Shown here in pieces: positions 1 through 64,000 of a DNA stretch of 64,000 bases. The number at the start of each line of letters is the position of its first letter. Positions within the stretch are counted from its first letter, which is position 1. This DNA is from Candidatus Mailhella merdavium (lineage in GTDB: Bacteria > Desulfobacterota > Desulfovibrionia > Desulfovibrionales > Desulfovibrionaceae), in assembly GCA_019119045.1 (NCBI GenBank), contig DWXS01000009.1:1-64000 (forward strand). Direction: 5' to 3'. The notes beneath the pieces were generated by a model that ran no database searches, was not told the origin of the DNA, and saw nothing but the letters and a program-made list of their open reading frames with translations. The translations under genes and the position numbers were made by a program.

Positions 1-181
1 GGGTAGTGTATTAAAGTCGCCCTTTTTTAAGGATACGGCGGTATCGGGGAGGTATCGCCATGTCCTTTTTCTATATCGCCATATCTTTTAGCTTATCAAA
101 AAAAGCCCGACCGCCGCCGGGAACACTTCTACCCTCATATATGAACTGTCAAATCATCTAAATACCGCTTACAATTCCTTT

Positions 182-210
182 GCGCTTGTCTGCATCTTGC
201 AGACAGGCGC
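182..210 (+). terminator. Hairpin (13-bp stem, 3-nt loop, one G-T pair) followed by a T-rich tract; terminator/attenuator upstream of the Tn916-like sigma-factor gene
   Basis: gcgcttgtctgca-tct-tgcagacaggcgc then attttgcatttt. Confidence 0.6.
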
Positions 211-336
211 ATTTTGCATTTTCGGGAGGTTTTTTCAAAAAAGTTTCGCTTTCATTCGGCGTTTGAAAAAATCGCCTGTATTATCCCGCGAAAAGGGGAG
301 GTACCGCCACCTTTCAACACGAAAGGAGGTGAGAAC

Positions 337-777
337 ATGGAACCTAATCGCGTGGAATTTCAGAAGCAATGTATCTTTCAAAGTTTCTGTAAACGGGTGC
401 TGCACAACGAAGCCTGCAACGCCCACGAGGAAATCCGGCGTCGCAGAGCAAAGGAAGTGTCGTTTTCCGACCTTGCCTTGCATGAGGAACGACAGCTTTA
501 TACGCTTGATAAGTATTTTCAAGACGAAGAAGCCGAGCCGAGCTATCAGCAGGCAGGAAAGAAAATCACGCCGAAGCTGCTGCTTGAAGCAATCCGCACT
601 TTGCCGGAAGAAAAAAGGTAAGCTATCATGCTGTACTATTTCGAGGGCATGACCGACGTGGAGATTGGAAAGTTATTCAATACGTCGCGCAGCACGATAC
701 AGTACAGACGGACAAGCTCTTTTGAAATCTTGAAGAAATATTTGGAGGAACACGCTGATGAATGGGACGAATGGTAA
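337..777 (+). pseudogene. Conjugative-transposon sigma-70-like regulator (Tn916 Orf7-like) interrupted by an in-frame TAA at 619-621
   Basis: aaaggaggt RBS then MEPNRVEFQKQ...LPEEKR(*)AIMLYYFEGMTDVEIGKLFNTSRSTIQYRRTSSFEILKKYLEEHADEWDEW; same frame on both sides of the stop. Confidence 0.65.
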
Positions 778-1015
778 ACAATCTGACTTCCCGGACGTTG
801 CCCTTGTTCCCTATCCTGTCATTGTGGCAGCGACAAAGGGCGACCCGGACGCTATGAAAATTGTCTTGCAGCATTTTAGTGGTTACATAGCGAGCCTTTC
901 CATGCGGAAGCTCTGCGACGAGCACGGAAACGTCTATTTTGGCGTTGACGAGGATATTCGCCAACGGCTGCAAGCAAGACTAATGAGGGCAATCCTCACA
1001 TTTAGGGTTGAATAA
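758..1015 (+). CDS. Helix-turn-helix domain protein (Tn916 Orf8-like, HTH_16 type)
   Basis: Size, position between sigma-like gene and xis/int, motif AATKGDPDAMKIVLQHFSGYIASLS. Confidence 0.65.
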   Translation: MNGTNGKQSDFPDVALVPYPVIVAATKGDPDAMKIVLQHFSGYIASLSMRKLCDEHGNVYFGVDEDIRQRLQARLMRAILTFRVE

Positions 1016-1442
1016 CTGCACCGATACCGAAACGTCTTAACCCCTTTTCCGTTTCGTATCAATCCGCAGCAGCCCCGTATGTTCCTTGACAAAGAAAGCG
1101 ACGCAAGATAACGGCGACGCAGTATAGGGCAAACCGGGTACGTCCTTTTTGCGCCGAGCCATACGGAGGGTGCGCCATGACGCTATTCCTCTATCGGGAA
1201 AAGCCGAGTGAGAAACACCGCGACGGGAAGCAAGTTAGCAGCTTGCGGGCGACAACACGCATTGAGGGGAGATAAGCCTTTACAGCCACAGTCCGAGCGT
1301 TCAGAGCGTCGCAGGCAATGGGTAAAGCTGCCTTAAATGAGCAGGGGTGCAATTCCCGCGAGGTTGTGCTAACAGCCGCCCGGTTAAAGCCCACTTTTTG
1401 TAACTTGACTTTTTAGCCATTTATGAAAGGGGGTATTTTCCT

Positions 1443-1679
1443 ATGGCAAAAAAGGAAACAGCAAGCCCCGCTATCCCTGTATTCCCTATGTTAAAGACCG
1501 TTGAGCAAATGAGCAAGATTAGCGGTATCGGGGAAAATAAACTGCGCGAGCTTATGGATAGTGGCGAGCTTGAATATATACAAAATGGAAACCGTCGTTT
1601 GATAGCTGACGCTGCAATCTGGGACTGGTACCACAGGGCAAAGACGACAGCGAAGCCCCCGGCACGACAGGGAGGTTAA
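1443..1679 (+). CDS. xis: Excisionase (Tn916 Xis-like)
   Basis: Small MerR/HTH_17-like protein directly upstream of integrase: SKISGIGENKLRELMDSGELEYIQNGNRRLI. Confidence 0.8.
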   Translation: MAKKETASPAIPVFPMLKTVEQMSKISGIGENKLRELMDSGELEYIQNGNRRLIADAAIWDWYHRAKTTAKPPARQGG

Positions 1680-1682
1680 GCT

Positions 1683-2987
1683 ATGGCTATATCAACAAGG
1701 CAGGTTAAGAATAAACGCGACAGCAACGGCGTACTGACCGGGCGGCCGGGTACAGTTTACGACGTGAATATAAAGTACACCGCCCCGAATGGGGAAAAGA
1801 AAACCTATTCAAAAAAGGGCTTTCCAACAAAAAAGGAAGCAACGCAGCATGAAGCAGAGATGAAAGCAAAGCTCCATAATCCGGGACAGATTGCGTCTAT
1901 CGCTTCACAGCGGAAACAGACCGTTGCAAGCTATCTGAATGAATGGGTAGAAAGCTATGCAAGAGTGAACTTGCGCCCCTCTACTTACGACGGGTACAAA
2001 AGAACGATTGCAAACTACATCACGCCATATATCGGCGGCGTTGCCCTTAATCAGCTTACCCCCGCTATGGTAGACAAAATGTTTCAGCAGATTATTGACA
2101 AAGGCTTGAAACCGTCCACCGCAGCCGGGGCAAAGCGTGTTTTGAGCGTGGCGTTGAGCCATGCCCGGAAATACCGCTATATCGAAACAAACGCAGCAAA
2201 GGACACGCTTACGAAGTTTGGAAAGAGCGACAAGACCCCCGACCCGTACACGCCGGAACAGGTAAAAGCCCTTATGCAGCGCGTCGAGGGTACCGTTTGG
2301 GAAATGCCCGTTATCTTAGGCGGGCTTTACGGTATGCGCCGTTCTGAAATCCTGGGCTTGCGTTGGCGCAATGTGGATTTGGAAAACAACACCTTTGACG
2401 TTTCCGAGCAGCTACCCTTTAAGGTACCGCCAAAAACAAAAGTCATTGAGGAAATGGCACCGCCGAAATCCAACGGGCGAAAGCTGCCTATCACAGAGCT
2501 TGCCCGCCCGTTCTTTCTCAAACAGTTTGCTATGCAGGAAGCGCAGCGCGAACAGGCAGAAAAGGACGGAAAGCCTTACTATGACAATGACCTTGTTGTA
2601 GCGAAGCCGGACGGTTCCCCTATCTCCGCGTCGTGGGTATCTTCCCAGTTTGGAAAGCTGCTTGAAGATTTGGATATGCCGCATATCCGCTTTCACGATT
2701 TGCGCCATACAGCAGCTACAAATATGCACCAACTGACAGGCGACTTCTACACCGTAGGCGAAGTGTTAGGACATACACTTGCGGGTATCGGCGTATCGCT
2801 TGGGCTGTCTATGAACTTTGAAGCTGTTACCGCCCGTTATGTGGACGTGCGGCTTGAACGCAAAAAAGAAGTCTTAGACGCTTATCATGGGGCGGTCAAA
2901 CAGGCAGACCCGGCAAAGGCAGAGAAAGCCGAGCCGAAGAAAGCAAAGAGCGCGGCAAAGAAAAAGAGCAGCGATTTAGAGCTTTAA
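1683..2987 (+). CDS. int: Tn916-family tyrosine integrase
   Basis: N-terminal arm-binding region, SAM-like domain, catalytic residues GLYGMRRSEILGLRW, HDLRHTAAT, GEVLGHT. Confidence 0.93.
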   Translation: MAISTRQVKNKRDSNGVLTGRPGTVYDVNIKYTAPNGEKKTYSKKGFPTKKEATQHEAEMKAKLHNPGQIASIASQRKQTVASYLNEWVESYARVNLRPSTYDGYKRTIANYITPYIGGVALNQLTPAMVDKMFQQIIDKGLKPSTAAGAKRVLSVALSHARKYRYIETNAAKDTLTKFGKSDKTPDPYTPEQVKALMQRVEGTVWEMPVILGGLYGMRRSEILGLRWRNVDLENNTFDVSEQLPFKVPPKTKVIEEMAPPKSNGRKLPITELARPFFLKQFAMQEAQREQAEKDGKPYYDNDLVVAKPDGSPISASWVSSQFGKLLEDLDMPHIRFHDLRHTAATNMHQLTGDFYTVGEVLGHTLAGIGVSLGLSMNFEAVTARYVDVRLERKKEVLDAYHGAVKQADPAKAEKAEPKKAKSAAKKKSSDLEL

Positions 2988-3037
2988 CCGCTGTATCTCT
3001 TTACCGCTTCTTATATCGTTTTATAGCCCCGCGTGGG

Positions 3038-3059
3038 ATTTGGGCACCATTTGGGCACC
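3038..3059 (+). repeat. Tandem direct repeat ATTTGGGCACC x2; candidate Int arm-binding (DR2-like) site near the transposon right end
   Basis: Two identical 11-mers back to back, about 50 bp after the int stop. Confidence 0.5.
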
Positions 3060-3211
3060 ATTTACCGAAAAAGCACCACTAACACAGGCGATAAAAGAAA
3101 CGCCGAGAACGCGCAAAAACATAGAGTTTATGCGGGTTTCCGGCGTTTTCTAATCCCTCAACCGACCTAAAATCATCTTGCGGCAGAGAGAAAAATTCTA
3201 CTATTTTTTAT

Positions 3212-3802
3212 TTGGATACCAAGCTGATTACAGACCTTTCTATGGAGATGCATCAGGAATCCACATCTAAAAATATGGAGTGCGAAGGGGTTACGATTTC
3301 TGATACAGATGTGGAATTGCTTGATGTCGTTCTGCGTTTGCTCAATCTACTTGACAAACCTGAACAGATTCCCATCCGTGCGCCCATGCTCCTACGCGAC
3401 CTGCATTATTTTCTTTTACTTGGCCCATTTGGGAAACTTCTGCGTCAGGTGAATACATTAGGGACACAGAATAATCAGATAGTGCAAATTATTGCATGGC
3501 TGCGCCAAAATTTGGCGCAGCCTGTGCGGGTGGATGAACTGGCACAAAGAGTGAATATGTCCACAGCCACTCTTTATCGCCATTTCAAGAATCTTACAGG
3601 TCTTAGTCCCCTACAGTATATTAAGCACCTCCGTTTACATGAAGCACAACGCTTGATGCTGTTGGAAAATGAGAGGGCTTCCAGCGCAGCTTTGGCTGTG
3701 GGATATGAGAGTATAACGCAGTTCAACCGAGAATATAAGAGTATGTTTGGGGAACCTCCGTATAGAGATGTATCCCAGCGTCGCGAGAATCTTCTCGGTT
3801 GA
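3212..3802 (+). pseudogene. AraC-family transcriptional regulator, 5'-truncated by the transposon
   Basis: Begins mid-domain at LDTKLITDLSMEM (AraC_N-type); intact C-terminal double HTH (VDELAQRVNMSTATLYRHFKNLTGLSPLQYIKHLRL). Confidence 0.75.
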
Positions 3803-3836
3803 ATTGCGTCAACTCAATACCCCACAACCTGTTTGC

Positions 3837-4703
3837 CTACTGTTCCGGAACCACGTCATTGACGCAGGCAAGCGCATTCAGGGTACGTGGGAATCCGATG
3901 TATGGCAGACTCTGCGCCAGGGCATCAACCAGATTTTGCTTGCTGTTGCCTACATTGATATTGCCCTGCACATGGCTTTTGACTTGGCTTTCACATCCTC
4001 CGAGCGCGCTGATTGCCGAGAAAATGAGAAGTTCCCGCGTCTTGGCGTCCAGCCCCTTGCGGGTAAATATGTCGCCAAAGCAAAAGGCGGAGAGATAATT
4101 GATGATGATTTCCTTCTGCCCGGCAGGCGCGGCAGCGTGCATTTTGTCGATGGCATCGCCGAAAGTGGACTTCTGCACCGCCAATCCGTCCGCAAAGCGG
4201 CTCTCTTCCGTTACCGTTGCCTGGCTTTCAACAGGCAGAGGGATGCCCTTTTCGGTGAAAACTCCGTTGACTTGACGGAGAGCGGCCTCAACTTTGGGGA
4301 AGCCGATATACGGAGCGCACTGGTAGAGGGCTTCCTTGATTTCCACGGGGCTGAGTCCGATGCGAAGCGCCGCTTCTGTATGGTTTTTGATGTCATTTGT
4401 GCTTTGGCTGGCGGTAAGAACAACCAGCGTAATCAGCTCGCGTTGCTTGTCGTTCAGGCTTCCCTGCTCGGCAATTTCGCCGTACAGGAACCGATCCCGA
4501 ATGGTCGCAAGATCAGGGTCGGTTTTTGCCAACGGGTCTTGAACGCTTCCAAACAGCTTGTTCATATTTTTTTGGGCCAGGACGGGCCGGGTTGACGGAG
4601 TTGTTTCTCCGCGTTCCGCCGCAAATGAACTGTGTTGCATGAAGAAACCTCCTGTCAGAATGGCAGACAATAGCATCACGGACGCTCTATGGAGAATGGT
4701 CAT
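3837..4703 (-). CDS. Exported carboxymuconolactone decarboxylase (CMD/AhpD-like) family protein, two CMD repeats
   Basis: Signal peptide from MTILHRASVMLL; repeated motif LLxF..A...NDIKNHTEAALRIGLSPVEIKEALYQCAPYIGFPK / CESQVKSHVQGNINVGNSKQNLVDALAQSLPYIGFPR; RBS gaggg. Confidence 0.85.
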   Translation of the reverse strand: MTILHRASVMLLSAILTGGFFMQHSSFAAERGETTPSTRPVLAQKNMNKLFGSVQDPLAKTDPDLATIRDRFLYGEIAEQGSLNDKQRELITLVVLTASQSTNDIKNHTEAALRIGLSPVEIKEALYQCAPYIGFPKVEAALRQVNGVFTEKGIPLPVESQATVTEESRFADGLAVQKSTFGDAIDKMHAAAPAGQKEIIINYLSAFCFGDIFTRKGLDAKTRELLIFSAISALGGCESQVKSHVQGNINVGNSKQNLVDALAQSLPYIGFPRTLNALACVNDVVPEQ

Positions 4704-4792
4704 TATTTCCCTCGCTATTCCATATATTTTTGAGAGCATCAAACACAGCGGAGCAAACGAATATATAGATGTTTGACTCCGCTGTGATGTTT

Positions 4793-5287
4793 TTATTTTC
4801 CGTTATATTGATCGTCAGTGACTTTTTCGAGCCATTCGACGCATGTTCCATCCTTGTCTTCAGCGATGGAAATATGCGTCATGGAACTGTTGGGGGCAGC
4901 GCCGTGCCAGTGCTTTACACCGACAGGACAGACAATGACGTCGCCAGGGCGGATTTCCTGAATCGGCTTGCCCCATTCCTGTGTCAATCCCACACCGGAA
5001 GTCACAATAAGCGCCTGTCCCACCGGATGGGTATGCCAGTTGGAACGGGCTCCCGGCTCAAAGGTGACGCTTGCCCCCACAGAGCGCATCCCGTTGCCTA
5101 CCGGATACCACGGGTCTATCCGCACATTACCGGTAAAAAATTTTTCTGATCCCTTGTAAGGAGTCTGGCTCCCCAGTCGATAGATGACCTGCTCAGCCTT
5201 ATCGGGTTCAGCGGCTACGGCGTTGACGGAAGAGCCGATGAAAGTCGCCAGGGAAAGAACCATCAGTAGTGCGGAGAATTGTTTCAT
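4793..5287 (-). CDS. Exported cupin-domain protein
   Basis: Signal peptide MKQFSALLMVLSLATF; cupin motifs HTHPVGQALIVTSG, GDVIVCPVGVKHWHGA. Confidence 0.88.
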   Translation of the reverse strand: MKQFSALLMVLSLATFIGSSVNAVAAEPDKAEQVIYRLGSQTPYKGSEKFFTGNVRIDPWYPVGNGMRSVGASVTFEPGARSNWHTHPVGQALIVTSGVGLTQEWGKPIQEIRPGDVIVCPVGVKHWHGAAPNSSMTHISIAEDKDGTCVEWLEKVTDDQYNGK

Positions 5288-5359
5288 GTTATTGCCCTTT
5301 ATGTTAATGGTTTTGTGTGTCATAAACAGTGGTGACGAACTTGCCGATATAAAATGAAG

Positions 5360-5563
5360 CTACATGGCTGCTTCGTGTGCTTTCTTTTCTGAAAGTATTT
5401 CTCCTCCAACTCCGATATTGTCCATGCTGTTCTCTTTGAGAAAGACATAGAACCCTTCTTTGGGAATGCCCGTAATTCGAGCGGCGGATTCGGTGAATTC
5501 CAAAACCAATGCCCTCTTTTGCTCTGTACTCAAAGAAGCTGTTTCCAAAGTAATCACCGGCAT
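5360..5563 (-). CDS. 4-oxalocrotonate tautomerase-family protein
   Basis: MPVITLETASLSTEQKRALVLEFTESAARITGIP. Confidence 0.8.
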   Translation of the reverse strand: MPVITLETASLSTEQKRALVLEFTESAARITGIPKEGFYVFLKENSMDNIGVGGEILSEKKAHEAAM

Positions 5564-5603
5564 AAGGCTTCCTCCTTGTTATGTGATGTTGCTGAACTGC
5601 TGA

Positions 5604-6338
5604 TTACAGGCTGGCGCCCAGCCTGTTGGCCTCGGCGGGAAACGCCGTTCCCTCAATATCCTTGCGGGCGAAGACGTTTTTGGCGAGCACCACGCCCTGA
5701 TCCTCCCAGGGAAGGTACCGCAGCAGTACCTTGTAATGGGCCATGATGGCATCCATATTCCAGTCCGTATTGCTGCCGCAGGTGACGAGCATGGCGGATT
5801 TCATGTGATGTTCCCTCAGCGCCGCCCGCTGCGGCATCATGCGATCCAGAACGGTTTTCAGTTGTGCTGTCATGTTGAAGTAATACAGTGGAGTCACAAG
5901 CACGATCATGTCCGCCGACAGCACTTCCGGCAAAATTTTCTGCATGGCGTCTTTCTGAATACATTCCCCGTTATGTTTTTCGCAGTAATAGCAGGCTCGG
6001 CAGGGGCCGACTTTCTCGAATGCCGTATCAAACCGAACGACGGTATGACCTTTGGCGGTCGCTCCGGCGACGAATTCATCGGCCAGAAGAGCAGACGTTC
6101 CCTGCCTGTGCGGACTGCCTGTAAGCATAACGATTTTCATGGGTTTCCCGCTATTGTCAGCGGCCAACAGGTCGGCGGGGGAAGCCAGATCTGACAAAAG
6201 GCTGAACGCCAGAGCGCCCCCTGCCATTTTTAACAGATGACGGCGCGTCAAAGTTGACTTCCGGGAGTTCTCGAAGTCGTTTGTGCCCGCATGTTCAGGT
6301 GTGAACTGCCTCCGGCCGTCGTCGTTCATGTCGCTCAT
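5604..6338 (-). CDS. Tat-signal NADPH-dependent FMN reductase/flavodoxin-family protein
   Basis: TRRHLLKMAGG Tat motif; MLTGSPHRQGTSALLADEF; Cys cluster CRACYYCEKHNGEC. Confidence 0.85.
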   Translation of the reverse strand: MSDMNDDGRRQFTPEHAGTNDFENSRKSTLTRRHLLKMAGGALAFSLLSDLASPADLLAADNSGKPMKIVMLTGSPHRQGTSALLADEFVAGATAKGHTVVRFDTAFEKVGPCRACYYCEKHNGECIQKDAMQKILPEVLSADMIVLVTPLYYFNMTAQLKTVLDRMMPQRAALREHHMKSAMLVTCGSNTDWNMDAIMAHYKVLLRYLPWEDQGVVLAKNVFARKDIEGTAFPAEANRLGASL

Positions 6339-6671
6339 ACTCTAGCTCCTGTAACTTGAATTTTTTTTGGGGTAGGTGCGACAGGGATGAAGCTTGTCAG
6401 CCTTATTTGACGGCGCTGCCATCACCCATCAGCTATGTCACAGAATATCCGTCCAGAGTAGAAGCGGTAGATATAAATTCATCGTTTTGTTGCCTAAATC
6501 TTGCACAAACTGTTTTGGAAGGTATGCCCCATAACCATTTTTCCGCAATCTCCCTGCATTGATATGCGCTGTAACTTTGTCATATGACACAAATAAAAAG
6601 CTCCATTTAATCAATGATGGATCAAATGGAGCTTCTCAGGCACGCTCAATGCGCATTTATGCATCACCCAC

Positions 6672-7445
6672 CTACGCCCCGACGCCTCCATCCACAGCGT
6701 AATCGGAACCTGTCACAAAACTTGCGGCATCGGAGGCAAGAAAGGCCACAACTGCGGCAACTTCTGCCGGGAGGCCGAATCGTCCAAGAGGCACGGTACG
6801 CTTTACGGCGGCGATATGCTTCTGAGCATCTTCTTCCGACAGTGCCGTCTTTTCGTAAATGGGCGTTTTAATGGGGCCGACACATACCGAATTGACACGG
6901 ATGCCATATTCCGCCCACTCTTTGGCCAGAGCGCGGGTGAATACCTGGATGGACGCCTTGCTCGCAGCATACAGCGTCATGTTTGCCATAGGCTTGCTGA
7001 CAAGGGCTGAAGAAATATTGACAACATTTCCCCGTGCTTCTCTCAGCAAAGGGAAAGCCTGCCTTGTCAAATCCACCACCCCGCGCACATTGACGCTGAA
7101 TACATTGTCGAATTCGTCCATGCTCACTTCAGCCAATGGGCCAACCGGAGCCACTCCGGCATTGTTCACCAGAATATCGAGCTTCCCCCAGTTTTTTTTC
7201 AGCGTCAGAAGAGCCTTTTCAAGCTCTGATGACGATCTGACATCGGCGATAACATATGAAATGTTGTCATGCCGGGCGGTACACTCTTCGAGGACGCTTT
7301 TATCAAGAATGTCAAGGATCATGACTTTTGCGCCTTCATCTGCCAACCGCTTGGCAATAACTTCCCCGATCCCTGAACCGCCGCCGGTGACGAGGGCTAT
7401 TTTGCCCTGAAGACTTGCATTCATGACAGTATCCATCTCCGCCAC
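6672..7445 (-). CDS. Short-chain dehydrogenase/reductase
   Basis: VTGGGSGIG, NNAG, YAASK motifs. Confidence 0.92.
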   Translation of the reverse strand: MAEMDTVMNASLQGKIALVTGGGSGIGEVIAKRLADEGAKVMILDILDKSVLEECTARHDNISYVIADVRSSSELEKALLTLKKNWGKLDILVNNAGVAPVGPLAEVSMDEFDNVFSVNVRGVVDLTRQAFPLLREARGNVVNISSALVSKPMANMTLYAASKASIQVFTRALAKEWAEYGIRVNSVCVGPIKTPIYEKTALSEEDAQKHIAAVKRTVPLGRFGLPAEVAAVVAFLASDAASFVTGSDYAVDGGVGA

Positions 7446-7451
7446 GCTGCC

Positions 7452-7931
7452 TTATTTTTTCAGAGTTTTTACCCATTCCGCCAGTTCGGCGGAGGACGCT
7501 CCGCTCTTCAGGCGTTTACCTTCCAGCCAATGGGCGGCGGGGCAGGTCTTCTTGAGAACCGCACCGGTATTGCCCATACCGCTGCCGCCTGAAGTGGCAA
7601 AGGGAATTACCGTTTTGCCGGAGAAATCATAGCTCTCCAAAAAGGTATGTATGATGCGCGGAGCCTCATACCACCAGATGGGAAAGCCGACAAAAACAGT
7701 CTGATAGCGTTCCATCCCATCAACGCGGTTGGCGATGGCGGGGCGGGAAGACGGGTCATTCATTTCAAGGCTGCTGCGACTGCCCTTGTTGTTTCAGTCC
7801 AGATCGGCGGCAGTGTAGGCTTGTTCTGGTCGCATTTCATAACAATCGCCGTTGACCACCTTTGCAAGCGTTTTCGCCAGGCGGGCGGTTTGGCCGCTGG
7901 CGGAAAAATACGCTACCAATGTTTCGCTCAT
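7452..7931 (-). pseudogene. Flavodoxin interrupted by an in-frame TGA at 7794-7796
   Basis: MSETLVAYFSASGQTARLAKTLAK...AADLD(*)NNKGSRSSLEMNDPSSRPAI...VGFPIWWYEAPRIIHTFLESYDFSGKT; single frame across the stop. Confidence 0.75.
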
Positions 7932-8003
7932 GACAGGTTCTCCTTTTGACGACATTTCAAATTGGAATGGCTCTGGTGTCATACATACGGACAATATGAG
8001 CAG

Positions 8004-9161
8004 TTACAGGCTCATTTGCAAGATATGGATCACATCCTTTTCGGAAAGCGGCACATACGCATTCTGAAGGCCGCCGATGCGCACGGCTTTTTCCGCCATA
8101 GCGGAAAACTTGCTGTCATCAATACCAAATTCTGACAGGGTTGAGGGGAGGCCGATTTTTTTGAAAAAGGCTTCCGTGGCGTCAATGCCCTGGCGGGCCA
8201 GCGCGAATTTGTCGCCGCCGCGTTCAATCCCCCAGACATTGACCGCATAATCGCAGAACTTGTCCACGGTATCCTCACAAAGGACATGGCGCATCCATTT
8301 CGGCGTCAGGACGGCCAGCCCGGCTCCATGCGTTATATCGTAGATTGCGCTGAGTTCGTGTTCGATGTAGTGGCAGCTCCAGACGAAGTTCTTGCCTGTG
8401 GAGCCGAGGCCGTTCAGGGCCAGAGACGCGGCCCACATCAGTTGCGCTCTCGCCTCATAGTCAGTGGGCGTTTCCAGTGCGATCGGGGCGTATTTGATGA
8501 CGGCGCGCAACAATCCCTCGTTGATGGCATCCGGCACAAATGCCTGCTCGCGATCAAAATAGTTTTCGATGATGTGGGACATGATGTCGGCGGAACCGGA
8601 AGCCGTCTGGAACGGGGGCACTGTATATGTATTTTCCGGATTGAGAACGGCCACCTTCGGGAGAACAAGCGGGGAGAAAAATGGCAGTTTTTCGTTGGTC
8701 TCCGGTTTGGAAATGACGGCCACCGCGTCCGTTTCACTGCCGGTGGCCGCAATGGTCAGCACCACGGCAATGGGCAGGGCTTTGGTTATCCTGTCCATAT
8801 GCAATACCATATCCCAGGCATCGCCTTCATAGTAAGTCGCAGCGGCAATGGCCTTGGAGCAGTCTATGGTGCTGCCGCCGCCCACGGCCAAAATCATGTC
8901 GATGCCTTCTTTTTTGCAGATGGCGACTCCGGCATTGACGGTCTCCACCCTGGGATTGGGTTCGACCCCGCCCAGCTCAAAGATTTCAAAATCTTTCAGC
9001 AGGGTTTTGAGCTTGTCATAGAGGCCGCTTTTTTTGATGCTGCCGCCGCCGTAGGTCAGAAGTATTTTTTTGCCATAGGGGCGCAATTTGGCGGGAAGAG
9101 CAGCTTCCTGGCCCACTCCAAACAGGACGTCGGTCGTTACACAGAACTCAAAACTTTTCAT
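8004..9161 (-). CDS. Iron-containing alcohol dehydrogenase
   Basis: GGGSTIDCSKAIA, HDITHGAGLAVLTPKWM, 385 aa. Confidence 0.92.
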   Translation of the reverse strand: MKSFEFCVTTDVLFGVGQEAALPAKLRPYGKKILLTYGGGSIKKSGLYDKLKTLLKDFEIFELGGVEPNPRVETVNAGVAICKKEGIDMILAVGGGSTIDCSKAIAAATYYEGDAWDMVLHMDRITKALPIAVVLTIAATGSETDAVAVISKPETNEKLPFFSPLVLPKVAVLNPENTYTVPPFQTASGSADIMSHIIENYFDREQAFVPDAINEGLLRAVIKYAPIALETPTDYEARAQLMWAASLALNGLGSTGKNFVWSCHYIEHELSAIYDITHGAGLAVLTPKWMRHVLCEDTVDKFCDYAVNVWGIERGGDKFALARQGIDATEAFFKKIGLPSTLSEFGIDDSKFSAMAEKAVRIGGLQNAYVPLSEKDVIHILQMSL

Positions 9162-9164
9162 GGC

Positions 9165-9710
9165 TTACTCCTTTCCGAAAGTCATGCACTTTCCAATGAT
9201 TTCGCCCGTCCGCAAATATTCATAGGTGGGCATTTCAAAAAGAACCGGCTTCAGCTTTGCATAATCAATTTTGTTGTTTTCGTTCAACACCTCCTCTTCA
9301 GCATAGGTGTTTTTAATTTTCAGAATAAAATTATCAAATCCTTTTGTTTCATAGATGTCATCCACGCTGCACTCCATGACCAGCGGAGATGCTTCGATTA
9401 TCGGTGCGCCTGCATCTCCCATATGGTGCGGGAAGACGAGCGACTTATCCGTTTTTTTGCCAGTAACGCACCCCACGTAATCCGCCTGCTTCAACATGGC
9501 TTCGTCCACGATGTTGACAGAAAGGATGCGGTTTTCCCTGATGCCCTGATTGGTGTAATGGGACTTTGCGAGACTGATCATGATATGGTCATGCCCCATG
9601 ATGCCCAAATGCCCAACCAGCACCCAGTTCACCCTTCCATCCACCACCGCTCCGACCACGGCCAACGGTGTGGGGTATAAACCCAATACGGAACCGATAT
9701 TTTTCTTCAT
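9165..9710 (-). CDS. Flavin reductase-like (FMN-binding split barrel) protein
   Basis: MKKNIGSVLGLYPTPLAVVGAVVDGRVNWVLVGHLGIMGHDHIMISL. Confidence 0.8.
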   Translation of the reverse strand: MKKNIGSVLGLYPTPLAVVGAVVDGRVNWVLVGHLGIMGHDHIMISLAKSHYTNQGIRENRILSVNIVDEAMLKQADYVGCVTGKKTDKSLVFPHHMGDAGAPIIEASPLVMECSVDDIYETKGFDNFILKIKNTYAEEEVLNENNKIDYAKLKPVLFEMPTYEYLRTGEIIGKCMTFGKE

Positions 9711-9749
9711 GTTCGTTTCTCCGTTCAGAGAAAATGTACGTTGTTTTGC

Positions 9750-10337
9750 TCATCGCGCCATGTCGATTTTTTTCAGCCAGGCATCCATGTCGCCGGACAG
9801 GGAACTGCCGCCGCTGGAGCGCACGGACAAACCTTCCGCGATGCTTGCCGAAGGGCAAAGTCTGGTGATGTCGTCGACGCTTCGTCCCAGCCCGCTTCCG
9901 CCGCTGCTGACAAATGGCACGATGGTTTTGCCGGAAAAATCATACTGTTCCAAAAAGGAGGCCACAGGCATGGGAATGGTGCCCCACCAGTTGGGATAGC
10001 CAAGGAAAATGACATCATAACGCGTCATATCTGCGATGCGTGTTTTGAGTTCCGGTCTGGCTCCCTTTTGCTGGTCTTGTTTGGCCTGCTCCAGGCAAGT
10101 GTTGTAGTCGCGGGAATACGGCGTCATTAATTCAAGTTCTACGAGTTCGCCTCCTATCTTTTGCTGGAGCAAACGAGCGATGCCTCGCGTGTTGCCCGAC
10201 CATGAAAAATACACCACCAGTGGGTTTTCGGGCGCGGCGAAAACCGGATGCGGGAACGGCAAAGAGCTGGCGGCAAGCGCACCGAGAGCCACGGCGGTTC
10301 CTTTCAGAAAATGACGGCGGGAGAGATAATGTCCCAT
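9750..10337 (-). CDS. Tat-exported flavodoxin
   Basis: SRRHFLKGTAVALGALA Tat signal; VVYFSWSGNTRGIA; FLGYPNWWGTIPMPVASFLEQYDFSGKTIVPF. Confidence 0.85.
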   Translation of the reverse strand: MGHYLSRRHFLKGTAVALGALAASSLPFPHPVFAAPENPLVVYFSWSGNTRGIARLLQQKIGGELVELELMTPYSRDYNTCLEQAKQDQQKGARPELKTRIADMTRYDVIFLGYPNWWGTIPMPVASFLEQYDFSGKTIVPFVSSGGSGLGRSVDDITRLCPSASIAEGLSVRSSGGSSLSGDMDAWLKKIDMAR

Positions 10338-10415
10338 AGCAGTCCTCCTGATGGTATTGTCTGCTTTGGTTAGAATTGTGTTGTCTTGAATTCCGCCCAG
10401 TATCATGCGGAACTT

Positions 10416-10910
10416 TTATTTCTCATACTGCTCGTCACTGACTGGTTCCATCCATTCCACAACTTTACCAGGTTCCTCCGCCTCATTGATTTCAATATGC
10501 GTCATGGATTTATTGGCGGCAGCGCCATGCCAGTGCTTTATGCCCGCAGGGCAGATGACGACATCTCCGGGGTGAATTTCCTGAACCGGTTTTCCCCATT
10601 CCTGAGTGCGTCCCAGGCCGGAAGTGACGATCAAAACCTGACCTACCGGATGAACATGCCAGTGGGTTCGTGCGCCGGGTTCAAATGTTATGCTGGTTCC
10701 ATTGGAACGCATTTTGTTGTTGGCCGGGTAGATACGATCTATGCGGGCATTTCCGGTAAAAATTTTATCAGTGCCTTGGATTGATACCTGTTCCTCATTG
10801 CGGATAATCGTCTGTTCGGTAGCGTTTGATTCCGCAGCAGAGGCGTGAAAACCTGATGCTCCTCCGAGTATGGCAAATGTTGACAAAATCATGATAAATC
10901 TCCTCATCAT
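10416..10910 (-). CDS. Exported cupin-domain protein (paralogue of 4793-5287)
   Basis: HWHVHPVGQVLIVTSGLGRTQEWGKPVQEIHPGDVVICPAGIKHWHGAA; RBS ggag. Confidence 0.87.
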   Translation of the reverse strand: MMRRFIMILSTFAILGGASGFHASAAESNATEQTIIRNEEQVSIQGTDKIFTGNARIDRIYPANNKMRSNGTSITFEPGARTHWHVHPVGQVLIVTSGLGRTQEWGKPVQEIHPGDVVICPAGIKHWHGAAANKSMTHIEINEAEEPGKVVEWMEPVSDEQYEK

Positions 10911-11230
10911 GGACTCCTTCAATAAATACAGTTGAATGTCAAACATATCTTTACCTGTGCCAGAATCAATCTCTTCTCGTCATGGAGAGTTTTATCCGTG
11001 GGTATGGCTTTCTGACAGACATGATTCCTGCAACTTATTGCCTGATTCTTTCATGAAGATGACGGATATGGGGCTGTCCACGGAGAGGCAAGAAAAAAGA
11101 ACCGCCCGATCTTCAGTAGAAGACCGGACGGCACAGTATCGCAAGGAGGAGTTGCAGGAGGGGAATGCCGGACGTTTCGGGCGTGATTCCTATATTTGTA
11201 AAGTTTGCTGAGAGGTTAATGTGTTGCTAT

Positions 11231-11887
11231 CTATACTTGTTTTCCGAGTTGGTAAGCCTGTTCCGGGAACGGGGTACTGTTGATTGCGCCGACAGGCCAG
11301 ACGCCGGGAGCGACAATCCGCCCCGCATCTGTCCAGCCCAGATATTCCAGCAAGACCTCATAATGAGTGAGAATCGGACTTTCATCCCTGCGGGAGTTGT
11401 TGGCGTATGTCATCAGCAATACGGCTTTTTTGGGAACATGGATTTTCCCATTGATGGCATAGAAGCGGTCAATAACGGCCTTGAGCTGTGTGGATATGCC
11501 AAAATAGTACATAGGGGTTGCAAACGCGACCAGATCGGCAGGAATAATATGTTCCCTGACCATTTCAAAATCATCCTGAAAAACGCAAGGCCCATCCATG
11601 CCGCAGGAATTGCAGGCAATACAAGGATGAACGTCACTTGAGGCTGCATCAAAACGTACAACCTGGTGTCCAGCTTCTTCAGCACCTCGTATGAAATTGC
11701 TGGCCAGTATGCTGGAATTGCCGTTTTCTCTGGGGCTGCCGGTCAAGACAAGGATTTTCATTTTTTTACCTCCATTGCTTTGCGCATTTGCTGGCGATGT
11801 GAACAACAGTGTATGGCCGATGATGCCGCTTCCTGCCGCAGTGACTGTTGCAGCCAGGGACGTTTTGATAAAATTTCGTCGATTCAC
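11231..11887 (-). CDS. Tat-type NADPH-dependent FMN reductase/flavodoxin-family protein, GTG start
   Basis: aggag RBS then GTG; NRRNFIKTSLAATVTAAGSG; LVLTGSPRENGNSSILASNF; CIACNSCGMDGPC. Confidence 0.82.
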   Translation of the reverse strand: MNRRNFIKTSLAATVTAAGSGIIGHTLLFTSPANAQSNGGKKMKILVLTGSPRENGNSSILASNFIRGAEEAGHQVVRFDAASSDVHPCIACNSCGMDGPCVFQDDFEMVREHIIPADLVAFATPMYYFGISTQLKAVIDRFYAINGKIHVPKKAVLLMTYANNSRRDESPILTHYEVLLEYLGWTDAGRIVAPGVWPVGAINSTPFPEQAYQLGKQV

Positions 11888-11934
11888 GGGAACTCCTTTT
11901 TTAGACACTGAGTTTGGGTACAAAAAAGAGGATA

Positions 11935-13071
11935 CTATTGTGACTGGAGGCTGTTCCACCATCTAGACACAGGATTTCCTTTGGTATTGGCTTCCAGTGT
12001 CGTACTCAAAATAAGCGGCTCGCCGATTATGGGCGTAACAAGTCGCCAGTTCTTATCCAGGCTTGCGGCGGTGAGCCTTCTATATGGCTCATCCCAGGAA
12101 TGATACGCGATGGAAAATTTTCCCGAATGAGCAGGGAGAAGTATCGCGGCATGGAGGTCATCGGCTGCTTTTGCTGTCTCCTCCGGCATCATGTGGATAA
12201 GACTCCAGCGTTTGTCATACTGGCCGCATTCCAGCAGCGCAAGATCAAACCTTCCAAATTGTTTTCCCAGGTTCGCAAAATGAGGGCTATAACCGCTGTC
12301 ACCACTGTAAAAGATACGTCGTTGCGGTGATTCCACCACAAAACCGACCCACAGGGTTTTATCGCGGGTCAGTGAACGACCGGAAAAGTGCCGTGCGGGT
12401 GTGAAGTAGATAGTCAGGTCGTCAAGAGTCTCCCTTGCTCCCCAATCACCTTCATGAATAATGCTTTCGGCAAATCCCCATCGTTGTAGATGCGCCCCCA
12501 CGCCAAGTCCGCAGAAAACCTGCCGGATGTGAGGTCGCAGGGCGGTCAATGTGGGATAATCCAAATGATCCCAGTGGTCATGTGAGATAAGCAGAGCATC
12601 AATCTCCGGCAGGTCGTTCGGCGTATACGGATTGCTCCCCGGAAAGGCACGGGTGCTGAAAGAGACCGGTGCGGCATGATCGCTTAGTACCGGGTCAATA
12701 AGGATACGTTTTCCGCCAAGCTGAATGAAAAACGAGGAATGGCCAAGCCAAATCACAATATCCGTATCCCGGTTCAGCGACTTAAGCGAGGTCTTGACTG
12801 CGGGCACTGGGCCTGGCGGTACAGGATTGTCCTTTTTCAAAAAGAATGATTGAAGCAATGCGCCGATAAAACCACTGCCGTCAGTCAACGTCTGTGTCGG
12901 CAGGAGATTATGAAAAGAGCCATCCCCGTAATGAGGTGATTTCTGAATCCGTTCCAGATGTGCGCCTTTCGGCAACGCACCGAATTGCGGGGAGTTCAGA
13001 AAAAGCCAAACGCCAAGAGCCACCGTTCCCAAGGTCAATAAGATCACTATCCGTTTCCAGGGTGTTTTCAC
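11935..13071 (-). CDS. MBL-fold metallo-hydrolase (UlaG/NAPE-PLD-like), membrane-anchored
   Basis: WLGHSSFFIQLGGKRILIDPV, SHDHWDHLD, ALLECGQYD; N-terminal TM. Confidence 0.87.
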   Translation of the reverse strand: MKTPWKRIVILLTLGTVALGVWLFLNSPQFGALPKGAHLERIQKSPHYGDGSFHNLLPTQTLTDGSGFIGALLQSFFLKKDNPVPPGPVPAVKTSLKSLNRDTDIVIWLGHSSFFIQLGGKRILIDPVLSDHAAPVSFSTRAFPGSNPYTPNDLPEIDALLISHDHWDHLDYPTLTALRPHIRQVFCGLGVGAHLQRWGFAESIIHEGDWGARETLDDLTIYFTPARHFSGRSLTRDKTLWVGFVVESPQRRIFYSGDSGYSPHFANLGKQFGRFDLALLECGQYDKRWSLIHMMPEETAKAADDLHAAILLPAHSGKFSIAYHSWDEPYRRLTAASLDKNWRLVTPIIGEPLILSTTLEANTKGNPVSRWWNSLQSQ

Positions 13072-13190
13072 CGTGTCATCCTTTTCTCATTCTGCCTACC
13101 AAGAATTCCTGAGTTTAGTAGTGCTGTAAACAGATCCACCTTCAGGTGGTAGACACAAATTTTGCTTTTTTTTGCCTGTTTTTATCACAC

Positions 13191-13538
13191 TCATAACTCC
13201 TCATCCGCCATATTCAGTTTGATAGCAAATTCTGCAGAGGATTCCGGCTCGTTCCGGACGGTTTTCGCTGCAACTTCCGTCGCAATACGGGCAGAATAGT
13301 TCTGCTTTTCGGGGACTCGTTTTTTCAACAAGGAAAGCGGTAAAAAAACGCCTTCCTCTGCAAACAGAGCGCGTAGTTCTTTCAACGTGTAACCTTTTTT
13401 CAGCGCTCCTTGAAAGGATGGTTCCAAAATTTCGACAGCTTCTTCTCGGCTTTTTATCTCATCTCTCAACGGGAGTTTTTGTAGCCGTTTTTTCAGGGCT
13501 TCAATTTTTTTCAAAGAGATACTTGTCTGCCTTGTCAT
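13191..13538 (-). CDS. Small mobilisation-region protein, function unknown
   Basis: 115-aa basic helical ORF next to the oriT-like site, opposite the relaxase genes. Confidence 0.4.
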   Translation of the reverse strand: MTRQTSISLKKIEALKKRLQKLPLRDEIKSREEAVEILEPSFQGALKKGYTLKELRALFAEEGVFLPLSLLKKRVPEKQNYSARIATEVAAKTVRNEPESSAEFAIKLNMADEEL

Positions 13539-13630
13539 ATGTCTTCACTCCTTTGCAAATAGTTTCGTCCAATATAGCGCAAAAAGATAAAAACACACAA
13601 TGCTACCACTCTACGAGGCGGGTTCTTCGT

Positions 13631-13680
13631 GGCAGGATGGGGGTTGTGCTACACACAACCCCCATCCTGCCAGAGGACTA
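13631..13680 (+). other. oriT: Candidate oriT: 18-bp perfect inverted repeat, with an RP4/R64-like nic motif (catcctgcc) in the right arm
   Basis: ggcaggatgggggttgtg-ctaca-cacaacccccatcctgcc, immediately upstream of the NikA/TraJ-like and relaxase genes. Confidence 0.7.
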
Positions 13681-13740
13681 CGCCCTCTGGACTCCCGGAA
13701 TGCTCGGCGCTTCGCTTCTCGCATTCCAAAGGCGGCAAGC

Positions 13741-14115
13741 ATGAAAGACAAAAATACGGAAGACGGCGGACGAAGTGCCGCTCGGCAATGGGTGACGATC
13801 CGCGTCACCGAAAGGGAAAAAACGCGCCTCACGGAGCAGGCGGAAATCGCCGGGCTGTCCCTGTCGGAATACATGCGGCGACGTTTTTTCGGAGGCAGGC
13901 CGCTTGTGGCCCATACGGACCTGAGTGCCGTAGCGGAATTGCGGCGCATCGGCGGCCTGCTCAAACACAATTTTGAGACGCTTCGGCAGGCCAAAGCTCC
14001 CCCGGACATTCTGGAACGCCAGGAAGACGCCCTGCGGAAACTGGTCTGGGCCATCCAGAAAATTTCACTGCGTTGCCATCATGATCGTCAAGAAAATCAA
14101 GAATACGAAAACTGA
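13741..14115 (+). CDS. Relaxosome accessory protein (NikA/TraJ-like ribbon-helix-helix)
   Basis: VTIRVTEREKTRLTEQAEIAGLSLSEYMRRRFFG; between oriT and relaxase. Confidence 0.8.
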   Translation: MKDKNTEDGGRSAARQWVTIRVTEREKTRLTEQAEIAGLSLSEYMRRRFFGGRPLVAHTDLSAVAELRRIGGLLKHNFETLRQAKAPPDILERQEDALRKLVWAIQKISLRCHHDRQENQEYEN

Positions 14116-16336
14116 AAAGCCCAAGGCGTGGCAGATAGGCGACCTGGTGGATTACATCCGCTTTCCCCACAACAGGAACCCGCAGGAAAAAATCGAGTGC
14201 GCGGGCGGAAGGAACTTTCTTTCAGCAACCCATACAGGTCAGAAAGCAGAGATGATCGCTCTTGCGCGGGAGTCGGTCCACAGCCACATGCCGGTGCAGC
14301 ACTGGATGTTTTCCTGGCAGGAAGGCGAGCAGCCCACCAGGGAACAGGTGGAGGAAGTGGTGGATATGTTCCTTGAAAAAATGGAGCTGGCCGAACATCA
14401 GACTGTCTATGGGCTGCACTACGATACGGACAATTATCACCTTCATATCGCGGTCAACAGAATGAACCCGGAAACGGGAAAAGTCGTGCTCCCGTTCAAC
14501 GGATTAGACATCCGGGAAGCGCATAAAATCGTGGCTCACATTGAGAGCGGACAAGGATGGGCCAGCGAAGAAAATCCCATGTATGCGGTATTGGAAGACG
14601 GTGAGCTGGTGCGAAGAAGGACGGCCCGTGAAATAAAACCGAAACAGGCCGCGCTGGATTTTGAACACGCCACCGGCGAAAAATCCGCCCAGCGCATCGC
14701 GCAGGAGCGCGGGCATTCCATCATAAAAGACGCGCAATCGTGGCCCGAACTGCACAAAAAACTGGCGGAAGTCGGTTTGCGTTTTGAGAAGAAAGGCTCC
14801 GGGGCCATCATTTTTGTGGGGGAAAAGGCCGTGAAGGCATCCTCCGTAGACCGTGTGTTCAGCATGGGAAAGTTGTGCAAAAGGCTGGGGGAGTTTGAGG
14901 AAGGAACGTACCCGGATGCCTTGGGAAAGATTGCCCCGGAGCCGGTAAGCTCCGTCAATCTGGACGCATGGAAAATGTATCAGGAAGAGTTCGCCGGAGG
15001 CCAGAGAAGGGCAGGAACAGCAGGTAATGCCGAGCTTGCCCGGATGAAGGAACGGCACAGGTTCGAGAGGAAAAAGGCGCTTTCCCACTTGGCGAAATAT
15101 GGTTTGCCGGTTCTGAATATCGCCCGGCATTGCCTGATGGCGCAGCAGAGAGCGGAACGGATTTCCCTGCGGTCAGGCCGGAAAAAAGTGCGTGGAGGCA
15201 AGCCGCGTTTTGAGAACTGGCTGCGGTCACGAGGCATGGAAAAGGAGGCAAATTGCTGGCGGTATCGGGCGGCACGGGAGGAAAAAAGACACACCTCGCC
15301 CCCTGCCGAAAGACGGGAAAAGGGAGTGGAACCCATGCGGGAACTTGCGGATTTCAGAAAGTATGCGGATGCGGTGAATGCGGAACGCTACCGTGTGACC
15401 TGCATAAAGATGGAAGAGGACGGCGGCAAAAAGACCTTTATCCTGGACAAAAAAGGCGGCATGACCAGAGGTTTTTCCCCGGACGAACTGGAGGCTCACA
15501 TACCGGAGATGCTGCGCTTCCAGAAGCGGGGTGAAAATATCTACTACACGCCGCTATCGGATGATCGGCATCACATCCTTATCGACGACATGACCCGTGA
15601 CAGCCTGAAAAAGTTCCAGGAAGACGGCTTCCGGCCTGCCGTGGTGCTGGAAAGCTCGCCGGGCAATTACCAATGCCTGTTGACCATTCCCCGGCAGGGT
15701 ACGGAATTTGACCGGGATGTGGGCAACCGCATTACGGAACGCCTGAACCGGGAGTATGGCGACAAAAAGCTGTGCGGCTGCATCCATCCGCACCGCGCGC
15801 CCGGCTTCGCGAACCGTAAGCCGAAACATAAGCGAGAAGACGGCGGCTATCCCCAGGTGAAGCTGCTGTTCGCGGAGCGCCGCGAATGCGGCAAGGCGCT
15901 GGCGCTGGCCAGAAGGATTGACCATGAGTACGCGGAGGCTGCCGAGAAGCGGAAGGCCGAGCGCCGGACATTCCCGATGTCGGACTTTCGGCCCGGCGAC
16001 CCGGCTTCGGCCTATTATGCCCATCTGGAGAATATCCGCAGGCATCTGACCATTGAAGACTATTCCCGCGTGGATGCGATGATCGCCCTGCGGCTGCGCT
16101 CCAACGGCCACAGCCGGGAAAGCGTGGAAGAAACCATCCGCACCTGTGCCCCGACCATCCGGGAAACGCAGACCGGGCGCAACTGGCAGCGGTACGCCGA
16201 GAGAACGGCGGATTACGCTTTCGGCCCGGCAGGAGACAGAGATCTGGAACGGAATGAGCGGTATCGGGAGTTATGGAGAAAAATTGAGAATGGAGGATAT
16301 AAAGAAAAGAGTAAAACTGGCTTGAGGTTACGGTAA
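14081..16336 (+). CDS. MOBP relaxase (TraI/NikB-like) with C-terminal RepB-like primase domain
   Basis: LVDYIRF, HWMFSW, HYDTDNYHLHIAVNR (HxH motif), later NYQCLLTIPRQGTEFDRDVGNRITERLNREYGDKKLCGCIHPHRAPGFANRKPKH. Confidence 0.88.
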   Translation: MIVKKIKNTKTEKPKAWQIGDLVDYIRFPHNRNPQEKIECAGGRNFLSATHTGQKAEMIALARESVHSHMPVQHWMFSWQEGEQPTREQVEEVVDMFLEKMELAEHQTVYGLHYDTDNYHLHIAVNRMNPETGKVVLPFNGLDIREAHKIVAHIESGQGWASEENPMYAVLEDGELVRRRTAREIKPKQAALDFEHATGEKSAQRIAQERGHSIIKDAQSWPELHKKLAEVGLRFEKKGSGAIIFVGEKAVKASSVDRVFSMGKLCKRLGEFEEGTYPDALGKIAPEPVSSVNLDAWKMYQEEFAGGQRRAGTAGNAELARMKERHRFERKKALSHLAKYGLPVLNIARHCLMAQQRAERISLRSGRKKVRGGKPRFENWLRSRGMEKEANCWRYRAAREEKRHTSPPAERREKGVEPMRELADFRKYADAVNAERYRVTCIKMEEDGGKKTFILDKKGGMTRGFSPDELEAHIPEMLRFQKRGENIYYTPLSDDRHHILIDDMTRDSLKKFQEDGFRPAVVLESSPGNYQCLLTIPRQGTEFDRDVGNRITERLNREYGDKKLCGCIHPHRAPGFANRKPKHKREDGGYPQVKLLFAERRECGKALALARRIDHEYAEAAEKRKAERRTFPMSDFRPGDPASAYYAHLENIRRHLTIEDYSRVDAMIALRLRSNGHSRESVEETIRTCAPTIRETQTGRNWQRYAERTADYAFGPAGDRDLERNERYRELWRKIENGGYKEKSKTGLRLR

Positions 16337-16361
16337 ATTCTGCGGATGAGGCAGTTATCTC

Positions 16362-16389
16362 TTGACAATAATAACAAATTTGTTATAAA
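16362..16389 (+). promoter_or_regulatory. TA promoter with operator: TTGACA-16-TATAAA overlapping perfect palindrome ATAACAAATTTGTTAT (16371-16386)
   Basis: Direct reading; just upstream of the 16413 toxin start. Confidence 0.65.
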
Positions 16390-16412
16390 CATAAGTGACA
16401 AAGGGATATTCG

Positions 16413-16772
16413 ATGTTTGAAGTAGAATTTTATGAAGACAGGTATGGCTCACAGCCGGTAAAAGAAGTTTTGATTGAGCTTCGAGACAAAGCACGGACGA
16501 GCAAAGACGCCCGTATTCAGTATCAAAAAATACTGACACATATACGAGCCTTAGAAACCTATGGGACACGAATTGGAGAACCACAGGTAAAGCATCTAGA
16601 TGGTAATCTCTGGGAAATGCGTCCGTTATCGCATAGAATTTTTTTCTTTTATTGGCGTGATAATAAGTTTGTTTTACTACATCATTTTATAAAAAAGACA
16701 CAAAAGACACCAGCTAAAGAAATAGAGCAGGCTACCAGAAACTTGAAAGACTTTCTTGAGAGGAATAAGTAA
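16413..16772 (+). CDS. RelE/HigB (phage Gp49-like) toxin
   Basis: FEVEFYEDRYGSQPVKEVL...RIGEPQVKHLDGNLWEMRPLSHRIFFFYWRDNKFVLLHHFIKKTQKTP. Confidence 0.85.
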   Translation: MFEVEFYEDRYGSQPVKEVLIELRDKARTSKDARIQYQKILTHIRALETYGTRIGEPQVKHLDGNLWEMRPLSHRIFFFYWRDNKFVLLHHFIKKTQKTPAKEIEQATRNLKDFLERNK

Positions 16773-16773
16773 T

Positions 16774-17058
16774 ATGTCCACAACAAACTTTCGTGATTTC
16801 TATAACGACGATAATAACGTATCGCCTACTGAGCGCGCAAAAATTGAATTTGAAGTTGAGTTGATTGGTAAGTTGATTGAAGCGCGTGAGGCGAAAGGCT
16901 TAACCCAGGGACAACTAGCGGAAGCGGCAGGTCTAAAACAATCTGCTGTCGCACGACTGGAGCGAATGAAAGTTACACCACAAATAGACACACTTTTTAA
17001 GGTACTCACCCCAATGGGGTACAAACTCACGATTGTTCCACGGGATGAAATGGCTTAA
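16774..17058 (+). CDS. HigA/XRE-family antitoxin
   Basis: IEAREAKGLTQGQLAEAAGLKQSAVARLERMKVTPQIDTLFKVLTPMGYKL. Confidence 0.87.
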   Translation: MSTTNFRDFYNDDNNVSPTERAKIEFEVELIGKLIEAREAKGLTQGQLAEAAGLKQSAVARLERMKVTPQIDTLFKVLTPMGYKLTIVPRDEMA

Positions 17059-17107
17059 CCATCAAATTCAGTATATTTTTAGATAAAATATACTGAATTT
17101 GATGGTT
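17057..17107. repeat. 23-bp perfect inverted repeat with 5-nt loop, starting inside the antitoxin stop codon
   Basis: aaccatcaaattcagtatatttt-tagat-aaaatatactgaatttgatggtt. Confidence 0.9.
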
Positions 17108-17136
17108 CACTTTTAAAACACCTATGGAGGTGTTGT

Positions 17137-17562
17137 ATGGCTTGGCAGTGTTCTGAATGTGGTCAACCTGTTGATGATGGCGATATGGTAGGATATTTTA
17201 CAGATAGTGAAGGTCGTTATATTCCTGGTACGTTAGGATTCTGGCATTGTAATCCTAGATGTGGACATAGAGATGAGCATTTTGCTGGTATCCGTTTGCC
17301 CCATGACTCCCATATTGGAGAATTTAGGCAGAGAATGGCTCAATTTCTTGCCATGTATGTGTGGGAGGCAAAAACTGAAGAATTTCGTCGGGATTGTGCT
17401 ACTTTTATATTACGGTGCCTTGTAAATGGATATGATGAAGCTTATCCGTATATCAATGAAGCTAAATATGAAGGTGTTATTGAAAGTAATCTCCCAGATA
17501 ATTTGTTATGGGACAATGAAGTTCAGGCTGTATTGAACTGGAAAAATAGTTATAGAAATTAA
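17137..17562 (+). CDS. Hypothetical cargo protein with zinc-ribbon-like Cys/His N-terminus
   Basis: RBS ggaggt; MAWQCSECGQPVDDGD...HCNPRCGHRDEH; AT-rich relative to flanks. Confidence 0.6.
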   Translation: MAWQCSECGQPVDDGDMVGYFTDSEGRYIPGTLGFWHCNPRCGHRDEHFAGIRLPHDSHIGEFRQRMAQFLAMYVWEAKTEEFRRDCATFILRCLVNGYDEAYPYINEAKYEGVIESNLPDNLLWDNEVQAVLNWKNSYRN

Positions 17563-17595
17563 TTGCCTTAGAATGTAGGGTAATAATTTCCAAAT

Positions 17596-17622
17596 AAGGG
17601 CCTCACAAGAGGCCCTTTGCTG
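17596..17622 (+). terminator. Intrinsic terminator-like hairpin downstream of the TA/hypothetical cargo
   Basis: aagggcctc-acaa-gaggccctt. Confidence 0.6.
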
Positions 17623-17638
17623 CTATCTTTATTGACAA

Positions 17639-18531
17639 TTATTCAAATGTCAGTGCCTCTATCATATCCGCCACCCGAGAGCAGATGTCGGCGTTCAGAA
17701 GGAACGTTGCATCTTCTTCTGTATCTTTTTCGGTTTTGGGAAACCGCAGACCGGAAACGGCCAGAGAGGCATCCAGCGTGAACTCCAGTTGCCGGTCGAG
17801 ATCGGCATCGGAAGTCGCTACCAGATGCAGCTTCTGGATAACCATGCCTTCCTCAAGTGCCTAGGCAACGGCATTCAGGCTGTTCTGCACAGCCACGGCG
17901 GCCTTTTCCTCCGCCTGTTCGGAAGCGGCCAGACTGGCGGAACCCATCGGATGCAGTGTGTAGCCTTCACAGGGGTAGCCTTCCCCGCGCAGGATAGTGG
18001 CAAAGAGCTTCGGCATGTCGTCCGCAGGCGTGATGGGCGCGGCATCAATGCCGAACGTGGTCTTGAACAGGTCAAGCACCGGCTGTACCGCCTTGGCTGA
18101 CGCCGAGCCGACAAGCAGGCGTCCCTTCTCCGCATCCCAGATGCAGTCAATGACGGACGGCACAAATTCCGCCCTGCGGTCAGTTTGGCAGTGATGGCCT
18201 CCTTCAGCTCCTTTTTGCGCTTGCTTCCGACCTTTTTGCCGGAAAACCGTTCTTCCCGCACGGCTTCGGCAAGCTGGAGCCGGATAACGGCCCCGGAAGC
18301 CTTGCGGGTATCCAGCCGGAAGGAAAAGCCGGAATAGCGACTATCCACGGCGGCCAGTTCAAAACCGTCCGTATCCAGCGGATCGCCAAGCGCCACCCAG
18401 CCGAGGCGTCTGCCGTCAGCATCAATATCGGGCGTAAAGGCGTGTTGCCGCAGGGCATCCAGTGCAAGCCCGGCTGCGGAATCGGCCTTGCAGATGGTCA
18501 AGGCTGTACTTGAAGACATGAAACCTGACAT
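17639..18531 (-). pseudogene. RdgC-like protein gene, inactivated by a frameshift at about 18178-18182 and an in-frame TAG at 17861-17863
   Basis: GWVALGDPLDTDGFELAAVDSRYSGFSFRLDTRKASGAVIRLQLAEAVREE...SKRKKELKEAITAKLTA | VPSVIDCIWDAEKGRLLVGSASAKAVQPVLDLFKTTFGI...NAVA*ALEEGMVIQKLHLVAT. Confidence 0.75.
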
Positions 18532-18583
18532 GAATAACTCCTTGTCTTGTCGCGAGGTTAGAGAGAAAAATGATTCATGCCGC

Positions 18584-21500
18584 TTACCTCATGCGCGGAC
18601 GTGAAATCACAAATCCATGTACGCCGCCGGTGGGTGAAGCTGTCTGAACGGCTGCTTTGGCCTGCGGAGTCGTGAGCTGTCTGTATGCCTCCACATGCTC
18701 CAGGGCTTCCGCAAGGCTGTCAAAGGTGGCGTTAACGGTGCGCGCTCCGTTGATGATATGGTTTTTTTCGTACTGGACACGCAGACCGATTTTGTCGTTT
18801 CCCGTCTGAAATACGAGCAGTTCATACATTCCGCCGTCTACCGCATTCAGAGTCAACGCATGTTCGTTTTTGCCGTAGAAATCGCTGCCGGTAGGATGAA
18901 AACCGGCCATGGCAAGCCGTTCACGGAAGGTTTCGCTATCCAGCGCCGACGCTGGCGCGGCGGTTTCGGCGGGCGGCATTTCTTTAAGCCCGCGTTGTGC
19001 AGCGTCACTGCGGGCAACCTGTATGGCTGCTTCCCGCGTCTCGAACTGTTTGAGTTTCATACCGCTCGGCGCGGTCGCCGTGCTGTGCCACTGACCGTCC
19101 TCGTACAGACTTTGCCCCAGGGAACCGATGCTGCTGTTGAAATAGGCGCGGCGCAGGACATACCCGTTTTGCAGTGTATAGCCGTTGTGCTGATTGGATA
19201 CGGTGTATTCCGTTCTCCCTTCACCTTCGCCGTATTTAAGCGTGTGAGCCTGTTTTTCCGGCGGCGCGGCGGGAACTGCGGCAGCGCTGTCCGCCTTCGG
19301 CTGGGGCGCTTCCGTTGTTGTCGGCTGTTCATCGGTCAGAGATGTTTTCGGCGTCCAGGTGGAGACGTAGCTCGAATCATCCTGCATCCGCTGCAATTCC
19401 CGGATGACCGCGCTGTGATTTTCCCGTGCCAGAGCCAGTTCTTCCTGCTGCGGAAACTCCTTGCCCAGAGCGGCCTTGACCGTTTCCAGTTCGGCCTTTT
19501 CCTGCCGGGCTTTCTCCCGCTGCGTTTCCACAGCCTCATCCAGCCCCCTGGACAGAAAATTGTCCATGCGCTGAAACAGACCGGCCAGACTGAACTTTTC
19601 CTCAAAATCGTAGAACAGATTCCCCGGCCGGAACTCCCGTTCACCCGCCCCCCGAAGCGAAAGCTGAAAACCGTCCTTGCCGCTCATGCGTGTTGTCGTG
19701 CGTTCGACAGAGACTTCAAAACCGCGATAGAAGCCGAACGGAAATTCTGCGCTGGAATCGCGGGTGACTTCCTTCACGCCTTCAAGCAAACGGTCTTTTA
19801 TCTTTTCGCTGTCCTTTGCTGTCAATGTCTTGCCGTCAGCCGTCAGCTCCACCAGGATTTTTTCTTTCCCCTTTTCCATGACCGTGCGGGTATGGGAATC
19901 CCTGCGGCGGATGTTTTCCGCATACAGAGTTTCCTCTTTGGCAAGTCGTGTTTCCGTGGAAGCAAGATACTTGAGGCGGTCGCGCATCCGATGCTGGCTG
20001 CGCTGATGCTGCGAATACAGGGCTTCCAGATTGCGCAGATCGGCGGCAAGCTGTACCTGCATGAGAATAAGCGGATTACCGGATGCTGCGGCTTTCATTT
20101 CGGCGGCGTTGGCGGCTTCCGAGGCTACATCGTCAATGACGCGCTGGAGAAGATCGCCCTTGCGAAACTGTTCAATGGCTGCCGATTTGTACTCTATACA
20201 TTGCCACATCCGCGAGTCGTAAGTCATCTTTGTGGCATAGTTGAATATTTTTACAGTAAAAGTATCAGGGTTTCGTTCATAAAACATGTTTCCCTGACGG
20301 ATAATTCTTCCATTGCGTTGCTCCAAATCTGACGGCCGCCACGGCGCATCAAGATGATGCGCGGCCACAAGCCTTTTCTGCACATTCATGCCAGCGCCCA
20401 TCTTGGCGGTTGAGCCAAGAAGAACACGAACACGGCCTGTGTTCATGTCGCTGAACAACTTTGCTTTCCGTATATCCGTGTTGGCATCATGGATGAAGGC
20501 AATTTCATCAGCGGGAATCCCCTTTGCCATGAGTTTTTGCTTCATGTCGTCATACACGGAGAACTTGCCGGACGACATGGCGATGACTTCATCCATATTG
20601 ACGACACCGGCAAGAGCGTCGTCCCCGTCATCTTCGGCCATGTCTTCCTGTTCCGGCGTTTCGCGGACAAGAGTACCGTCCACGTCGATAAGCGCCCCGG
20701 ATTCCAAATTCTGCCGTTCGCTCTGAGCGGATGCCGGAGCCTTCCCTCCCTTGGGCGTGGACAAATCACAAAAGACAAGCTGCGTTCCCTTGTCATTGGT
20801 TGTATCGCGCCAGATGTCGTATATCCGCTCGACAGCCGCATTGAGCTTGGAGCCTTCAAAATCATCGGCGGTCGGCTCTATCAGCCGGTAATCAAGCCCC
20901 GCTTTTCTGGCGTCATTGGTGACTTTGAGAGGATTGTCGATGCGCGGGTCTGGAGGAAGATTCTCCATGCGCTGGATGATCTTGTCCATATACGCAGCCT
21001 GAGCCGGGGAGCGTTCCACCACATCATTATAAGGCTTGCCTCCCTCAATCGGAGGCGTCAGAGGTCGTTCCCCGGCCTGTTTTGCCTGTACATCAAGATC
21101 GGCTTTTGTCACCACATCGGCAAAAGTCCGATACATGGACAGCAGTTCCGGCACGTTTTGGAACTTGGCGAAGCGGCTTTTTAACTTGTAGTTCACGCCA
21201 GTTGCATCCAACTCCCAACCGCTTGTGACCTGCCCGAAAGTTGATGCCCACGCATCAAAATGTTCAATATCCTTGTTTTTCAGTTCATCATACTGCATGT
21301 AGCGTTGCAGGGTATAAACTTCGGCAATGGTATTGCTGATGGGAGTCCCTGTCATGAAGTACACACCGCGCCCGTTGTTCTGACGTTGCAGATAACGACA
21401 CTTGATGAACAGATCGAGTGCCTTGGCGGATCCGGTAACATTGCCGAGGCCGGAGACATTCATGGTAGTCTGGAAGGCGAGATTCTTGAACTCGTGGCTT

Positions 21501-24500
21501 TCGTCGATAAACAGGGCATCCACGCCCAAATCCGAGAAATCCACGGCCCGGTCTTTTTGCCCAGTTCCGGCAAGCAGGGCATTGTAGCGTTCCTCCATTT
21601 TCTCGCGCTGTTTCTCAAGCTGCTTGATGGTGGCCCGTCCGCCTTCAGCGGCTTTGGAAGCCTCAATGGCCTCGATGACCGCGTCAATCTGTTCCCTGAG
21701 AATCTCCTCCTGCACGTCGCGGGGCATGTCGATTTTTTTGAAGGAACTGTGTGCCACAATAACGGCATCCCAATCGCCGGTGGCGATACGTCCAAACAGC
21801 CGTTCCCGGTTCTGTTTGGTGAAGTCCGTCTTGTCGGCTACCAGAATGTTCGCATCGGGATAGAGTTTATAGAATTCATCTTTCCACTGATATAACAAGT
21901 GGTTGGGGACGACAATCATGGGCTTGGAAAGAAAGCCCATGCGTTTTGATTCCATGACAGTAGCGACGCAGGCCAGCGTCTTTCCCGCTCCCACCACATG
22001 GTCAAACAGACAAGTGCCTTCCTGAATGGCCCTCCAGACCGCGTTTTTCTGATGCGGACGCAGTTTGACGGCTTCGGAAGCGCCCACCAGCTCAAGATGG
22101 GAACCATCATAGGTCGGCGGGACGTTTGTGTTGAATTTTTCATTGTAGAGCCTGGTCAGCATGTCGCGCCGTTCATCGTCCGTCCATACCCAATCGAGGA
22201 AAGCCTGTTTGATTTCATCGGCCTTCTGCATGGCGGCGGCTGTCAGTTCCTGGTCGATGACCATGATGGGTCTGCCTTGGTCGTCATGCTGGCCGCTTTC
22301 CTTCTGCACCTTGATGGGCTTGTTCATGAGCAGGGCTTCGATAATCTTTCCGGCGGAATATTCGGGAATGCCCCAGACGCTGGAGGCAAGCGAAGCATCC
22401 CATATACTGACGGACGCTTCCCAGCGGCCCAGCGTCGGCAGATAATTGATGGTCTGCATCCCCTTGCCGCTGTGCAGGTGTTCCACGAAGTCGGCAAAGA
22501 CCTGCGCCGGAACCCAGGAGGAGCCGAACCTGATGCCGATGTCCACGGCCTCGATGTCCGGCGGCATGGCTGCGGACAGGGCCTCCACATTGGGAGCGAA
22601 GCGGGCGTCCGTTTGCGCTGCTTCTTTCGCCCGTGCCAGTTTGGCCCTGACATTGCCGGTCAGGTATCTGTCGCGGATTTCCCATTCCTCGGTGGAAGGA
22701 TTCAGGAAAATCTGTCCCTGCTCGCGCAATTCCGTCTGAATATCCTCAGCCGGACGATGCAGGAGCCGCGACATACGGCTGAAGTCCACCCTGCCGTTTT
22801 CCCGCAGGGCAATAAGCAGGGCATCCTTGATGGTTTCCGCCTGTTCCACCACCTGGGCGGGTCTGAGTACCCGTTGCCGGAAAATGGCGGCTTTTTTCGC
22901 TGACGCCGGACGAGCTTCGCCGCCATGCTTGCGGGCCGTCTCCGGCGACAGGCCCTTGTCGTAATCCAGCTCCAGCGACTCCAGCAGGGAATGTTCCGGG
23001 TCGCTCCGCATGAGGCCGCGATTGGTCTGGGAATTGAGATGGCCATATTTTCTGACAAAGGTATCATACTGCGAATTGAGCCTCTGGCGCAGCGTCGCCA
23101 TCCGACCTTCATCGGCGTTGGCGGACTTTTCCGTATTGAGCAGTTCGCGCAGGGTATCCCGGATTTGAATCATGGAAACCAGACGCAGACGGGCCGTCTC
23201 ATTCTTGACCGGGAAAATGTCGTAGTCGCTTTCACCGAATGCGGCGGCGGTCTTGAAGACAATCTTCCGGCTTTGCGGCTCGACGCACAGGGCGTCCGCT
23301 TTCAGGGACTGGAAATACGGGCTGCGGATGAAGTCGGCGTTGCGTACCCTGACTTCCGTATTGAGCGGATTTTCCTCCTGCGGCACGAAACAGTCCGCCG
23401 GAAGCACATCCAGCCGGGAGGCGATTTCCTGTCCCAAATCCACATGTGCCGGATCAGGCAAACAGGCCAGCGCACCCTCGAACATCCCCCCGGAAAAGGC
23501 CAGTGTGCCGATAATCTGCCGGGGATTTTCCACAAAGTAGCTGTTGACCGTGGCCGGACGCCTGCCGCCGTTTTTGAGGTCATCAACTTCTATGGAGGCG
23601 GTGTTCACCCAATCCCGGCTGTGCAGTTTTTCCCCGGAATTTTTCTGGAAGAACACGATGTCCGTGGTCACATCGGTCAGCGCGTTCTGGCGGAATGCCG
23701 TTTCCGGAAGACGGACAGCCCCCAGGAAGTCGGCGTATTGCGAGATATGCTCACGCGCCGAGGAATCGACGGCATCCATGAAATAACGGCTGACCACAAA
23801 GGCCGCGACGCCGCCTTCCCGCAACAGATTGATGGACTTGGCGAGGAAGTAGTTGTGGACAGAGAACTTTCGCAGTTCGGGAAAGTCCGGGTCGTATAAT
23901 GTTTGGTTGCCGAAGGGGGGATTGCCGACTACGGCGTCTATACCGCCGGAGCGAATTTGACTGTTCTGAAAACCAATATTGAGATGTTGCGCTTTGGGAT
24001 AGAGGTATTGCGCGATGGATGACGTTGTGGGATCGAGCTCAACCGCAAGGAAGTTTGCGTTAAAATCTTCGGGACAGAGGCCGATGAAATTGCCGATGCC
24101 CGCCGAAGGTTCAAGAATACGGAGCGGTTCTCCAGTACCAAGGCCAAGGCGGGAAAGCCCCTCATAGATACCTCTGATAACGGTTTCCGAGGTATAATGG
24201 GCGTCCTGAGTGGAACGGCGGGCGGCAGCGTAGTCTTCCGGGGAAAGCAGGCCCTGCATTTCCCGGTATTCGGTGCCCCATTGCTCGTTTCTGGCGTCAA
24301 AGACCTGCGGCAGGCCGCCCCATCCCACATAGCGAACGAGGACTTTCTGCTCCTCCGGTGTGGCCAGTTCCGCGCCGCTGGTCTGGAGCTGCTTGAGCAG
24401 GCGTATGGCGGCGACGTTATCCGCATATTTGGTTTTCGCGCCGCCAACGCCCAGCCTGTCCTCGGAAGTTATTTGGTAATTTTCAGGCTCATGTCGATGC

Positions 24501-25261
24501 CCATACTCTGCAATATCTCCGAATCCGACATCCCCCGCAGGCTCGCCTGCCGAGCTGTCTCGCTGCTCAAGGCTCTCGCTTCCGTCTGCTGCTGTCCGTA
24601 CACCTTCAGATCGAAGGCTATGCTCCCCATTGCCTCCAGCTTCTTCAGTTCTTCGGGACTGTTCAGCGCCCAGCGATCCAGAATCGAGTAGCCCAAACTG
24701 GTGTACCCGCCGCTTCTCACGTCGTTGATGGTTTCGGGCTTGAGAACTTTTCGTGCGATTTCGAGCGGATAGGTTTGTCTGTCGAGCATGTTGCACCTCC
24801 AGAGAAAGGGTATGAGTGAACTCGGAAATTTCCTGTATGGTCAGATAGTCGTCGGCTCCGGCTTCAAACAGTTTTTCGGGCGTTCTTTTTTCACCGTCAA
24901 GGAACTGCATGATGGCCGTGTTGGGGCTGTACATGCGGGAGCCGTCTTGCAGCTCATATACGGAATCACCCCTTCCATTGATGCCAAGGCGTCTTTTGTC
25001 CCCGTCATTTGTGGGGAAGGGAAAAGGCTTTTCTGTCCGTGCCGGTTCCGGCTGCCGTTCCTCTTCTTTTACCGGTTCCATCTGCAACGACATGGCAGGA
25101 ACAGCCTGTTCCTGTTCAACCTGTGCCGCGGGAGCGGGGATACTTTCCTCCCGCATGTCGTCCTGAATGTTTTCTTCCCGTATTTCCTCGATCTGGTTCG
25201 CCATGAGGTCGAAGAACGACAACTGGCGGGGATCGTGTGTCTGCTTGCGCCGTCTGGCCAT
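18584..25261 (-). CDS. Giant (2225 aa) mobile-element helicase/N6-adenine methylase fusion (SNF2-type helicase plus NPPF MTase)
   Basis: GGIDAVVGNPPFGNQ; FDHVVGAGKTLACVATVMES; FIDESHEFKN; GSTAKMGAGMNVQKRL; DAPWRPSDLEQRNGRIIRQGN. Confidence 0.87.
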   Translation of the reverse strand: MARRRKQTHDPRQLSFFDLMANQIEEIREENIQDDMREESIPAPAAQVEQEQAVPAMSLQMEPVKEEERQPEPARTEKPFPFPTNDGDKRRLGINGRGDSVYELQDGSRMYSPNTAIMQFLDGEKRTPEKLFEAGADDYLTIQEISEFTHTLSLEVQHARQTNLSARNRTKSSQARNHQRREKRRVHQFGLLDSGSLGAEQSRRTEEAGGNGEHSLRSEGVRTAADGSESLEQRDSSAGEPAGDVGFGDIAEYGHRHEPENYQITSEDRLGVGGAKTKYADNVAAIRLLKQLQTSGAELATPEEQKVLVRYVGWGGLPQVFDARNEQWGTEYREMQGLLSPEDYAAARRSTQDAHYTSETVIRGIYEGLSRLGLGTGEPLRILEPSAGIGNFIGLCPEDFNANFLAVELDPTTSSIAQYLYPKAQHLNIGFQNSQIRSGGIDAVVGNPPFGNQTLYDPDFPELRKFSVHNYFLAKSINLLREGGVAAFVVSRYFMDAVDSSAREHISQYADFLGAVRLPETAFRQNALTDVTTDIVFFQKNSGEKLHSRDWVNTASIEVDDLKNGGRRPATVNSYFVENPRQIIGTLAFSGGMFEGALACLPDPAHVDLGQEIASRLDVLPADCFVPQEENPLNTEVRVRNADFIRSPYFQSLKADALCVEPQSRKIVFKTAAAFGESDYDIFPVKNETARLRLVSMIQIRDTLRELLNTEKSANADEGRMATLRQRLNSQYDTFVRKYGHLNSQTNRGLMRSDPEHSLLESLELDYDKGLSPETARKHGGEARPASAKKAAIFRQRVLRPAQVVEQAETIKDALLIALRENGRVDFSRMSRLLHRPAEDIQTELREQGQIFLNPSTEEWEIRDRYLTGNVRAKLARAKEAAQTDARFAPNVEALSAAMPPDIEAVDIGIRFGSSWVPAQVFADFVEHLHSGKGMQTINYLPTLGRWEASVSIWDASLASSVWGIPEYSAGKIIEALLMNKPIKVQKESGQHDDQGRPIMVIDQELTAAAMQKADEIKQAFLDWVWTDDERRDMLTRLYNEKFNTNVPPTYDGSHLELVGASEAVKLRPHQKNAVWRAIQEGTCLFDHVVGAGKTLACVATVMESKRMGFLSKPMIVVPNHLLYQWKDEFYKLYPDANILVADKTDFTKQNRERLFGRIATGDWDAVIVAHSSFKKIDMPRDVQEEILREQIDAVIEAIEASKAAEGGRATIKQLEKQREKMEERYNALLAGTGQKDRAVDFSDLGVDALFIDESHEFKNLAFQTTMNVSGLGNVTGSAKALDLFIKCRYLQRQNNGRGVYFMTGTPISNTIAEVYTLQRYMQYDELKNKDIEHFDAWASTFGQVTSGWELDATGVNYKLKSRFAKFQNVPELLSMYRTFADVVTKADLDVQAKQAGERPLTPPIEGGKPYNDVVERSPAQAAYMDKIIQRMENLPPDPRIDNPLKVTNDARKAGLDYRLIEPTADDFEGSKLNAAVERIYDIWRDTTNDKGTQLVFCDLSTPKGGKAPASAQSERQNLESGALIDVDGTLVRETPEQEDMAEDDGDDALAGVVNMDEVIAMSSGKFSVYDDMKQKLMAKGIPADEIAFIHDANTDIRKAKLFSDMNTGRVRVLLGSTAKMGAGMNVQKRLVAAHHLDAPWRPSDLEQRNGRIIRQGNMFYERNPDTFTVKIFNYATKMTYDSRMWQCIEYKSAAIEQFRKGDLLQRVIDDVASEAANAAEMKAAASGNPLILMQVQLAADLRNLEALYSQHQRSQHRMRDRLKYLASTETRLAKEETLYAENIRRRDSHTRTVMEKGKEKILVELTADGKTLTAKDSEKIKDRLLEGVKEVTRDSSAEFPFGFYRGFEVSVERTTTRMSGKDGFQLSLRGAGEREFRPGNLFYDFEEKFSLAGLFQRMDNFLSRGLDEAVETQREKARQEKAELETVKAALGKEFPQQEELALARENHSAVIRELQRMQDDSSYVSTWTPKTSLTDEQPTTTEAPQPKADSAAAVPAAPPEKQAHTLKYGEGEGRTEYTVSNQHNGYTLQNGYVLRRAYFNSSIGSLGQSLYEDGQWHSTATAPSGMKLKQFETREAAIQVARSDAAQRGLKEMPPAETAAPASALDSETFRERLAMAGFHPTGSDFYGKNEHALTLNAVDGGMYELLVFQTGNDKIGLRVQYEKNHIINGARTVNATFDSLAEALEHVEAYRQLTTPQAKAAVQTASPTGGVHGFVISRPRMR
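24469..24789 (-). CDS. 106-aa ORF nested out of frame inside the helicase-methylase ORF, with strong SD
   Basis: GGAGGT-5nt-ATG; MLDRQTYPLEIARKVLKPETINDVRSGGYTSLGYSILDRWALNSPEELKKLEAMGSIAFDLKVYGQQQTEARALSSETARQASLRGMSDSEILQSMGIDMSLKITK. Confidence 0.55.
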   Translation of the reverse strand: MLDRQTYPLEIARKVLKPETINDVRSGGYTSLGYSILDRWALNSPEELKKLEAMGSIAFDLKVYGQQQTEARALSSETARQASLRGMSDSEILQSMGIDMSLKITK

Positions 25262-25312
25262 GCGTTCCCATCCTTGTCTGAAGGGCGGGAAGGCGGCGCA
25301 ATGCTTGCGGCG

Positions 25313-25492
25313 CTAATCCTTCCCGCCGGAATGTTCATCCGGGGCGAATTTCAGCTTTTCAGCGTTTTCAATGAAAATCCGCCCGTTTTCTTCAAGAAAG
25401 ACAACCTTGTCTCCCGCCTGCACATTGAGTCTTTTGCGGGTTTCAGCGGGAATCGTGATTTGTCCCTTGGTCGTGAGCTTGGCGAGTTCCAT
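25313..25492 (-). CDS. AbrB/MazE/SpoVT-family DNA-binding protein (59 aa; absent from the supplied ORF track)
   Basis: Hand translation: MELAKLTTKGQITIPAETRKRLNVQAGDKVVFLEENGRIFIENAEKLKFAPDEHSGGKD*. Confidence 0.88.
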   Translation of the reverse strand: MELAKLTTKGQITIPAETRKRLNVQAGDKVVFLEENGRIFIENAEKLKFAPDEHSGGKD

Positions 25493-25509
25493 ATTTTGCC
25501 TCCTTGTAC

Positions 25510-25545
25510 AGTCTTACTAGTAATGTATTCCTTGAAAGTAAGACT
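25510..25545. promoter_or_regulatory. Candidate AbrB operator: inverted repeat AGTCTTAC-N20-GTAAGACT upstream of the AbrB-like gene
   Basis: 8-bp perfect inverted repeat. Confidence 0.5.
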
Positions 25546-25565
25546 ATGGCAAAGAGAGGAAGCTG

Positions 25566-26057
25566 TCAAGAGTCTCCATCAGGGGCACGTTTCTGTTTCG
25601 ACTGGCAGGCCAAAAGCCCCGGTGCTGTCGTGGCGTTTTTCGAAGATGGCCACGCGCTCGGAAAGGGGGCGGAAGAACCGGCACCTTCAAAGCGGATACG
25701 CCCGCGCAAGTAATGGATTTCCGCCGCAAAGGGCAGGACATACCTGTGCCACCATGCTGTATCCGTCCGGGCGGGAAGCAGGCAGATCACTCTTTCAGCG
25801 CGTTCCATCTCAATTTCGTTCACAGCCTTGGCCAGCCAATGTGGCAGTGCCCGTCCGTAGGGAGGATTCATCCAGCAGACGCCATGCCAGACCTGGCGCA
25901 GTCCGTCTTCTTCCGGCGAGAAAAAGTTTTCGCACTTGGCGTTCCGCGCCGTGGCGCATACGTCCAGTTCGCACGGCCCGAATCTGGCATTCAGTTCTCT
26001 GAACAGCGGCCAGGGAGTCGCCCAATCATGCTTTTTACTCAGAAAATGCACGTTCAT
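25566..26057 (-). CDS. Phage/ICE-type DNA N-6-adenine methyltransferase (Dam family)
   Basis: WATPWPLFRELNARFGPCELDVCATARNAKCENFFSPEEDGL...CWMNPPYGRALPHWLAKA. Confidence 0.87.
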   Translation of the reverse strand: MNVHFLSKKHDWATPWPLFRELNARFGPCELDVCATARNAKCENFFSPEEDGLRQVWHGVCWMNPPYGRALPHWLAKAVNEIEMERAERVICLLPARTDTAWWHRYVLPFAAEIHYLRGRIRFEGAGSSAPFPSAWPSSKNATTAPGLLACQSKQKRAPDGDS

Positions 26058-26067
26058 GCGTTCCCCC

Positions 26068-26832
26068 TCAAAGAAGCGACTCGTTCAGCAGGCCGCGTGT
26101 TATGATTTGCGAGATTTCGTCTTTTGCCCGCATATCTCCAGAGCGGGCCTTGCGGGCCAGCTCCAGAGCCGCAGGCAGTTCTCCTGCCTTGAAGTCACAG
26201 GCGGGGAAGCGGATGCCGTCCAGAATCCATGTCGGCGTGGACGTGATGCGCGATTGTGCGGCGACAATATCCGCGCTCACCAGAGGAGCGGCGGCTTGCA
26301 GGGCGTCCGCGAAGGCTTCCGGCGCAATGGCGGCTTCCTGAATCGCGGTCTGGAGAGCAGCTTCATAGGGAACCGGAATGCCGAGAGAGGTTTTCGGCAG
26401 AACGGCATCCCAGAAGCGATGCGCCGCATTGGTGGAAAAGCCTCGCAATGCCTCATAGGCCAGGGCTTTTTTCAACGATTCGCCGTATTCATCCGAGGGG
26501 ATATGCCGCACGACGATACACAGACCGGGGTTTTCCCGCTGCGCCTGAAGCGGTTCCTGAATGCCGCAGTACGGGCATTCGAGGTTTGACCAGTATTCAA
26601 GAATGTCGCCCTGAAAGCCGTCCACCGGCCTGCCGTCGAGACAGGTTCTGCCGGAAAGACTTTCGTGCGGGGAGTAAGGGGATGCCAGGTCTTTGGCTAT
26701 CTCGGTTTTTACGTCTGCTTCCACGGCCATCCGGTCTGACATGGGCGTTCCGGCGGAAGCGGTATGGCAAAGTCCAATAAGGCACCAAAAGAAAAGAACC
26801 TGGGCCAATATAATGTTATGCCGCATGGTCAT
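26068..26832 (-). CDS. Exported thiol:disulfide interchange protein (DsbA/DsbC-like; TrbB position in IncI order)
   Basis: Signal peptide; YWSNLECPYCGIQEPL CxxC motif; between DotL-like gene and MTase. Confidence 0.75.
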   Translation of the reverse strand: MTMRHNIILAQVLFFWCLIGLCHTASAGTPMSDRMAVEADVKTEIAKDLASPYSPHESLSGRTCLDGRPVDGFQGDILEYWSNLECPYCGIQEPLQAQRENPGLCIVVRHIPSDEYGESLKKALAYEALRGFSTNAAHRFWDAVLPKTSLGIPVPYEAALQTAIQEAAIAPEAFADALQAAAPLVSADIVAAQSRITSTPTWILDGIRFPACDFKAGELPAALELARKARSGDMRAKDEISQIITRGLLNESLL

Positions 26833-28591
26833 ACTGTTTCTCCTGAGAAAACTGTAGAAGTTGAGGAACGCGCAGTTGCGCCTTTTTGAGAGAAGGATTG
26901 GCGAAGAACATATCGCCCCGGACAATCTGCCCGGAGAAGACAAAGTGGGCTTCGCCTTCTATCTGTTCCTGCAAGTCGCGCAGGACGACGCGATCTTCCT
27001 GCTCCACCGTGGTGGAGTTGGCGTCGCGGTAGCCGGAACTGATCTGTTCGTTGACGTTGAAACCTGTGGTACGCAGGACAGTGCTTTGTCCCGCCTGTCC
27101 GCGTATCAATTCCCATGTCTTTTCCGCGTCCTGCATCTTCATGAAAATTTTGATGGACGTATTTGCCACCATCTGCTGTGCGCCTTTCTTGTCAGCCTCC
27201 ATGATGCCTGCATAGTCCTGGGAGGCTACAATGGCGGCGATGCCAAGACCGCGCCCTTGTGTCAGCACGACTTCAAAACCCGGCGTCACGATAGCCGCGT
27301 ACTCGTCCACGATGCACAAGTACGGCCCGATGCCTATGGCATCAGTGGGCAGAGCTTCCAGTACATCAGCGGCGTCGCCCTCGATATTCGCGCCGAGGCC
27401 AACGGCGCAGGCATTGCGGATGGCGGAAAGGCTGATTTTACCGAGGCTGGCGAGTTCGGCGGGCGCTTTTTCCAGAGAAGGCAATAAAACCACGAGGATG
27501 CGTCGCTGCATGATGCTGTCGGCAAAGTCCACTTCCCCATCTTCCGCGCCGTAGATGTGGCTGTAGGTATCCGTCAGGCTGGACAGAGCCTTGCCGAAGT
27601 AGGATTGCGCGTAGCCGAACTGTTCCGCGAAGGATTCCGGCTGCTCTTTCAGGTCACGACCGGCAATCCAGCCGGAGGTGGCAAGAGCCGCCTGAATGGA
27701 CGCGCGGGACTCTTCATCCAGTTCAGGATGCAGGGCCAGAGCCACACATTTTTCCAGAGCCAGAGAATCGCGGATAATGGAGGTGGAGAGCTTGAGCAGC
27801 CCTTTGTCCCGCAAGTCCACCAGCGCGTACATGACGCCGGAAATCAGGGCCTGCGCCTTGTCCGCGAAAATGGAATTGGCTCCATCCGACGCGGGCATGA
27901 GGGAAACAAGAAGCTGCGTCAGAGCCTCGGCGCTCCCAAAGGTAAAGGGATTGTTGGTATTGGAAAGGCGGCGCGGGCTTTTCCCTTTTACTTTTCCGCT
28001 TGTGCCATAGTTCAGCACGCGGAAGTCGTCATCCCGGCCAAGGAACCGGGCCATCTGCCATATCTGGACAGCCAGCTTGGGACTGGCCTTGGGGTCGATG
28101 TAGAACAGCCCGCTTCCTGTGGCCAGCGCGTTGTAGGAAAGAGAAACCAGCGTTTCCGTCTTGCCGGAACCTGTCGTGCCGAAGAGCAGACAGTGCGTGA
28201 GGATGTCCTTGGCTTTCAGCCAAAGCTCCTGTTTGTCCTGAAGCCGGTTGCCGAGAAAGAAGATGCCTTCCGGTCTGGCAAAACCGCCCCGTCCGGGCAG
28301 GGGATCGCCTCTGTCCGTACCGGACAGACCCATCGGCATACGGAACGGCAGGCGTTCCTTGTTGATACAGGCGCAACGTGCAAGGAACAGTGCGATACCG
28401 GCCAAAAACAACGGCGTCGCCAGAACGGGGAAAAGGAACAGACACACCCCCGCGCCGAACATTCCACCGATTTGCACCTGGCCGAGCTTGAGAGCGTCCG
28501 CGAGACGTTGCGAGGGGGAGCGTACATCACGGTGCAGACGTTTACGTTCCTGTGTTTCGTGGTCTTCCAGACCTCTGATGGTTCTGTTCAT
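26816..28591 (-). CDS. Type IV coupling protein, DotL/TrbC-like
   Basis: Walker A LLFGTTGSGKTETLVSL; Walker B LCIVDEYAAI; two N-terminal TM segments. Confidence 0.85.
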   Translation of the reverse strand: MNRTIRGLEDHETQERKRLHRDVRSPSQRLADALKLGQVQIGGMFGAGVCLFLFPVLATPLFLAGIALFLARCACINKERLPFRMPMGLSGTDRGDPLPGRGGFARPEGIFFLGNRLQDKQELWLKAKDILTHCLLFGTTGSGKTETLVSLSYNALATGSGLFYIDPKASPKLAVQIWQMARFLGRDDDFRVLNYGTSGKVKGKSPRRLSNTNNPFTFGSAEALTQLLVSLMPASDGANSIFADKAQALISGVMYALVDLRDKGLLKLSTSIIRDSLALEKCVALALHPELDEESRASIQAALATSGWIAGRDLKEQPESFAEQFGYAQSYFGKALSSLTDTYSHIYGAEDGEVDFADSIMQRRILVVLLPSLEKAPAELASLGKISLSAIRNACAVGLGANIEGDAADVLEALPTDAIGIGPYLCIVDEYAAIVTPGFEVVLTQGRGLGIAAIVASQDYAGIMEADKKGAQQMVANTSIKIFMKMQDAEKTWELIRGQAGQSTVLRTTGFNVNEQISSGYRDANSTTVEQEDRVVLRDLQEQIEGEAHFVFSGQIVRGDMFFANPSLKKAQLRVPQLLQFSQEKQYDHAA

Positions 28592-28602
28592 AAGTGGAAC
28601 CT

Positions 28603-29961
28603 CTAGTAGTATTCGTCAGCTAAATGTTCATCTTCATTGGCATCGTATTCGGGGTTTTCTTCCGGGGGGCAGAGAACCACATCCGCGTCCGGCGGCGATT
28701 CAATGGAAGAAGTTTCAGTCTCGGAGTTTGAGGGTTCGGCGGCGTCAGCGGGCGGAACCGGGATTGTTTCCGGCATGGGCGGCACAAAGATTTCCGTCAG
28801 CCAGCCCTGGGCGGAAAGGGCTTCCTTGAGACTTGCCACGGCGGGAGCCACATGCGGTTCAGTCAGAGCCTTCCCTTCCTGTTCTTCCGCCATATAGTGC
28901 GCCCATGCCGCAAAGCCTTCGGCCCATGCCGCCCGTCCACCACATTGATTGAGTGCATACCAGAGCGGCCTGTCCATCGGGCGAAGCCACAGGAACTGCG
29001 AACCGGCCAGCACGCCTTTTTGCCGCGCCCGGTACAGCAGCGCCATGAACCACGGCAGCTCATAGGCGGCATGAGTGGCCATGCTCTTCTCGGACAGAAC
29101 ATCCTTGTGCCGCGCCCATGTTTTTTTCAAACGCTTCTCAAATGCGGAGTCCGTCAGCACGGGACAATCCGCGTTCCCGTCAATTTCGTTGTAGGAACTG
29201 GAAACCATGTCCAGCATACTGACGCAGCCCTTCTTGTCTCCATTGGCGTAGGCCAGAAAAGCGACGGCCAGAGCGCGGCGGCACGGCGAGAAGCCCTCAT
29301 AGCCCTCAAAGGATTTGCCGAGCTGTTCCGTCAGCACGGCAAGGGCCTTTTTTTCATCCAGCCGGGCGTTGCCCCATGCGGGCAGTTCCGTGGACGGCAG
29401 GCCGTTTTTCAGGGCCTGTTCCGGCGTGAACGGCTCCCCGGCGTCATTGACCAGCAGGCCGTGTTCCAGCGCGAACTGCGCGGGCGTCCGGGCGATTTTC
29501 CACGGCCCGGAATCATGGGATTCCGGCGAGAGCAGATACTTGCCGCGCCCCACCACAGGCCGCAGGCAAGGGAAGGACTCCGCGTTGTTCCGGAGCAGAC
29601 TTTCCATATTGAAGCGGCGGACAAGACCACCCACGCGCCCCATGAAGATGGCAGCCACGCCGAACAGAACGAGCAGCAGCGCAAAAGGCCAGCGAATCCA
29701 TGAGCCGGTGTAGTGCAGGACTTTTTGCATGGTTTCCCATGACAGAGAAGCCGGATCAGCTTCCTCAATGCGTGTCCAGGCTGTTTGTGCTTCATCAAAG
29801 AAGGGCGTGAAGACCTGAATCTGGGCTTTGGCCAGGGCAAGCAGCGGCCTGTTCACGCTATCGGCATGAGCGATATACAGGGCGGGCAGCACCACAAAGA
29901 CAAGAATCAGGAAGGCGCACCATAAGAAAAGGTGGTCATCCCTGTTATCCCGACCGTTCAT
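28603..29961 (-). CDS. DotM/IcmP (TrbA)-like T4SS protein
   Basis: N-terminal TMs then FNMESLLRNNAESFPCLRPVV...FALEHGLL...FMALLYRARQKGVLAGSQFLWLRPMDRPLWYALNQCG. Confidence 0.83.
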   Translation of the reverse strand: MNGRDNRDDHLFLWCAFLILVFVVLPALYIAHADSVNRPLLALAKAQIQVFTPFFDEAQTAWTRIEEADPASLSWETMQKVLHYTGSWIRWPFALLLVLFGVAAIFMGRVGGLVRRFNMESLLRNNAESFPCLRPVVGRGKYLLSPESHDSGPWKIARTPAQFALEHGLLVNDAGEPFTPEQALKNGLPSTELPAWGNARLDEKKALAVLTEQLGKSFEGYEGFSPCRRALAVAFLAYANGDKKGCVSMLDMVSSSYNEIDGNADCPVLTDSAFEKRLKKTWARHKDVLSEKSMATHAAYELPWFMALLYRARQKGVLAGSQFLWLRPMDRPLWYALNQCGGRAAWAEGFAAWAHYMAEEQEGKALTEPHVAPAVASLKEALSAQGWLTEIFVPPMPETIPVPPADAAEPSNSETETSSIESPPDADVVLCPPEENPEYDANEDEHLADEYY

Positions 29962-30473
29962 TGTCCCGCCTCCCGCTCAAGAACGGAGAGCGTGAAAATC
30001 CCTTCCCGGCTCAGACGTTCCAGATTGGCTTGTACTCGCCGGATATAGGCATCCCGGCGATGCGGCGTCCGGGAGTGATACGCGCCGATGGCCCGCCAGA
30101 GACTGCCCGTGCGCTGATATTCCTTCCGCAACAGCCAGGCCGCCGCATACGCATTGACGCGGCCATCACGGAGTACGGCGTCAGGTGAAATGCCCATCGC
30201 GGCCAACTCGTTAAGATGAATGGTGTTGACCTGAAACGGCCCCAGGTCCCATGTGCCGTTTCCATTGCTCAGGGCTTCCCCGGTTTTGCCGCCTTCCGTG
30301 GCGAGGATGGCGAAGAGCGCGGCGACGGGCATTCCGCTGATGCGGGCGGCGTCCAGAACGCAGTCAGCCGTCAGCGGTCGCATGGACGGCAAAACAACTC
30401 TTGTCCGGTCAGCGGCAAAGGCCGCATCCGGCAACAACCACAGAGCGGCGAAAAGAAAGATTACCGTTCTCAT
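29958..30473 (-). CDS. Lytic transglycosylase-like conjugation protein
   Basis: Signal peptide; DAARISGMPVAALFAILATEGGKTGEALSNGNGTWDLGPFQVNTIHLNELA. Confidence 0.8.
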   Translation of the reverse strand: MRTVIFLFAALWLLPDAAFAADRTRVVLPSMRPLTADCVLDAARISGMPVAALFAILATEGGKTGEALSNGNGTWDLGPFQVNTIHLNELAAMGISPDAVLRDGRVNAYAAAWLLRKEYQRTGSLWRAIGAYHSRTPHRRDAYIRRVQANLERLSREGIFTLSVLEREAGQ

Positions 30474-30886
30474 TGAAGTTTTCCCGTAATTTTGACGACA
30501 TAATCCCCACCGGTGCCGTAGACCTTGAAGGGGTTGTTGCCGCCCATGCCGTTGACGGCGTTGTTGACCTGATTGTGAGCCTCGTTGATTTTCCGGTTGA
30601 TGTAGGAATTGACCTGACTGCACATGCCCGCGACAATCTGATCCATGCTCGGCAGAGTCACGCCGAGAGAGAAAGCATCACCGATGGCATTGACGGAGCC
30701 GAGGCAGCCGGAAAGCGCGTCCCGTTCGGTTTCCGGGTCGGGCATGAGAATGTCGTGCGAGTCCGATACCCTGTTGTTGCGTTCCTGAATCGCGCCGCTC
30801 ACGGCCTCCTGCATGTCCTGGCAGGAACCGGCAAAGCACGGCGCGACCAGAACCATGCACAAGAGAAACATGGCAATATATTTCAT
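30470..30886 (-). CDS. Exported hypothetical transfer-operon protein
   Basis: Signal peptide MKYIAMFLLCMVLVAPCFAGSC; overlaps transglycosylase start. Confidence 0.6.
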   Translation of the reverse strand: MKYIAMFLLCMVLVAPCFAGSCQDMQEAVSGAIQERNNRVSDSHDILMPDPETERDALSGCLGSVNAIGDAFSLGVTLPSMDQIVAGMCSQVNSYINRKINEAHNQVNNAVNGMGGNNPFKVYGTGGDYVVKITGKLQ

Positions 30887-30911
30887 GTCGCTGTCTCCAA
30901 ATAATGGGGGT

Positions 30912-30959
30912 CAAGGGGCATCATGCCCCTTGTGGGGGGAGTGGGGGCAGCGCCCCCAC
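30912..30959. repeat. Two adjacent GC-rich palindromes (REP/terminator-like) in the topB-downstream gap
   Basis: caaggggcat-c-atgccccttg (30912-30932) and gtgggggc-agc-gcccccac (30941-30959). Confidence 0.7.
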
Positions 30960-30969
30960 ATCTTCCGTT

Positions 30970-33090
30970 CTATTTTCCTCTTTTCTTTGCGTTGAAATCA
31001 GGAGCGCCGTTCGGAGCGACGGGCCAGCTCTTTTTGCATCCGGGGTAGCCGGAGCAGCCGTAGAACTCGCCTTTCGCGCCGGAGCGTTTGACGAGGGGCT
31101 TGCCGCAGTCCGGGCAGGCGTATTCCGAAAGCGCGGGTTTGGGCCTGGCCTTGCCGGGCCTGCCGTTTTCGTCGGGCAGGATGACCTTGCAGTCGGGATA
31201 CGCCGTGCAGCCCCAGAACCACGAACCGTCCTTCTTGCGCCTGCGGCGGTTCAGGGCCGCGCCGCAGGAAGGACAGGGAAACGCGGGCCTGCCGTCGCCC
31301 AGAATGGGGGCAAGGAGTTCCGGCAGAATCTTCTTTTGTTCCGCAAGAAAGGCGTCGAGCGTTTCCCTGCCCTGGGCGATGGCCTCAAGGCGGGACTCCC
31401 ATTCCGCTGTGGTGATGGGGTCTTTGAGTACGGGCGGGGTGAGGTCGATGATTTCCCGGCCCAGCGGCGTGGAAACGATGGACTTTTTGTCAAGCGCCAG
31501 ATAGCCGCGCTCTTTCAGGGTTTCGAGAACCTTGGCGCGGGTGGCCTCGGTTCCGATGCCTTTGGTTTCCCTGAGCGTGGCTTTGGCCTCGGCGTCGCCC
31601 ACAAAACGGTGGACGTTGGCCATCGCCTCGATGAGCGTGCCCTCGGAGAAACGGGAAGGCGGGGAAGTTTTTTTCTTCACGCTTTCCACTGTGCGGCAGG
31701 TCACGGCATCGCCCTGTTCGACCGGCGGCAGGGATTCCTCTTCCTGCCTGTCGTCTTCCTCGTCTTTGGAGAAGGCCGTCCATCCGGCGTCCACCATGCG
31801 CCGCCCCGTGACCTCCCAACGGGTATCAGCAAGGTTGACCGCGATTTTTCGCGCTTCATAACGCATGGGCGGATGGAATTGCAGACAGAACGCCGTGGCA
31901 ATCATGAAATAGAGAGAGCGTTCCTCCGGTTTGAGGTTGTCCGGGGGCAGTTCGCCCGTGGGTGCGATGGCGTGGTGTGCGGTGACTTTCTGCGTATTCC
32001 ACGCGGCGCTTTTGAGCGAGGCGTCAGCCGTTCCCGCGATCTGCTCCAGACCGGGAAGCGAGGAAAGCGCGGCCAGCACGGCGGCGGCATCCTGATATTG
32101 CTCAACCGGCAGATAGCGGCAGTCCGTCCGGGGATAGGTGGTCAGTTTGCGCTCATAGAGGGATTGCGCGGTATCCAGCACTTCCTGAGCCGACATGCCG
32201 AATCGGGATGACGCCGCTTTTTGCAGGGAAGAAAGACTGTGCGGCAGAGGCGCGGCCTTGCTTTTGTTCTCCCGCAGGGATTCCGTGACAAGGCCCTCCA
32301 CGCCGTTGACCTGTTCAAGCACAGCGGCAACCTGGGTGAAATCCACGAGCCGCCCGGAAGCGTCCAGACCGGCCTGCGTCTCGGAAGGAACAAAGGTGGC
32401 CGTAAATTCTCCGGCGGCATGGGTGAGTGAGGCCCGCAGCACGAAATAATCCACGGGCTTGAAGTTGGTAATCTCTCTGTCGCGGGCAACGACCAGAGCG
32501 AGGGTGGGAGTCTGGACGCGGCCCAAAGACAGCACTTCAGAGCGTCCGTTATCCCTTCCCTTGATGGTCAGGGCGCGCGTGGCGTTGATGCCTACCAGCC
32601 AGTCGGCCAGACTTCTGGCGCGGGCGGCGTCGCGCAGCGGCGCATAGGGCGCGTTGTCCCTGATGCCGTTCAGGGCGATGTGGACGGATTTGTCATCCAA
32701 GGAAGGAAGCCAGATGCGGGCTACCGGGCCGCAATAGCCAAAATGTTCCAGCACCTCATCGACGAGTAACTGGCCTTCGCGGTCGGGATCGCCCGCGTTG
32801 ACCACGGAATCGGCCTCACGCAGCAGGGAACCGATGACGGCAAGCTGTTTGGCGGAATCCTTTTTGACCTTGTATTTCCATTCAGAAGGAATGATGGGCA
32901 GGTGTTCGCGCCGCCATTGGGCATATTCGGGCTTGTATTTCTGCGGCCAGGCAAGTTCGAGCATGTGCCCGAAGCACCATGTCACCGTATCGTCGCCGCA
33001 GCGGATGCAGCCGTTCTCCGTGCGGCCGTTGCCCAGACCATTGGCGATGGCTTTTGCGAGATTGGGTTTTTCGGCAATGAAAAGTCGCAT
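30970..33090 (-). CDS. topB: DNA topoisomerase III (TopB-like)
   Basis: MRLFIAEKPNLAKAIANGLG; VNAGDPDREGQLLVDEVLEHFGY; SLGRVQTPTLALVV; C-terminal zinc-ribbon repeats. Confidence 0.93.
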   Translation of the reverse strand: MRLFIAEKPNLAKAIANGLGNGRTENGCIRCGDDTVTWCFGHMLELAWPQKYKPEYAQWRREHLPIIPSEWKYKVKKDSAKQLAVIGSLLREADSVVNAGDPDREGQLLVDEVLEHFGYCGPVARIWLPSLDDKSVHIALNGIRDNAPYAPLRDAARARSLADWLVGINATRALTIKGRDNGRSEVLSLGRVQTPTLALVVARDREITNFKPVDYFVLRASLTHAAGEFTATFVPSETQAGLDASGRLVDFTQVAAVLEQVNGVEGLVTESLRENKSKAAPLPHSLSSLQKAASSRFGMSAQEVLDTAQSLYERKLTTYPRTDCRYLPVEQYQDAAAVLAALSSLPGLEQIAGTADASLKSAAWNTQKVTAHHAIAPTGELPPDNLKPEERSLYFMIATAFCLQFHPPMRYEARKIAVNLADTRWEVTGRRMVDAGWTAFSKDEEDDRQEEESLPPVEQGDAVTCRTVESVKKKTSPPSRFSEGTLIEAMANVHRFVGDAEAKATLRETKGIGTEATRAKVLETLKERGYLALDKKSIVSTPLGREIIDLTPPVLKDPITTAEWESRLEAIAQGRETLDAFLAEQKKILPELLAPILGDGRPAFPCPSCGAALNRRRRKKDGSWFWGCTAYPDCKVILPDENGRPGKARPKPALSEYACPDCGKPLVKRSGAKGEFYGCSGYPGCKKSWPVAPNGAPDFNAKKRGK

Positions 33091-33091
33091 A

Positions 33092-34459
33092 TCACATCCT
33101 CATACGCCGCGCGGAAGCGGCTTTCTGTTCGTTCAGGGGAAGGGGATTTTCCACAGCGCCCGGCGCGGACTGGAGTCGTGCGTCCAGTTCCATGTGCAGC
33201 GTTTGAGACACCTGATCGCAGAGCGCGGCCAGTTCCCTGGTGGCGGAAGGGTCGAGCATGAGCGCCATGTTCAGGAAGTCGGGATTCTGGAGAATCAGGC
33301 GGGCCTTGACGGTCAGGTCGTCCGTTTCTTCAAATGCCCTGACGGATTCGGACAGAGAACGCGAAGCGGTATTGCCGGGCGCGGGACGAGGCACGTCGGA
33401 ACCGGCCTTTTCCCGGAAGGACACGCCGGTCACGGCATCCCGCTGTTTCTGCATCTCCATGAGTTCCAGCCAGGCTTCGCGTTTGGGGAACCATCGGGCG
33501 GCGGGCTGTTCGCCCGCTTCAAACTGGCGCAGGGTTGTCAGCGCCCGCGCGGCTTCCGAGGCGGCCCGGAAAAGCGCCCTGGATTCCCCGCCGGAAAAGG
33601 TCTGGTTCCAGAGCCTGAGCCGTTCCGCAGAACCGTGTTCCGGCATGGGCAGGCCGAATTTCGCCCCGGCCAGCATGGAGAACATTTCCGCCCGCATTTC
33701 CTCGAAGGCGCAGCTTTTGAGTGTTTGGGCCTTTACAGGCCGTCGGGCTTCCCGTGATGTATGGCCAGTGGCCTTGAAGAACTCCCGCAGCTTCGCGGCG
33801 TAGTAAGCGCCGGAACTGTGAAAATTCTCTGGGTACGGCAGCCTGACGGTATCCGTCCTGTGGTCGAAGCGCGGAACGCCCTTGCCGTGTTCGACAGCCA
33901 CACCGGAACTGGCGACAAAGCGTTCCAGCAGTTCGTTGCGCTGGGCTTCGCTCATGACGGGCGCGGGCTGTTCCCTAGCAGGAAAGTTTTCAATCTGGGC
34001 CGCATTGAAGACCGTGAAGGGATACAGCAGTGTATGACGCTGCACATCAGGAAGGCCCTTTGCCTGCTCTTCGGAAACAAAGTTCCACTTTCCGTCCTTT
34101 TCCACCGTGAAGAACACGTCCTCCGGGCGCAGCACGGTGACGCCGTGTTCTCCTTTTCGGATGCGGATGTTCAGGTCGGGATGTTCCTCCCTGACCGCCT
34201 GGAGCTGCTTGAACGTAAGCCAGCGGTTGTCGTCGTAGCCCTTTTCCATAGCGGTCAGCGTCAGACGCACCATGTTCGCGCCGCTGTATTCCTTGCCGGT
34301 CACGGGGCAAAAAGGCGTTTCAGCTACAGACGGCTGACTTTGTTCAGCGTTTTCGGCCAGCGCCAACATGGTCTGGGCAATGCCGTTGACAAATTCCTCC
34401 TGAACTTCCCGGCTGAGCTGAAAACGGCTCTTCTTTTCATTCTGTGGCGTCTGGCTCAT
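33092..34459 (-). CDS. ArdC-like (DUF1738) ssDNA-binding/metallopeptidase-derived protein; HExxH replaced
   Basis: YSGANMVRLTLTAMEKGYDDNRWLTFKQLQ...IRKGEHGVTVL; REFFKATGH where HExxHxxGH is expected. Confidence 0.78.
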   Translation of the reverse strand: MSQTPQNEKKSRFQLSREVQEEFVNGIAQTMLALAENAEQSQPSVAETPFCPVTGKEYSGANMVRLTLTAMEKGYDDNRWLTFKQLQAVREEHPDLNIRIRKGEHGVTVLRPEDVFFTVEKDGKWNFVSEEQAKGLPDVQRHTLLYPFTVFNAAQIENFPAREQPAPVMSEAQRNELLERFVASSGVAVEHGKGVPRFDHRTDTVRLPYPENFHSSGAYYAAKLREFFKATGHTSREARRPVKAQTLKSCAFEEMRAEMFSMLAGAKFGLPMPEHGSAERLRLWNQTFSGGESRALFRAASEAARALTTLRQFEAGEQPAARWFPKREAWLELMEMQKQRDAVTGVSFREKAGSDVPRPAPGNTASRSLSESVRAFEETDDLTVKARLILQNPDFLNMALMLDPSATRELAALCDQVSQTLHMELDARLQSAPGAVENPLPLNEQKAASARRMRM

Positions 34460-34671
34460 TTCCGTTCCTCCCTGATGTCCACAATCACGGCATCCTGTTC
34501 GTCATACGGATTGAGAAATCCGGCGGCGACGGCTTCCTCGCGGTTCATAAAAAACGCGCCCTTGTCGAGCTGACGTTCGATGTCAGCCTGGGTGAGTGTG
34601 ACGCGCTTTTTTTCGTGGCTTCGTATAGGAGTGTCGAACAGTCCGAAAGCATTTCGTTTTTGTTCTGTCAT
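34456..34671 (-). CDS. Small hypothetical protein of the transfer operon
   Basis: 4-nt overlap with the ArdC-like start; 71 aa. Confidence 0.55.
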   Translation of the reverse strand: MTEQKRNAFGLFDTPIRSHEKKRVTLTQADIERQLDKGAFFMNREEAVAAGFLNPYDEQDAVIVDIREERK

Positions 34672-34698
34672 GGTTTCATTGCTCCTTATTCTTCCCTG

Positions 34699-35100
34699 TC
34701 ATATAACTGCCTCGATCAGCAGAAATAGTTCTTCTTCTGCTTCTTCAGAAAGATTGTGCTTGCGGCAAAAATTCATCGCTTCGGAATGGCCGGACAAAGA
34801 GAAACACTTAGTCTCCGTTCTCTTATCGTCGCCATATAACCAAAGGTGGCGCAGAGCCTTTTTGCCAGAACTGGATTTCAGAATATCACCGACGGCTTCC
34901 TCGCATTTATAGGTTTTCAGCATTCCATTCTCCTGAAGCGTGCTGAGCGCGACTGTTAGCGCCGCATATTCAGTCTGCCCATAACCAAGTAGAATAGAAT
35001 GCAATACTGTGGGTTGCAGATCATAATTAAAGAGTTCATCCAGTTGCAGACAGTGGGAATCAGCATCTTCAAGGTTCAAAAGCGTAACGTAATGTTCCAT
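34699..35100 (-). CDS. Hypothetical acidic protein
   Basis: 133-aa ORF between operon genes, AT-rich relative to neighbours. Confidence 0.55.
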   Translation of the reverse strand: MEHYVTLLNLEDADSHCLQLDELFNYDLQPTVLHSILLGYGQTEYAALTVALSTLQENGMLKTYKCEEAVGDILKSSSGKKALRHLWLYGDDKRTETKCFSLSGHSEAMNFCRKHNLSEEAEEELFLLIEAVI

Positions 35101-35118
35101 GACAACTCCTTTTCGAGA

Positions 35119-35388
35119 TTACCAGCGGCAGCGTTTGCGCCACTGACTTTCAGTGTTTCGTGTTTCGCGTCTCCGTCCCATGCAGGCCACGCGGATGGCG
35201 CGGAAGTAGGCGGCGGGAGTCATACCGGTGCGTTGCACCAGATAGAGCGCAACAATGGCGGCAAGCGCCAGTCCAGCCGTCCACCAGGCCCAATGAAAGA
35301 GCCACAGGGCCAGGGGAAAAACGGCGCGGGCGTCCAGAATGAAGATTTTGGGCGTGAGCGCGGTATCGCGCCAGAGAACGTCAGCCAT
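35119..35388 (-). CDS. IcmT/TraK-like T4SS inner-membrane protein
   Basis: MADVLWRDTALTPKIFILDARAVFPLALWLFHWAWWTAGLALAAIVALYLVQRTGMTP. Confidence 0.78.
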   Translation of the reverse strand: MADVLWRDTALTPKIFILDARAVFPLALWLFHWAWWTAGLALAAIVALYLVQRTGMTPAAYFRAIRVACMGRRRETRNTESQWRKRCRW

Positions 35389-36154
35389 TGTCCACCTCCT
35401 CCGCAAAGCGGGCATCCAGAGCAGAGACGCTGGAATCCTTGAAACGCCGTCTGTTTTCCGGCAGCCAGGATTCCATCATCAGCATCCGTTGCCACAGGTC
35501 AGGGAAGTAGCTGCGAAGTGTCCGCAGTTCATCAAGAGGCTGTAAAGGACAGCAGAAGCAACTGACGCGACTGAAGAAATGGTACAGTCCGCCCCAGGTG
35601 AAGCCACGTTTGTAGCAGTAAGCCAGAGCGTCGGCCTCCGTAACGCCCCATTCCACCAACGGATACCGCTGTACATAATAGGTACTGCCCTTTTTGGTGG
35701 GGCCATCCAGCCGATGCCGTTCATCGGCGGCAAAGCCGATACACTTGCACAGGGGCAGCTCAAGGCCGCTCTGGTGTGTGAGTGCCAGCAGGTGAGCTTT
35801 CAGAGCATCCTGCTTACGTCCCGTACACCAGCGAACGGGAGCATTGGGCCATCCGCGCCCGACTATATGCACCTGACGTGTTCCCCGCCTGGCCACCGGA
35901 TATTCGGAGAGCATCCAGTCAAAGGGCGATTTGTCCGTTTCCACATCTACCGGCAGTCTGGGGCGCAGGCGCGTAATTTTCAGGCCGGTAAAGGCTTCAA
36001 GTTTTTCCAGATGTTCATACATTTCCGGGAATTTCCATCCGGTATCAAAAAACATGACATCGGCCACGGATTCTCCGTGTTCAAGGAGCATGAGCAGCAT
36101 GGCTGTGCTGTCTTTTCCGCCCGACAGGGAAACGATGTTAGAGAATTGTTTCAT
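35381..36154 (-). CDS. PAPS-reductase/adenine nucleotide alpha-hydrolase (PP-loop) family protein
   Basis: NIVSLSGGKDSTAMLLMLLEHGESVADVMFFDTGWKFPEMYEHL; Cys motif VSCFCCPLQP. Confidence 0.85.
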   Translation of the reverse strand: MKQFSNIVSLSGGKDSTAMLLMLLEHGESVADVMFFDTGWKFPEMYEHLEKLEAFTGLKITRLRPRLPVDVETDKSPFDWMLSEYPVARRGTRQVHIVGRGWPNAPVRWCTGRKQDALKAHLLALTHQSGLELPLCKCIGFAADERHRLDGPTKKGSTYYVQRYPLVEWGVTEADALAYCYKRGFTWGGLYHFFSRVSCFCCPLQPLDELRTLRSYFPDLWQRMLMMESWLPENRRRFKDSSVSALDARFAEEVDNG

Positions 36155-37199
36155 GGTCATTCCTTCCCTTGTCTTTGCGTTCCGCCAGAATCGCCAGACA
36201 GCTTTCTCTGGTGATGTTTCCGTTTTGATAGGCGGTTTGGGCGGCATCCTGAATCCGCTGACCGGAAGCGGCCAGCAGGTCTTCGGTTTTCAGAATCAGA
36301 CGTTCCAGCGGAGTTTCCAGCAGCATTTCCCGAATCTCCGGCGTAAAGGCCAGATACTCGCGCAGGGCGATACGTCCGTTGTTGTCCGGCAGGGGAAGCA
36401 GACGTTGCGAGATGACCAGCCGCAGACTGGAAAGCAGCGTGGCTGCAACTTGCAGTCGTTCAGCGAAGGGAAAGACGTTGATGATACGGCTCAAGGTTTC
36501 CGGCACGGAGCGGGTATGCACGGTGGAATAGGCGGCGACGCCGATTTCCGCGCTCTCCATCATGCCCCGCAGGGTATCGGGATCGCGGCTTTCCCCGATA
36601 AGCACCACGTCCGGGGCTGTGCGCGTACTGTTGCGCGTGGCCGTCAGAAACGATTTCAGGTGTTCGGGAATCGTGCTTTGCGAAACAGGCCCGCCGGGAT
36701 TGGGCACGGCATCAAAGTCGAACTCAATGGGCGCTTCGTAGGTGCTGACGTTACGCCCGCCGGTTTCGATGATGCGCCGCAGAATGGCGGCCAGCAGCGT
36801 GGATTTGCCCGAACCCATGACGCCCGTGACCAGCACCAGTCCGTTGGACGGCATGGCGTGGTCAAGGATGCCCTGTTCGACGTTCAGGTCTTCCAGAGCG
36901 GGCGGCATGGAAGGAATGGTGCGGAAGACAATCTTGACGCCGGTTGAATACCCGTCCGCCACCGGCGTGGCGTTGCCGCGAAAACGGCGGCGCACGCCGC
37001 GCGATTCCTCAATTTCGTGAGCAAAGTCGTAGTCTGACTGGCCGGACTTGATGAGAGCGGACACGGAATTGTTTTTGGTCAGCCGCTCCAGCGCGGCCAG
37101 CAGCTCATCGGTCGTGATGGCCCGCTGCGTGACCTTCCGCCATAAGCCGTTCAACCGCATCCATGCGGGCAGACCGGAGCGCAGATTGAGGTCGGACAT
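36138..37199 (-). CDS. DotB/TraJ-like T4SS ATPase (PilT family); N-terminal coding continues upstream to about 37286 but out of frame with the RBS-linked ATG at 37289-37291
   Basis: LVLVTGVMGSGKSTLLAAILRR; DVVLIGESRDPDTLRGMMESAEIGVAAYSTVHT. Confidence 0.85.
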   Translation of the reverse strand: MSDLNLRSGLPAWMRLNGLWRKVTQRAITTDELLAALERLTKNNSVSALIKSGQSDYDFAHEIEESRGVRRRFRGNATPVADGYSTGVKIVFRTIPSMPPALEDLNVEQGILDHAMPSNGLVLVTGVMGSGKSTLLAAILRRIIETGGRNVSTYEAPIEFDFDAVPNPGGPVSQSTIPEHLKSFLTATRNSTRTAPDVVLIGESRDPDTLRGMMESAEIGVAAYSTVHTRSVPETLSRIINVFPFAERLQVAATLLSSLRLVISQRLLPLPDNNGRIALREYLAFTPEIREMLLETPLERLILKTEDLLAASGQRIQDAAQTAYQNGNITRESCLAILAERKDKGRNDHETIL

Positions 37200-37292
37200 G
37201 CCGCAGTGGGTTCCCCAGAGCAGCAGGTCGTTGAGTTCCGTATGCGTCCAGCGAATACGGGGTTCATGAGGGTAGAAATCGCTGGCCCCATG

Positions 37293-38555
37293 CTATTTCC
37301 CTCCTTTCTTCCGGGACGCGGGCGTCGCGACCGTGAACGCGGAAGGGGCGGTAATTCTGTACACCTTCTGGCCGATGTTCAGCTTGTTGCCGTTGTCGGA
37401 TCGGCGCGTCCCCAGGTCGGAGGACGCGGTATTGACCCGGCTCAGAAGGTGCTGCGCGGTGAGCAGGTGATAGAGCATGACGCCGCGATAGCTCCGCGCC
37501 ATGCGGGACACGTTGTCGGCATAGAGCTGGTCGGCCTCGGCCAGCCCCTGTGCCCATGCCTCGCGCACGGCGGCTCGCCAGATGGCGCGTTCTTCCGCGT
37601 TCTTCGGCAGCACGGCGGGATGAGGCTCTTCCGGCGAGGGAAATTCATCCGCCATGAGGAATTCCCGCCAGTTGGGGACAACAGCGATGTACCGGGCCGG
37701 TTCCAGCAGTTCATAGGTTGTTTTGGCGGCTGTGGCCGTGGCCCCGTCCTCGATGCGCATGGACGCGCCCGCCCGCGCGATTTGCGGCGGCATGATCAGG
37801 GCTTCACCCTGAGTGAGCATGAGGGGCGCAAAGTTGAAAGCCGTATCCATAATGGCGCTGTAGCGTTCCGTTTCCTCCAGGAGTTGGCCGTAACGCCAGG
37901 ACATGGCTGTCTGGAAGGTGACAAGCCGCGCCGCTTCCCGGATGGCTTTGGGGCGCATAAGCTGAACGGCGGTTTTCTCTTTGCCGGTCGCCGTACCTGT
38001 CATTTCCAGCAGTCCCGCAAGTTCGGCGGGATCGCCGTGACGCGGCCCGGAGGCCGGGTCTGCGGGAATATGGACGGCAAGGTACTGCCCGGAACCGTCT
38101 TCCCGGTACGCGGCGTCATAGGGAGTGAAGGCTCCTTCTTTGGTTACACCATCGGCAGGCTTCGGCGCATTGGCTATTTCCGGCGGCACGGGCGCGGGAT
38201 TGACGGCTTCACCTTGTCTGACGGCGCAGCCGGTCAAACCGGCGCAGAGCAGAAACGGCAAAACAAGTACAGCCAGCTTTTGTGATGCGTTTTTTGAGGA
38301 CAGTTCAACCTGCTGAAAACGCTGACAAAGGATGTTCACCACGCGCGAGGCGTGACGCATGACCACGATGCAGGCAATCAGCAATGCCAGGATACCGCTT
38401 CCACAAAGAACGACGCCGGGCGTGGACAAGTCGGCGGCGGCAAAGCCGTCCTGAAAACCTTCCCGAAATCCTTTTTGATAACTTCCCATGTGGATGGGAG
38501 CCTCACGCAAATCAGGTAACGGCTCGTTGGGGAGAAGGATGGCGGGAGCTTTCAT
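37293..38555 (-). CDS. DotC/TraI-like T4SS lipoprotein with unusual N-terminal TM extension
   Basis: Lipobox LLCAGLTGCA; ALIMPPQIARAG, YRGVMLYHLLTAQHLLS. Confidence 0.78.
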   Translation of the reverse strand: MKAPAILLPNEPLPDLREAPIHMGSYQKGFREGFQDGFAAADLSTPGVVLCGSGILALLIACIVVMRHASRVVNILCQRFQQVELSSKNASQKLAVLVLPFLLCAGLTGCAVRQGEAVNPAPVPPEIANAPKPADGVTKEGAFTPYDAAYREDGSGQYLAVHIPADPASGPRHGDPAELAGLLEMTGTATGKEKTAVQLMRPKAIREAARLVTFQTAMSWRYGQLLEETERYSAIMDTAFNFAPLMLTQGEALIMPPQIARAGASMRIEDGATATAAKTTYELLEPARYIAVVPNWREFLMADEFPSPEEPHPAVLPKNAEERAIWRAAVREAWAQGLAEADQLYADNVSRMARSYRGVMLYHLLTAQHLLSRVNTASSDLGTRRSDNGNKLNIGQKVYRITAPSAFTVATPASRKKGGK

Positions 38556-39022
38556 GACCGTGCCTCCGCGCCGGAAGTTCTGGCCAGTGTCAGTACCCGG
38601 TTGACGGAATCGACGCGCACTACGGCCTGCGGCTGAATCTGCCATGCGATGTCTTCCAGCAGTTCATGCGCCGGACGGTTCAAACCGCGCACCACGACCG
38701 TTAAAGCCTGCGCGGAAGGAGTCCCCGCCTCTTTATAACGGTAGCCGAGTTGCAGGCAGATTTCCTTGAGCGCCCCAGACGCTTCGCCAGTCCAGGCAAG
38801 GGAAACGGGCATGGTCAGCGAGAGATCGGCTGGCGGCAGCAGCGGCTGTAAGCCCTGTCCGCGCAGTCTGGCGAGCATGGCGAGTTCGCCGTGGGCCTGT
38901 TCCGCAGCCTGTCCAAGCGTAGCTGATACGAAATCGACTTCATGAGGAACCGGAGGCGCTGTTTTCTCCGCGCAGGCCGCAAGAGCCAGACAGGACAGTA
39001 TCAATAGGGTTCTGGGAAACAC
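38552..39022 (-). CDS. DotD/TraH-like T4SS lipoprotein
   Basis: Lipoprotein signal LILSCLALAACAEK; SLTMPVSLAWTGEASGALKEICLQLGYRY. Confidence 0.78.
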   Translation of the reverse strand: MFPRTLLILSCLALAACAEKTAPPVPHEVDFVSATLGQAAEQAHGELAMLARLRGQGLQPLLPPADLSLTMPVSLAWTGEASGALKEICLQLGYRYKEAGTPSAQALTVVVRGLNRPAHELLEDIAWQIQPQAVVRVDSVNRVLTLARTSGAEARS

Positions 39023-39069
39023 GAAGCTACTCCTTCATAATTAAGGTTAAGAGAGACACACCCCGCCCG

Positions 39070-39498
39070 CTACGGGCGTTTGCGGAAACGCAACAACCAG
39101 CGGCACAGCGGCGTAAAGCGACGGTGACGCAAAATGGAAATACGCCAGAGCGTCGTGACCATGCCGAGCAGACAGGGCGGTGCAACGCAGGCCAATGACA
39201 GGAGGAAAACCGGACTGTGCGACCATGCCGCCGTAATGAGGCAGGCCAGCATCGGAACGGCGAACACCGGCAGACGCAGGCGCAAGGCCGAGATGACGCC
39301 GGGAATATCCGCGTCGGCAATACCCCAAGCCGCAAGAACGAGGGAGAAATCTTCTTCCAGCGCGGCCTGTTCCGAGGCCGCGCGGTTCCGCCGGAAAGCG
39401 GCCAGCCGGGAACTGAAACCGGAACGGAGTTCCGTCAGGTGCTGACGGGATTCACCGGCGAGAGCCAGAACGCTTGAAAGGGAAACGGGCGTTTTCAT
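39070..39498 (-). CDS. Hypothetical membrane protein of the transfer operon
   Basis: Two TM segments (VFAVPMLACLITAAW, VFLLSLACVAPPCLLGMV). Confidence 0.6.
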   Translation of the reverse strand: MKTPVSLSSVLALAGESRQHLTELRSGFSSRLAAFRRNRAASEQAALEEDFSLVLAAWGIADADIPGVISALRLRLPVFAVPMLACLITAAWSHSPVFLLSLACVAPPCLLGMVTTLWRISILRHRRFTPLCRWLLRFRKRP

Positions 39499-40136
39499 GC
39501 CGACCTCCAACCGGGACAGTTCGCCTCAAACACCGCACGGGCAAAGCCCATCGGCGTGGCGCTGCGGAGGTTCGCTCTTTCCGGTGAAGGAGGAAGCCGG
39601 TGCATCCTGCTGCCCTGTACCGGCTCAAGGCGTTTGGGCGGCGGCATGATGAATCCGCCGCCTGTCCAGAGGCAGGTTTTCTTGGTGTACAGGTCGTTTT
39701 CACCACCCGGATAGCCCGCGTAATCACAGGGATCGAAGGTGAAGTCCGGCTTGCGCCAGTAGGTGGAGATGGTGGAAACGGGGTTTTCGATAAGGTACGG
39801 CGCTCGTGTCCATTCCGCGATACGGATGGAGGAATAGAACAGGCGTATGGACTGGAACAACGCGAACAGCCCCTTGTCCCTGAACCATCTTGCCCCGGAA
39901 ACGGCCACATCCGTGCAGGGCGGGAAGAAGGCGGCAAAGGTGATGGGTCTGAACGGCGGCAGCCAGTCGCGCATGTCCGCGCCGACACGGATAATGTTTC
40001 CCTGTCTCTTTTCTCCCTGCGGATGCTGTATATCGACGCAGTAGCAGAGGTATCCCGCTTCCGCCCAGGGACGTACCATGTTGCCGGTCAAATCAAAGCA
40101 ACTGATGACGGTTTTTTCCTTGTCGAAAATATCCAT
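39495..40136 (-). CDS. Small C5-cytosine methyltransferase-like protein
   Basis: SCFDLTGNMVRPWAEAGY; FFPPCTDVAVSGARWF (PC motif); YLIENPVSTIS. Confidence 0.65.
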   Translation of the reverse strand: MDIFDKEKTVISCFDLTGNMVRPWAEAGYLCYCVDIQHPQGEKRQGNIIRVGADMRDWLPPFRPITFAAFFPPCTDVAVSGARWFRDKGLFALFQSIRLFYSSIRIAEWTRAPYLIENPVSTISTYWRKPDFTFDPCDYAGYPGGENDLYTKKTCLWTGGGFIMPPPKRLEPVQGSRMHRLPPSPERANLRSATPMGFARAVFEANCPGWRSA

Positions 40137-40137
40137 A

Positions 40138-42243
40138 TCAGCTCCTGAAATTCTGTTGCGTCAGTCCCGGCCTGGGGCTGGACGCAGGGGGCTGCGGCGT
40201 TGAAGTCCGGGCGTTGCCCGCGCCGGGGTTGTTCCATTGCCGTGAAATGTCGCCGCGCAGTTCCCGCGCTCCATGAGCGCCGGAAGAAACCGCATTGGTG
40301 GAACCGACAAAGACGTTTTTCACGCCCGCCTGGTCTTCCTTCTCGCCGAGGGCGTGGAACTGCTGGCCTATCCAGTTGGTGACGTGTTCGGGCAGGTAGT
40401 GGATGAGGCTGAAAAATTTGTTGGCCGTCATGATGACCACGATGCCGAGGATGACCAGCATGGCGAATGTACCGGTGATGCCGATGATTTTTGTCTGCAT
40501 GGTTCCGCCGACAAATATCTCGAAACCCGCGCCGAGCAGTCTTCCCACTACGTTCATGAGGATGACGGCGGCGAAGAATCCGCAGACCATAAGCGGCGGG
40601 CGGATGAGGATGCCGAGCAGCAGGAAGTAGCCCCGTTTGCCGTGCTGTCCCGCAGCGCCGTCCCCTTCGGGCAGGGCATGGGCGCAGAGCCAGAGGGGAG
40701 CGGCCACAAGAGCTTCTACCACCAGAATAATCCAGCCCGCCAAGGCCGAAATCCAGCGGATGAACGGAATGGCAGGCAGATAATAAGCCAGCGCCAGGCC
40801 ATAGAGCAGGAGCGGCAGAAAGACCGTGAACAGAGCGAAACTGATGTACTTGTCCAGATTGGGAACGGCCTTGCCCACAAACGGCAGCGCCTTGCCCATC
40901 GAGTGCGCCACGTCCACGATGCCGAGCGCCGAGGCCAGCCCCCAGGCCGAGCCGATGAGGTAATCCCCCACATTGGACACGGCCATAATCGGGTCTTGGC
41001 TGGAGAGCTTTTCCACCGCAATGGGCAGAATGTTTCCGGCTACAAGCTGATTCAACGTAGCCCGCAGCCAGTTGCAGATTTCGTCGAAAGCCCGGCCTTC
41101 GTCCGTGACGGACGGTGTGGCCGTGGTGTCGGAAATGCCGCGCCGACTGGCGTAGGCGGTCTTGACGTAGTTGGCTACCCTTTCTTTGGCGGCTTCATAG
41201 TCCCGAAGACCGTGCATCAGCGCCTGAAGCTCCGACACGGTATATTCATGCGGACTGTAGGTGACGCCGGAGTACATGGCTTCCCGGACTTCCTGATTGA
41301 TCCAGGCGATTGACCAGTAGGATGAGCCTGCTGCGAACCAGCCGTATTGCGCGGCGTTTTCCCTGAACTCGTTGAGCTTGCCCTGAAGCTGTCCCTGTTG
41401 CGCGTAGCTTTGCAGGCCGGAAAGGATGGTCGTGTTGACCTGATTGGCCGCATCGTACAGGGCGCGAGGCTCGATGGAAGACGCGGGCGTATCGGGATCG
41501 GCAAGCTGTTGCGCCAGCGGCGAGAGCGCGGAAATGGCCGCGCCCACGGCATTGACCTTACCCCGGCATAAGGCGTCGCCTTCGTCCACGCAGGAAACCG
41601 TGATGCTTCCCGCATTGCCGTTGAAGATGAATTTGTATTCGCCCCCGGACTGGAACCAGTTGCCGCTGTATTTCCATTCTCCGCCCGGCGTGATGTTCAG
41701 ACCGCGCCGTTCGTTCAGGTAATACTGGAGCGTCAGCGATTCCAGAGCGCCGTTGGTGATGGACGCATACTGCGTGACGTTCTGATCCGGAGCCTGGGGA
41801 GAAAGCTGCCCGCCATGCTCCACAAAATAATCCGTACCCAGCTCCCAGACGTAGTTGCCAAGATTGATGGAAAAGCCGATGCAGGCCAGAATCGCCACCT
41901 GAAACAGACTCACTCCCTTGAAGATGGGAGCCAATGCCCCCATTGCGCCCACAAAACGCAAGGGCATCCACAAGGAACTGTATCGCTTGCCGAAAGGCGT
42001 TCCCTCGTGCGCTGTTCCGGCCACGGCAACGGCCAGCACCCAGATGAACAGGGCCGACACCACAGCCAGCGCGATCAGGTTGAAGGCGCTGAACATTTCA
42101 AGCATCAATTCCGATGCCTGCGAACCTCCGAGACTCGTGCCCCAGGTATCCCATCCCTGACCGAGAAAGGTATCAAGGATATGTTTACTGGCATCGGTCG
42201 GGAGCAGGACTTCCGAAGTCGCGGGAAGGTCAGACGAGGCCAT
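40138..42243 (-). CDS. DotA/TraY-like T4SS polytopic membrane protein
   Basis: Multiple TM segments, SSLWMPLRFVGAMGALAPIFKGVSLFQVAILACIGFSINLGNYVWE. Confidence 0.85.
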   Translation of the reverse strand: MASSDLPATSEVLLPTDASKHILDTFLGQGWDTWGTSLGGSQASELMLEMFSAFNLIALAVVSALFIWVLAVAVAGTAHEGTPFGKRYSSLWMPLRFVGAMGALAPIFKGVSLFQVAILACIGFSINLGNYVWELGTDYFVEHGGQLSPQAPDQNVTQYASITNGALESLTLQYYLNERRGLNITPGGEWKYSGNWFQSGGEYKFIFNGNAGSITVSCVDEGDALCRGKVNAVGAAISALSPLAQQLADPDTPASSIEPRALYDAANQVNTTILSGLQSYAQQGQLQGKLNEFRENAAQYGWFAAGSSYWSIAWINQEVREAMYSGVTYSPHEYTVSELQALMHGLRDYEAAKERVANYVKTAYASRRGISDTTATPSVTDEGRAFDEICNWLRATLNQLVAGNILPIAVEKLSSQDPIMAVSNVGDYLIGSAWGLASALGIVDVAHSMGKALPFVGKAVPNLDKYISFALFTVFLPLLLYGLALAYYLPAIPFIRWISALAGWIILVVEALVAAPLWLCAHALPEGDGAAGQHGKRGYFLLLGILIRPPLMVCGFFAAVILMNVVGRLLGAGFEIFVGGTMQTKIIGITGTFAMLVILGIVVIMTANKFFSLIHYLPEHVTNWIGQQFHALGEKEDQAGVKNVFVGSTNAVSSGAHGARELRGDISRQWNNPGAGNARTSTPQPPASSPRPGLTQQNFRS

Positions 42244-42275
42244 GACTGCCCTCCATGTCGATGTCGGGGGTAAAG

Positions 42276-42303
42276 TTGACTTTATGCTCATGTGAGCTAC
42301 AAT
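42276..42303 (+). promoter_or_regulatory. TA promoter TTGACT-16-TACAAT with palindromic operator GCTCATGTGAGC in the spacer
   Basis: Direct reading of 42276-42303; upstream of dinJ-like start. Confidence 0.7.
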
Positions 42304-42325
42304 GTTGAAAACAAGGAGAAGACCT

Positions 42326-42586
42326 ATGCCTGCCAATGACTATGTTCGTGCCAGAATTGACCCGGTCATCAAGAATGAAGCGGCAACCGTGCTTGCGAAA
42401 ATGGGCCTGACGGTATCCGACCTCTGTCGTATCGCTCTGACCAGAGTAGCCCATGAAAAACGCCTGCCGTTCAACCTGGAAATCCCCAATGAGGAAACCA
42501 GAAAGGCATTTGAGGCTATTGATAAGCGTGAAGGGCTGCATTACGCCAAAGATGCGGATGACATGTTCAAACAGTTGGGCATATAA
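42326..42586 (+). CDS. RelB/DinJ-family antitoxin
   Basis: aaggag RBS; ARIDPVIKNEAATVLAKMGLTVSDLCRIALTRVAHEKRLPFNLEIPNEETRKA. Confidence 0.9.
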   Translation: MPANDYVRARIDPVIKNEAATVLAKMGLTVSDLCRIALTRVAHEKRLPFNLEIPNEETRKAFEAIDKREGLHYAKDADDMFKQLGI

Positions 42587-42862
42587 ATGCTTCAGCCTGT
42601 ATTCACGACCCCTTTTCAAAAAGACGTTAAACGTGTTGAAAAACGCGGTTACGACATGGAAAAATTGAAGGCGGTGATAAGGCTTGTCCTGCTTAATCAA
42701 AGGCCATTGCCGCAAACGTATAGAGACCATCCTCTTAAGGGAAAGTGGAAACCAAAATGGGAACTGCATATTGAGCCTGATTGGTTGTTGATTTATCAAA
42801 TCTCCGGGGAGCAATGCTTTTTTGCCAGAACCGGCACCCACGCCGACCTTTTTTCGTTGTAG
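42587..42862 (+). CDS. YafQ/RelE-family mRNA interferase toxin
   Basis: FTTPFQKDVKRVEKRGYDMEKLKAVIRLVL...PLPQTYRDHPLKGKWKPKWELHIEPDWLLIYQI...RTGTHADLFSL. Confidence 0.92.
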   Translation: MLQPVFTTPFQKDVKRVEKRGYDMEKLKAVIRLVLLNQRPLPQTYRDHPLKGKWKPKWELHIEPDWLLIYQISGEQCFFARTGTHADLFSL

Positions 42863-42880
42863 TTGTCGCATGATCTCCCC

Positions 42881-43981
42881 CTACTGTTGAGCGCCGACCA
42901 TGCGCGTGTAGAGGTCATCCATTTCCTTGCCGGTCGTGCCCTCCATGCGTGTGAGGTAGTCCAGCGAGGCAATGACGGTCAGCCTGTCGAGCAAATCCGT
43001 ATTCTTGCGCGTCAGCTCCATCTGAAACGCCTGCATGATGACCAGTTCCCGCAGCAGGCCGGTATCCGTGGCCGTGGCGATTTGTGCGAACCAATTCGGA
43101 TTGCCTACGCGCATTTGTGAGAGGAGCTTGTGCAGCCCGGCTTCCGAGAGCCTGCCGTCCACAATGCCGGGCGGCGTGCCGCTCCCGCCCGCTTCCGACC
43201 ACTGGTTTTCTGCCCAGGCCGTGACATCCTCCGGCAGCGTGGGAGCGTGATAGACCACATGATTGTTCAGGGATTCCATGACGGCGGCCACACGTTCCTC
43301 ATGGATTTTCCGCGCCGCCGCATAGGTCTGCCCGGCGGGCGTTTCCTTCTGCTCCTCCGTCACCACCGGCAACGGGCGGGGATTGGCCAGTGTTTTGACG
43401 GTTTCATGGGCCTGCGCCACCTGATCCTCGGTCAATGTACTTTGCAGCGGAAAGAGCGCGTCCAGACTTTCCTGTTCGGAAGGCTGGTCATCGGCCAGTA
43501 CGCGCTGGAGAAATTCCACCGGTTTTTTACCCGGCGTATTGGCATGGGCAAGCTGTTTTTCACGCATGGCCGCGTGGATTTCCCGTCCGGCCTGAGCGCC
43601 GAGCTGGATGCCTGCGCCCAGAGAACTGCTTCCGCACAGTCCGGCGGGCTGCGCGGCCTTGCCGTACATATCTTCGGTTTTCATGGCTTCGCCCGCCACG
43701 GCCTGTCCTTTGAGCGTGGCGGCGTTGCTTTCCTTGAGCGCGACCAGCGCCCGCACGATGGTGGCCGATTCCGTCTTGATGGTGCCGATGATGTTCTGCG
43801 CGGCCAGCAGGATTTCCGAACGGATGGCTTCCGCTTCCGCAGCGGTATAGGCATTGACCGCCTGAATGGTTTCCGACTTTGCCGCGCTGATCATGGCGTT
43901 GATGGAACCGCAGCCGCAGCCCCCGGCCCATGCCGAAGCCGGAAGCAGGACAAGCGCCAGGGCAAAAAAGAGCTTTTTCAT
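42881..43981 (-). CDS. Exported conjugal transfer protein (TraW-position protein of IncI-type systems)
   Basis: Signal peptide MKKLFFALALVLLPASAWAGGCGCG; helical, between DotA- and DotO-like genes. Confidence 0.6.
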   Translation of the reverse strand: MKKLFFALALVLLPASAWAGGCGCGSINAMISAAKSETIQAVNAYTAAEAEAIRSEILLAAQNIIGTIKTESATIVRALVALKESNAATLKGQAVAGEAMKTEDMYGKAAQPAGLCGSSSLGAGIQLGAQAGREIHAAMREKQLAHANTPGKKPVEFLQRVLADDQPSEQESLDALFPLQSTLTEDQVAQAHETVKTLANPRPLPVVTEEQKETPAGQTYAAARKIHEERVAAVMESLNNHVVYHAPTLPEDVTAWAENQWSEAGGSGTPPGIVDGRLSEAGLHKLLSQMRVGNPNWFAQIATATDTGLLRELVIMQAFQMELTRKNTDLLDRLTVIASLDYLTRMEGTTGKEMDDLYTRMVGAQQ

Positions 43982-46956
43982 TGTTCCCCCGCTACTTCGT
44001 TGGCAATTTCCTGGATGACGTTGACGACTTTCCCATCGACGTCGCTCTGGTCTTCGACCTTGCGCCTGCGGCGTTCTACTTCGGCCTTGGCTGAACCGCC
44101 GGGAAAACGAGCGGCCAGCCGCCGCAGGGTTTCGGACGGCCCCAGGCGCTGATAGAGATTGTTGCGGATAGCCACGTCTTCCGTGGTGGTGGAAAAGGCC
44201 CAGAGGGATTGCGGGCCTATGGTCAGGCTGAGGACAAGCTGGGACATGCCCGAACCAGTCCTGAACAGGGCAATGAGATTGGAACCGGCCTTGCCGGGCT
44301 TGCCCAGCCGCGAGAGCGCATGGCGGCAGGCTCCGTTCAGACCAAAGCGTTCCGAGAGATTGTCGATGCTTTTCTCGGTTCCGGAACCGAGGATGACCAC
44401 CGTGGTGGCAAGCTCGTCCGTGATGATTTTGGGAATGTCGTCAATGGACTGCGTGTACAGCCCAATGGACAGGTTCCACTTGCGTGATTCCCGCGCCATT
44501 GTGGTCATATCGGCCTGAAGCTGGCCTGCCACCGAGACGTTGTTGGTCACACGGTGAGCCTCGTCGTAGCACAATCTTTTGGGGTCTTCCCGGATGGCCT
44601 CAATGCGTCCGGCATGGTAGTCCTGATAGTATTCGGGCATGAGCTGCACATCAGCGGGCATCAAAAAGAAGCGCGAACCAAGAACGTGTCGGGCCAGCAT
44701 GTACATGACCGCCGACTGTCTGTCCGCCGTGGCACCGCCGCGCGGAGCCACTTCGTCCAGGTCGAGACTGACGATCTGCGCGTCGCCCAAATCGAACCGC
44801 GTGGGTTCCTTCAGGATGACATACGCTTCAATGGCATCCAGCAGAGAGCGCCAGACATTGTTGATGGTATGTTCCTCATAGGTGTTCTGGATGCCCTTGT
44901 TCTGCCGGATTTGCGCGCCCACATCGGCCAGCAGCGGCACGGCATAGCGTTGCGCCTGCAATGCCTCATGCACATGACCCCGTTCAAAAAGTCCATCCAC
45001 CACTTCCCACCATGAGGTTGAAGCGTCGCGGCTGATACCTTCATGGACAATAAGTTCGTGCAGTTCCGGCAGGACGTTGGGCTGATAGAGCCGGGGATGA
45101 TTGCCGTCCGAGAGTTCCTCATAGGCAAGGTCAATGGCCCGGCCTATCAGACCCGGCACGCCGTCCGCCGGAGCCGTTACATCCAGCGGCGTGGCCAGCA
45201 GCGACAGCAGGTTGACCAGAAACGCCTTGTGCGAGGGCAGGGGCTTGCGGCACCCCAACGGCGTGTCAAAGGGATTGACGGCATAGTCCGGCGTCATCCT
45301 GAGCCGGTGATAGGCGGCAAGGTGCTTTTTCCCTTCGGGCAGGTTTTCTTTCAGGAGCGTGATAAGGCCGGAGGAAGACGGCCCCACGTCCACGATGGAC
45401 AGCCACGGCAGGCGGGACAGCCCGGCCTGCGTGACAAAGGCGAAGTTCATGGCGTTGAGGAAAACTGACTTCCCGCCGCCCATCGGAGCTACCCCCAGAT
45501 CAATCCATGCGGCCTGCTCCGAGGAATTGGGCGCAAAGGGCATGATTTTGCCGTCCTGCGTGCGGAACAGAAGGCTTCCTTCTTTCCACGGCGAAGCCGA
45601 ACGCAAGGGCCACATGCCGATGGCGTCCTGAAGCGGCGCGGCTGTGACCGGGGCCGGACTGGACGGCATCAGGCCGGGCAGGGTCGCGGTAACGCCGAGC
45701 AGCGGGTCGCCAAGAGCTTCCGTTACATCACACGTTCCCCATCCCTGAACAGCTTTGGAGAGTTCCGCCATCCGTCGCCTGAGCAGAAGATGAGCCTCCC
45801 GTTCACTTTCCCGCACACAGGCCCAGGTGCAGAGGCAGATGCGGAACTTCACGCAGCACACGCCTTCCAAATCCAGTGTGCGCAAGGTTTCCACAGCATT
45901 ATTGAGACGTTTGTTGTCCGCGTTTGTGAACGCCAGAATCGCTGCCAGCAACGGCTTGAGACCCATGTTCAGGCCGCCGTCTTCCAGCAGAAAAGACATT
46001 CGATACGGCAACCGCTCGTCCCGCCGAGCCAGCACCCGGAAGAAGTCCTGGAAGGGTTTGGGCGTCTGCGGCATGAGCGTCATAATCAGCGGCCCATAGA
46101 TGCGCTCGCCTATTCGGATTGCGCTCCGCGACACCATGTTCCCCTCGCGCGGCCAGAGCTGCGTTCTGAAGTCCGGGTACAGGACGTTATGCAATTCCTC
46201 TCTTTTGCCCGTGTCCGGGTCAGGCAGACGGAGCGGCAGGGGATCGCCGGGCACAAGCGCCCGCCATGCCCGGTTGGTGAACTCCGGCGCGATGCACAGG
46301 CGAATGTCACGCAGGGCGTCATGCGCCGTGAGCGGCCAAGCCAGCAAATCCGCCTGCCGGAAGGCATCAAGAACACCAGTGAGAAAGCCGTTGTGCGCGT
46401 CATGCAGGGCGGCGACGGCACGGGCAATCTGCTGACAACCTGCAAGTGTGGGCATTTTGGACATGGCCGTGTCGCGTTCCTTCAGCGCCGTCTTCCGCAG
46501 AGTGTCGGGCAACACGGCGGGCCGCGTCCACAGTACAATCCAGCATTTTTCAAGGGCGCAGTAGCGTTGCAGCGCATGGCCCCAATCCTCCAGCAGCGGG
46601 CCGATATGCAGGCCGAGGTTGTGCGCCGTCAGACGGGACGGCTGGAGCAGTTCGGCAATTCGTTCCCCGCTGCTTTCCGGGTCATATTCAAAGACCACCT
46701 GAAGCGCATGGCCCGGTTTGGAAAGCGTGGCCTGGAGCTTTTCCGTCAGACCGGAGACGATGGCCGCGTATTCTTCCACCCCCACATGCTTCAGCGAACC
46801 TTCCAGATGCAGGAGACTGACAAGGCTCCCGTCATCGGCCACCAGTACGCCGTTATCCACGGTTTCCAGCCTGCAATAGCTGTGAACCGGCCCGGCGAAT
46901 GCTTCCGAGAGAGCGCGGATGCCGCGATCCACGCCGTTGACAAGTATATCAAGCAT
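43978..46956 (-). CDS. DotO/IcmB (TraU)-like T4SS ATPase
   Basis: GVAPMGGGKSVFLNAMNFAF Walker A; KRLCYDEAHRVTNNVSVAGQLQADMTTMARESRKWNLSIGLYTQ. Confidence 0.87.
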   Translation of the reverse strand: MLDILVNGVDRGIRALSEAFAGPVHSYCRLETVDNGVLVADDGSLVSLLHLEGSLKHVGVEEYAAIVSGLTEKLQATLSKPGHALQVVFEYDPESSGERIAELLQPSRLTAHNLGLHIGPLLEDWGHALQRYCALEKCWIVLWTRPAVLPDTLRKTALKERDTAMSKMPTLAGCQQIARAVAALHDAHNGFLTGVLDAFRQADLLAWPLTAHDALRDIRLCIAPEFTNRAWRALVPGDPLPLRLPDPDTGKREELHNVLYPDFRTQLWPREGNMVSRSAIRIGERIYGPLIMTLMPQTPKPFQDFFRVLARRDERLPYRMSFLLEDGGLNMGLKPLLAAILAFTNADNKRLNNAVETLRTLDLEGVCCVKFRICLCTWACVRESEREAHLLLRRRMAELSKAVQGWGTCDVTEALGDPLLGVTATLPGLMPSSPAPVTAAPLQDAIGMWPLRSASPWKEGSLLFRTQDGKIMPFAPNSSEQAAWIDLGVAPMGGGKSVFLNAMNFAFVTQAGLSRLPWLSIVDVGPSSSGLITLLKENLPEGKKHLAAYHRLRMTPDYAVNPFDTPLGCRKPLPSHKAFLVNLLSLLATPLDVTAPADGVPGLIGRAIDLAYEELSDGNHPRLYQPNVLPELHELIVHEGISRDASTSWWEVVDGLFERGHVHEALQAQRYAVPLLADVGAQIRQNKGIQNTYEEHTINNVWRSLLDAIEAYVILKEPTRFDLGDAQIVSLDLDEVAPRGGATADRQSAVMYMLARHVLGSRFFLMPADVQLMPEYYQDYHAGRIEAIREDPKRLCYDEAHRVTNNVSVAGQLQADMTTMARESRKWNLSIGLYTQSIDDIPKIITDELATTVVILGSGTEKSIDNLSERFGLNGACRHALSRLGKPGKAGSNLIALFRTGSGMSQLVLSLTIGPQSLWAFSTTTEDVAIRNNLYQRLGPSETLRRLAARFPGGSAKAEVERRRRKVEDQSDVDGKVVNVIQEIANEVAGEQ

Positions 46957-47663
46957 TACGCATCCCTCTTGAGTACGACTTGCTGAATGACCACGCCGCG
47001 CGGCGTCTTTGCCGTGGACGCGCGGCAAACAAGGACTGTGGCAAGGAGTTTTTGCGTGCTTTCCACGCCCTGGCTGGATTCGTAGGAAACAATCAGGGGA
47101 AACTCGACTTTCCATGTGGCCTTGCCGCCCACCAGACCGGAAGCGATGATTACCGGGGCGCGTGTGGCGACGGCGGAAGCGGAAAGTCGCTTGTCCCGGA
47201 TCATGTCCAGAACGCCGGAACTTTGCAGGGAAGCCAGAAAAGACTTGTAGGCCGCGTCATCAAAATGGGGCCGAATGGTTTCCAGCTTCTCGCGCCACTC
47301 AAGGAAGTTGAGCGACATGGCCCCGGTGATGGCGTTCGACGCCCAGGTCAGCAGGCCCTCCTGCGTGAGCAGCGGCTGGTCGAGCGGTACCATAGGCGCA
47401 AGCCGCAAGTCCGGCGTGGCCGCGAAGTATTGCGGCTTCGGCTGGTTCAGGAGCAGGATGGCGGCAACGCCCAGACTGGCGCACAAGGCCACGGTCAGAG
47501 CGAGAGCCAGTTTCATGGCCCGGCGGAACTGTGCCCTGTACCAGTTCAGCCCCCCAATGACGGCGGCGGCATCCGGGGTGGGCGACGAGGCATGAGCTTC
47601 CTTCATGCCTTGAGCCTGTTCCTGAGACTCCGGGGCGTCTTTTTGTTTTTTGAAAAGGTTCAT
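46956..47663 (-). CDS. DotI/IcmL (TraM)-like T4SS protein
   Basis: GLNWYRAQFRRAMKLALALTVALCASLGVAAILLLNQPKPQYFAATPDLRLAPMVPLDQPLLTQEGLLTWASNAI. Confidence 0.85.
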   Translation of the reverse strand: MNLFKKQKDAPESQEQAQGMKEAHASSPTPDAAAVIGGLNWYRAQFRRAMKLALALTVALCASLGVAAILLLNQPKPQYFAATPDLRLAPMVPLDQPLLTQEGLLTWASNAITGAMSLNFLEWREKLETIRPHFDDAAYKSFLASLQSSGVLDMIRDKRLSASAVATRAPVIIASGLVGGKATWKVEFPLIVSYESSQGVESTQKLLATVLVCRASTAKTPRGVVIQQVVLKRDA

Positions 47664-47680
47664 GCCTCATCGCCTCACGC

Positions 47681-48070
47681 TTACAGGCCCAATTCGCCCA
47701 TGCCGGAAGTCTGGTCGCTTCCGAACAGCGTCGCGGAACCGGAACCGAGGAGTTCTCCCAGACCGAGCGCCAACGCTCCGATAACCACCTTGGTCAGACC
47801 GCCCGCGTAAGTGCTTTGTCCCTGATTTTTCGTGGCCTTATACATATCCACGGTGCCCCATACGCCCATACCCGCTCCGGCAGCGTATCCGGCAAGTGTG
47901 ATGCCTTTGGCCACGCCCTTGGCGTTGTCAGCCACGTTTTCACCCATTTCGCCAAACGTGACGGCGGCATGGACTATTTCGGGAGCGAACAGCCAGACAG
48001 CGGCCATGCCCATGAAAACGGCGGTGAAACGAAGGGGAGAGATGGAAAAGGTATTCTTGACGATATTCAT
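47681..48070 (-). CDS. IcmD/DotP-like T4SS protein
   Basis: TFGEMGENVADNAKGVAKGITLAGYAAGAGMGVWGTVDMYKATKNQGQSTYAGGLTKVVIGALALGLGELLG. Confidence 0.75.
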   Translation of the reverse strand: MNIVKNTFSISPLRFTAVFMGMAAVWLFAPEIVHAAVTFGEMGENVADNAKGVAKGITLAGYAAGAGMGVWGTVDMYKATKNQGQSTYAGGLTKVVIGALALGLGELLGSGSATLFGSDQTSGMGELGL

Positions 48071-48082
48071 GGTTTTTCTCCA

Positions 48083-48589
48083 TTAGCCAAGGATGTTGGC
48101 GATATATGTTTGCACGTCGCCTCCTATGGTGGCTCCGATGCCGCGCAGGAAGGTGACGAGGTTGACGGCGAGTATTCCGCCGAACAGATGAACGAGGCCC
48201 CGGCTGAGGTTCATGGGCTGATTGGGGGTGTCGCGCATGAGACACAGCCCCCGCGCAATACCGATGAGGCCCACCGTGGCGATGGCGTACACCGCGAACT
48301 GGATGTAGACGGAACCGGGTGAGGACGGCGGGCTGTAGCTCAATGACTGTTCCGAGCTTTGGTTGAATACCGTCATGGAAAGGGAATCCATGAGTGCCGG
48401 TAAGTTGAGCAGCAACACAGCGCAGACGAATGTCCATACTGCTGTGGAGCGGTTGAAGCGGTGCTTGTGACTGATGGCCTGCCCAAGCGAAACCACGGCG
48501 AAGGCGACGCCCACCAGGTAGGCCAGCCGGACAAGCACCGGCCACCATTGCTGCAAGTGCGGGATGACGTTGGCGACGTAGTTGTCCAT
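48083..48589 (-). CDS. IcmC/DotE-like T4SS membrane protein
   Basis: Four TM segments, LVHLFGGILAVNLVTFLRGIGATIGGDVQTYIANI. Confidence 0.72.
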   Translation of the reverse strand: MDNYVANVIPHLQQWWPVLVRLAYLVGVAFAVVSLGQAISHKHRFNRSTAVWTFVCAVLLLNLPALMDSLSMTVFNQSSEQSLSYSPPSSPGSVYIQFAVYAIATVGLIGIARGLCLMRDTPNQPMNLSRGLVHLFGGILAVNLVTFLRGIGATIGGDVQTYIANILG

Positions 48590-48593
48590 GATC

Positions 48594-49706
48594 TCACCTG
48601 TCCTTGACGTTCAGGACGAGAACGCCCACGGGAGTGCCGCTTTCCAGTCGGACGGTCGGCGGACGGTCAAAGCCCTTTTCAAAGATTTTTCCGGCCTTTT
48701 CCCCTACCTTCCCGGCGGCTATCCATGCCTGGTCTTCCACGCTGTAGGTGTTCCAGACCATCTGGTCAGTAGTGTCATTGCCGTAGCCGTAGATGGTGCT
48801 TTGTGCGCCGCTGTAGCGTTTGGCGCTTCCCAGGCCCTCAAGGAAGGCGGACGCGACAAGCCCGCCCCAGCGTGAGAAAAAGTGGGTATCCACGGAACTG
48901 GCGACCGAGGCTTCCGAGGTGGACGGGTCAACGGCATAGGCTTCAAGCTGAACCGTTTCGCCGGAAGGCAGAACGGCCCGGTTGAAGGCCAGCACAAGGC
49001 GTTCGTCATGCCGTTGGAAACTGCCCATCAGGCGGGCATTTTTGTATTCCCCAGAGGTGACTGTCGCCAGCACGGCGGACGGCACATCCGAGTTTACGCC
49101 CACATCCACAATGGCATAGAGCAGATCGCCCGGCTTGAGCGTCACGGCGGGAGGCGTGTTCCCTGACTGCGTTGTCTCTGACGTTGCCGCAACAGGCGTG
49201 GCGACAGGAGCTGTTTCCTCCGAGAAGTCGCGCAGGTAGATAATCCTGCCTTCACCCACGGCAACGGCGGACAGTTTCGTATCCAACGCCGTCAAATCAT
49301 CCATCATGCGCTTGAGCATGGTATTGTCCGTGCGGGGCGTCTGGACGGGCGCGGTTCGCACCGGCGCGACCGGGGGCACGGGCGGGGGCGTGTCTTCCTT
49401 TTTCATCACCACCGACTTTCGTTGCCCTACAGGCGTGGGGATAAAACTCTCGCCTGTTTTGAGGGCTTCATTAGCCTGCCGAGCATCGTGTTCTTTCAGC
49501 TTCTGATTATATTCTTCCGATCCTTCGCCTCCCGCCTTGCCGCTGATGGCGTCCGTCCTTGCCGAAGTCAGGCTGGCCGTGGCGAACGGTTTTTCCGGGG
49601 AGAACAGGAAAAAGGACGCGAGAAGTATGGAGACGGCGAGCGCAACCCCCAGAAGGCTGAACAGGATGAGCCGCCGCTTTTTTTCCGTGCTTGTCATATC
49701 GCTCAT
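48594..49706 (-). CDS. DotG/IcmE (TraO)-like T4SS protein
   Basis: N-terminal TM, C-terminal VirB10-like region LKPGDLLYAIVDVGVNSDVPSAVLATVTSGEYKNARLMGSFQRHDERLVLAFNR. Confidence 0.83.
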   Translation of the reverse strand: MSDMTSTEKKRRLILFSLLGVALAVSILLASFFLFSPEKPFATASLTSARTDAISGKAGGEGSEEYNQKLKEHDARQANEALKTGESFIPTPVGQRKSVVMKKEDTPPPVPPVAPVRTAPVQTPRTDNTMLKRMMDDLTALDTKLSAVAVGEGRIIYLRDFSEETAPVATPVAATSETTQSGNTPPAVTLKPGDLLYAIVDVGVNSDVPSAVLATVTSGEYKNARLMGSFQRHDERLVLAFNRAVLPSGETVQLEAYAVDPSTSEASVASSVDTHFFSRWGGLVASAFLEGLGSAKRYSGAQSTIYGYGNDTTDQMVWNTYSVEDQAWIAAGKVGEKAGKIFEKGFDRPPTVRLESGTPVGVLVLNVKDR

Positions 49707-49715
49707 GGCGTATCC

Positions 49716-50657
49716 TCATTTGGAAACTTGCAGGCGGATTGTCTGGATTTGTCCGTTTCTGGAAATCATCAACCGTGACGTGACCGGAATCTCGTAGCAT
49801 CTGGTATTGCCCGCACCGTTGACCACGGCTGTCCAGGCGGGCCACATCAGGCTGTGGCTGGTTCTGACGTAGTGCTTGCCGTTGTGACTCCAGACAAGCA
49901 CGTCATCAGTCTCCGGTTCCACGCGGACGCGCACGGCTTTTTTCGGCGGAACGCGATCAAGAAAGGCCAGCATGGAGGAATCCGCCGTTTCCTTGATGTC
50001 TCTGATAATCGGGAGGGCGGCTTTCGGGCCGTGATGGGCAAGTTGGAACAGCACCAGCGCGTCCGCCTTGCGTTCCGGCGCACGCACGGAATCCGATTCC
50101 AGCCGAACGACCAGCGGCATGTCCCGGCCTTCCAGCGTCACCACAATGGTGGACGTGGCATACCCCTGCGTGGGCATAACGTTGAGCAGGTTTCCGTCCG
50201 GCAGTTCCGGGCGCAGCACCTGAAAGAAGGACGGCCCACCGTTGGTCACGGAGGTGATCGGCCAGGGCTGACCAGTGGAATCATGGAACACCAGCGAGGT
50301 AGCGACATTGGCCGTAGTGTGGACAGCCACGGGAGAGCGGCCCGGCTCCAGCGTCACGCGCACCGTGCGTGTGTTCAATGTCGGAGACACGGGCAGCAGG
50401 GCGCGGTCGCGCTCATCCGAACGCGAGCGATATTCCTGTATCTGCTCTTGATCCAGCGGCATCATCTGCCGCAGACTCTCTTCAAACAGGGCTTGGGCGT
50501 CCCGCGCTTTTTTGTCCGCCGTGTCCTGGGCGGCGTTCTTTTCCGTCTGTCCGAGAACCGTGTTTTGTTTTTCGGGCGGCGTGGCGGGCGTCTCATCCGC
50601 AAACGCCGGTCGCCCGGCGAGGACGGTCAAGGCCAGAAGACAGCATATTTTCTTCAC
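49716..50657 (-). CDS. DotH/IcmK (TraN)-like T4SS protein
   Basis: Signal peptide; RTVRVTLEPGRSPVAVHTTANVATSLVFHDSTGQPWPITSVTNG. Confidence 0.83.
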   Translation of the reverse strand: MKKICCLLALTVLAGRPAFADETPATPPEKQNTVLGQTEKNAAQDTADKKARDAQALFEESLRQMMPLDQEQIQEYRSRSDERDRALLPVSPTLNTRTVRVTLEPGRSPVAVHTTANVATSLVFHDSTGQPWPITSVTNGGPSFFQVLRPELPDGNLLNVMPTQGYATSTIVVTLEGRDMPLVVRLESDSVRAPERKADALVLFQLAHHGPKAALPIIRDIKETADSSMLAFLDRVPPKKAVRVRVEPETDDVLVWSHNGKHYVRTSHSLMWPAWTAVVNGAGNTRCYEIPVTSRLMISRNGQIQTIRLQVSK

Positions 50658-50667
50658 GATGAATCCC

Positions 50668-51834
50668 TTATGTGTAAGCGGTTATGGGAAAATCAGGCGC
50701 ACCGAAGACGCTTTCCCTACGGAACGTCGCGCCCATGCCCTTCAGAATTTCTCCCACTGAACGACACGGATTTCCGCCGTTCTTTCGGACAACCAGCGGC
50801 GCTTCCCGTTGCATCCGGTATTCGACAGTCTGGCGGCGTTTGTAATCCTGGAGAAACTCGCTGATGCTCAGGGTATTTCCTGGTGGCACATCGTCCGCCG
50901 ATGGCGCGCGGTCTTGGGAATGCAGGTGCAGCCAGATGCCGAACGGCATGGCATCATTGGCGACAGGCGGAAATTTCGCCGCAAATGCATCGAACAGAGG
51001 CCGCAGTCGCGCCTTGTTCGCGATCCATGCCTCATGCTGGCGTTGTTCACGCTCCTCCCGTGCCTGCATTGCCCTCCGCAGGTCTTGCGTGCGTTCCTGT
51101 CCTGTCTGACCGGAGGGCCGCACCGGATCGAGCCAGCGTTGTCCGCGCAGCCAGTTGCCCATTTGCGGTACGAAGCGTCCCTGTTCGCGTTGCCAGCTTT
51201 CCGAGGAAGCAAAGCGTCGAATGGCGGCATGAAGTTCAGCCAAAGGCGGCAGCTCTCCACTTCGCAGGAGCTGGAGCCAGGCCAGACGTGCGAAGCCCTT
51301 GGCCTCCTTTTTGGGGTACATGGCCCAGGTGGATTCAAAATCCTGAAGAGAAGAAGCCGCACACCCCGCCGCAGGCGTTCCGACCATGCGGCGAACAGGA
51401 TTGACCGTCTCTCCGGGCATATGGGGGGAAAGGGGGGAGTATTTTTCTTTTCTTTGTTTGCTAAGATTGTTTAAGTAGCCAGATTTTGTCTCATGGCAGC
51501 CAGCTTCTGACTGCTTGTCGGCAAAATGTGTCTCTTGCTTTTTGGTCAGTTCTTCAGGGCGCAGAAGATAGTAAACAGAAGAACGGTATTGCTCCCGTTT
51601 GATGGAAATGAGTTTTTCTCTGACAAGTTCAGCAATGTAGTTTTTGACGCTGCTGATGCTGCATGAAAGTCGTTTGGCAAGCGTTGCCTGTGAAGGCCAG
51701 CAATGGTCTTTATCGGCGGCATAATCACACAAAATCGCGTACATGGTTTTTGCTCCAAACGTAATGGACATTTGCAGAACAAACTGTGGCAGAATTGGGC
51801 CGTAAATATTTCCCTTTGGGGCAAACGTCTCCAT
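50668..51834 (-). CDS. HTH replication-initiator-like protein, first gene of the leftward transfer operon
   Basis: MYAILCDYAADKDHCWPSQATLAKRLSCSISSVKNYIAELVREKLISIKRE (HTH_36/replication protein type). Confidence 0.65.
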   Translation of the reverse strand: METFAPKGNIYGPILPQFVLQMSITFGAKTMYAILCDYAADKDHCWPSQATLAKRLSCSISSVKNYIAELVREKLISIKREQYRSSVYYLLRPEELTKKQETHFADKQSEAGCHETKSGYLNNLSKQRKEKYSPLSPHMPGETVNPVRRMVGTPAAGCAASSLQDFESTWAMYPKKEAKGFARLAWLQLLRSGELPPLAELHAAIRRFASSESWQREQGRFVPQMGNWLRGQRWLDPVRPSGQTGQERTQDLRRAMQAREEREQRQHEAWIANKARLRPLFDAFAAKFPPVANDAMPFGIWLHLHSQDRAPSADDVPPGNTLSISEFLQDYKRRQTVEYRMQREAPLVVRKNGGNPCRSVGEILKGMGATFRRESVFGAPDFPITAYT

Positions 51835-51882
51835 TTTTTCTTTCTCCCGGCCCGAAAAAAGACAAAAACAGCAGATTCGTTA

Positions 51883-51911
51883 TTGACAACGATGAACCTT
51901 ACGGTTACTGT
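51883..51911 (+). promoter_or_regulatory. Candidate sigma70 promoter TTGACA-17-TACTGT antisense to the rep-like leader
   Basis: Direct reading. Confidence 0.5.
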
Positions 51912-51912
51912 T

Positions 51913-51937
51913 GTTCTCACATTGCATTAGTAAGAAC
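51913..51937. promoter_or_regulatory. Near-perfect palindrome GTTCTCAC-N9-GTAAGAAC, candidate operator
   Basis: 7/8 match between arms; resembles the AbrB-upstream repeat at 25510. Confidence 0.45.
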
Positions 51938-52045
51938 ACAGTTCTGCAAGAAGCCGTTGAGTTGCCGCTCGACGGCTTTTTTGTTTTCCTGGGCTTGTGC
52001 TATTTCCTTAATGGAAAGTCCTCGTGAGGCGAGTTGGCGAATCAT
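51917..52045 (-). CDS. 42-aa leader ORF upstream of the rep-like gene (hand translated)
   Basis: MIRQLASRGLSIKEIAQAQENKKAVERQLNGFLQNCVLTNAM*; HTH-like, protein-like composition. Confidence 0.35.
   Translation of the reverse strand: MIRQLASRGLSIKEIAQAQENKKAVERQLNGFLQNCVLTNAM
51918..51982 (+). ncRNA. Candidate countertranscribed RNA of about 65 nt ending in an intrinsic terminator
   Basis: Promoter at 51883-51911; 11-bp stem (one G-T) aagccgttgag-ttgccg-ctcgacggctt then TTTTTT at 51951-51982. Confidence 0.4.
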
Positions 52046-52204
52046 TCAAACGTGGGCATCACGCATAGCCGTGGAAGCAGCGCCGGGGAGGCTTCCGGCG
52101 TCTGCCCGGAGTACGGTGCGGCCAGTGGAGGCGCACGTATGCGTGGGTGGGCGTCTGGAACCGAAGAAAGAAGGACGTGGCCGTATATGAAAAAAACTCC
52201 CGCC

Positions 52205-52302
52205 GACCATGTGGGACACATGGTCACAAGGAGTTCTGTACGGAGAACAAAAAGGAACACATCCGAAAAAAGTGAAATTTTTTCGGAAAAATTTTTGTTC
52301 TC
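52205..52302. repeat. Cluster of inverted repeats in the operon leader: 9-bp hairpin plus nested 11-bp and 10-bp inverted repeats
   Basis: gaccatgtg-gga-cacatggtc; GAGAACAAAAA(52243)...TCCGAAAAAA-gtgaaa-TTTTTTCGGA...TTTTTGTTCTC(52302). Confidence 0.85.
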
Positions 52303-52488
52303 GATAACTACGGTATATTCTTGGGGAAATAAAAGCTGACTGGCAAAAAACGGATAAGAAAACGGATAAGCAACCAAGGAAGAAAGCCGGTAAAACCTGT
52401 CAGGCTCCGGCTCCGGTATCTTCCTATAAATATAAGAAATTAAAGAAAAACTGTCCGCATTGGACGTATTAGTCCGATATGTGAGGGA

Positions 52489-52511
52489 CTCTCTCTCTCT
52501 CTCTCTCTCTC
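52489..52511. repeat. (CT)11 dinucleotide microsatellite
   Basis: ctctctctctctctctctctctc. Confidence 0.95.
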
Positions 52512-52578
52512 ATTCTTTTTTTCCTGGATATTTGTTATATTGTTATTCTATTGTAAACTGTTCTTATGTGTATGTCTA

Positions 52579-53268
52579 GGGTGTGTCTGCAAACCCTCTT
52601 CACAAAAAAAGGAAGTCTGGTTAGGTAAGTTTTTTATCGTGCTACGACAGGGAAATGTGCTACTATGACATCCCTGAAGACCTCTGGCTCAGACTTGAGC
52701 CTATACTGCCGACAGAAGCTTCTCCTCGTGGAGGGCGACCGACTGGTGACGTCAGAAACTTTCGCAATGCTGTATGTACATTGGATGCTGCGAACCGGAT
52801 CTCCATGGCGAGCTTTGCCAGAGAAATACGGTTCGTGGAAAACTGTATATTCCCGTTTCAGGCGTTGGCAGAAAAGAGGATATCTAACTGCTATTCTTTA
52901 GTTCTTATCTTACTATCACGGCAGGACAATCCTCCGAGTATCCACAAGCCAGTAACCTTCTAATACGGTATCATAACACAACAATTCCAGCCGATAAGGG
53001 GTATGACAGCAGGAGTCTCATCGATGCGCTTTACCATCAGGGATGTGAAGCAGTTATTCCCTCCGAAAGGACGAATCGTCATCCCCGTACCATCGACAGA
53101 CATCTCTGCAAGGAACGCCATCTTATAGAGACGTTTTTCAACAAGATCAAGATTAAAGAATATCGTAAAATTGCAACTTGTATGACAAACTGGTAGAAGT
53201 TTTTGCGGGCTTTGCATACCTGGCTGCTTCACTTATCTGGCTTCGATAAGAGGTTTGCAGACACACCC
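52579..53268 (+). mobile_element. Internally deleted IS5-family (IS427-like) element, 17-bp perfect terminal inverted repeats, TA target duplication
   Basis: TA|GGGTGTGTCTGCAAACC ... GGTTTGCAGACACACCC|TA; frameshifted transposase fragments YDIPEDLWLRLEPILPTE, VHWMLRTGSPWRALPEKYGSWKTVYSRFRRWQKRG, IPADKGYDSRSLIDALYHQGCEAVIPSERTNRHPRTIDRHLCKERHLIETFFNKIKIKEYRKIATCMTNW. Confidence 0.88.
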
Positions 53269-53327
53269 TAGTCAAGAATCCAGAATTTACCATGCAGCCC
53301 TGACGTGCTTCAGGAGGAATTTCCCCC

Positions 53328-55493
53328 ATGTCGGAACAGTCCGGTCCATTCTCCGGGGGAGGGAGCGTGCGTCGCGCCCTCAGCCTCGGTATATGCTATG
53401 TCCTCGGAACTTTTAACGATAATTTTTTCAAGCAGGGGGCCTTGCTTCTGGCCTTGGCTGCAGGCAACACTTCTTTTCCCGCATGGGCGACCGTTCTTTT
53501 TTCACTGCCTTTCGCCCTGTTTTCCGTATGGGCCGGCTGGCTGGCGGATCGCTTTCCCAAAAAGAATCTTGTCATGGGGGCCAAAACGCTGGAGCTTGCC
53601 GCCATGCTTGCCGGAGCCTGGGGACTGCTTGCCATGAACTGGGCGGGGCTTGCCGCCATGCTGTTCTGTATGGGGCTTTCTTCCACGCTTTTCAGTCCGG
53701 CTCTGAACGGCTCCATTCCCGAACTTTTTCCGATTCAGTTGGTGCCGAGGATCAACGCGCTGTTCAAGCTGGCAACAACCGCTTCTATTCTTCTTGGTAT
53801 ATCTCTGGCCGGAATCGTACTTGATATGAATGTTCCCCGGGCGGAGGAGCTTTCTTCTTCTCTGCCGCCGGGAATACCTCTGCTGGCTTTCGGCGTGGTG
53901 GGAGTCGCGCTGCTGGGCTTGTGCTGTTCCCCGCTTATCCCACGCCGTCCGGCGGCGGCAGCGAATACCCCCTTTCCGCGTCTTGCGCTGCTGGAAGCTC
54001 CCTCTCAGCTGCGGGAATTAGGCCAGGATCGCCCCCTCTTTCTTGCGGTATGGGGCGAGGTTTTCTTCTATTTTCTTTCGTCCCTGCTGCTATTGGAGAT
54101 CAATGCGCTGGGAGAACTCGAGCTGGGCTTTTCTCACAGTGCGACAAGCCTTATGCCTGCCGCTCTGCTGGCAGGCATATGTCTGGGGTCGTTGTTTGCC
54201 TCGCGCGGTACGCCTGAAAGCTGGATGAACTGGCTGGTCCCCTCCTGCATCGGGATAGGTCTTCTGTTGTGTCTGGCCGCCTGCGTGCCCTTTCTGCCGC
54301 AGAGCATGCAGCACGCCTTCCTGTTCGCCGTGTATCTCTGCGCCGGAGCCTGCGGCGGCTTTTATCTGATTCCGTTGACAAGCTTCATTCAGGTGCGTCC
54401 CGCCCCGGATCGCAAGGGGAGAGTGCTTGGTCTGGATAACTGTCTTGTTTTCAGCGGTATTATGCTGGCCGGGCCGGCGTACTATGCGCTTTCCTTTTTG
54501 TCGCCTTCAAAAGGGCATATTGTCCTCGGCGCGCTGGCTCTGCTTGCCGCGCTGTGCTTTGGGCTGGCTGTCGGAAGCTTGGAGGAACGGAAACGAAAGA
54601 GCTGCGCTGTGCGCCGGGCAGGGCCGTTGTATGCCGTGTTGGCCGGGTTTGTCCGGGCATGCCTGGGGCTGCGCTACAGGGTGACTGTGCGGGGTCTGAA
54701 AGAGCTGGATGCCGCGGATGACGGCCGCCCCATATTTTTTCTGGCGTCTCATCCGGCATTAACCGATCCGGTCATACTTTCCGCCCTGCTGTGGCGTTAT
54801 CGTCCCCGTCCTCTGTCTGATGAAGGTCAGGGCGGGCGTCCTGTCATCCGGCAGATAATCTCTATTGTTCATCCGATATATATCCCCGATGTGGGGAATA
54901 CGGGGCGGGACGATCGCAGAAAGGCCGCTCAGGCTGTCCGCGAAGGACTGCGGCGCGCTGCTGCGGCTCTGCGCGACGGCGACTGCGTACTGCTGTATCC
55001 TTCAGGGCGTCTGACATCCGACGGGCTGGAGCATCTCGGCAGTAACGGCGGCGCCTGGCATGTGCTGGAAGAAGCTCCGGAGTGTCGGCTGGTTCTCATA
55101 CGCACGCGGGGCCTGTGGGGCTCCTCCTTCAGCAGGTGGGGCAGCAGGTGGGGCAGCAGGAAGAATGTCGGGGAAGGAGAGCCTCTGCCCACGCCGGACT
55201 TTTTCGTCGCATTTTTCAGGGCAATGCGGGATCTGCTGCTTAATTGCGTCGTTTTCATGCCGCGCCGCAATGTGCGTATTTATATGAAGGAAATCCCGCG
55301 CTCTCGCTCCGCGGGTGGAGACGCTTCCTCGCTCCTGCGCGATAGAAAGAGCCTGAACCGTATGCTGGAGCATTTTTTCAATGCGCGAGATGAAAGCGGG
55401 GATATGAGTATGGATACGGAGAATCTCTCCCCGGTTCCGCCCGAGGAAACGCCCCGTTATTTCTGGCTTGCCTCAGGGCGGAAACGGAGATGA
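53328..55493 (+). CDS. LplT-like MFS transporter fused to PlsC-type acyltransferase
   Basis: FNDNFFKQGALLLAL...; C-terminal FFLASHPALTDPVILSALLWRYRP and LLYPSGRLTSDG; no AMP-binding domain. Confidence 0.87.
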   Translation: MSEQSGPFSGGGSVRRALSLGICYVLGTFNDNFFKQGALLLALAAGNTSFPAWATVLFSLPFALFSVWAGWLADRFPKKNLVMGAKTLELAAMLAGAWGLLAMNWAGLAAMLFCMGLSSTLFSPALNGSIPELFPIQLVPRINALFKLATTASILLGISLAGIVLDMNVPRAEELSSSLPPGIPLLAFGVVGVALLGLCCSPLIPRRPAAAANTPFPRLALLEAPSQLRELGQDRPLFLAVWGEVFFYFLSSLLLLEINALGELELGFSHSATSLMPAALLAGICLGSLFASRGTPESWMNWLVPSCIGIGLLLCLAACVPFLPQSMQHAFLFAVYLCAGACGGFYLIPLTSFIQVRPAPDRKGRVLGLDNCLVFSGIMLAGPAYYALSFLSPSKGHIVLGALALLAALCFGLAVGSLEERKRKSCAVRRAGPLYAVLAGFVRACLGLRYRVTVRGLKELDAADDGRPIFFLASHPALTDPVILSALLWRYRPRPLSDEGQGGRPVIRQIISIVHPIYIPDVGNTGRDDRRKAAQAVREGLRRAAAALRDGDCVLLYPSGRLTSDGLEHLGSNGGAWHVLEEAPECRLVLIRTRGLWGSSFSRWGSRWGSRKNVGEGEPLPTPDFFVAFFRAMRDLLLNCVVFMPRRNVRIYMKEIPRSRSAGGDASSLLRDRKSLNRMLEHFFNARDESGDMSMDTENLSPVPPEETPRYFWLASGRKRR

Positions 55494-55502
55494 GCGACGG
55501 AA

Positions 55503-55865
55503 TCACATGCGTTTGTTCCAGCGGCTTTCCCAGTGAAAATCGGGACGGATCACCCTGTCTTCCATGCGCTGTATGCGCTTGTCCAGACGCAGGATACGTT
55601 CTTTCAGATCCCGCATCAGGCGGGCGCGATCGACATGCGGCTCAGAGCCGTATCCTCCGGCAGAGGGCGCATCCTGCGGGGCTGCGGCTTCCATGAGGGC
55701 TGCGGCAAGAATGTACAGTGCGATCCCCGGCCAGAAGCCCGTGATCATGATCAGCACTATGGCAGCGAGCCTTACAACGACGACGGGAAGATTCCGGGAA
55801 CGTGCAATTCCCTTGCATACTCCGAGGAGCATGCCGTCCGGGGCGCGTTGGAGATTGAATATCAT
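55503..55865 (-). CDS. pspC: PspC-domain protein
   Basis: LQRAPDGMLLGVCKGIARSRNLPVVVVRLAAIVLIMITGFWPGIALYI. Confidence 0.87.
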   Translation of the reverse strand: MIFNLQRAPDGMLLGVCKGIARSRNLPVVVVRLAAIVLIMITGFWPGIALYILAAALMEAAAPQDAPSAGGYGSEPHVDRARLMRDLKERILRLDKRIQRMEDRVIRPDFHWESRWNKRM

Positions 55866-56121
55866 GACACCCCTCCTGGAGTGACGTATGTCGGGAAAAG
55901 AAAGGAACGGATTCTGTCCGTCAGATCCGGATGCCGCCGTCTGCGTCCGTATGAGCGATGGACGTCACCTTTCCGTCTGAATCTGCGGTCGTCCGCCCGT
56001 CTGGACGGCGTGAGCGGCACGGCTTTACCCGCTGTGTTTCCGTTCAGGAGCAGGTCGGGGCATATACATCGTCCGGGCAGGTTCACGACACTCTGGCTTC
56101 AAAAAGAAACAGAGTGCCGCA

Positions 56122-56409
56122 TCAGAGGCGCGAGTCATGGTGCGAAAAGTCGGAATCTCTGCCGGAAGGGCTTTTTCCATCATGTCGATCCAGCAGTGTT
56201 TCCAATACGTCTATACGCTTTTCAAGCTTCTCTACGATATTGACGAGCGTTTGCAGATCTGCTTCCGTATCGTCCGCCGTACCCCTGCGTTCCCTTGCAT
56301 GCGATGAGTTCGGAGACGCATTGCTGCGGGTCAGCGTTCTGAGTGCGCAGAGAAGGACGATCAGCCCTGCGGCCAGCAGGCACACAATGAGAACGAGAAG
56401 AACGTTCAT
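56122..56409 (-). CDS. pspB: PspB-like membrane protein
   Basis: N-terminal TM and LVNIVEKLEKRIDVLETLLD, between pspC and pspA. Confidence 0.7.
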   Translation of the reverse strand: MNVLLVLIVCLLAAGLIVLLCALRTLTRSNASPNSSHARERRGTADDTEADLQTLVNIVEKLEKRIDVLETLLDRHDGKSPSGRDSDFSHHDSRL

Positions 56410-56548
56410 CAGAAGTTCCCTTGCGGTTTCAACCGGCTTCCTTCGGGGAGAGTGGAGCTGAATGCTCCCAGCCGGGTTCAGTCATATTAATGTTCCCGTC
56501 CGGGACGGGCAAGCCTTTTCCGGGGAAAGGGAACTTCAACGGAAAGGC

Positions 56549-57202
56549 TTATTTTTCCATTCTGCGCCGGAGAGCCGCCAGCTCTTCGTCAATGGCGGCG
56601 TCCCGCTCCATGTCCCGAAACGCGCTGTGAGAGGTCGGGCGGGGCGTACTGAGTTCGGCTTCATTTTCCATGCGGTTGATCCGTTGTTCAAGATCGGCAA
56701 AGCGGCGCATGACGTCGGAATTGTCTGCGGAACTGATGGTCTGATGCGCCTGATGACGCATCCTGGCCTGATTATGCCGCTCTATCAGCAGACGCTGGCG
56801 TTCCCGGGTGTTGACAATGCGTTCTTCCAGAATCTGAATATCTTCACGGCATTTGTCCACCATATGATCGTATTCTTCTCTGTTGCGCGTGAGCTGGGCC
56901 GCCTTTTCCTGCGCCTGGATCTTTTCCGCAAGAGCTTCTCTGGCCATATCTTCCCTGTCGGCACGCAGCGCGAGTTCCGCCCGCCGCTCCCATTGCCGTA
57001 CTTCTTCTTCTGCCTCGCGTTCCACCTTTGCAGCCTTGTCGGCCTCGGCCATGGTGGCCGCGCAGCCCGACTTGAGTTCGACAAGTGTTTCTTCCATTTC
57101 CCGCAGCATGAGCCGAATCAGCTTTTCCGGATCTTCCGCGTCGTCAAGCATGCTGTTGATATTTGACGTGATGATGTCCTTGAAGCGGGAGAAAATACCC
57201 AT
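56549..57202 (-). CDS. pspA: Phage shock protein A
   Basis: MGIFSRFKDIITSNINSMLDDAEDPEKLIRLMLREMEETLVELKS. Confidence 0.93.
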   Translation of the reverse strand: MGIFSRFKDIITSNINSMLDDAEDPEKLIRLMLREMEETLVELKSGCAATMAEADKAAKVEREAEEEVRQWERRAELALRADREDMAREALAEKIQAQEKAAQLTRNREEYDHMVDKCREDIQILEERIVNTRERQRLLIERHNQARMRHQAHQTISSADNSDVMRRFADLEQRINRMENEAELSTPRPTSHSAFRDMERDAAIDEELAALRRRMEK

Positions 57203-57265
57203 AACATGCCTCCATGTGCATTCTTTTACGTCATGAAACAGAAACGGTCGTTTCGTTTCAGTATA

Positions 57266-57281
57266 TGCCCGAATCATGCCA
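57266..57281 (-). promoter_or_regulatory. Candidate sigma54 promoter of pspA
   Basis: Minus strand TGGCATGATTCGGGCA: -24 GG / -12 GC with correct 10-nt spacing; divergent pspF. Confidence 0.65.
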
Positions 57282-57408
57282 TATTTATAAAAAATGTGGA
57301 AATACAGTATATTATGATATTGTTTTTTGAAAATGGACAAAAATAAATAAGCGGGTATAGGTATAGATACACAGAAAAAGGTTTTTAAAACCTGAAAATG
57401 GTTAAATT

Positions 57409-58452
57409 ATGCAAAGTACGATTGTTGATGCTCTGGGAACTTCGGAAGCCTTTCTGGCTTTTCAGGAAAATGTGGCGCGGGCAGCGCGGGCGGATCGTCC
57501 TGTACTGATCCTTGGAGAGAGGGGGACCGGTAAGGAACTGGCCGTACAGAGGCTGCATTATCTTTCTCCCCGCTGGGAAGGCCCGTTTGTGACGGTACTT
57601 TGTCCCGCGCTCAGTCAGACGCTGCTGGAATCTGAGCTTTTCGGACATGAGGCGGGGTCCTTTACCGGAGCGCGGGGCAGGCACGCCGGATATTTTGAGC
57701 GGGCCGACAGAGGGACGCTGTTTCTGGACGAAGTGGCGGATATGCCTCTGCCCGTGCAGGACAGGCTGTTGCGTGTGCTGGAATACGGGGAATTTGAGCG
57801 TGTTGGGGGGAGTGCGCCTGTCCGGGTCGATGTGCGCGTGGTTGCCGCGGCCAATCGCGATCTTCCCCGGCTTGTGGAAGAAGGCCGTTTCCGGGCGGAT
57901 CTGCTGGATCGTCTGGCCTTTGAAGTTCTGCATGTGCCGCCTTTGCGGGAAAGGGGAGAAGACAGGCTGCTTCTTGCCCGACATTTTGCCGCGCGCATGG
58001 CGGCGGAACTGGAAGAACGGGATATGGCCCGCGTGCCCGGAGCGGAGGTTCTGTTCGGAGAAGAAGCTCTGCGGCAACTGGACGCCTATTGCTGGCCCGG
58101 CAATGTGCGGGAACTGCGGAACACCGTGGAGCGCAGCGTCCTCCATGCCGAGTGTGTGGGAGGGAAGATCAGGGTGGAGCGGCTGGAACTGAATCCCTTC
58201 GCGTCTTCTGCGCTATCGTCTGCGCCACGGCAAGGAACCGTCTCTTCCGGCCCGGAGACGCAAACGGAGCTGTTTCCGGCGGATTTTTCTCTGCATGAAG
58301 AGCTGGCCCGCCGGGAACGGGAGTTCCTGCAACGCGCTTTGAAGCAGGCCCGTTACCGGCAGACGGAAGCGGCGCGTCTGCTTGGCTTGACCTACCATCA
58401 GTTTCGCGCCCTGTACCGGAAATATGAGGCTCTGGAGAAAGGAAAGAAGTGA
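57409..58452 (+). CDS. pspF: Psp operon sigma54-dependent activator
   Basis: GERGTGKELAVQRLHYLS, ESELFGHEAGSFTGA, GTLFLDEVADMPLPVQDRLLRVLE; no receiver domain; C-terminal Fis HTH. Confidence 0.92.
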   Translation: MQSTIVDALGTSEAFLAFQENVARAARADRPVLILGERGTGKELAVQRLHYLSPRWEGPFVTVLCPALSQTLLESELFGHEAGSFTGARGRHAGYFERADRGTLFLDEVADMPLPVQDRLLRVLEYGEFERVGGSAPVRVDVRVVAAANRDLPRLVEEGRFRADLLDRLAFEVLHVPPLRERGEDRLLLARHFAARMAAELEERDMARVPGAEVLFGEEALRQLDAYCWPGNVRELRNTVERSVLHAECVGGKIRVERLELNPFASSALSSAPRQGTVSSGPETQTELFPADFSLHEELARREREFLQRALKQARYRQTEAARLLGLTYHQFRALYRKYEALEKGKK

Positions 58453-58497
58453 AGCGGAACCGGGCGGGAACTTCAGCGTTCCTGCCCGGCCGGAGTC

Positions 58498-59775
58498 TTA
58501 TGCCTTTGTAATGACTTTCAGGCCGCCCATGTAGGGCTGGAGAACGTCGGGAACGCGGATGGAACCGTCTTCCTGCTGGTAGTTTTCCATGACGGCCACG
58601 AGGGAGCGGCCCGTGGGCAGGCCGGAGCCGTTGAGGGTATGAACGAATTCAGGTTTGCCGCCGCCCTTGGGGCGGAAGCGGATGTTGGCGCGGCGGGCCT
58701 GGAAGTCGGTGCAGTTGGAACAGGAGGAAATTTCCCTGTAGGTATTCTGACCGGGCAGCCACACTTCGAGGTCATAGGTTTTTGCGGAGCCGAAGCCCAT
58801 GTCGCCGGTACACAGGGTAATGGCACGATACGGCAGTTCTAGGCGTTCCAGCAGCATTTCCGCATAACGGCACATGGTTTCCAGCTGTTCCCAGGAGCGG
58901 GAGGGGTGGGCGAAATGCACCATTTCCACCTTGATGAACTGATGCTGACGGATCAGACCTTTCGTATCCTTGCCGTAGGAACCTGCTTCGGAACGGAAGC
59001 AGGGCGTTCCCGCCGTGTATTTGATGGGCAGATCCGCCTCGTCCAGCACTTCTCCGGCGTGGAGGTTGGTCAGGGGCACTTCGGCAGTGGGGATGAGGTA
59101 ATGATCCCAGCCCTGAATTTTGAAAAGATCTTCCTCGAATTTGGGAAGCTGTCCGGTGCCCTGCATGGTGGTGCGGTTGACCATGTAGGGAGGCATGATT
59201 TCGGTATGGCCGAATTCCTGCGTCTGCGTGTCGAGATAGAAGTTGAACAGGGCGCGTTCCAGGCGGGCAATGGCTCCGCGCGATACGGAAAAGCGCGAAC
59301 CGGCCAGTTTGCCCGCGCGTTCAAAATCCAGTCCGCCGAGAGCCGCGCCCAGTTCCCAGTGTTCCTTCACGGGGAAGGAGAATTTCGGCTGATCTCCCCA
59401 GCGGTGTACTTCCACGTTTTCCGTTTCGTCCTTTCCGACGGGCACGCTGGCGTCCGGAATATTGGGGACGGAGAGCATCCACTGATACACTTCTTCCTTG
59501 ATGGCCTCGGCTTCAGCGTCAAGAGCCTTGATTTTATCGGAAAGTTCGCCCAGTTCGGCGACGAGTTCCGCCGTGTCCTCGCCGGCTTTTTTGCGGCGCG
59601 CAACTTCCGCGGATTCGGTGTTGCGGCGGCTTTTCAGGCTTTCCACCTCGGCCAGAGCGGCGCGACGGCGTTTGTCCATATCCAGAAATTCATCCATCGA
59701 GATGCTGGAATTGCGCGCTTTCAGCGCGGCGGCCACGGTTTCCGGGTCTTTTTGCAAAAGCTTGAGATCGAGCAT
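58498..59775 (-). CDS. serS: Seryl-tRNA synthetase
   Basis: [21 protein letters not shown]...; [31 protein letters not shown]; class II motifs. Confidence 0.97.
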
Positions 59776-60015
59776 GGTTCCTTCCTTGAAGAAAAGGGCT
59801 GGCCGGAGCGGAAAAGAGCCGCGCCGTAACGTTGCCGGCAATATATCTTCCCGTCTGTGTAGCTCCGGGCGGAGCGCACGTCAACAAAAGGGGGCTGCGG
59901 CGTCAGCGGAAAGGCGAGACTTGCTTCTTCCCCCTGTACGGGCAATATGGTAGGAGAAAACATTCCCGGGGCTTTCCGTGAATTCTCTGTTTTTTCGCCG
60001 AGGAGGGGCGTATCC

Positions 60016-60732
60016 GTGCGAAACAGCGTTCCCGCAGTGCTGTGCTGTGCCGTCTGGCTCGGTCTGGCATCATTATGTTCCGGCGCGCCCGCTCTTTCCC
60101 TGCCTGATCCCCGTATAGTGGAAATTGCACGGGATCAGGCCGTGCGTGAGGTCAATGCCCAGACGGCCATGCCGGAGTCCGAGGAAATGACCGTGACGGC
60201 GAAGAAAAAGAAGATGCCATCCGGCGAGGGCAAAATCGATATAGATATTGTGACGCTGTCCCGATGGCTGCTGTGGGGAGCAATCATCGTCATCGTCGCT
60301 GTGGTGCTTTTTCACTTGCGCGATAATCTGTGGAGTTTCAGCCGGGTGCGCGACGTGAGAGGAAAACGCAGCCCGGAGCAGGCGCCGGAGGCCGCAGCCG
60401 CAGCGGCCGCGCGCATGGAAAAGGCGGGCGGAGAGGCGGATGCTCTTGCCGGAGAAGGCAGGTATGCCGAGGCCATTCATATTCTTCTGTTACAGACGCT
60501 GGAAGAGCTGAGGCGGCGCTCGGAGGTCGGCTTCGCCGCATCCCTGACCAGCAGAGAACTGCTCCATTCTCTGGAAATGCCGCCGGAGCAGCGGCATCTG
60601 TTCGGAGCGATCATCAGCAGGGTGGAAGTGTCCTGGTTCGGGCCGCATGACCCGGACGGAGAGGAATATGCCGTCTGCCGTCGCGATTTTGAACGCTTGA
60701 AGGGCCTGATCCGGGCAGGGGGTGCGGCATGA
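60016..60732 (+). CDS. DUF4129-domain membrane protein
   Basis: aggagg RBS, GTG start; signal peptide, TM, C-terminal EVSWFGPHDPDGEEYAVCRRDFERL. Confidence 0.75.
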   Translation: MRNSVPAVLCCAVWLGLASLCSGAPALSLPDPRIVEIARDQAVREVNAQTAMPESEEMTVTAKKKKMPSGEGKIDIDIVTLSRWLLWGAIIVIVAVVLFHLRDNLWSFSRVRDVRGKRSPEQAPEAAAAAAARMEKAGGEADALAGEGRYAEAIHILLLQTLEELRRRSEVGFAASLTSRELLHSLEMPPEQRHLFGAIISRVEVSWFGPHDPDGEEYAVCRRDFERLKGLIRAGGAA

Positions 60733-61985
60733 AAAGCTCGCCGTTTTCCCGATCTTCGCTGATATTGTTGTTTTCCTGCGCGTTGCTGCTGTTTGCCCTT
60801 TCCGTGCTGCTGCCTGCCTATGACGACAGCCCGCGCGGCGATTTCCGAACCCGGGTCAGCAGTTACGACGCTTCCGCCATAGGCCATGCCGCGTTTTACG
60901 ACATGCTCCGGCGGCTTGACTTTCCTGTGAGCAGGCGACTCGGCGGACAGTCTCCCGCTATGGGAAAAGGCTCCCTGCTGGTGATGATTGAACCGGACGG
61001 AATATTTGCGGATGACGATTCCTCCGAGCTGCTTGCCGTACCCTCCCGGCTGGTCGTACTGCCGAAGTGGAAGGGCGTGCGGGATGAAAGGCGTCCAGAC
61101 TGGATTTCCCGGGCCTATCCTTCCGACGTAAGGGAGGCCAGCCTGTGCTGTCAGCAGTTTGCCGACGGCACGGCGGAAGTGGTTCGCACCCTGTGGCCCG
61201 CAACCTGGAAAACCAACGAACTCGGCATTGTTCCGAAGGGCGGGGAGGTCGTCCAGCTGGTTCGCTCGCCGCGTATGCGGGCCGTGGTGGGGACGGATGA
61301 AGGCATTCTGGTGGGGGAAACCTGGGACGGAATGGGGAGCGTATGGGTCTTGTCCGATCCTGATCTGCTGTCCAATTCCGGGCTGGTTCAGGGGGACAAC
61401 GCGTTCTTCATGGTCAGGCTGATTTCCACCATACGCGGGGAAGGGCCGGGCCGTCTGGGGCCCCCGGTGATGTTCGACGAGGGACTGCACGGCTTCACCC
61501 TGCCGGAGAATACCTCGATTCGTCAGCTCTTCCGCTTTCCCTATTCTCTGGTTGTGCTGCTTGTCTGTCTTTCCGGAGCCTTGCTGGCTCTGGCCGGTTC
61601 TCTCCGCTTCGGGAAGCCGCAGCGTATCGGATCTGCCTGTCTCTACGGCACGGAGGAGCTGATCGTCAACGGAGCGAGAATGCTGGATTATGCCGGTTAT
61701 CAGGACATGATCCTGCGCAGGCACGCGCGCATGACGCTGCGTGCCGCGGGAGATGCCCTGCATGCGCCTTCCGGGCTGGGAGACGGCGAACTGGCCGTCT
61801 GGCTCGATCGCATAGGACAGGCGCGCGGAGTGGAGCTTTCCTGCGCGGAACTTCTGCGCGACATAGAGAGAACGCCTTCCGGCGGACGCCGCGATCTGGA
61901 GCGGCTGTTTGCCCTTGTCGGAAACATGTATCAATGGAAAAGGGAGATACTGCATGACTCTGGAACATGTGGACAGACTCGTTGA
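60729..61985 (+). CDS. DUF4350-domain membrane protein
   Basis: [45 protein letters not shown]; operon context. Confidence 0.8.
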
Positions 61986-62910
61986 CGCGCTCCGGGCGGA
62001 GATAGGCAAAGTCATCATCGGCCAGGATGAGGCCGTGGAGCTGCTGCTCACCAGTCTGCTGTGCGGGGGCCATGTGCTGCTGGAAGGGGTGCCGGGAACC
62101 GGCAAGACCTTTCTTGTTCAGAGCTTTGCGGCCGGTCTGGCTCTGGAATTCGGGCGCATCCAGTTTACGCCGGACATGATGCCCGGAGACGTTCTGGGGA
62201 CGAACCTGTTCAATTTCCAGACCAATACCTTCACGTTGACGCGGGGGCCGATTTTTACGCAGATACTGCTGGCCGACGAAATCAACCGCACTCCGCCCAA
62301 GACGCAGGCCGCGCTGTTGCAGGCCATGGGCGAACGGGCCGTGACCATTGATCGCCAGACCTTTGATCTGGGACAGGACTTCATGGTCGTGGCAACCCAG
62401 AACCCTGTTGAACAGCAGGGAACCTATCCTCTTCCTGAAGCGCAGCTGGACAGATTCCTGTTCAAGATAGTCGTGGATTATCCCGGACTCGAAGAAGAAA
62501 GGAAAATCGTTGCCCTGCACGGAACATCCTCCGCCATGCCGCATATGGCCGACTTCGGCGTGAGGCCTGCGGTGACGCGGGAAGAGCTTGCGGAGGCACG
62601 CAGAATCTGCGCCGGGATTCTGCTTTCCGAACCTCTGGTGGAATATATTGTGGATATTGTGCGGGGCACGCGCAGCCATCCCGCCATTGAGGTTGGGGCG
62701 TCCACCCGTGCGGCAACCATGCTGGCCGCAGCCGCCCGCGCTCATGCCGCCGTCTGCGGACGCGAGTTCGTCATTCCCGACGATGTGAAGCGTCTGGCCC
62801 TGCCTCTGCTGCGGCATCGCATCATCATGACTCCTGCGGCGGATATCGAGGGGCTGAGCGAGATGGACGTGCTGCGCGAAATCGTCGATCAGACGGCGGC
62901 GCCGCGATGA
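61954..62910 (+). CDS. MoxR-family AAA ATPase
   Basis: [62 protein letters not shown]. Confidence 0.96.
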
Positions 62911-64000
62911 AAGACAGGGCGAAGATGCAAAGCGATTCCGCCGGAGCGGGCAGGGTGCGTCGAAGCCTTCTGCCTACCCTGCGCTTTGTGCTGATTTTTG
63001 CCGTTTCCGCTCCGCTGGCTCTGCTGATACTCTCCCTGCGCCCCGAGGGATGGCGTTTCACGCTGCTGTATCCTGTGGCCGTACTGGTGCTGTTTGCCGC
63101 AGATCTGACCATGACTCTGCCCTGGAAACGGCTGGGCGTCACGGTTCACGTCCCGCCGCGTCTGACGCCGGCCTCGCGGGGAAAGCGCAGAGAGGAATGC
63201 GTGAAGATTTCGCTCGACGCGGGAGATTGGGATCGGCCCGTGAACGTGGAAATCCTGCCCGAACTGAGCGGGGACGCGCTGGAGCCTCTTCCTGTCCGGG
63301 GAGAGCTGGCGGGCAGGACGGACTTTTTCTGCCCTCTTGCACCGACGCGCAGGGGGCGGCTGCTTCTCGATGCGCTGTGGCTGCGCTGGCGCGGCCCCTG
63401 GGGGCTGGCGGAAATGCGGCTGCGTCAACCAGTCGGAGAAGCCGTCGACGTTGTTCCCGATGTGCGGGGACTTCATGAAGATGCCCTGCGCTTTTTTACC
63501 GGAGATACGATTTTCGGTTCAAAAGTCCAGCGTGCGCGCGGCGAGGGAACGGAATTCGAAGCTCTGCGCGAATTTGCGCCGGGCATGGATACGCGCCTCA
63601 TCGACTGGAAGCGATCCGCCCGACATCGCAAACTGCTGGGCAGGGAATTCAGGCAGGAGCGCAATCACCTGATTGTCGTGGGCTTTGATACGGGCAGGCT
63701 GATGCTGGAGAGTGTGGACGGACAGCCCAAGCTGGATCATGCCGTTCGCGCGGGGCTTCTGCTGGCGCGTGTTTCGCTGCATGCCGGAGATCTGATCGGC
63801 GCCTGCGGCTTCGACGCCAGGTTTCGTCATTTTCTGCCTCCGGAACGGGGGAACGCACAGTTTTCGCGCTTTCAACGTTTTTCCGCCTCGCTGGAATATC
63901 GCGAGGACGAAACGAATTTCACGCTTGCGCTGGCGGAACTCAACAGCCGCCTGAGGCGGCGTTCTCTCATCGTGCTGTTCACCGACTTTGTCGACGCGGT
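62907..64000 (+). CDS. DUF58-domain protein (partial, runs off window end; absent from ORF track)
   Basis: ATGA overlap with the moxR stop; hand translation [27 protein letters not shown]...[53 protein letters not shown]. Confidence 0.9.

Follow-up and report, generated by a model that had tools for sequence, protein, structure and literature searches.

The leader of a replication-initiator-like gene heading a conjugative transfer operon in the Desulfovibrionaceae is likely to form the module that controls replication of an integrative and conjugative element, with an antisense RNA that would lower initiator synthesis as copy number rises. The window analyzed here is a 64,000-nt stretch of DNA, and all coordinates are positions within it (Table 1). 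In the proposed mechanism, the leftward mRNA would carry a target hairpin (SLI), a cloverleaf (P1 to P4), and a hairpin over the Shine-Dalgarno (SD) sequence and AUG (P5), ahead of the coding regions for the initiator and the Dot/Icm-type transfer proteins. From a constitutive promoter within this leader, an opposite-strand RNA of ~65 nt would be transcribed, ending in a terminator hairpin that mirrors SLI. The antisense hairpin would kiss SLI by its loop and then spread along P2; this pairing would block formation of the cloverleaf, P5 would stay closed over the start, and initiator synthesis would fall. The antisense RNA would probably set the output of initiator protein per element. We infer RNA production, binding, translational repression, the role of P5 as the off state, and shared control of the transfer genes; a single antisense RNA serving both replication and transfer is compatible with the order of the operon. 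If true, conjugative elements integrated in the chromosome would be subject to plasmid-style antisense copy control, with a single RNA-controlled message serving both initiator synthesis and the transfer machinery.

Table 1. Features of the leader, its surroundings, and related loci (window positions unless a locus is named)
Feature	Position	Strand	Basis
Rep-like gene opening the transfer operon; replication-initiator-like product (HTH_36, O-like/primosomal)	50668..51834	-	Pfam, PHROG, Foldseek
P5, predicted pairing of the U-tract with the rep SD (51844-51848) and AUG	51832..51872	-	MFE
Leader cloverleaf domain P1-P4	51871..51947	-	MFE, RNAalifold, pair counts vs shuffles/slides, covariance model
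Cloverleaf parts	P1 51943-51947/51871-51875; P2 51913-51937; P3 (GNRA loop) 51895-51906; P4 ~51877-51893	-	
SLI, putative antisense target in the rep leader (hairpin complementary to the terminator hairpin)	51951..51980	-	MFE folds, RNAalifold, stem comparison
Antisense promoter TTGACA-17-TACTGT (TTGACA 51883-51888; TACTGT 51906-51911; spacer 17 nt)	51883..51911	+	Direct reading; conservation
Inverted repeat GTTCTCAC/GTAAGAAC	51913-51920/51930-51937		Direct reading
Predicted antisense RNA, ~65 nt	51918..51982	+	Ends deduced from promoter and terminator
Intrinsic terminator of the antisense RNA (stem 11 bp, 51951-51961/51968-51978; loop TTGCCG, 6 nt, 51962-51967; T6 51977-51982)	51951..51982	+	Direct reading, terminator scan, conservation
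42-aa ORF, proposed leader peptide	51917..52045	-	Rejected as conserved gene
Sense-strand terminator-like hairpin upstream of the leader (U-run 52190-52196)	52197..52236	-	Kept in close homologs
Two tandem 12-mers TTATCCRTTTTC (52352 and 52364, spaced by 12 nt); iteron or integrase arm-site candidates	52346..52377	-	
Type II hammerheads (RF02276) upstream of rep/transfer operons	L021:1219-1284; L028:1210-1273; L030:2757-2819; L037:1217-1290; L073-L082; others		

The original prediction, made from this DNA alone, had named a promoter, a palindrome just after its -10, and a terminator, and direct reading confirmed all three at the coordinates it gave. The terminator hairpin was also the top-ranking terminator-like site of the region in a terminator scan. 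The window -10 matches only 3/6 consensus bases and the site was absent from the promoter-scan list; given this weakness by sequence, the case for the antisense promoter is built on conservation. Mirror complementarity between the antisense RNA and its target is automatic in any antisense transcript and is by itself no evidence. Scored against ctRNA_pGA1 (RF00236), the window's antisense RNA reached 23.1 bits, where the gathering cut-off is 45 bits and sequences elsewhere in these genomes gave up to 34 bits; this overlap was dismissed as chance level.

The promoter, the terminator, and the leader structure, together with their conservation, were demonstrated by sequence comparison. Loci were collected by a contig search and from a set of 288 family genomes, of which 61 had a match, and 46 homologous leaders were extracted for the promoter count. 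TTGAC-N17/18-TA was present in 41 of these leaders, 46 to 71 nt 5' of the rep start, and missing from five (L029, L031, L042 twice, and L057). The same motif occurred in 10 of 10 distant leaders picked solely by a hammerhead upstream of a distant rep homolog, and the -10 consensus of the nearer clades was TAnnnT. Promoter and terminator were kept down to ~28 to 42% protein identity, with compensatory terminator stems (GCCGTTGAG in the window clade, GCTCCTGTG or GGCTTTCGTG in piger-type leaders, GAAACCCGC in distant ones). Stems were wholly different in sequence yet paired in divergent homologs, e.g., L037, L038, L073, and L082; by this comparison, the stem sequence is replaced across clades and the hairpin retained. 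The predicted antisense RNA was 59 to 81 nt long and closed by a terminator in nearly all leaders, although for L073 and L075 the length script took an earlier T-run and the terminator hairpin was seen by separate inspection. Conservation in related elements, one of the two points on which the original prediction was staked, was thus found for promoter and terminator alike, and it supports the prediction of a short RNA complementary to the leader of a T4SS operon whose first gene is of the replication type. As judged from this conservation, that such an RNA is common to dozens of related bacterial mobile elements is well supported.

By homology, the gene after the leader appears to encode a phage O-like replication initiator. 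Its product matched Pfam HTH_36 (4e-13) and no RepA family, and its PHROG matches (best 1.6e-34, residues 16-274) fell in replication initiation, primosomal, and O-like families. The AlphaFold model had a mean pLDDT of 69 and a pTM of 0.35, with a usable winged-helix part. Its best four Foldseek matches were weak (E 0.006-0.016) and all to an initiator or DNA-binding domain, with Rep or initiator in the names of two; the top matches included a Rep-DNA complex and an initiator, with E-values all >0.001. Behind the gene, the operon continues with DotH, TrbI/DotG, DotI, and further type IVB genes. Near relatives retain DotH and TrbI after the rep-like gene, whereas piger-type relatives (~40% identity) have TraL-, TraM-, and TrbB-like genes downstream instead, so the rep-like gene heads transfer operons of two types. 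An integrase lies at 1683-2984 of the window, and the same element carries a relaxase with a fused RepB-type primase domain (13973-16333); chromosomal genes lie to its right. Copies of the rep-like gene in single-contig genomes lay within the chromosome and a search of plasmid records returned no close homolog, which together identify the element as an integrated conjugative element; a search for att repeats flanking it found none. An IS5-like stretch (52577-53275), with similar copies in related genomes, adjoins its right end. The window also encodes a 2225-aa protein (18584-25261) that combines Eco57I/N6 methylase domains with SNF2/ResIII helicase domains; a restriction-type role in defense is probable.

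This setting bears on an alternative in which the protein under antisense control regulates transcription of the transfer operon and the RNA times conjugation, replication not being involved. The position of the gene at the head of transfer operons, Dot/Icm-type in near relatives and TraL/TraM/TrbB-type in piger-type ones, would suit such a regulator, as would the chromosomal location of the copies in complete genomes and the lack of a plasmid record with a close homolog. We nevertheless consider it unlikely, as the PHROG families matched over nearly the full length are those of replication initiation, primosomal, and O-like proteins, and the phage matches carry annotations of RepA-like or protein O.

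The structure of the sense leader is a further line of evidence for antisense control of initiator synthesis. In most leaders, SLI preceded a four-way junction, P1(P2,P3,P4), in the MFE fold. Because the all-clade MAFFT alignment (A1) mis-registers hairpins, covariation was counted only on a 13-sequence alignment (A2). Folding the leader and looking for covariation, checks proposed with the original prediction, revealed two-sided changes in the cloverleaf across these 13 leaders (10/33 pairs by RNAalifold). Ten two-sided pairs were observed against a shuffle mean of 5.1 (0/500) and 1 to 2 in slid versions, and 93% of cloverleaf cells were paired compared with 27 to 41% after sliding. Since the shuffle control leaves relatedness in, the slid control and the divergence of the set were also relied on. 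Folding energies of the sense strand were low (mean z=-3.0). In most leaders, P3 was closed by a sense-strand GNRA tetraloop (GUAA, GGAA, GAAA, or GCAA) that falls within the spacer of the antisense promoter, and its retention there points to selection on the sense RNA at that site. A covariance model built from the 13 leaders was run over 285 genomes, and 28 of 33 matches lay directly upstream of known rep homologs. The model added L126 and L127, identical over the stretch compared, in which a hammerhead flanks the leader just upstream of a distant winged-helix ORF. Matches L129 and L130 (which look unrelated), L128 (in which the rep ORF does not follow directly), and G209 were excluded as support.

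In the window, P5 is predicted to fold as a nearly unbroken hairpin burying the SD and AUG, and the U-tract was paired with the SD/AUG region in 38 of 53 MFE leader folds. Blocking the region covered by the antisense RNA in constrained folding lowered the mean unpaired SD from 0.39 to 0.31 in related sequences, and made hardly any difference in the window (0.60 to 0.53). The effect is small and not decisive, and constrained folding was set aside as a direct demonstration of SD switching; given so small a predicted loss of SD accessibility, switching is the weakest part of the model.

The antisense RNA might instead act on transcription, by polymerase interference or by premature termination of the rep/tra mRNA as in pT181/pIP501-type attenuation, rather than by blocking translation. 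The U-tract conserved after the cloverleaf and the conserved sense terminator-like hairpin further upstream could serve such a mechanism. Against it, the U-tract is better read as the partner of the SD/AUG region, with which it pairs in the folds above, and no strong hairpin lies directly before it; interference alone requires neither two-sided covariation of P2 to P4 nor variable hairpin loops. Attenuation or interference as the mode of action seems unlikely.

The original prediction also proposed a leader-peptide switch. The 42-aa ORF and a 111-aa ORF (52042-52377, TTG start) exist where it placed them and overlap as ATGA. The ATG of the 42-aa ORF was found in only 2 of 10 aligned close homologs (the window and L017), and indels or stops disrupt its frame in most of the ten, so this part of the prediction fails and the ORF was rejected as a conserved gene. 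Coupling of the IncI/IncFII type, in which translation of the 42-aa ORF would open the rep start and the antisense RNA would block that ORF, could appeal to the ATGA overlap in the window but is made very doubtful by this broken frame. Pairing between the SLI loop and the rep RBS likewise did not exceed that of permuted pairs (own pairing 10.23 vs. 10.40 within-clade permuted, p=0.81), and an IncI-type pseudoknot was rejected for want of covariation by permutation. The 111-aa ORF crosses the sense terminator-like hairpin and an AT-rich stretch, and neither ORF is conserved or looks like a gene. The weak window -10 might suggest that promoter and terminator arose by chance or as a side effect of structure and yield no functional antisense RNA; this is hardly credible given that TTGAC-N17/18-TA is conserved and the terminator stem has fully changed across clades. 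Further upstream, the tandem 12-mer pair TTATCCRTTTTC/TTATCCRTTTTT recurred at equal 12-nt spacing in 11 leaders, and possible roles are as origin iterons or integrase arm sites. A perfect AT-rich palindrome, TCCGAAAAAA/TTTTTTCGGA, occupies 52262-52287, and its counterpart in L018 differs yet pairs.

Outside the window clade, the leader is associated with type II hammerhead ribozymes. RF02276 scored above the Rfam cut-off in 20 of 28 such leaders found by protein similarity and just below it in 4 more. The hammerhead held a fixed position just 5' of the antisense target, its 3' end ~200 to 220 nt upstream of the rep start where checked (L021 and L037). As type II hammerheads occur in 102 of 288 genomes of the family, it is the association with the leader, and not mere presence, that matters. 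Positions 51400-53300 of the window gave no match to RF02276 even at E=10, and L014 to L018 of the same clade gave none at any reported threshold; a hidden hammerhead in the window clade was accordingly discarded. Where other clades have the hammerhead, the window clade has a conserved stretch (52035-52180; GTGATGCCCACG, with a hairpin GGGCAGACGCCGG..CGGCGCTGC) that had no Rfam match.

The antisense-transcribed P2 of the piger-type, distant, and L050 leaders contains a second copy of the rep SD region. Leaders with such a copy included L035, L037, L048, L055, L073, L078, L079, L081, and L082, for example CACTAACAAGAG in L081 and GGAGCGATC in L055; original and copy both show changes specific to their clade. 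Similarity to the SD of the same locus exceeded that of dinucleotide shuffles in most of these leaders (p ~0.003-0.05). The antisense RNA of two divergent clades thus contains an anti-SD, which could, judging from its sequence, pair directly with the start site. The window clade showed no SD-copy excess in its antisense RNA, and the copy was for that reason not used to explain the window. Tentatively, conjugative elements of the Desulfovibrionaceae may have in common a composite RNA switch that opens the replication/transfer operon and consists of a hammerhead that defines the mRNA 5' end, an antisense target, and the cloverleaf; in two clades the antisense RNA, carrying the complement of the initiator RBS, would recognize both its own leader and the start site, and the window clade would have kept the antisense RNA and cloverleaf and lost the ribozyme. 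The fixed site upstream of a putatively antisense-regulated initiator gene, repeated over many elements, offers a testable setting for bacterial type II hammerheads.

Target loops also diverged between leaders. On one chromosome (G097), the leaders L048 and L049 had 0/149 flank differences and differed at 5/8 loop positions, which by analogy resembles the divergence of incompatibility loops, and in other piger-type pairs loop changes far exceeded flank changes. If true, loop sequences would predict which elements can coexist in one cell. Within the window clade, the target loop was conserved or 1 to 2 bases different and not hypervariable, so we do not extend the pattern to the window. The window's own genome (G000) has a second rep/antisense leader with a different SLI and target loop (L012, contig C33) and a distant copy with a hammerhead (L013/L083, contig C88).

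Several known systems share parts of this arrangement. SGI1 is an integrative element that replicates after excision and has a leader region and rep gene (PMC10954446). Its S004-repA region is thus alike in placing a leader upstream of rep on an integrative element; unlike the module described here, it has an IncN2-type RepA, the leader peptide S004, and activation by AcaCD, a layout not matched here. Type II hammerheads were described by Perreault 2011 in prophage and integrase contexts, and the word conjugat- is absent from PMC3088659; RF02276 hits above the cut-off were seen here in relatives of the leader, not in the window clade. pMV158 replicates by the rolling-circle mode, and its RNAII lies near the repB start. 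As given in PMC4485353, antisense RNAII inhibits translation of the initiator gene repB, whereas the antisense RNA described here lies ~85 nt upstream of the start and an SD copy occurs in divergent clades only. In the R1/IncFII CopA-CopT system, an antisense RNA transcribed within the rep leader limits initiator synthesis, according to Blomberg 1992 as cited in PMC10724649; that system has the tap leader peptide, and no tap-like conserved ORF is present here. A parallel in layout lies with plasmids of the I-complex (IncI, IncK, and IncB/O), in which RNAI, ~60 nt in IncK, acts against SLI of the repZ leader, its hairpin mirroring SLI and changes in the top loop defining incompatibility (PMC10724649). 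Both have a short antisense RNA mirroring SLI, with promoter and terminator within the rep leader, and the target loop UUGGCG of four relatives equals the ColIb-P9 motif given in the title of a reference of PMC10724649. Unlike the I-complex, the present leader has no conserved leader peptide and has a cloverleaf after SLI, its carrier is an integrated element, and its initiator is O-like with HTH_36 and not assigned to the IncFII/RepZ family. The IncI/IncB analogy of the original prediction hence stands for the layout and falls for the leader peptide and pseudoknot covariation, and with an initiator of another family the module is best regarded not as a member of IncI but as a variant of antisense replication control.
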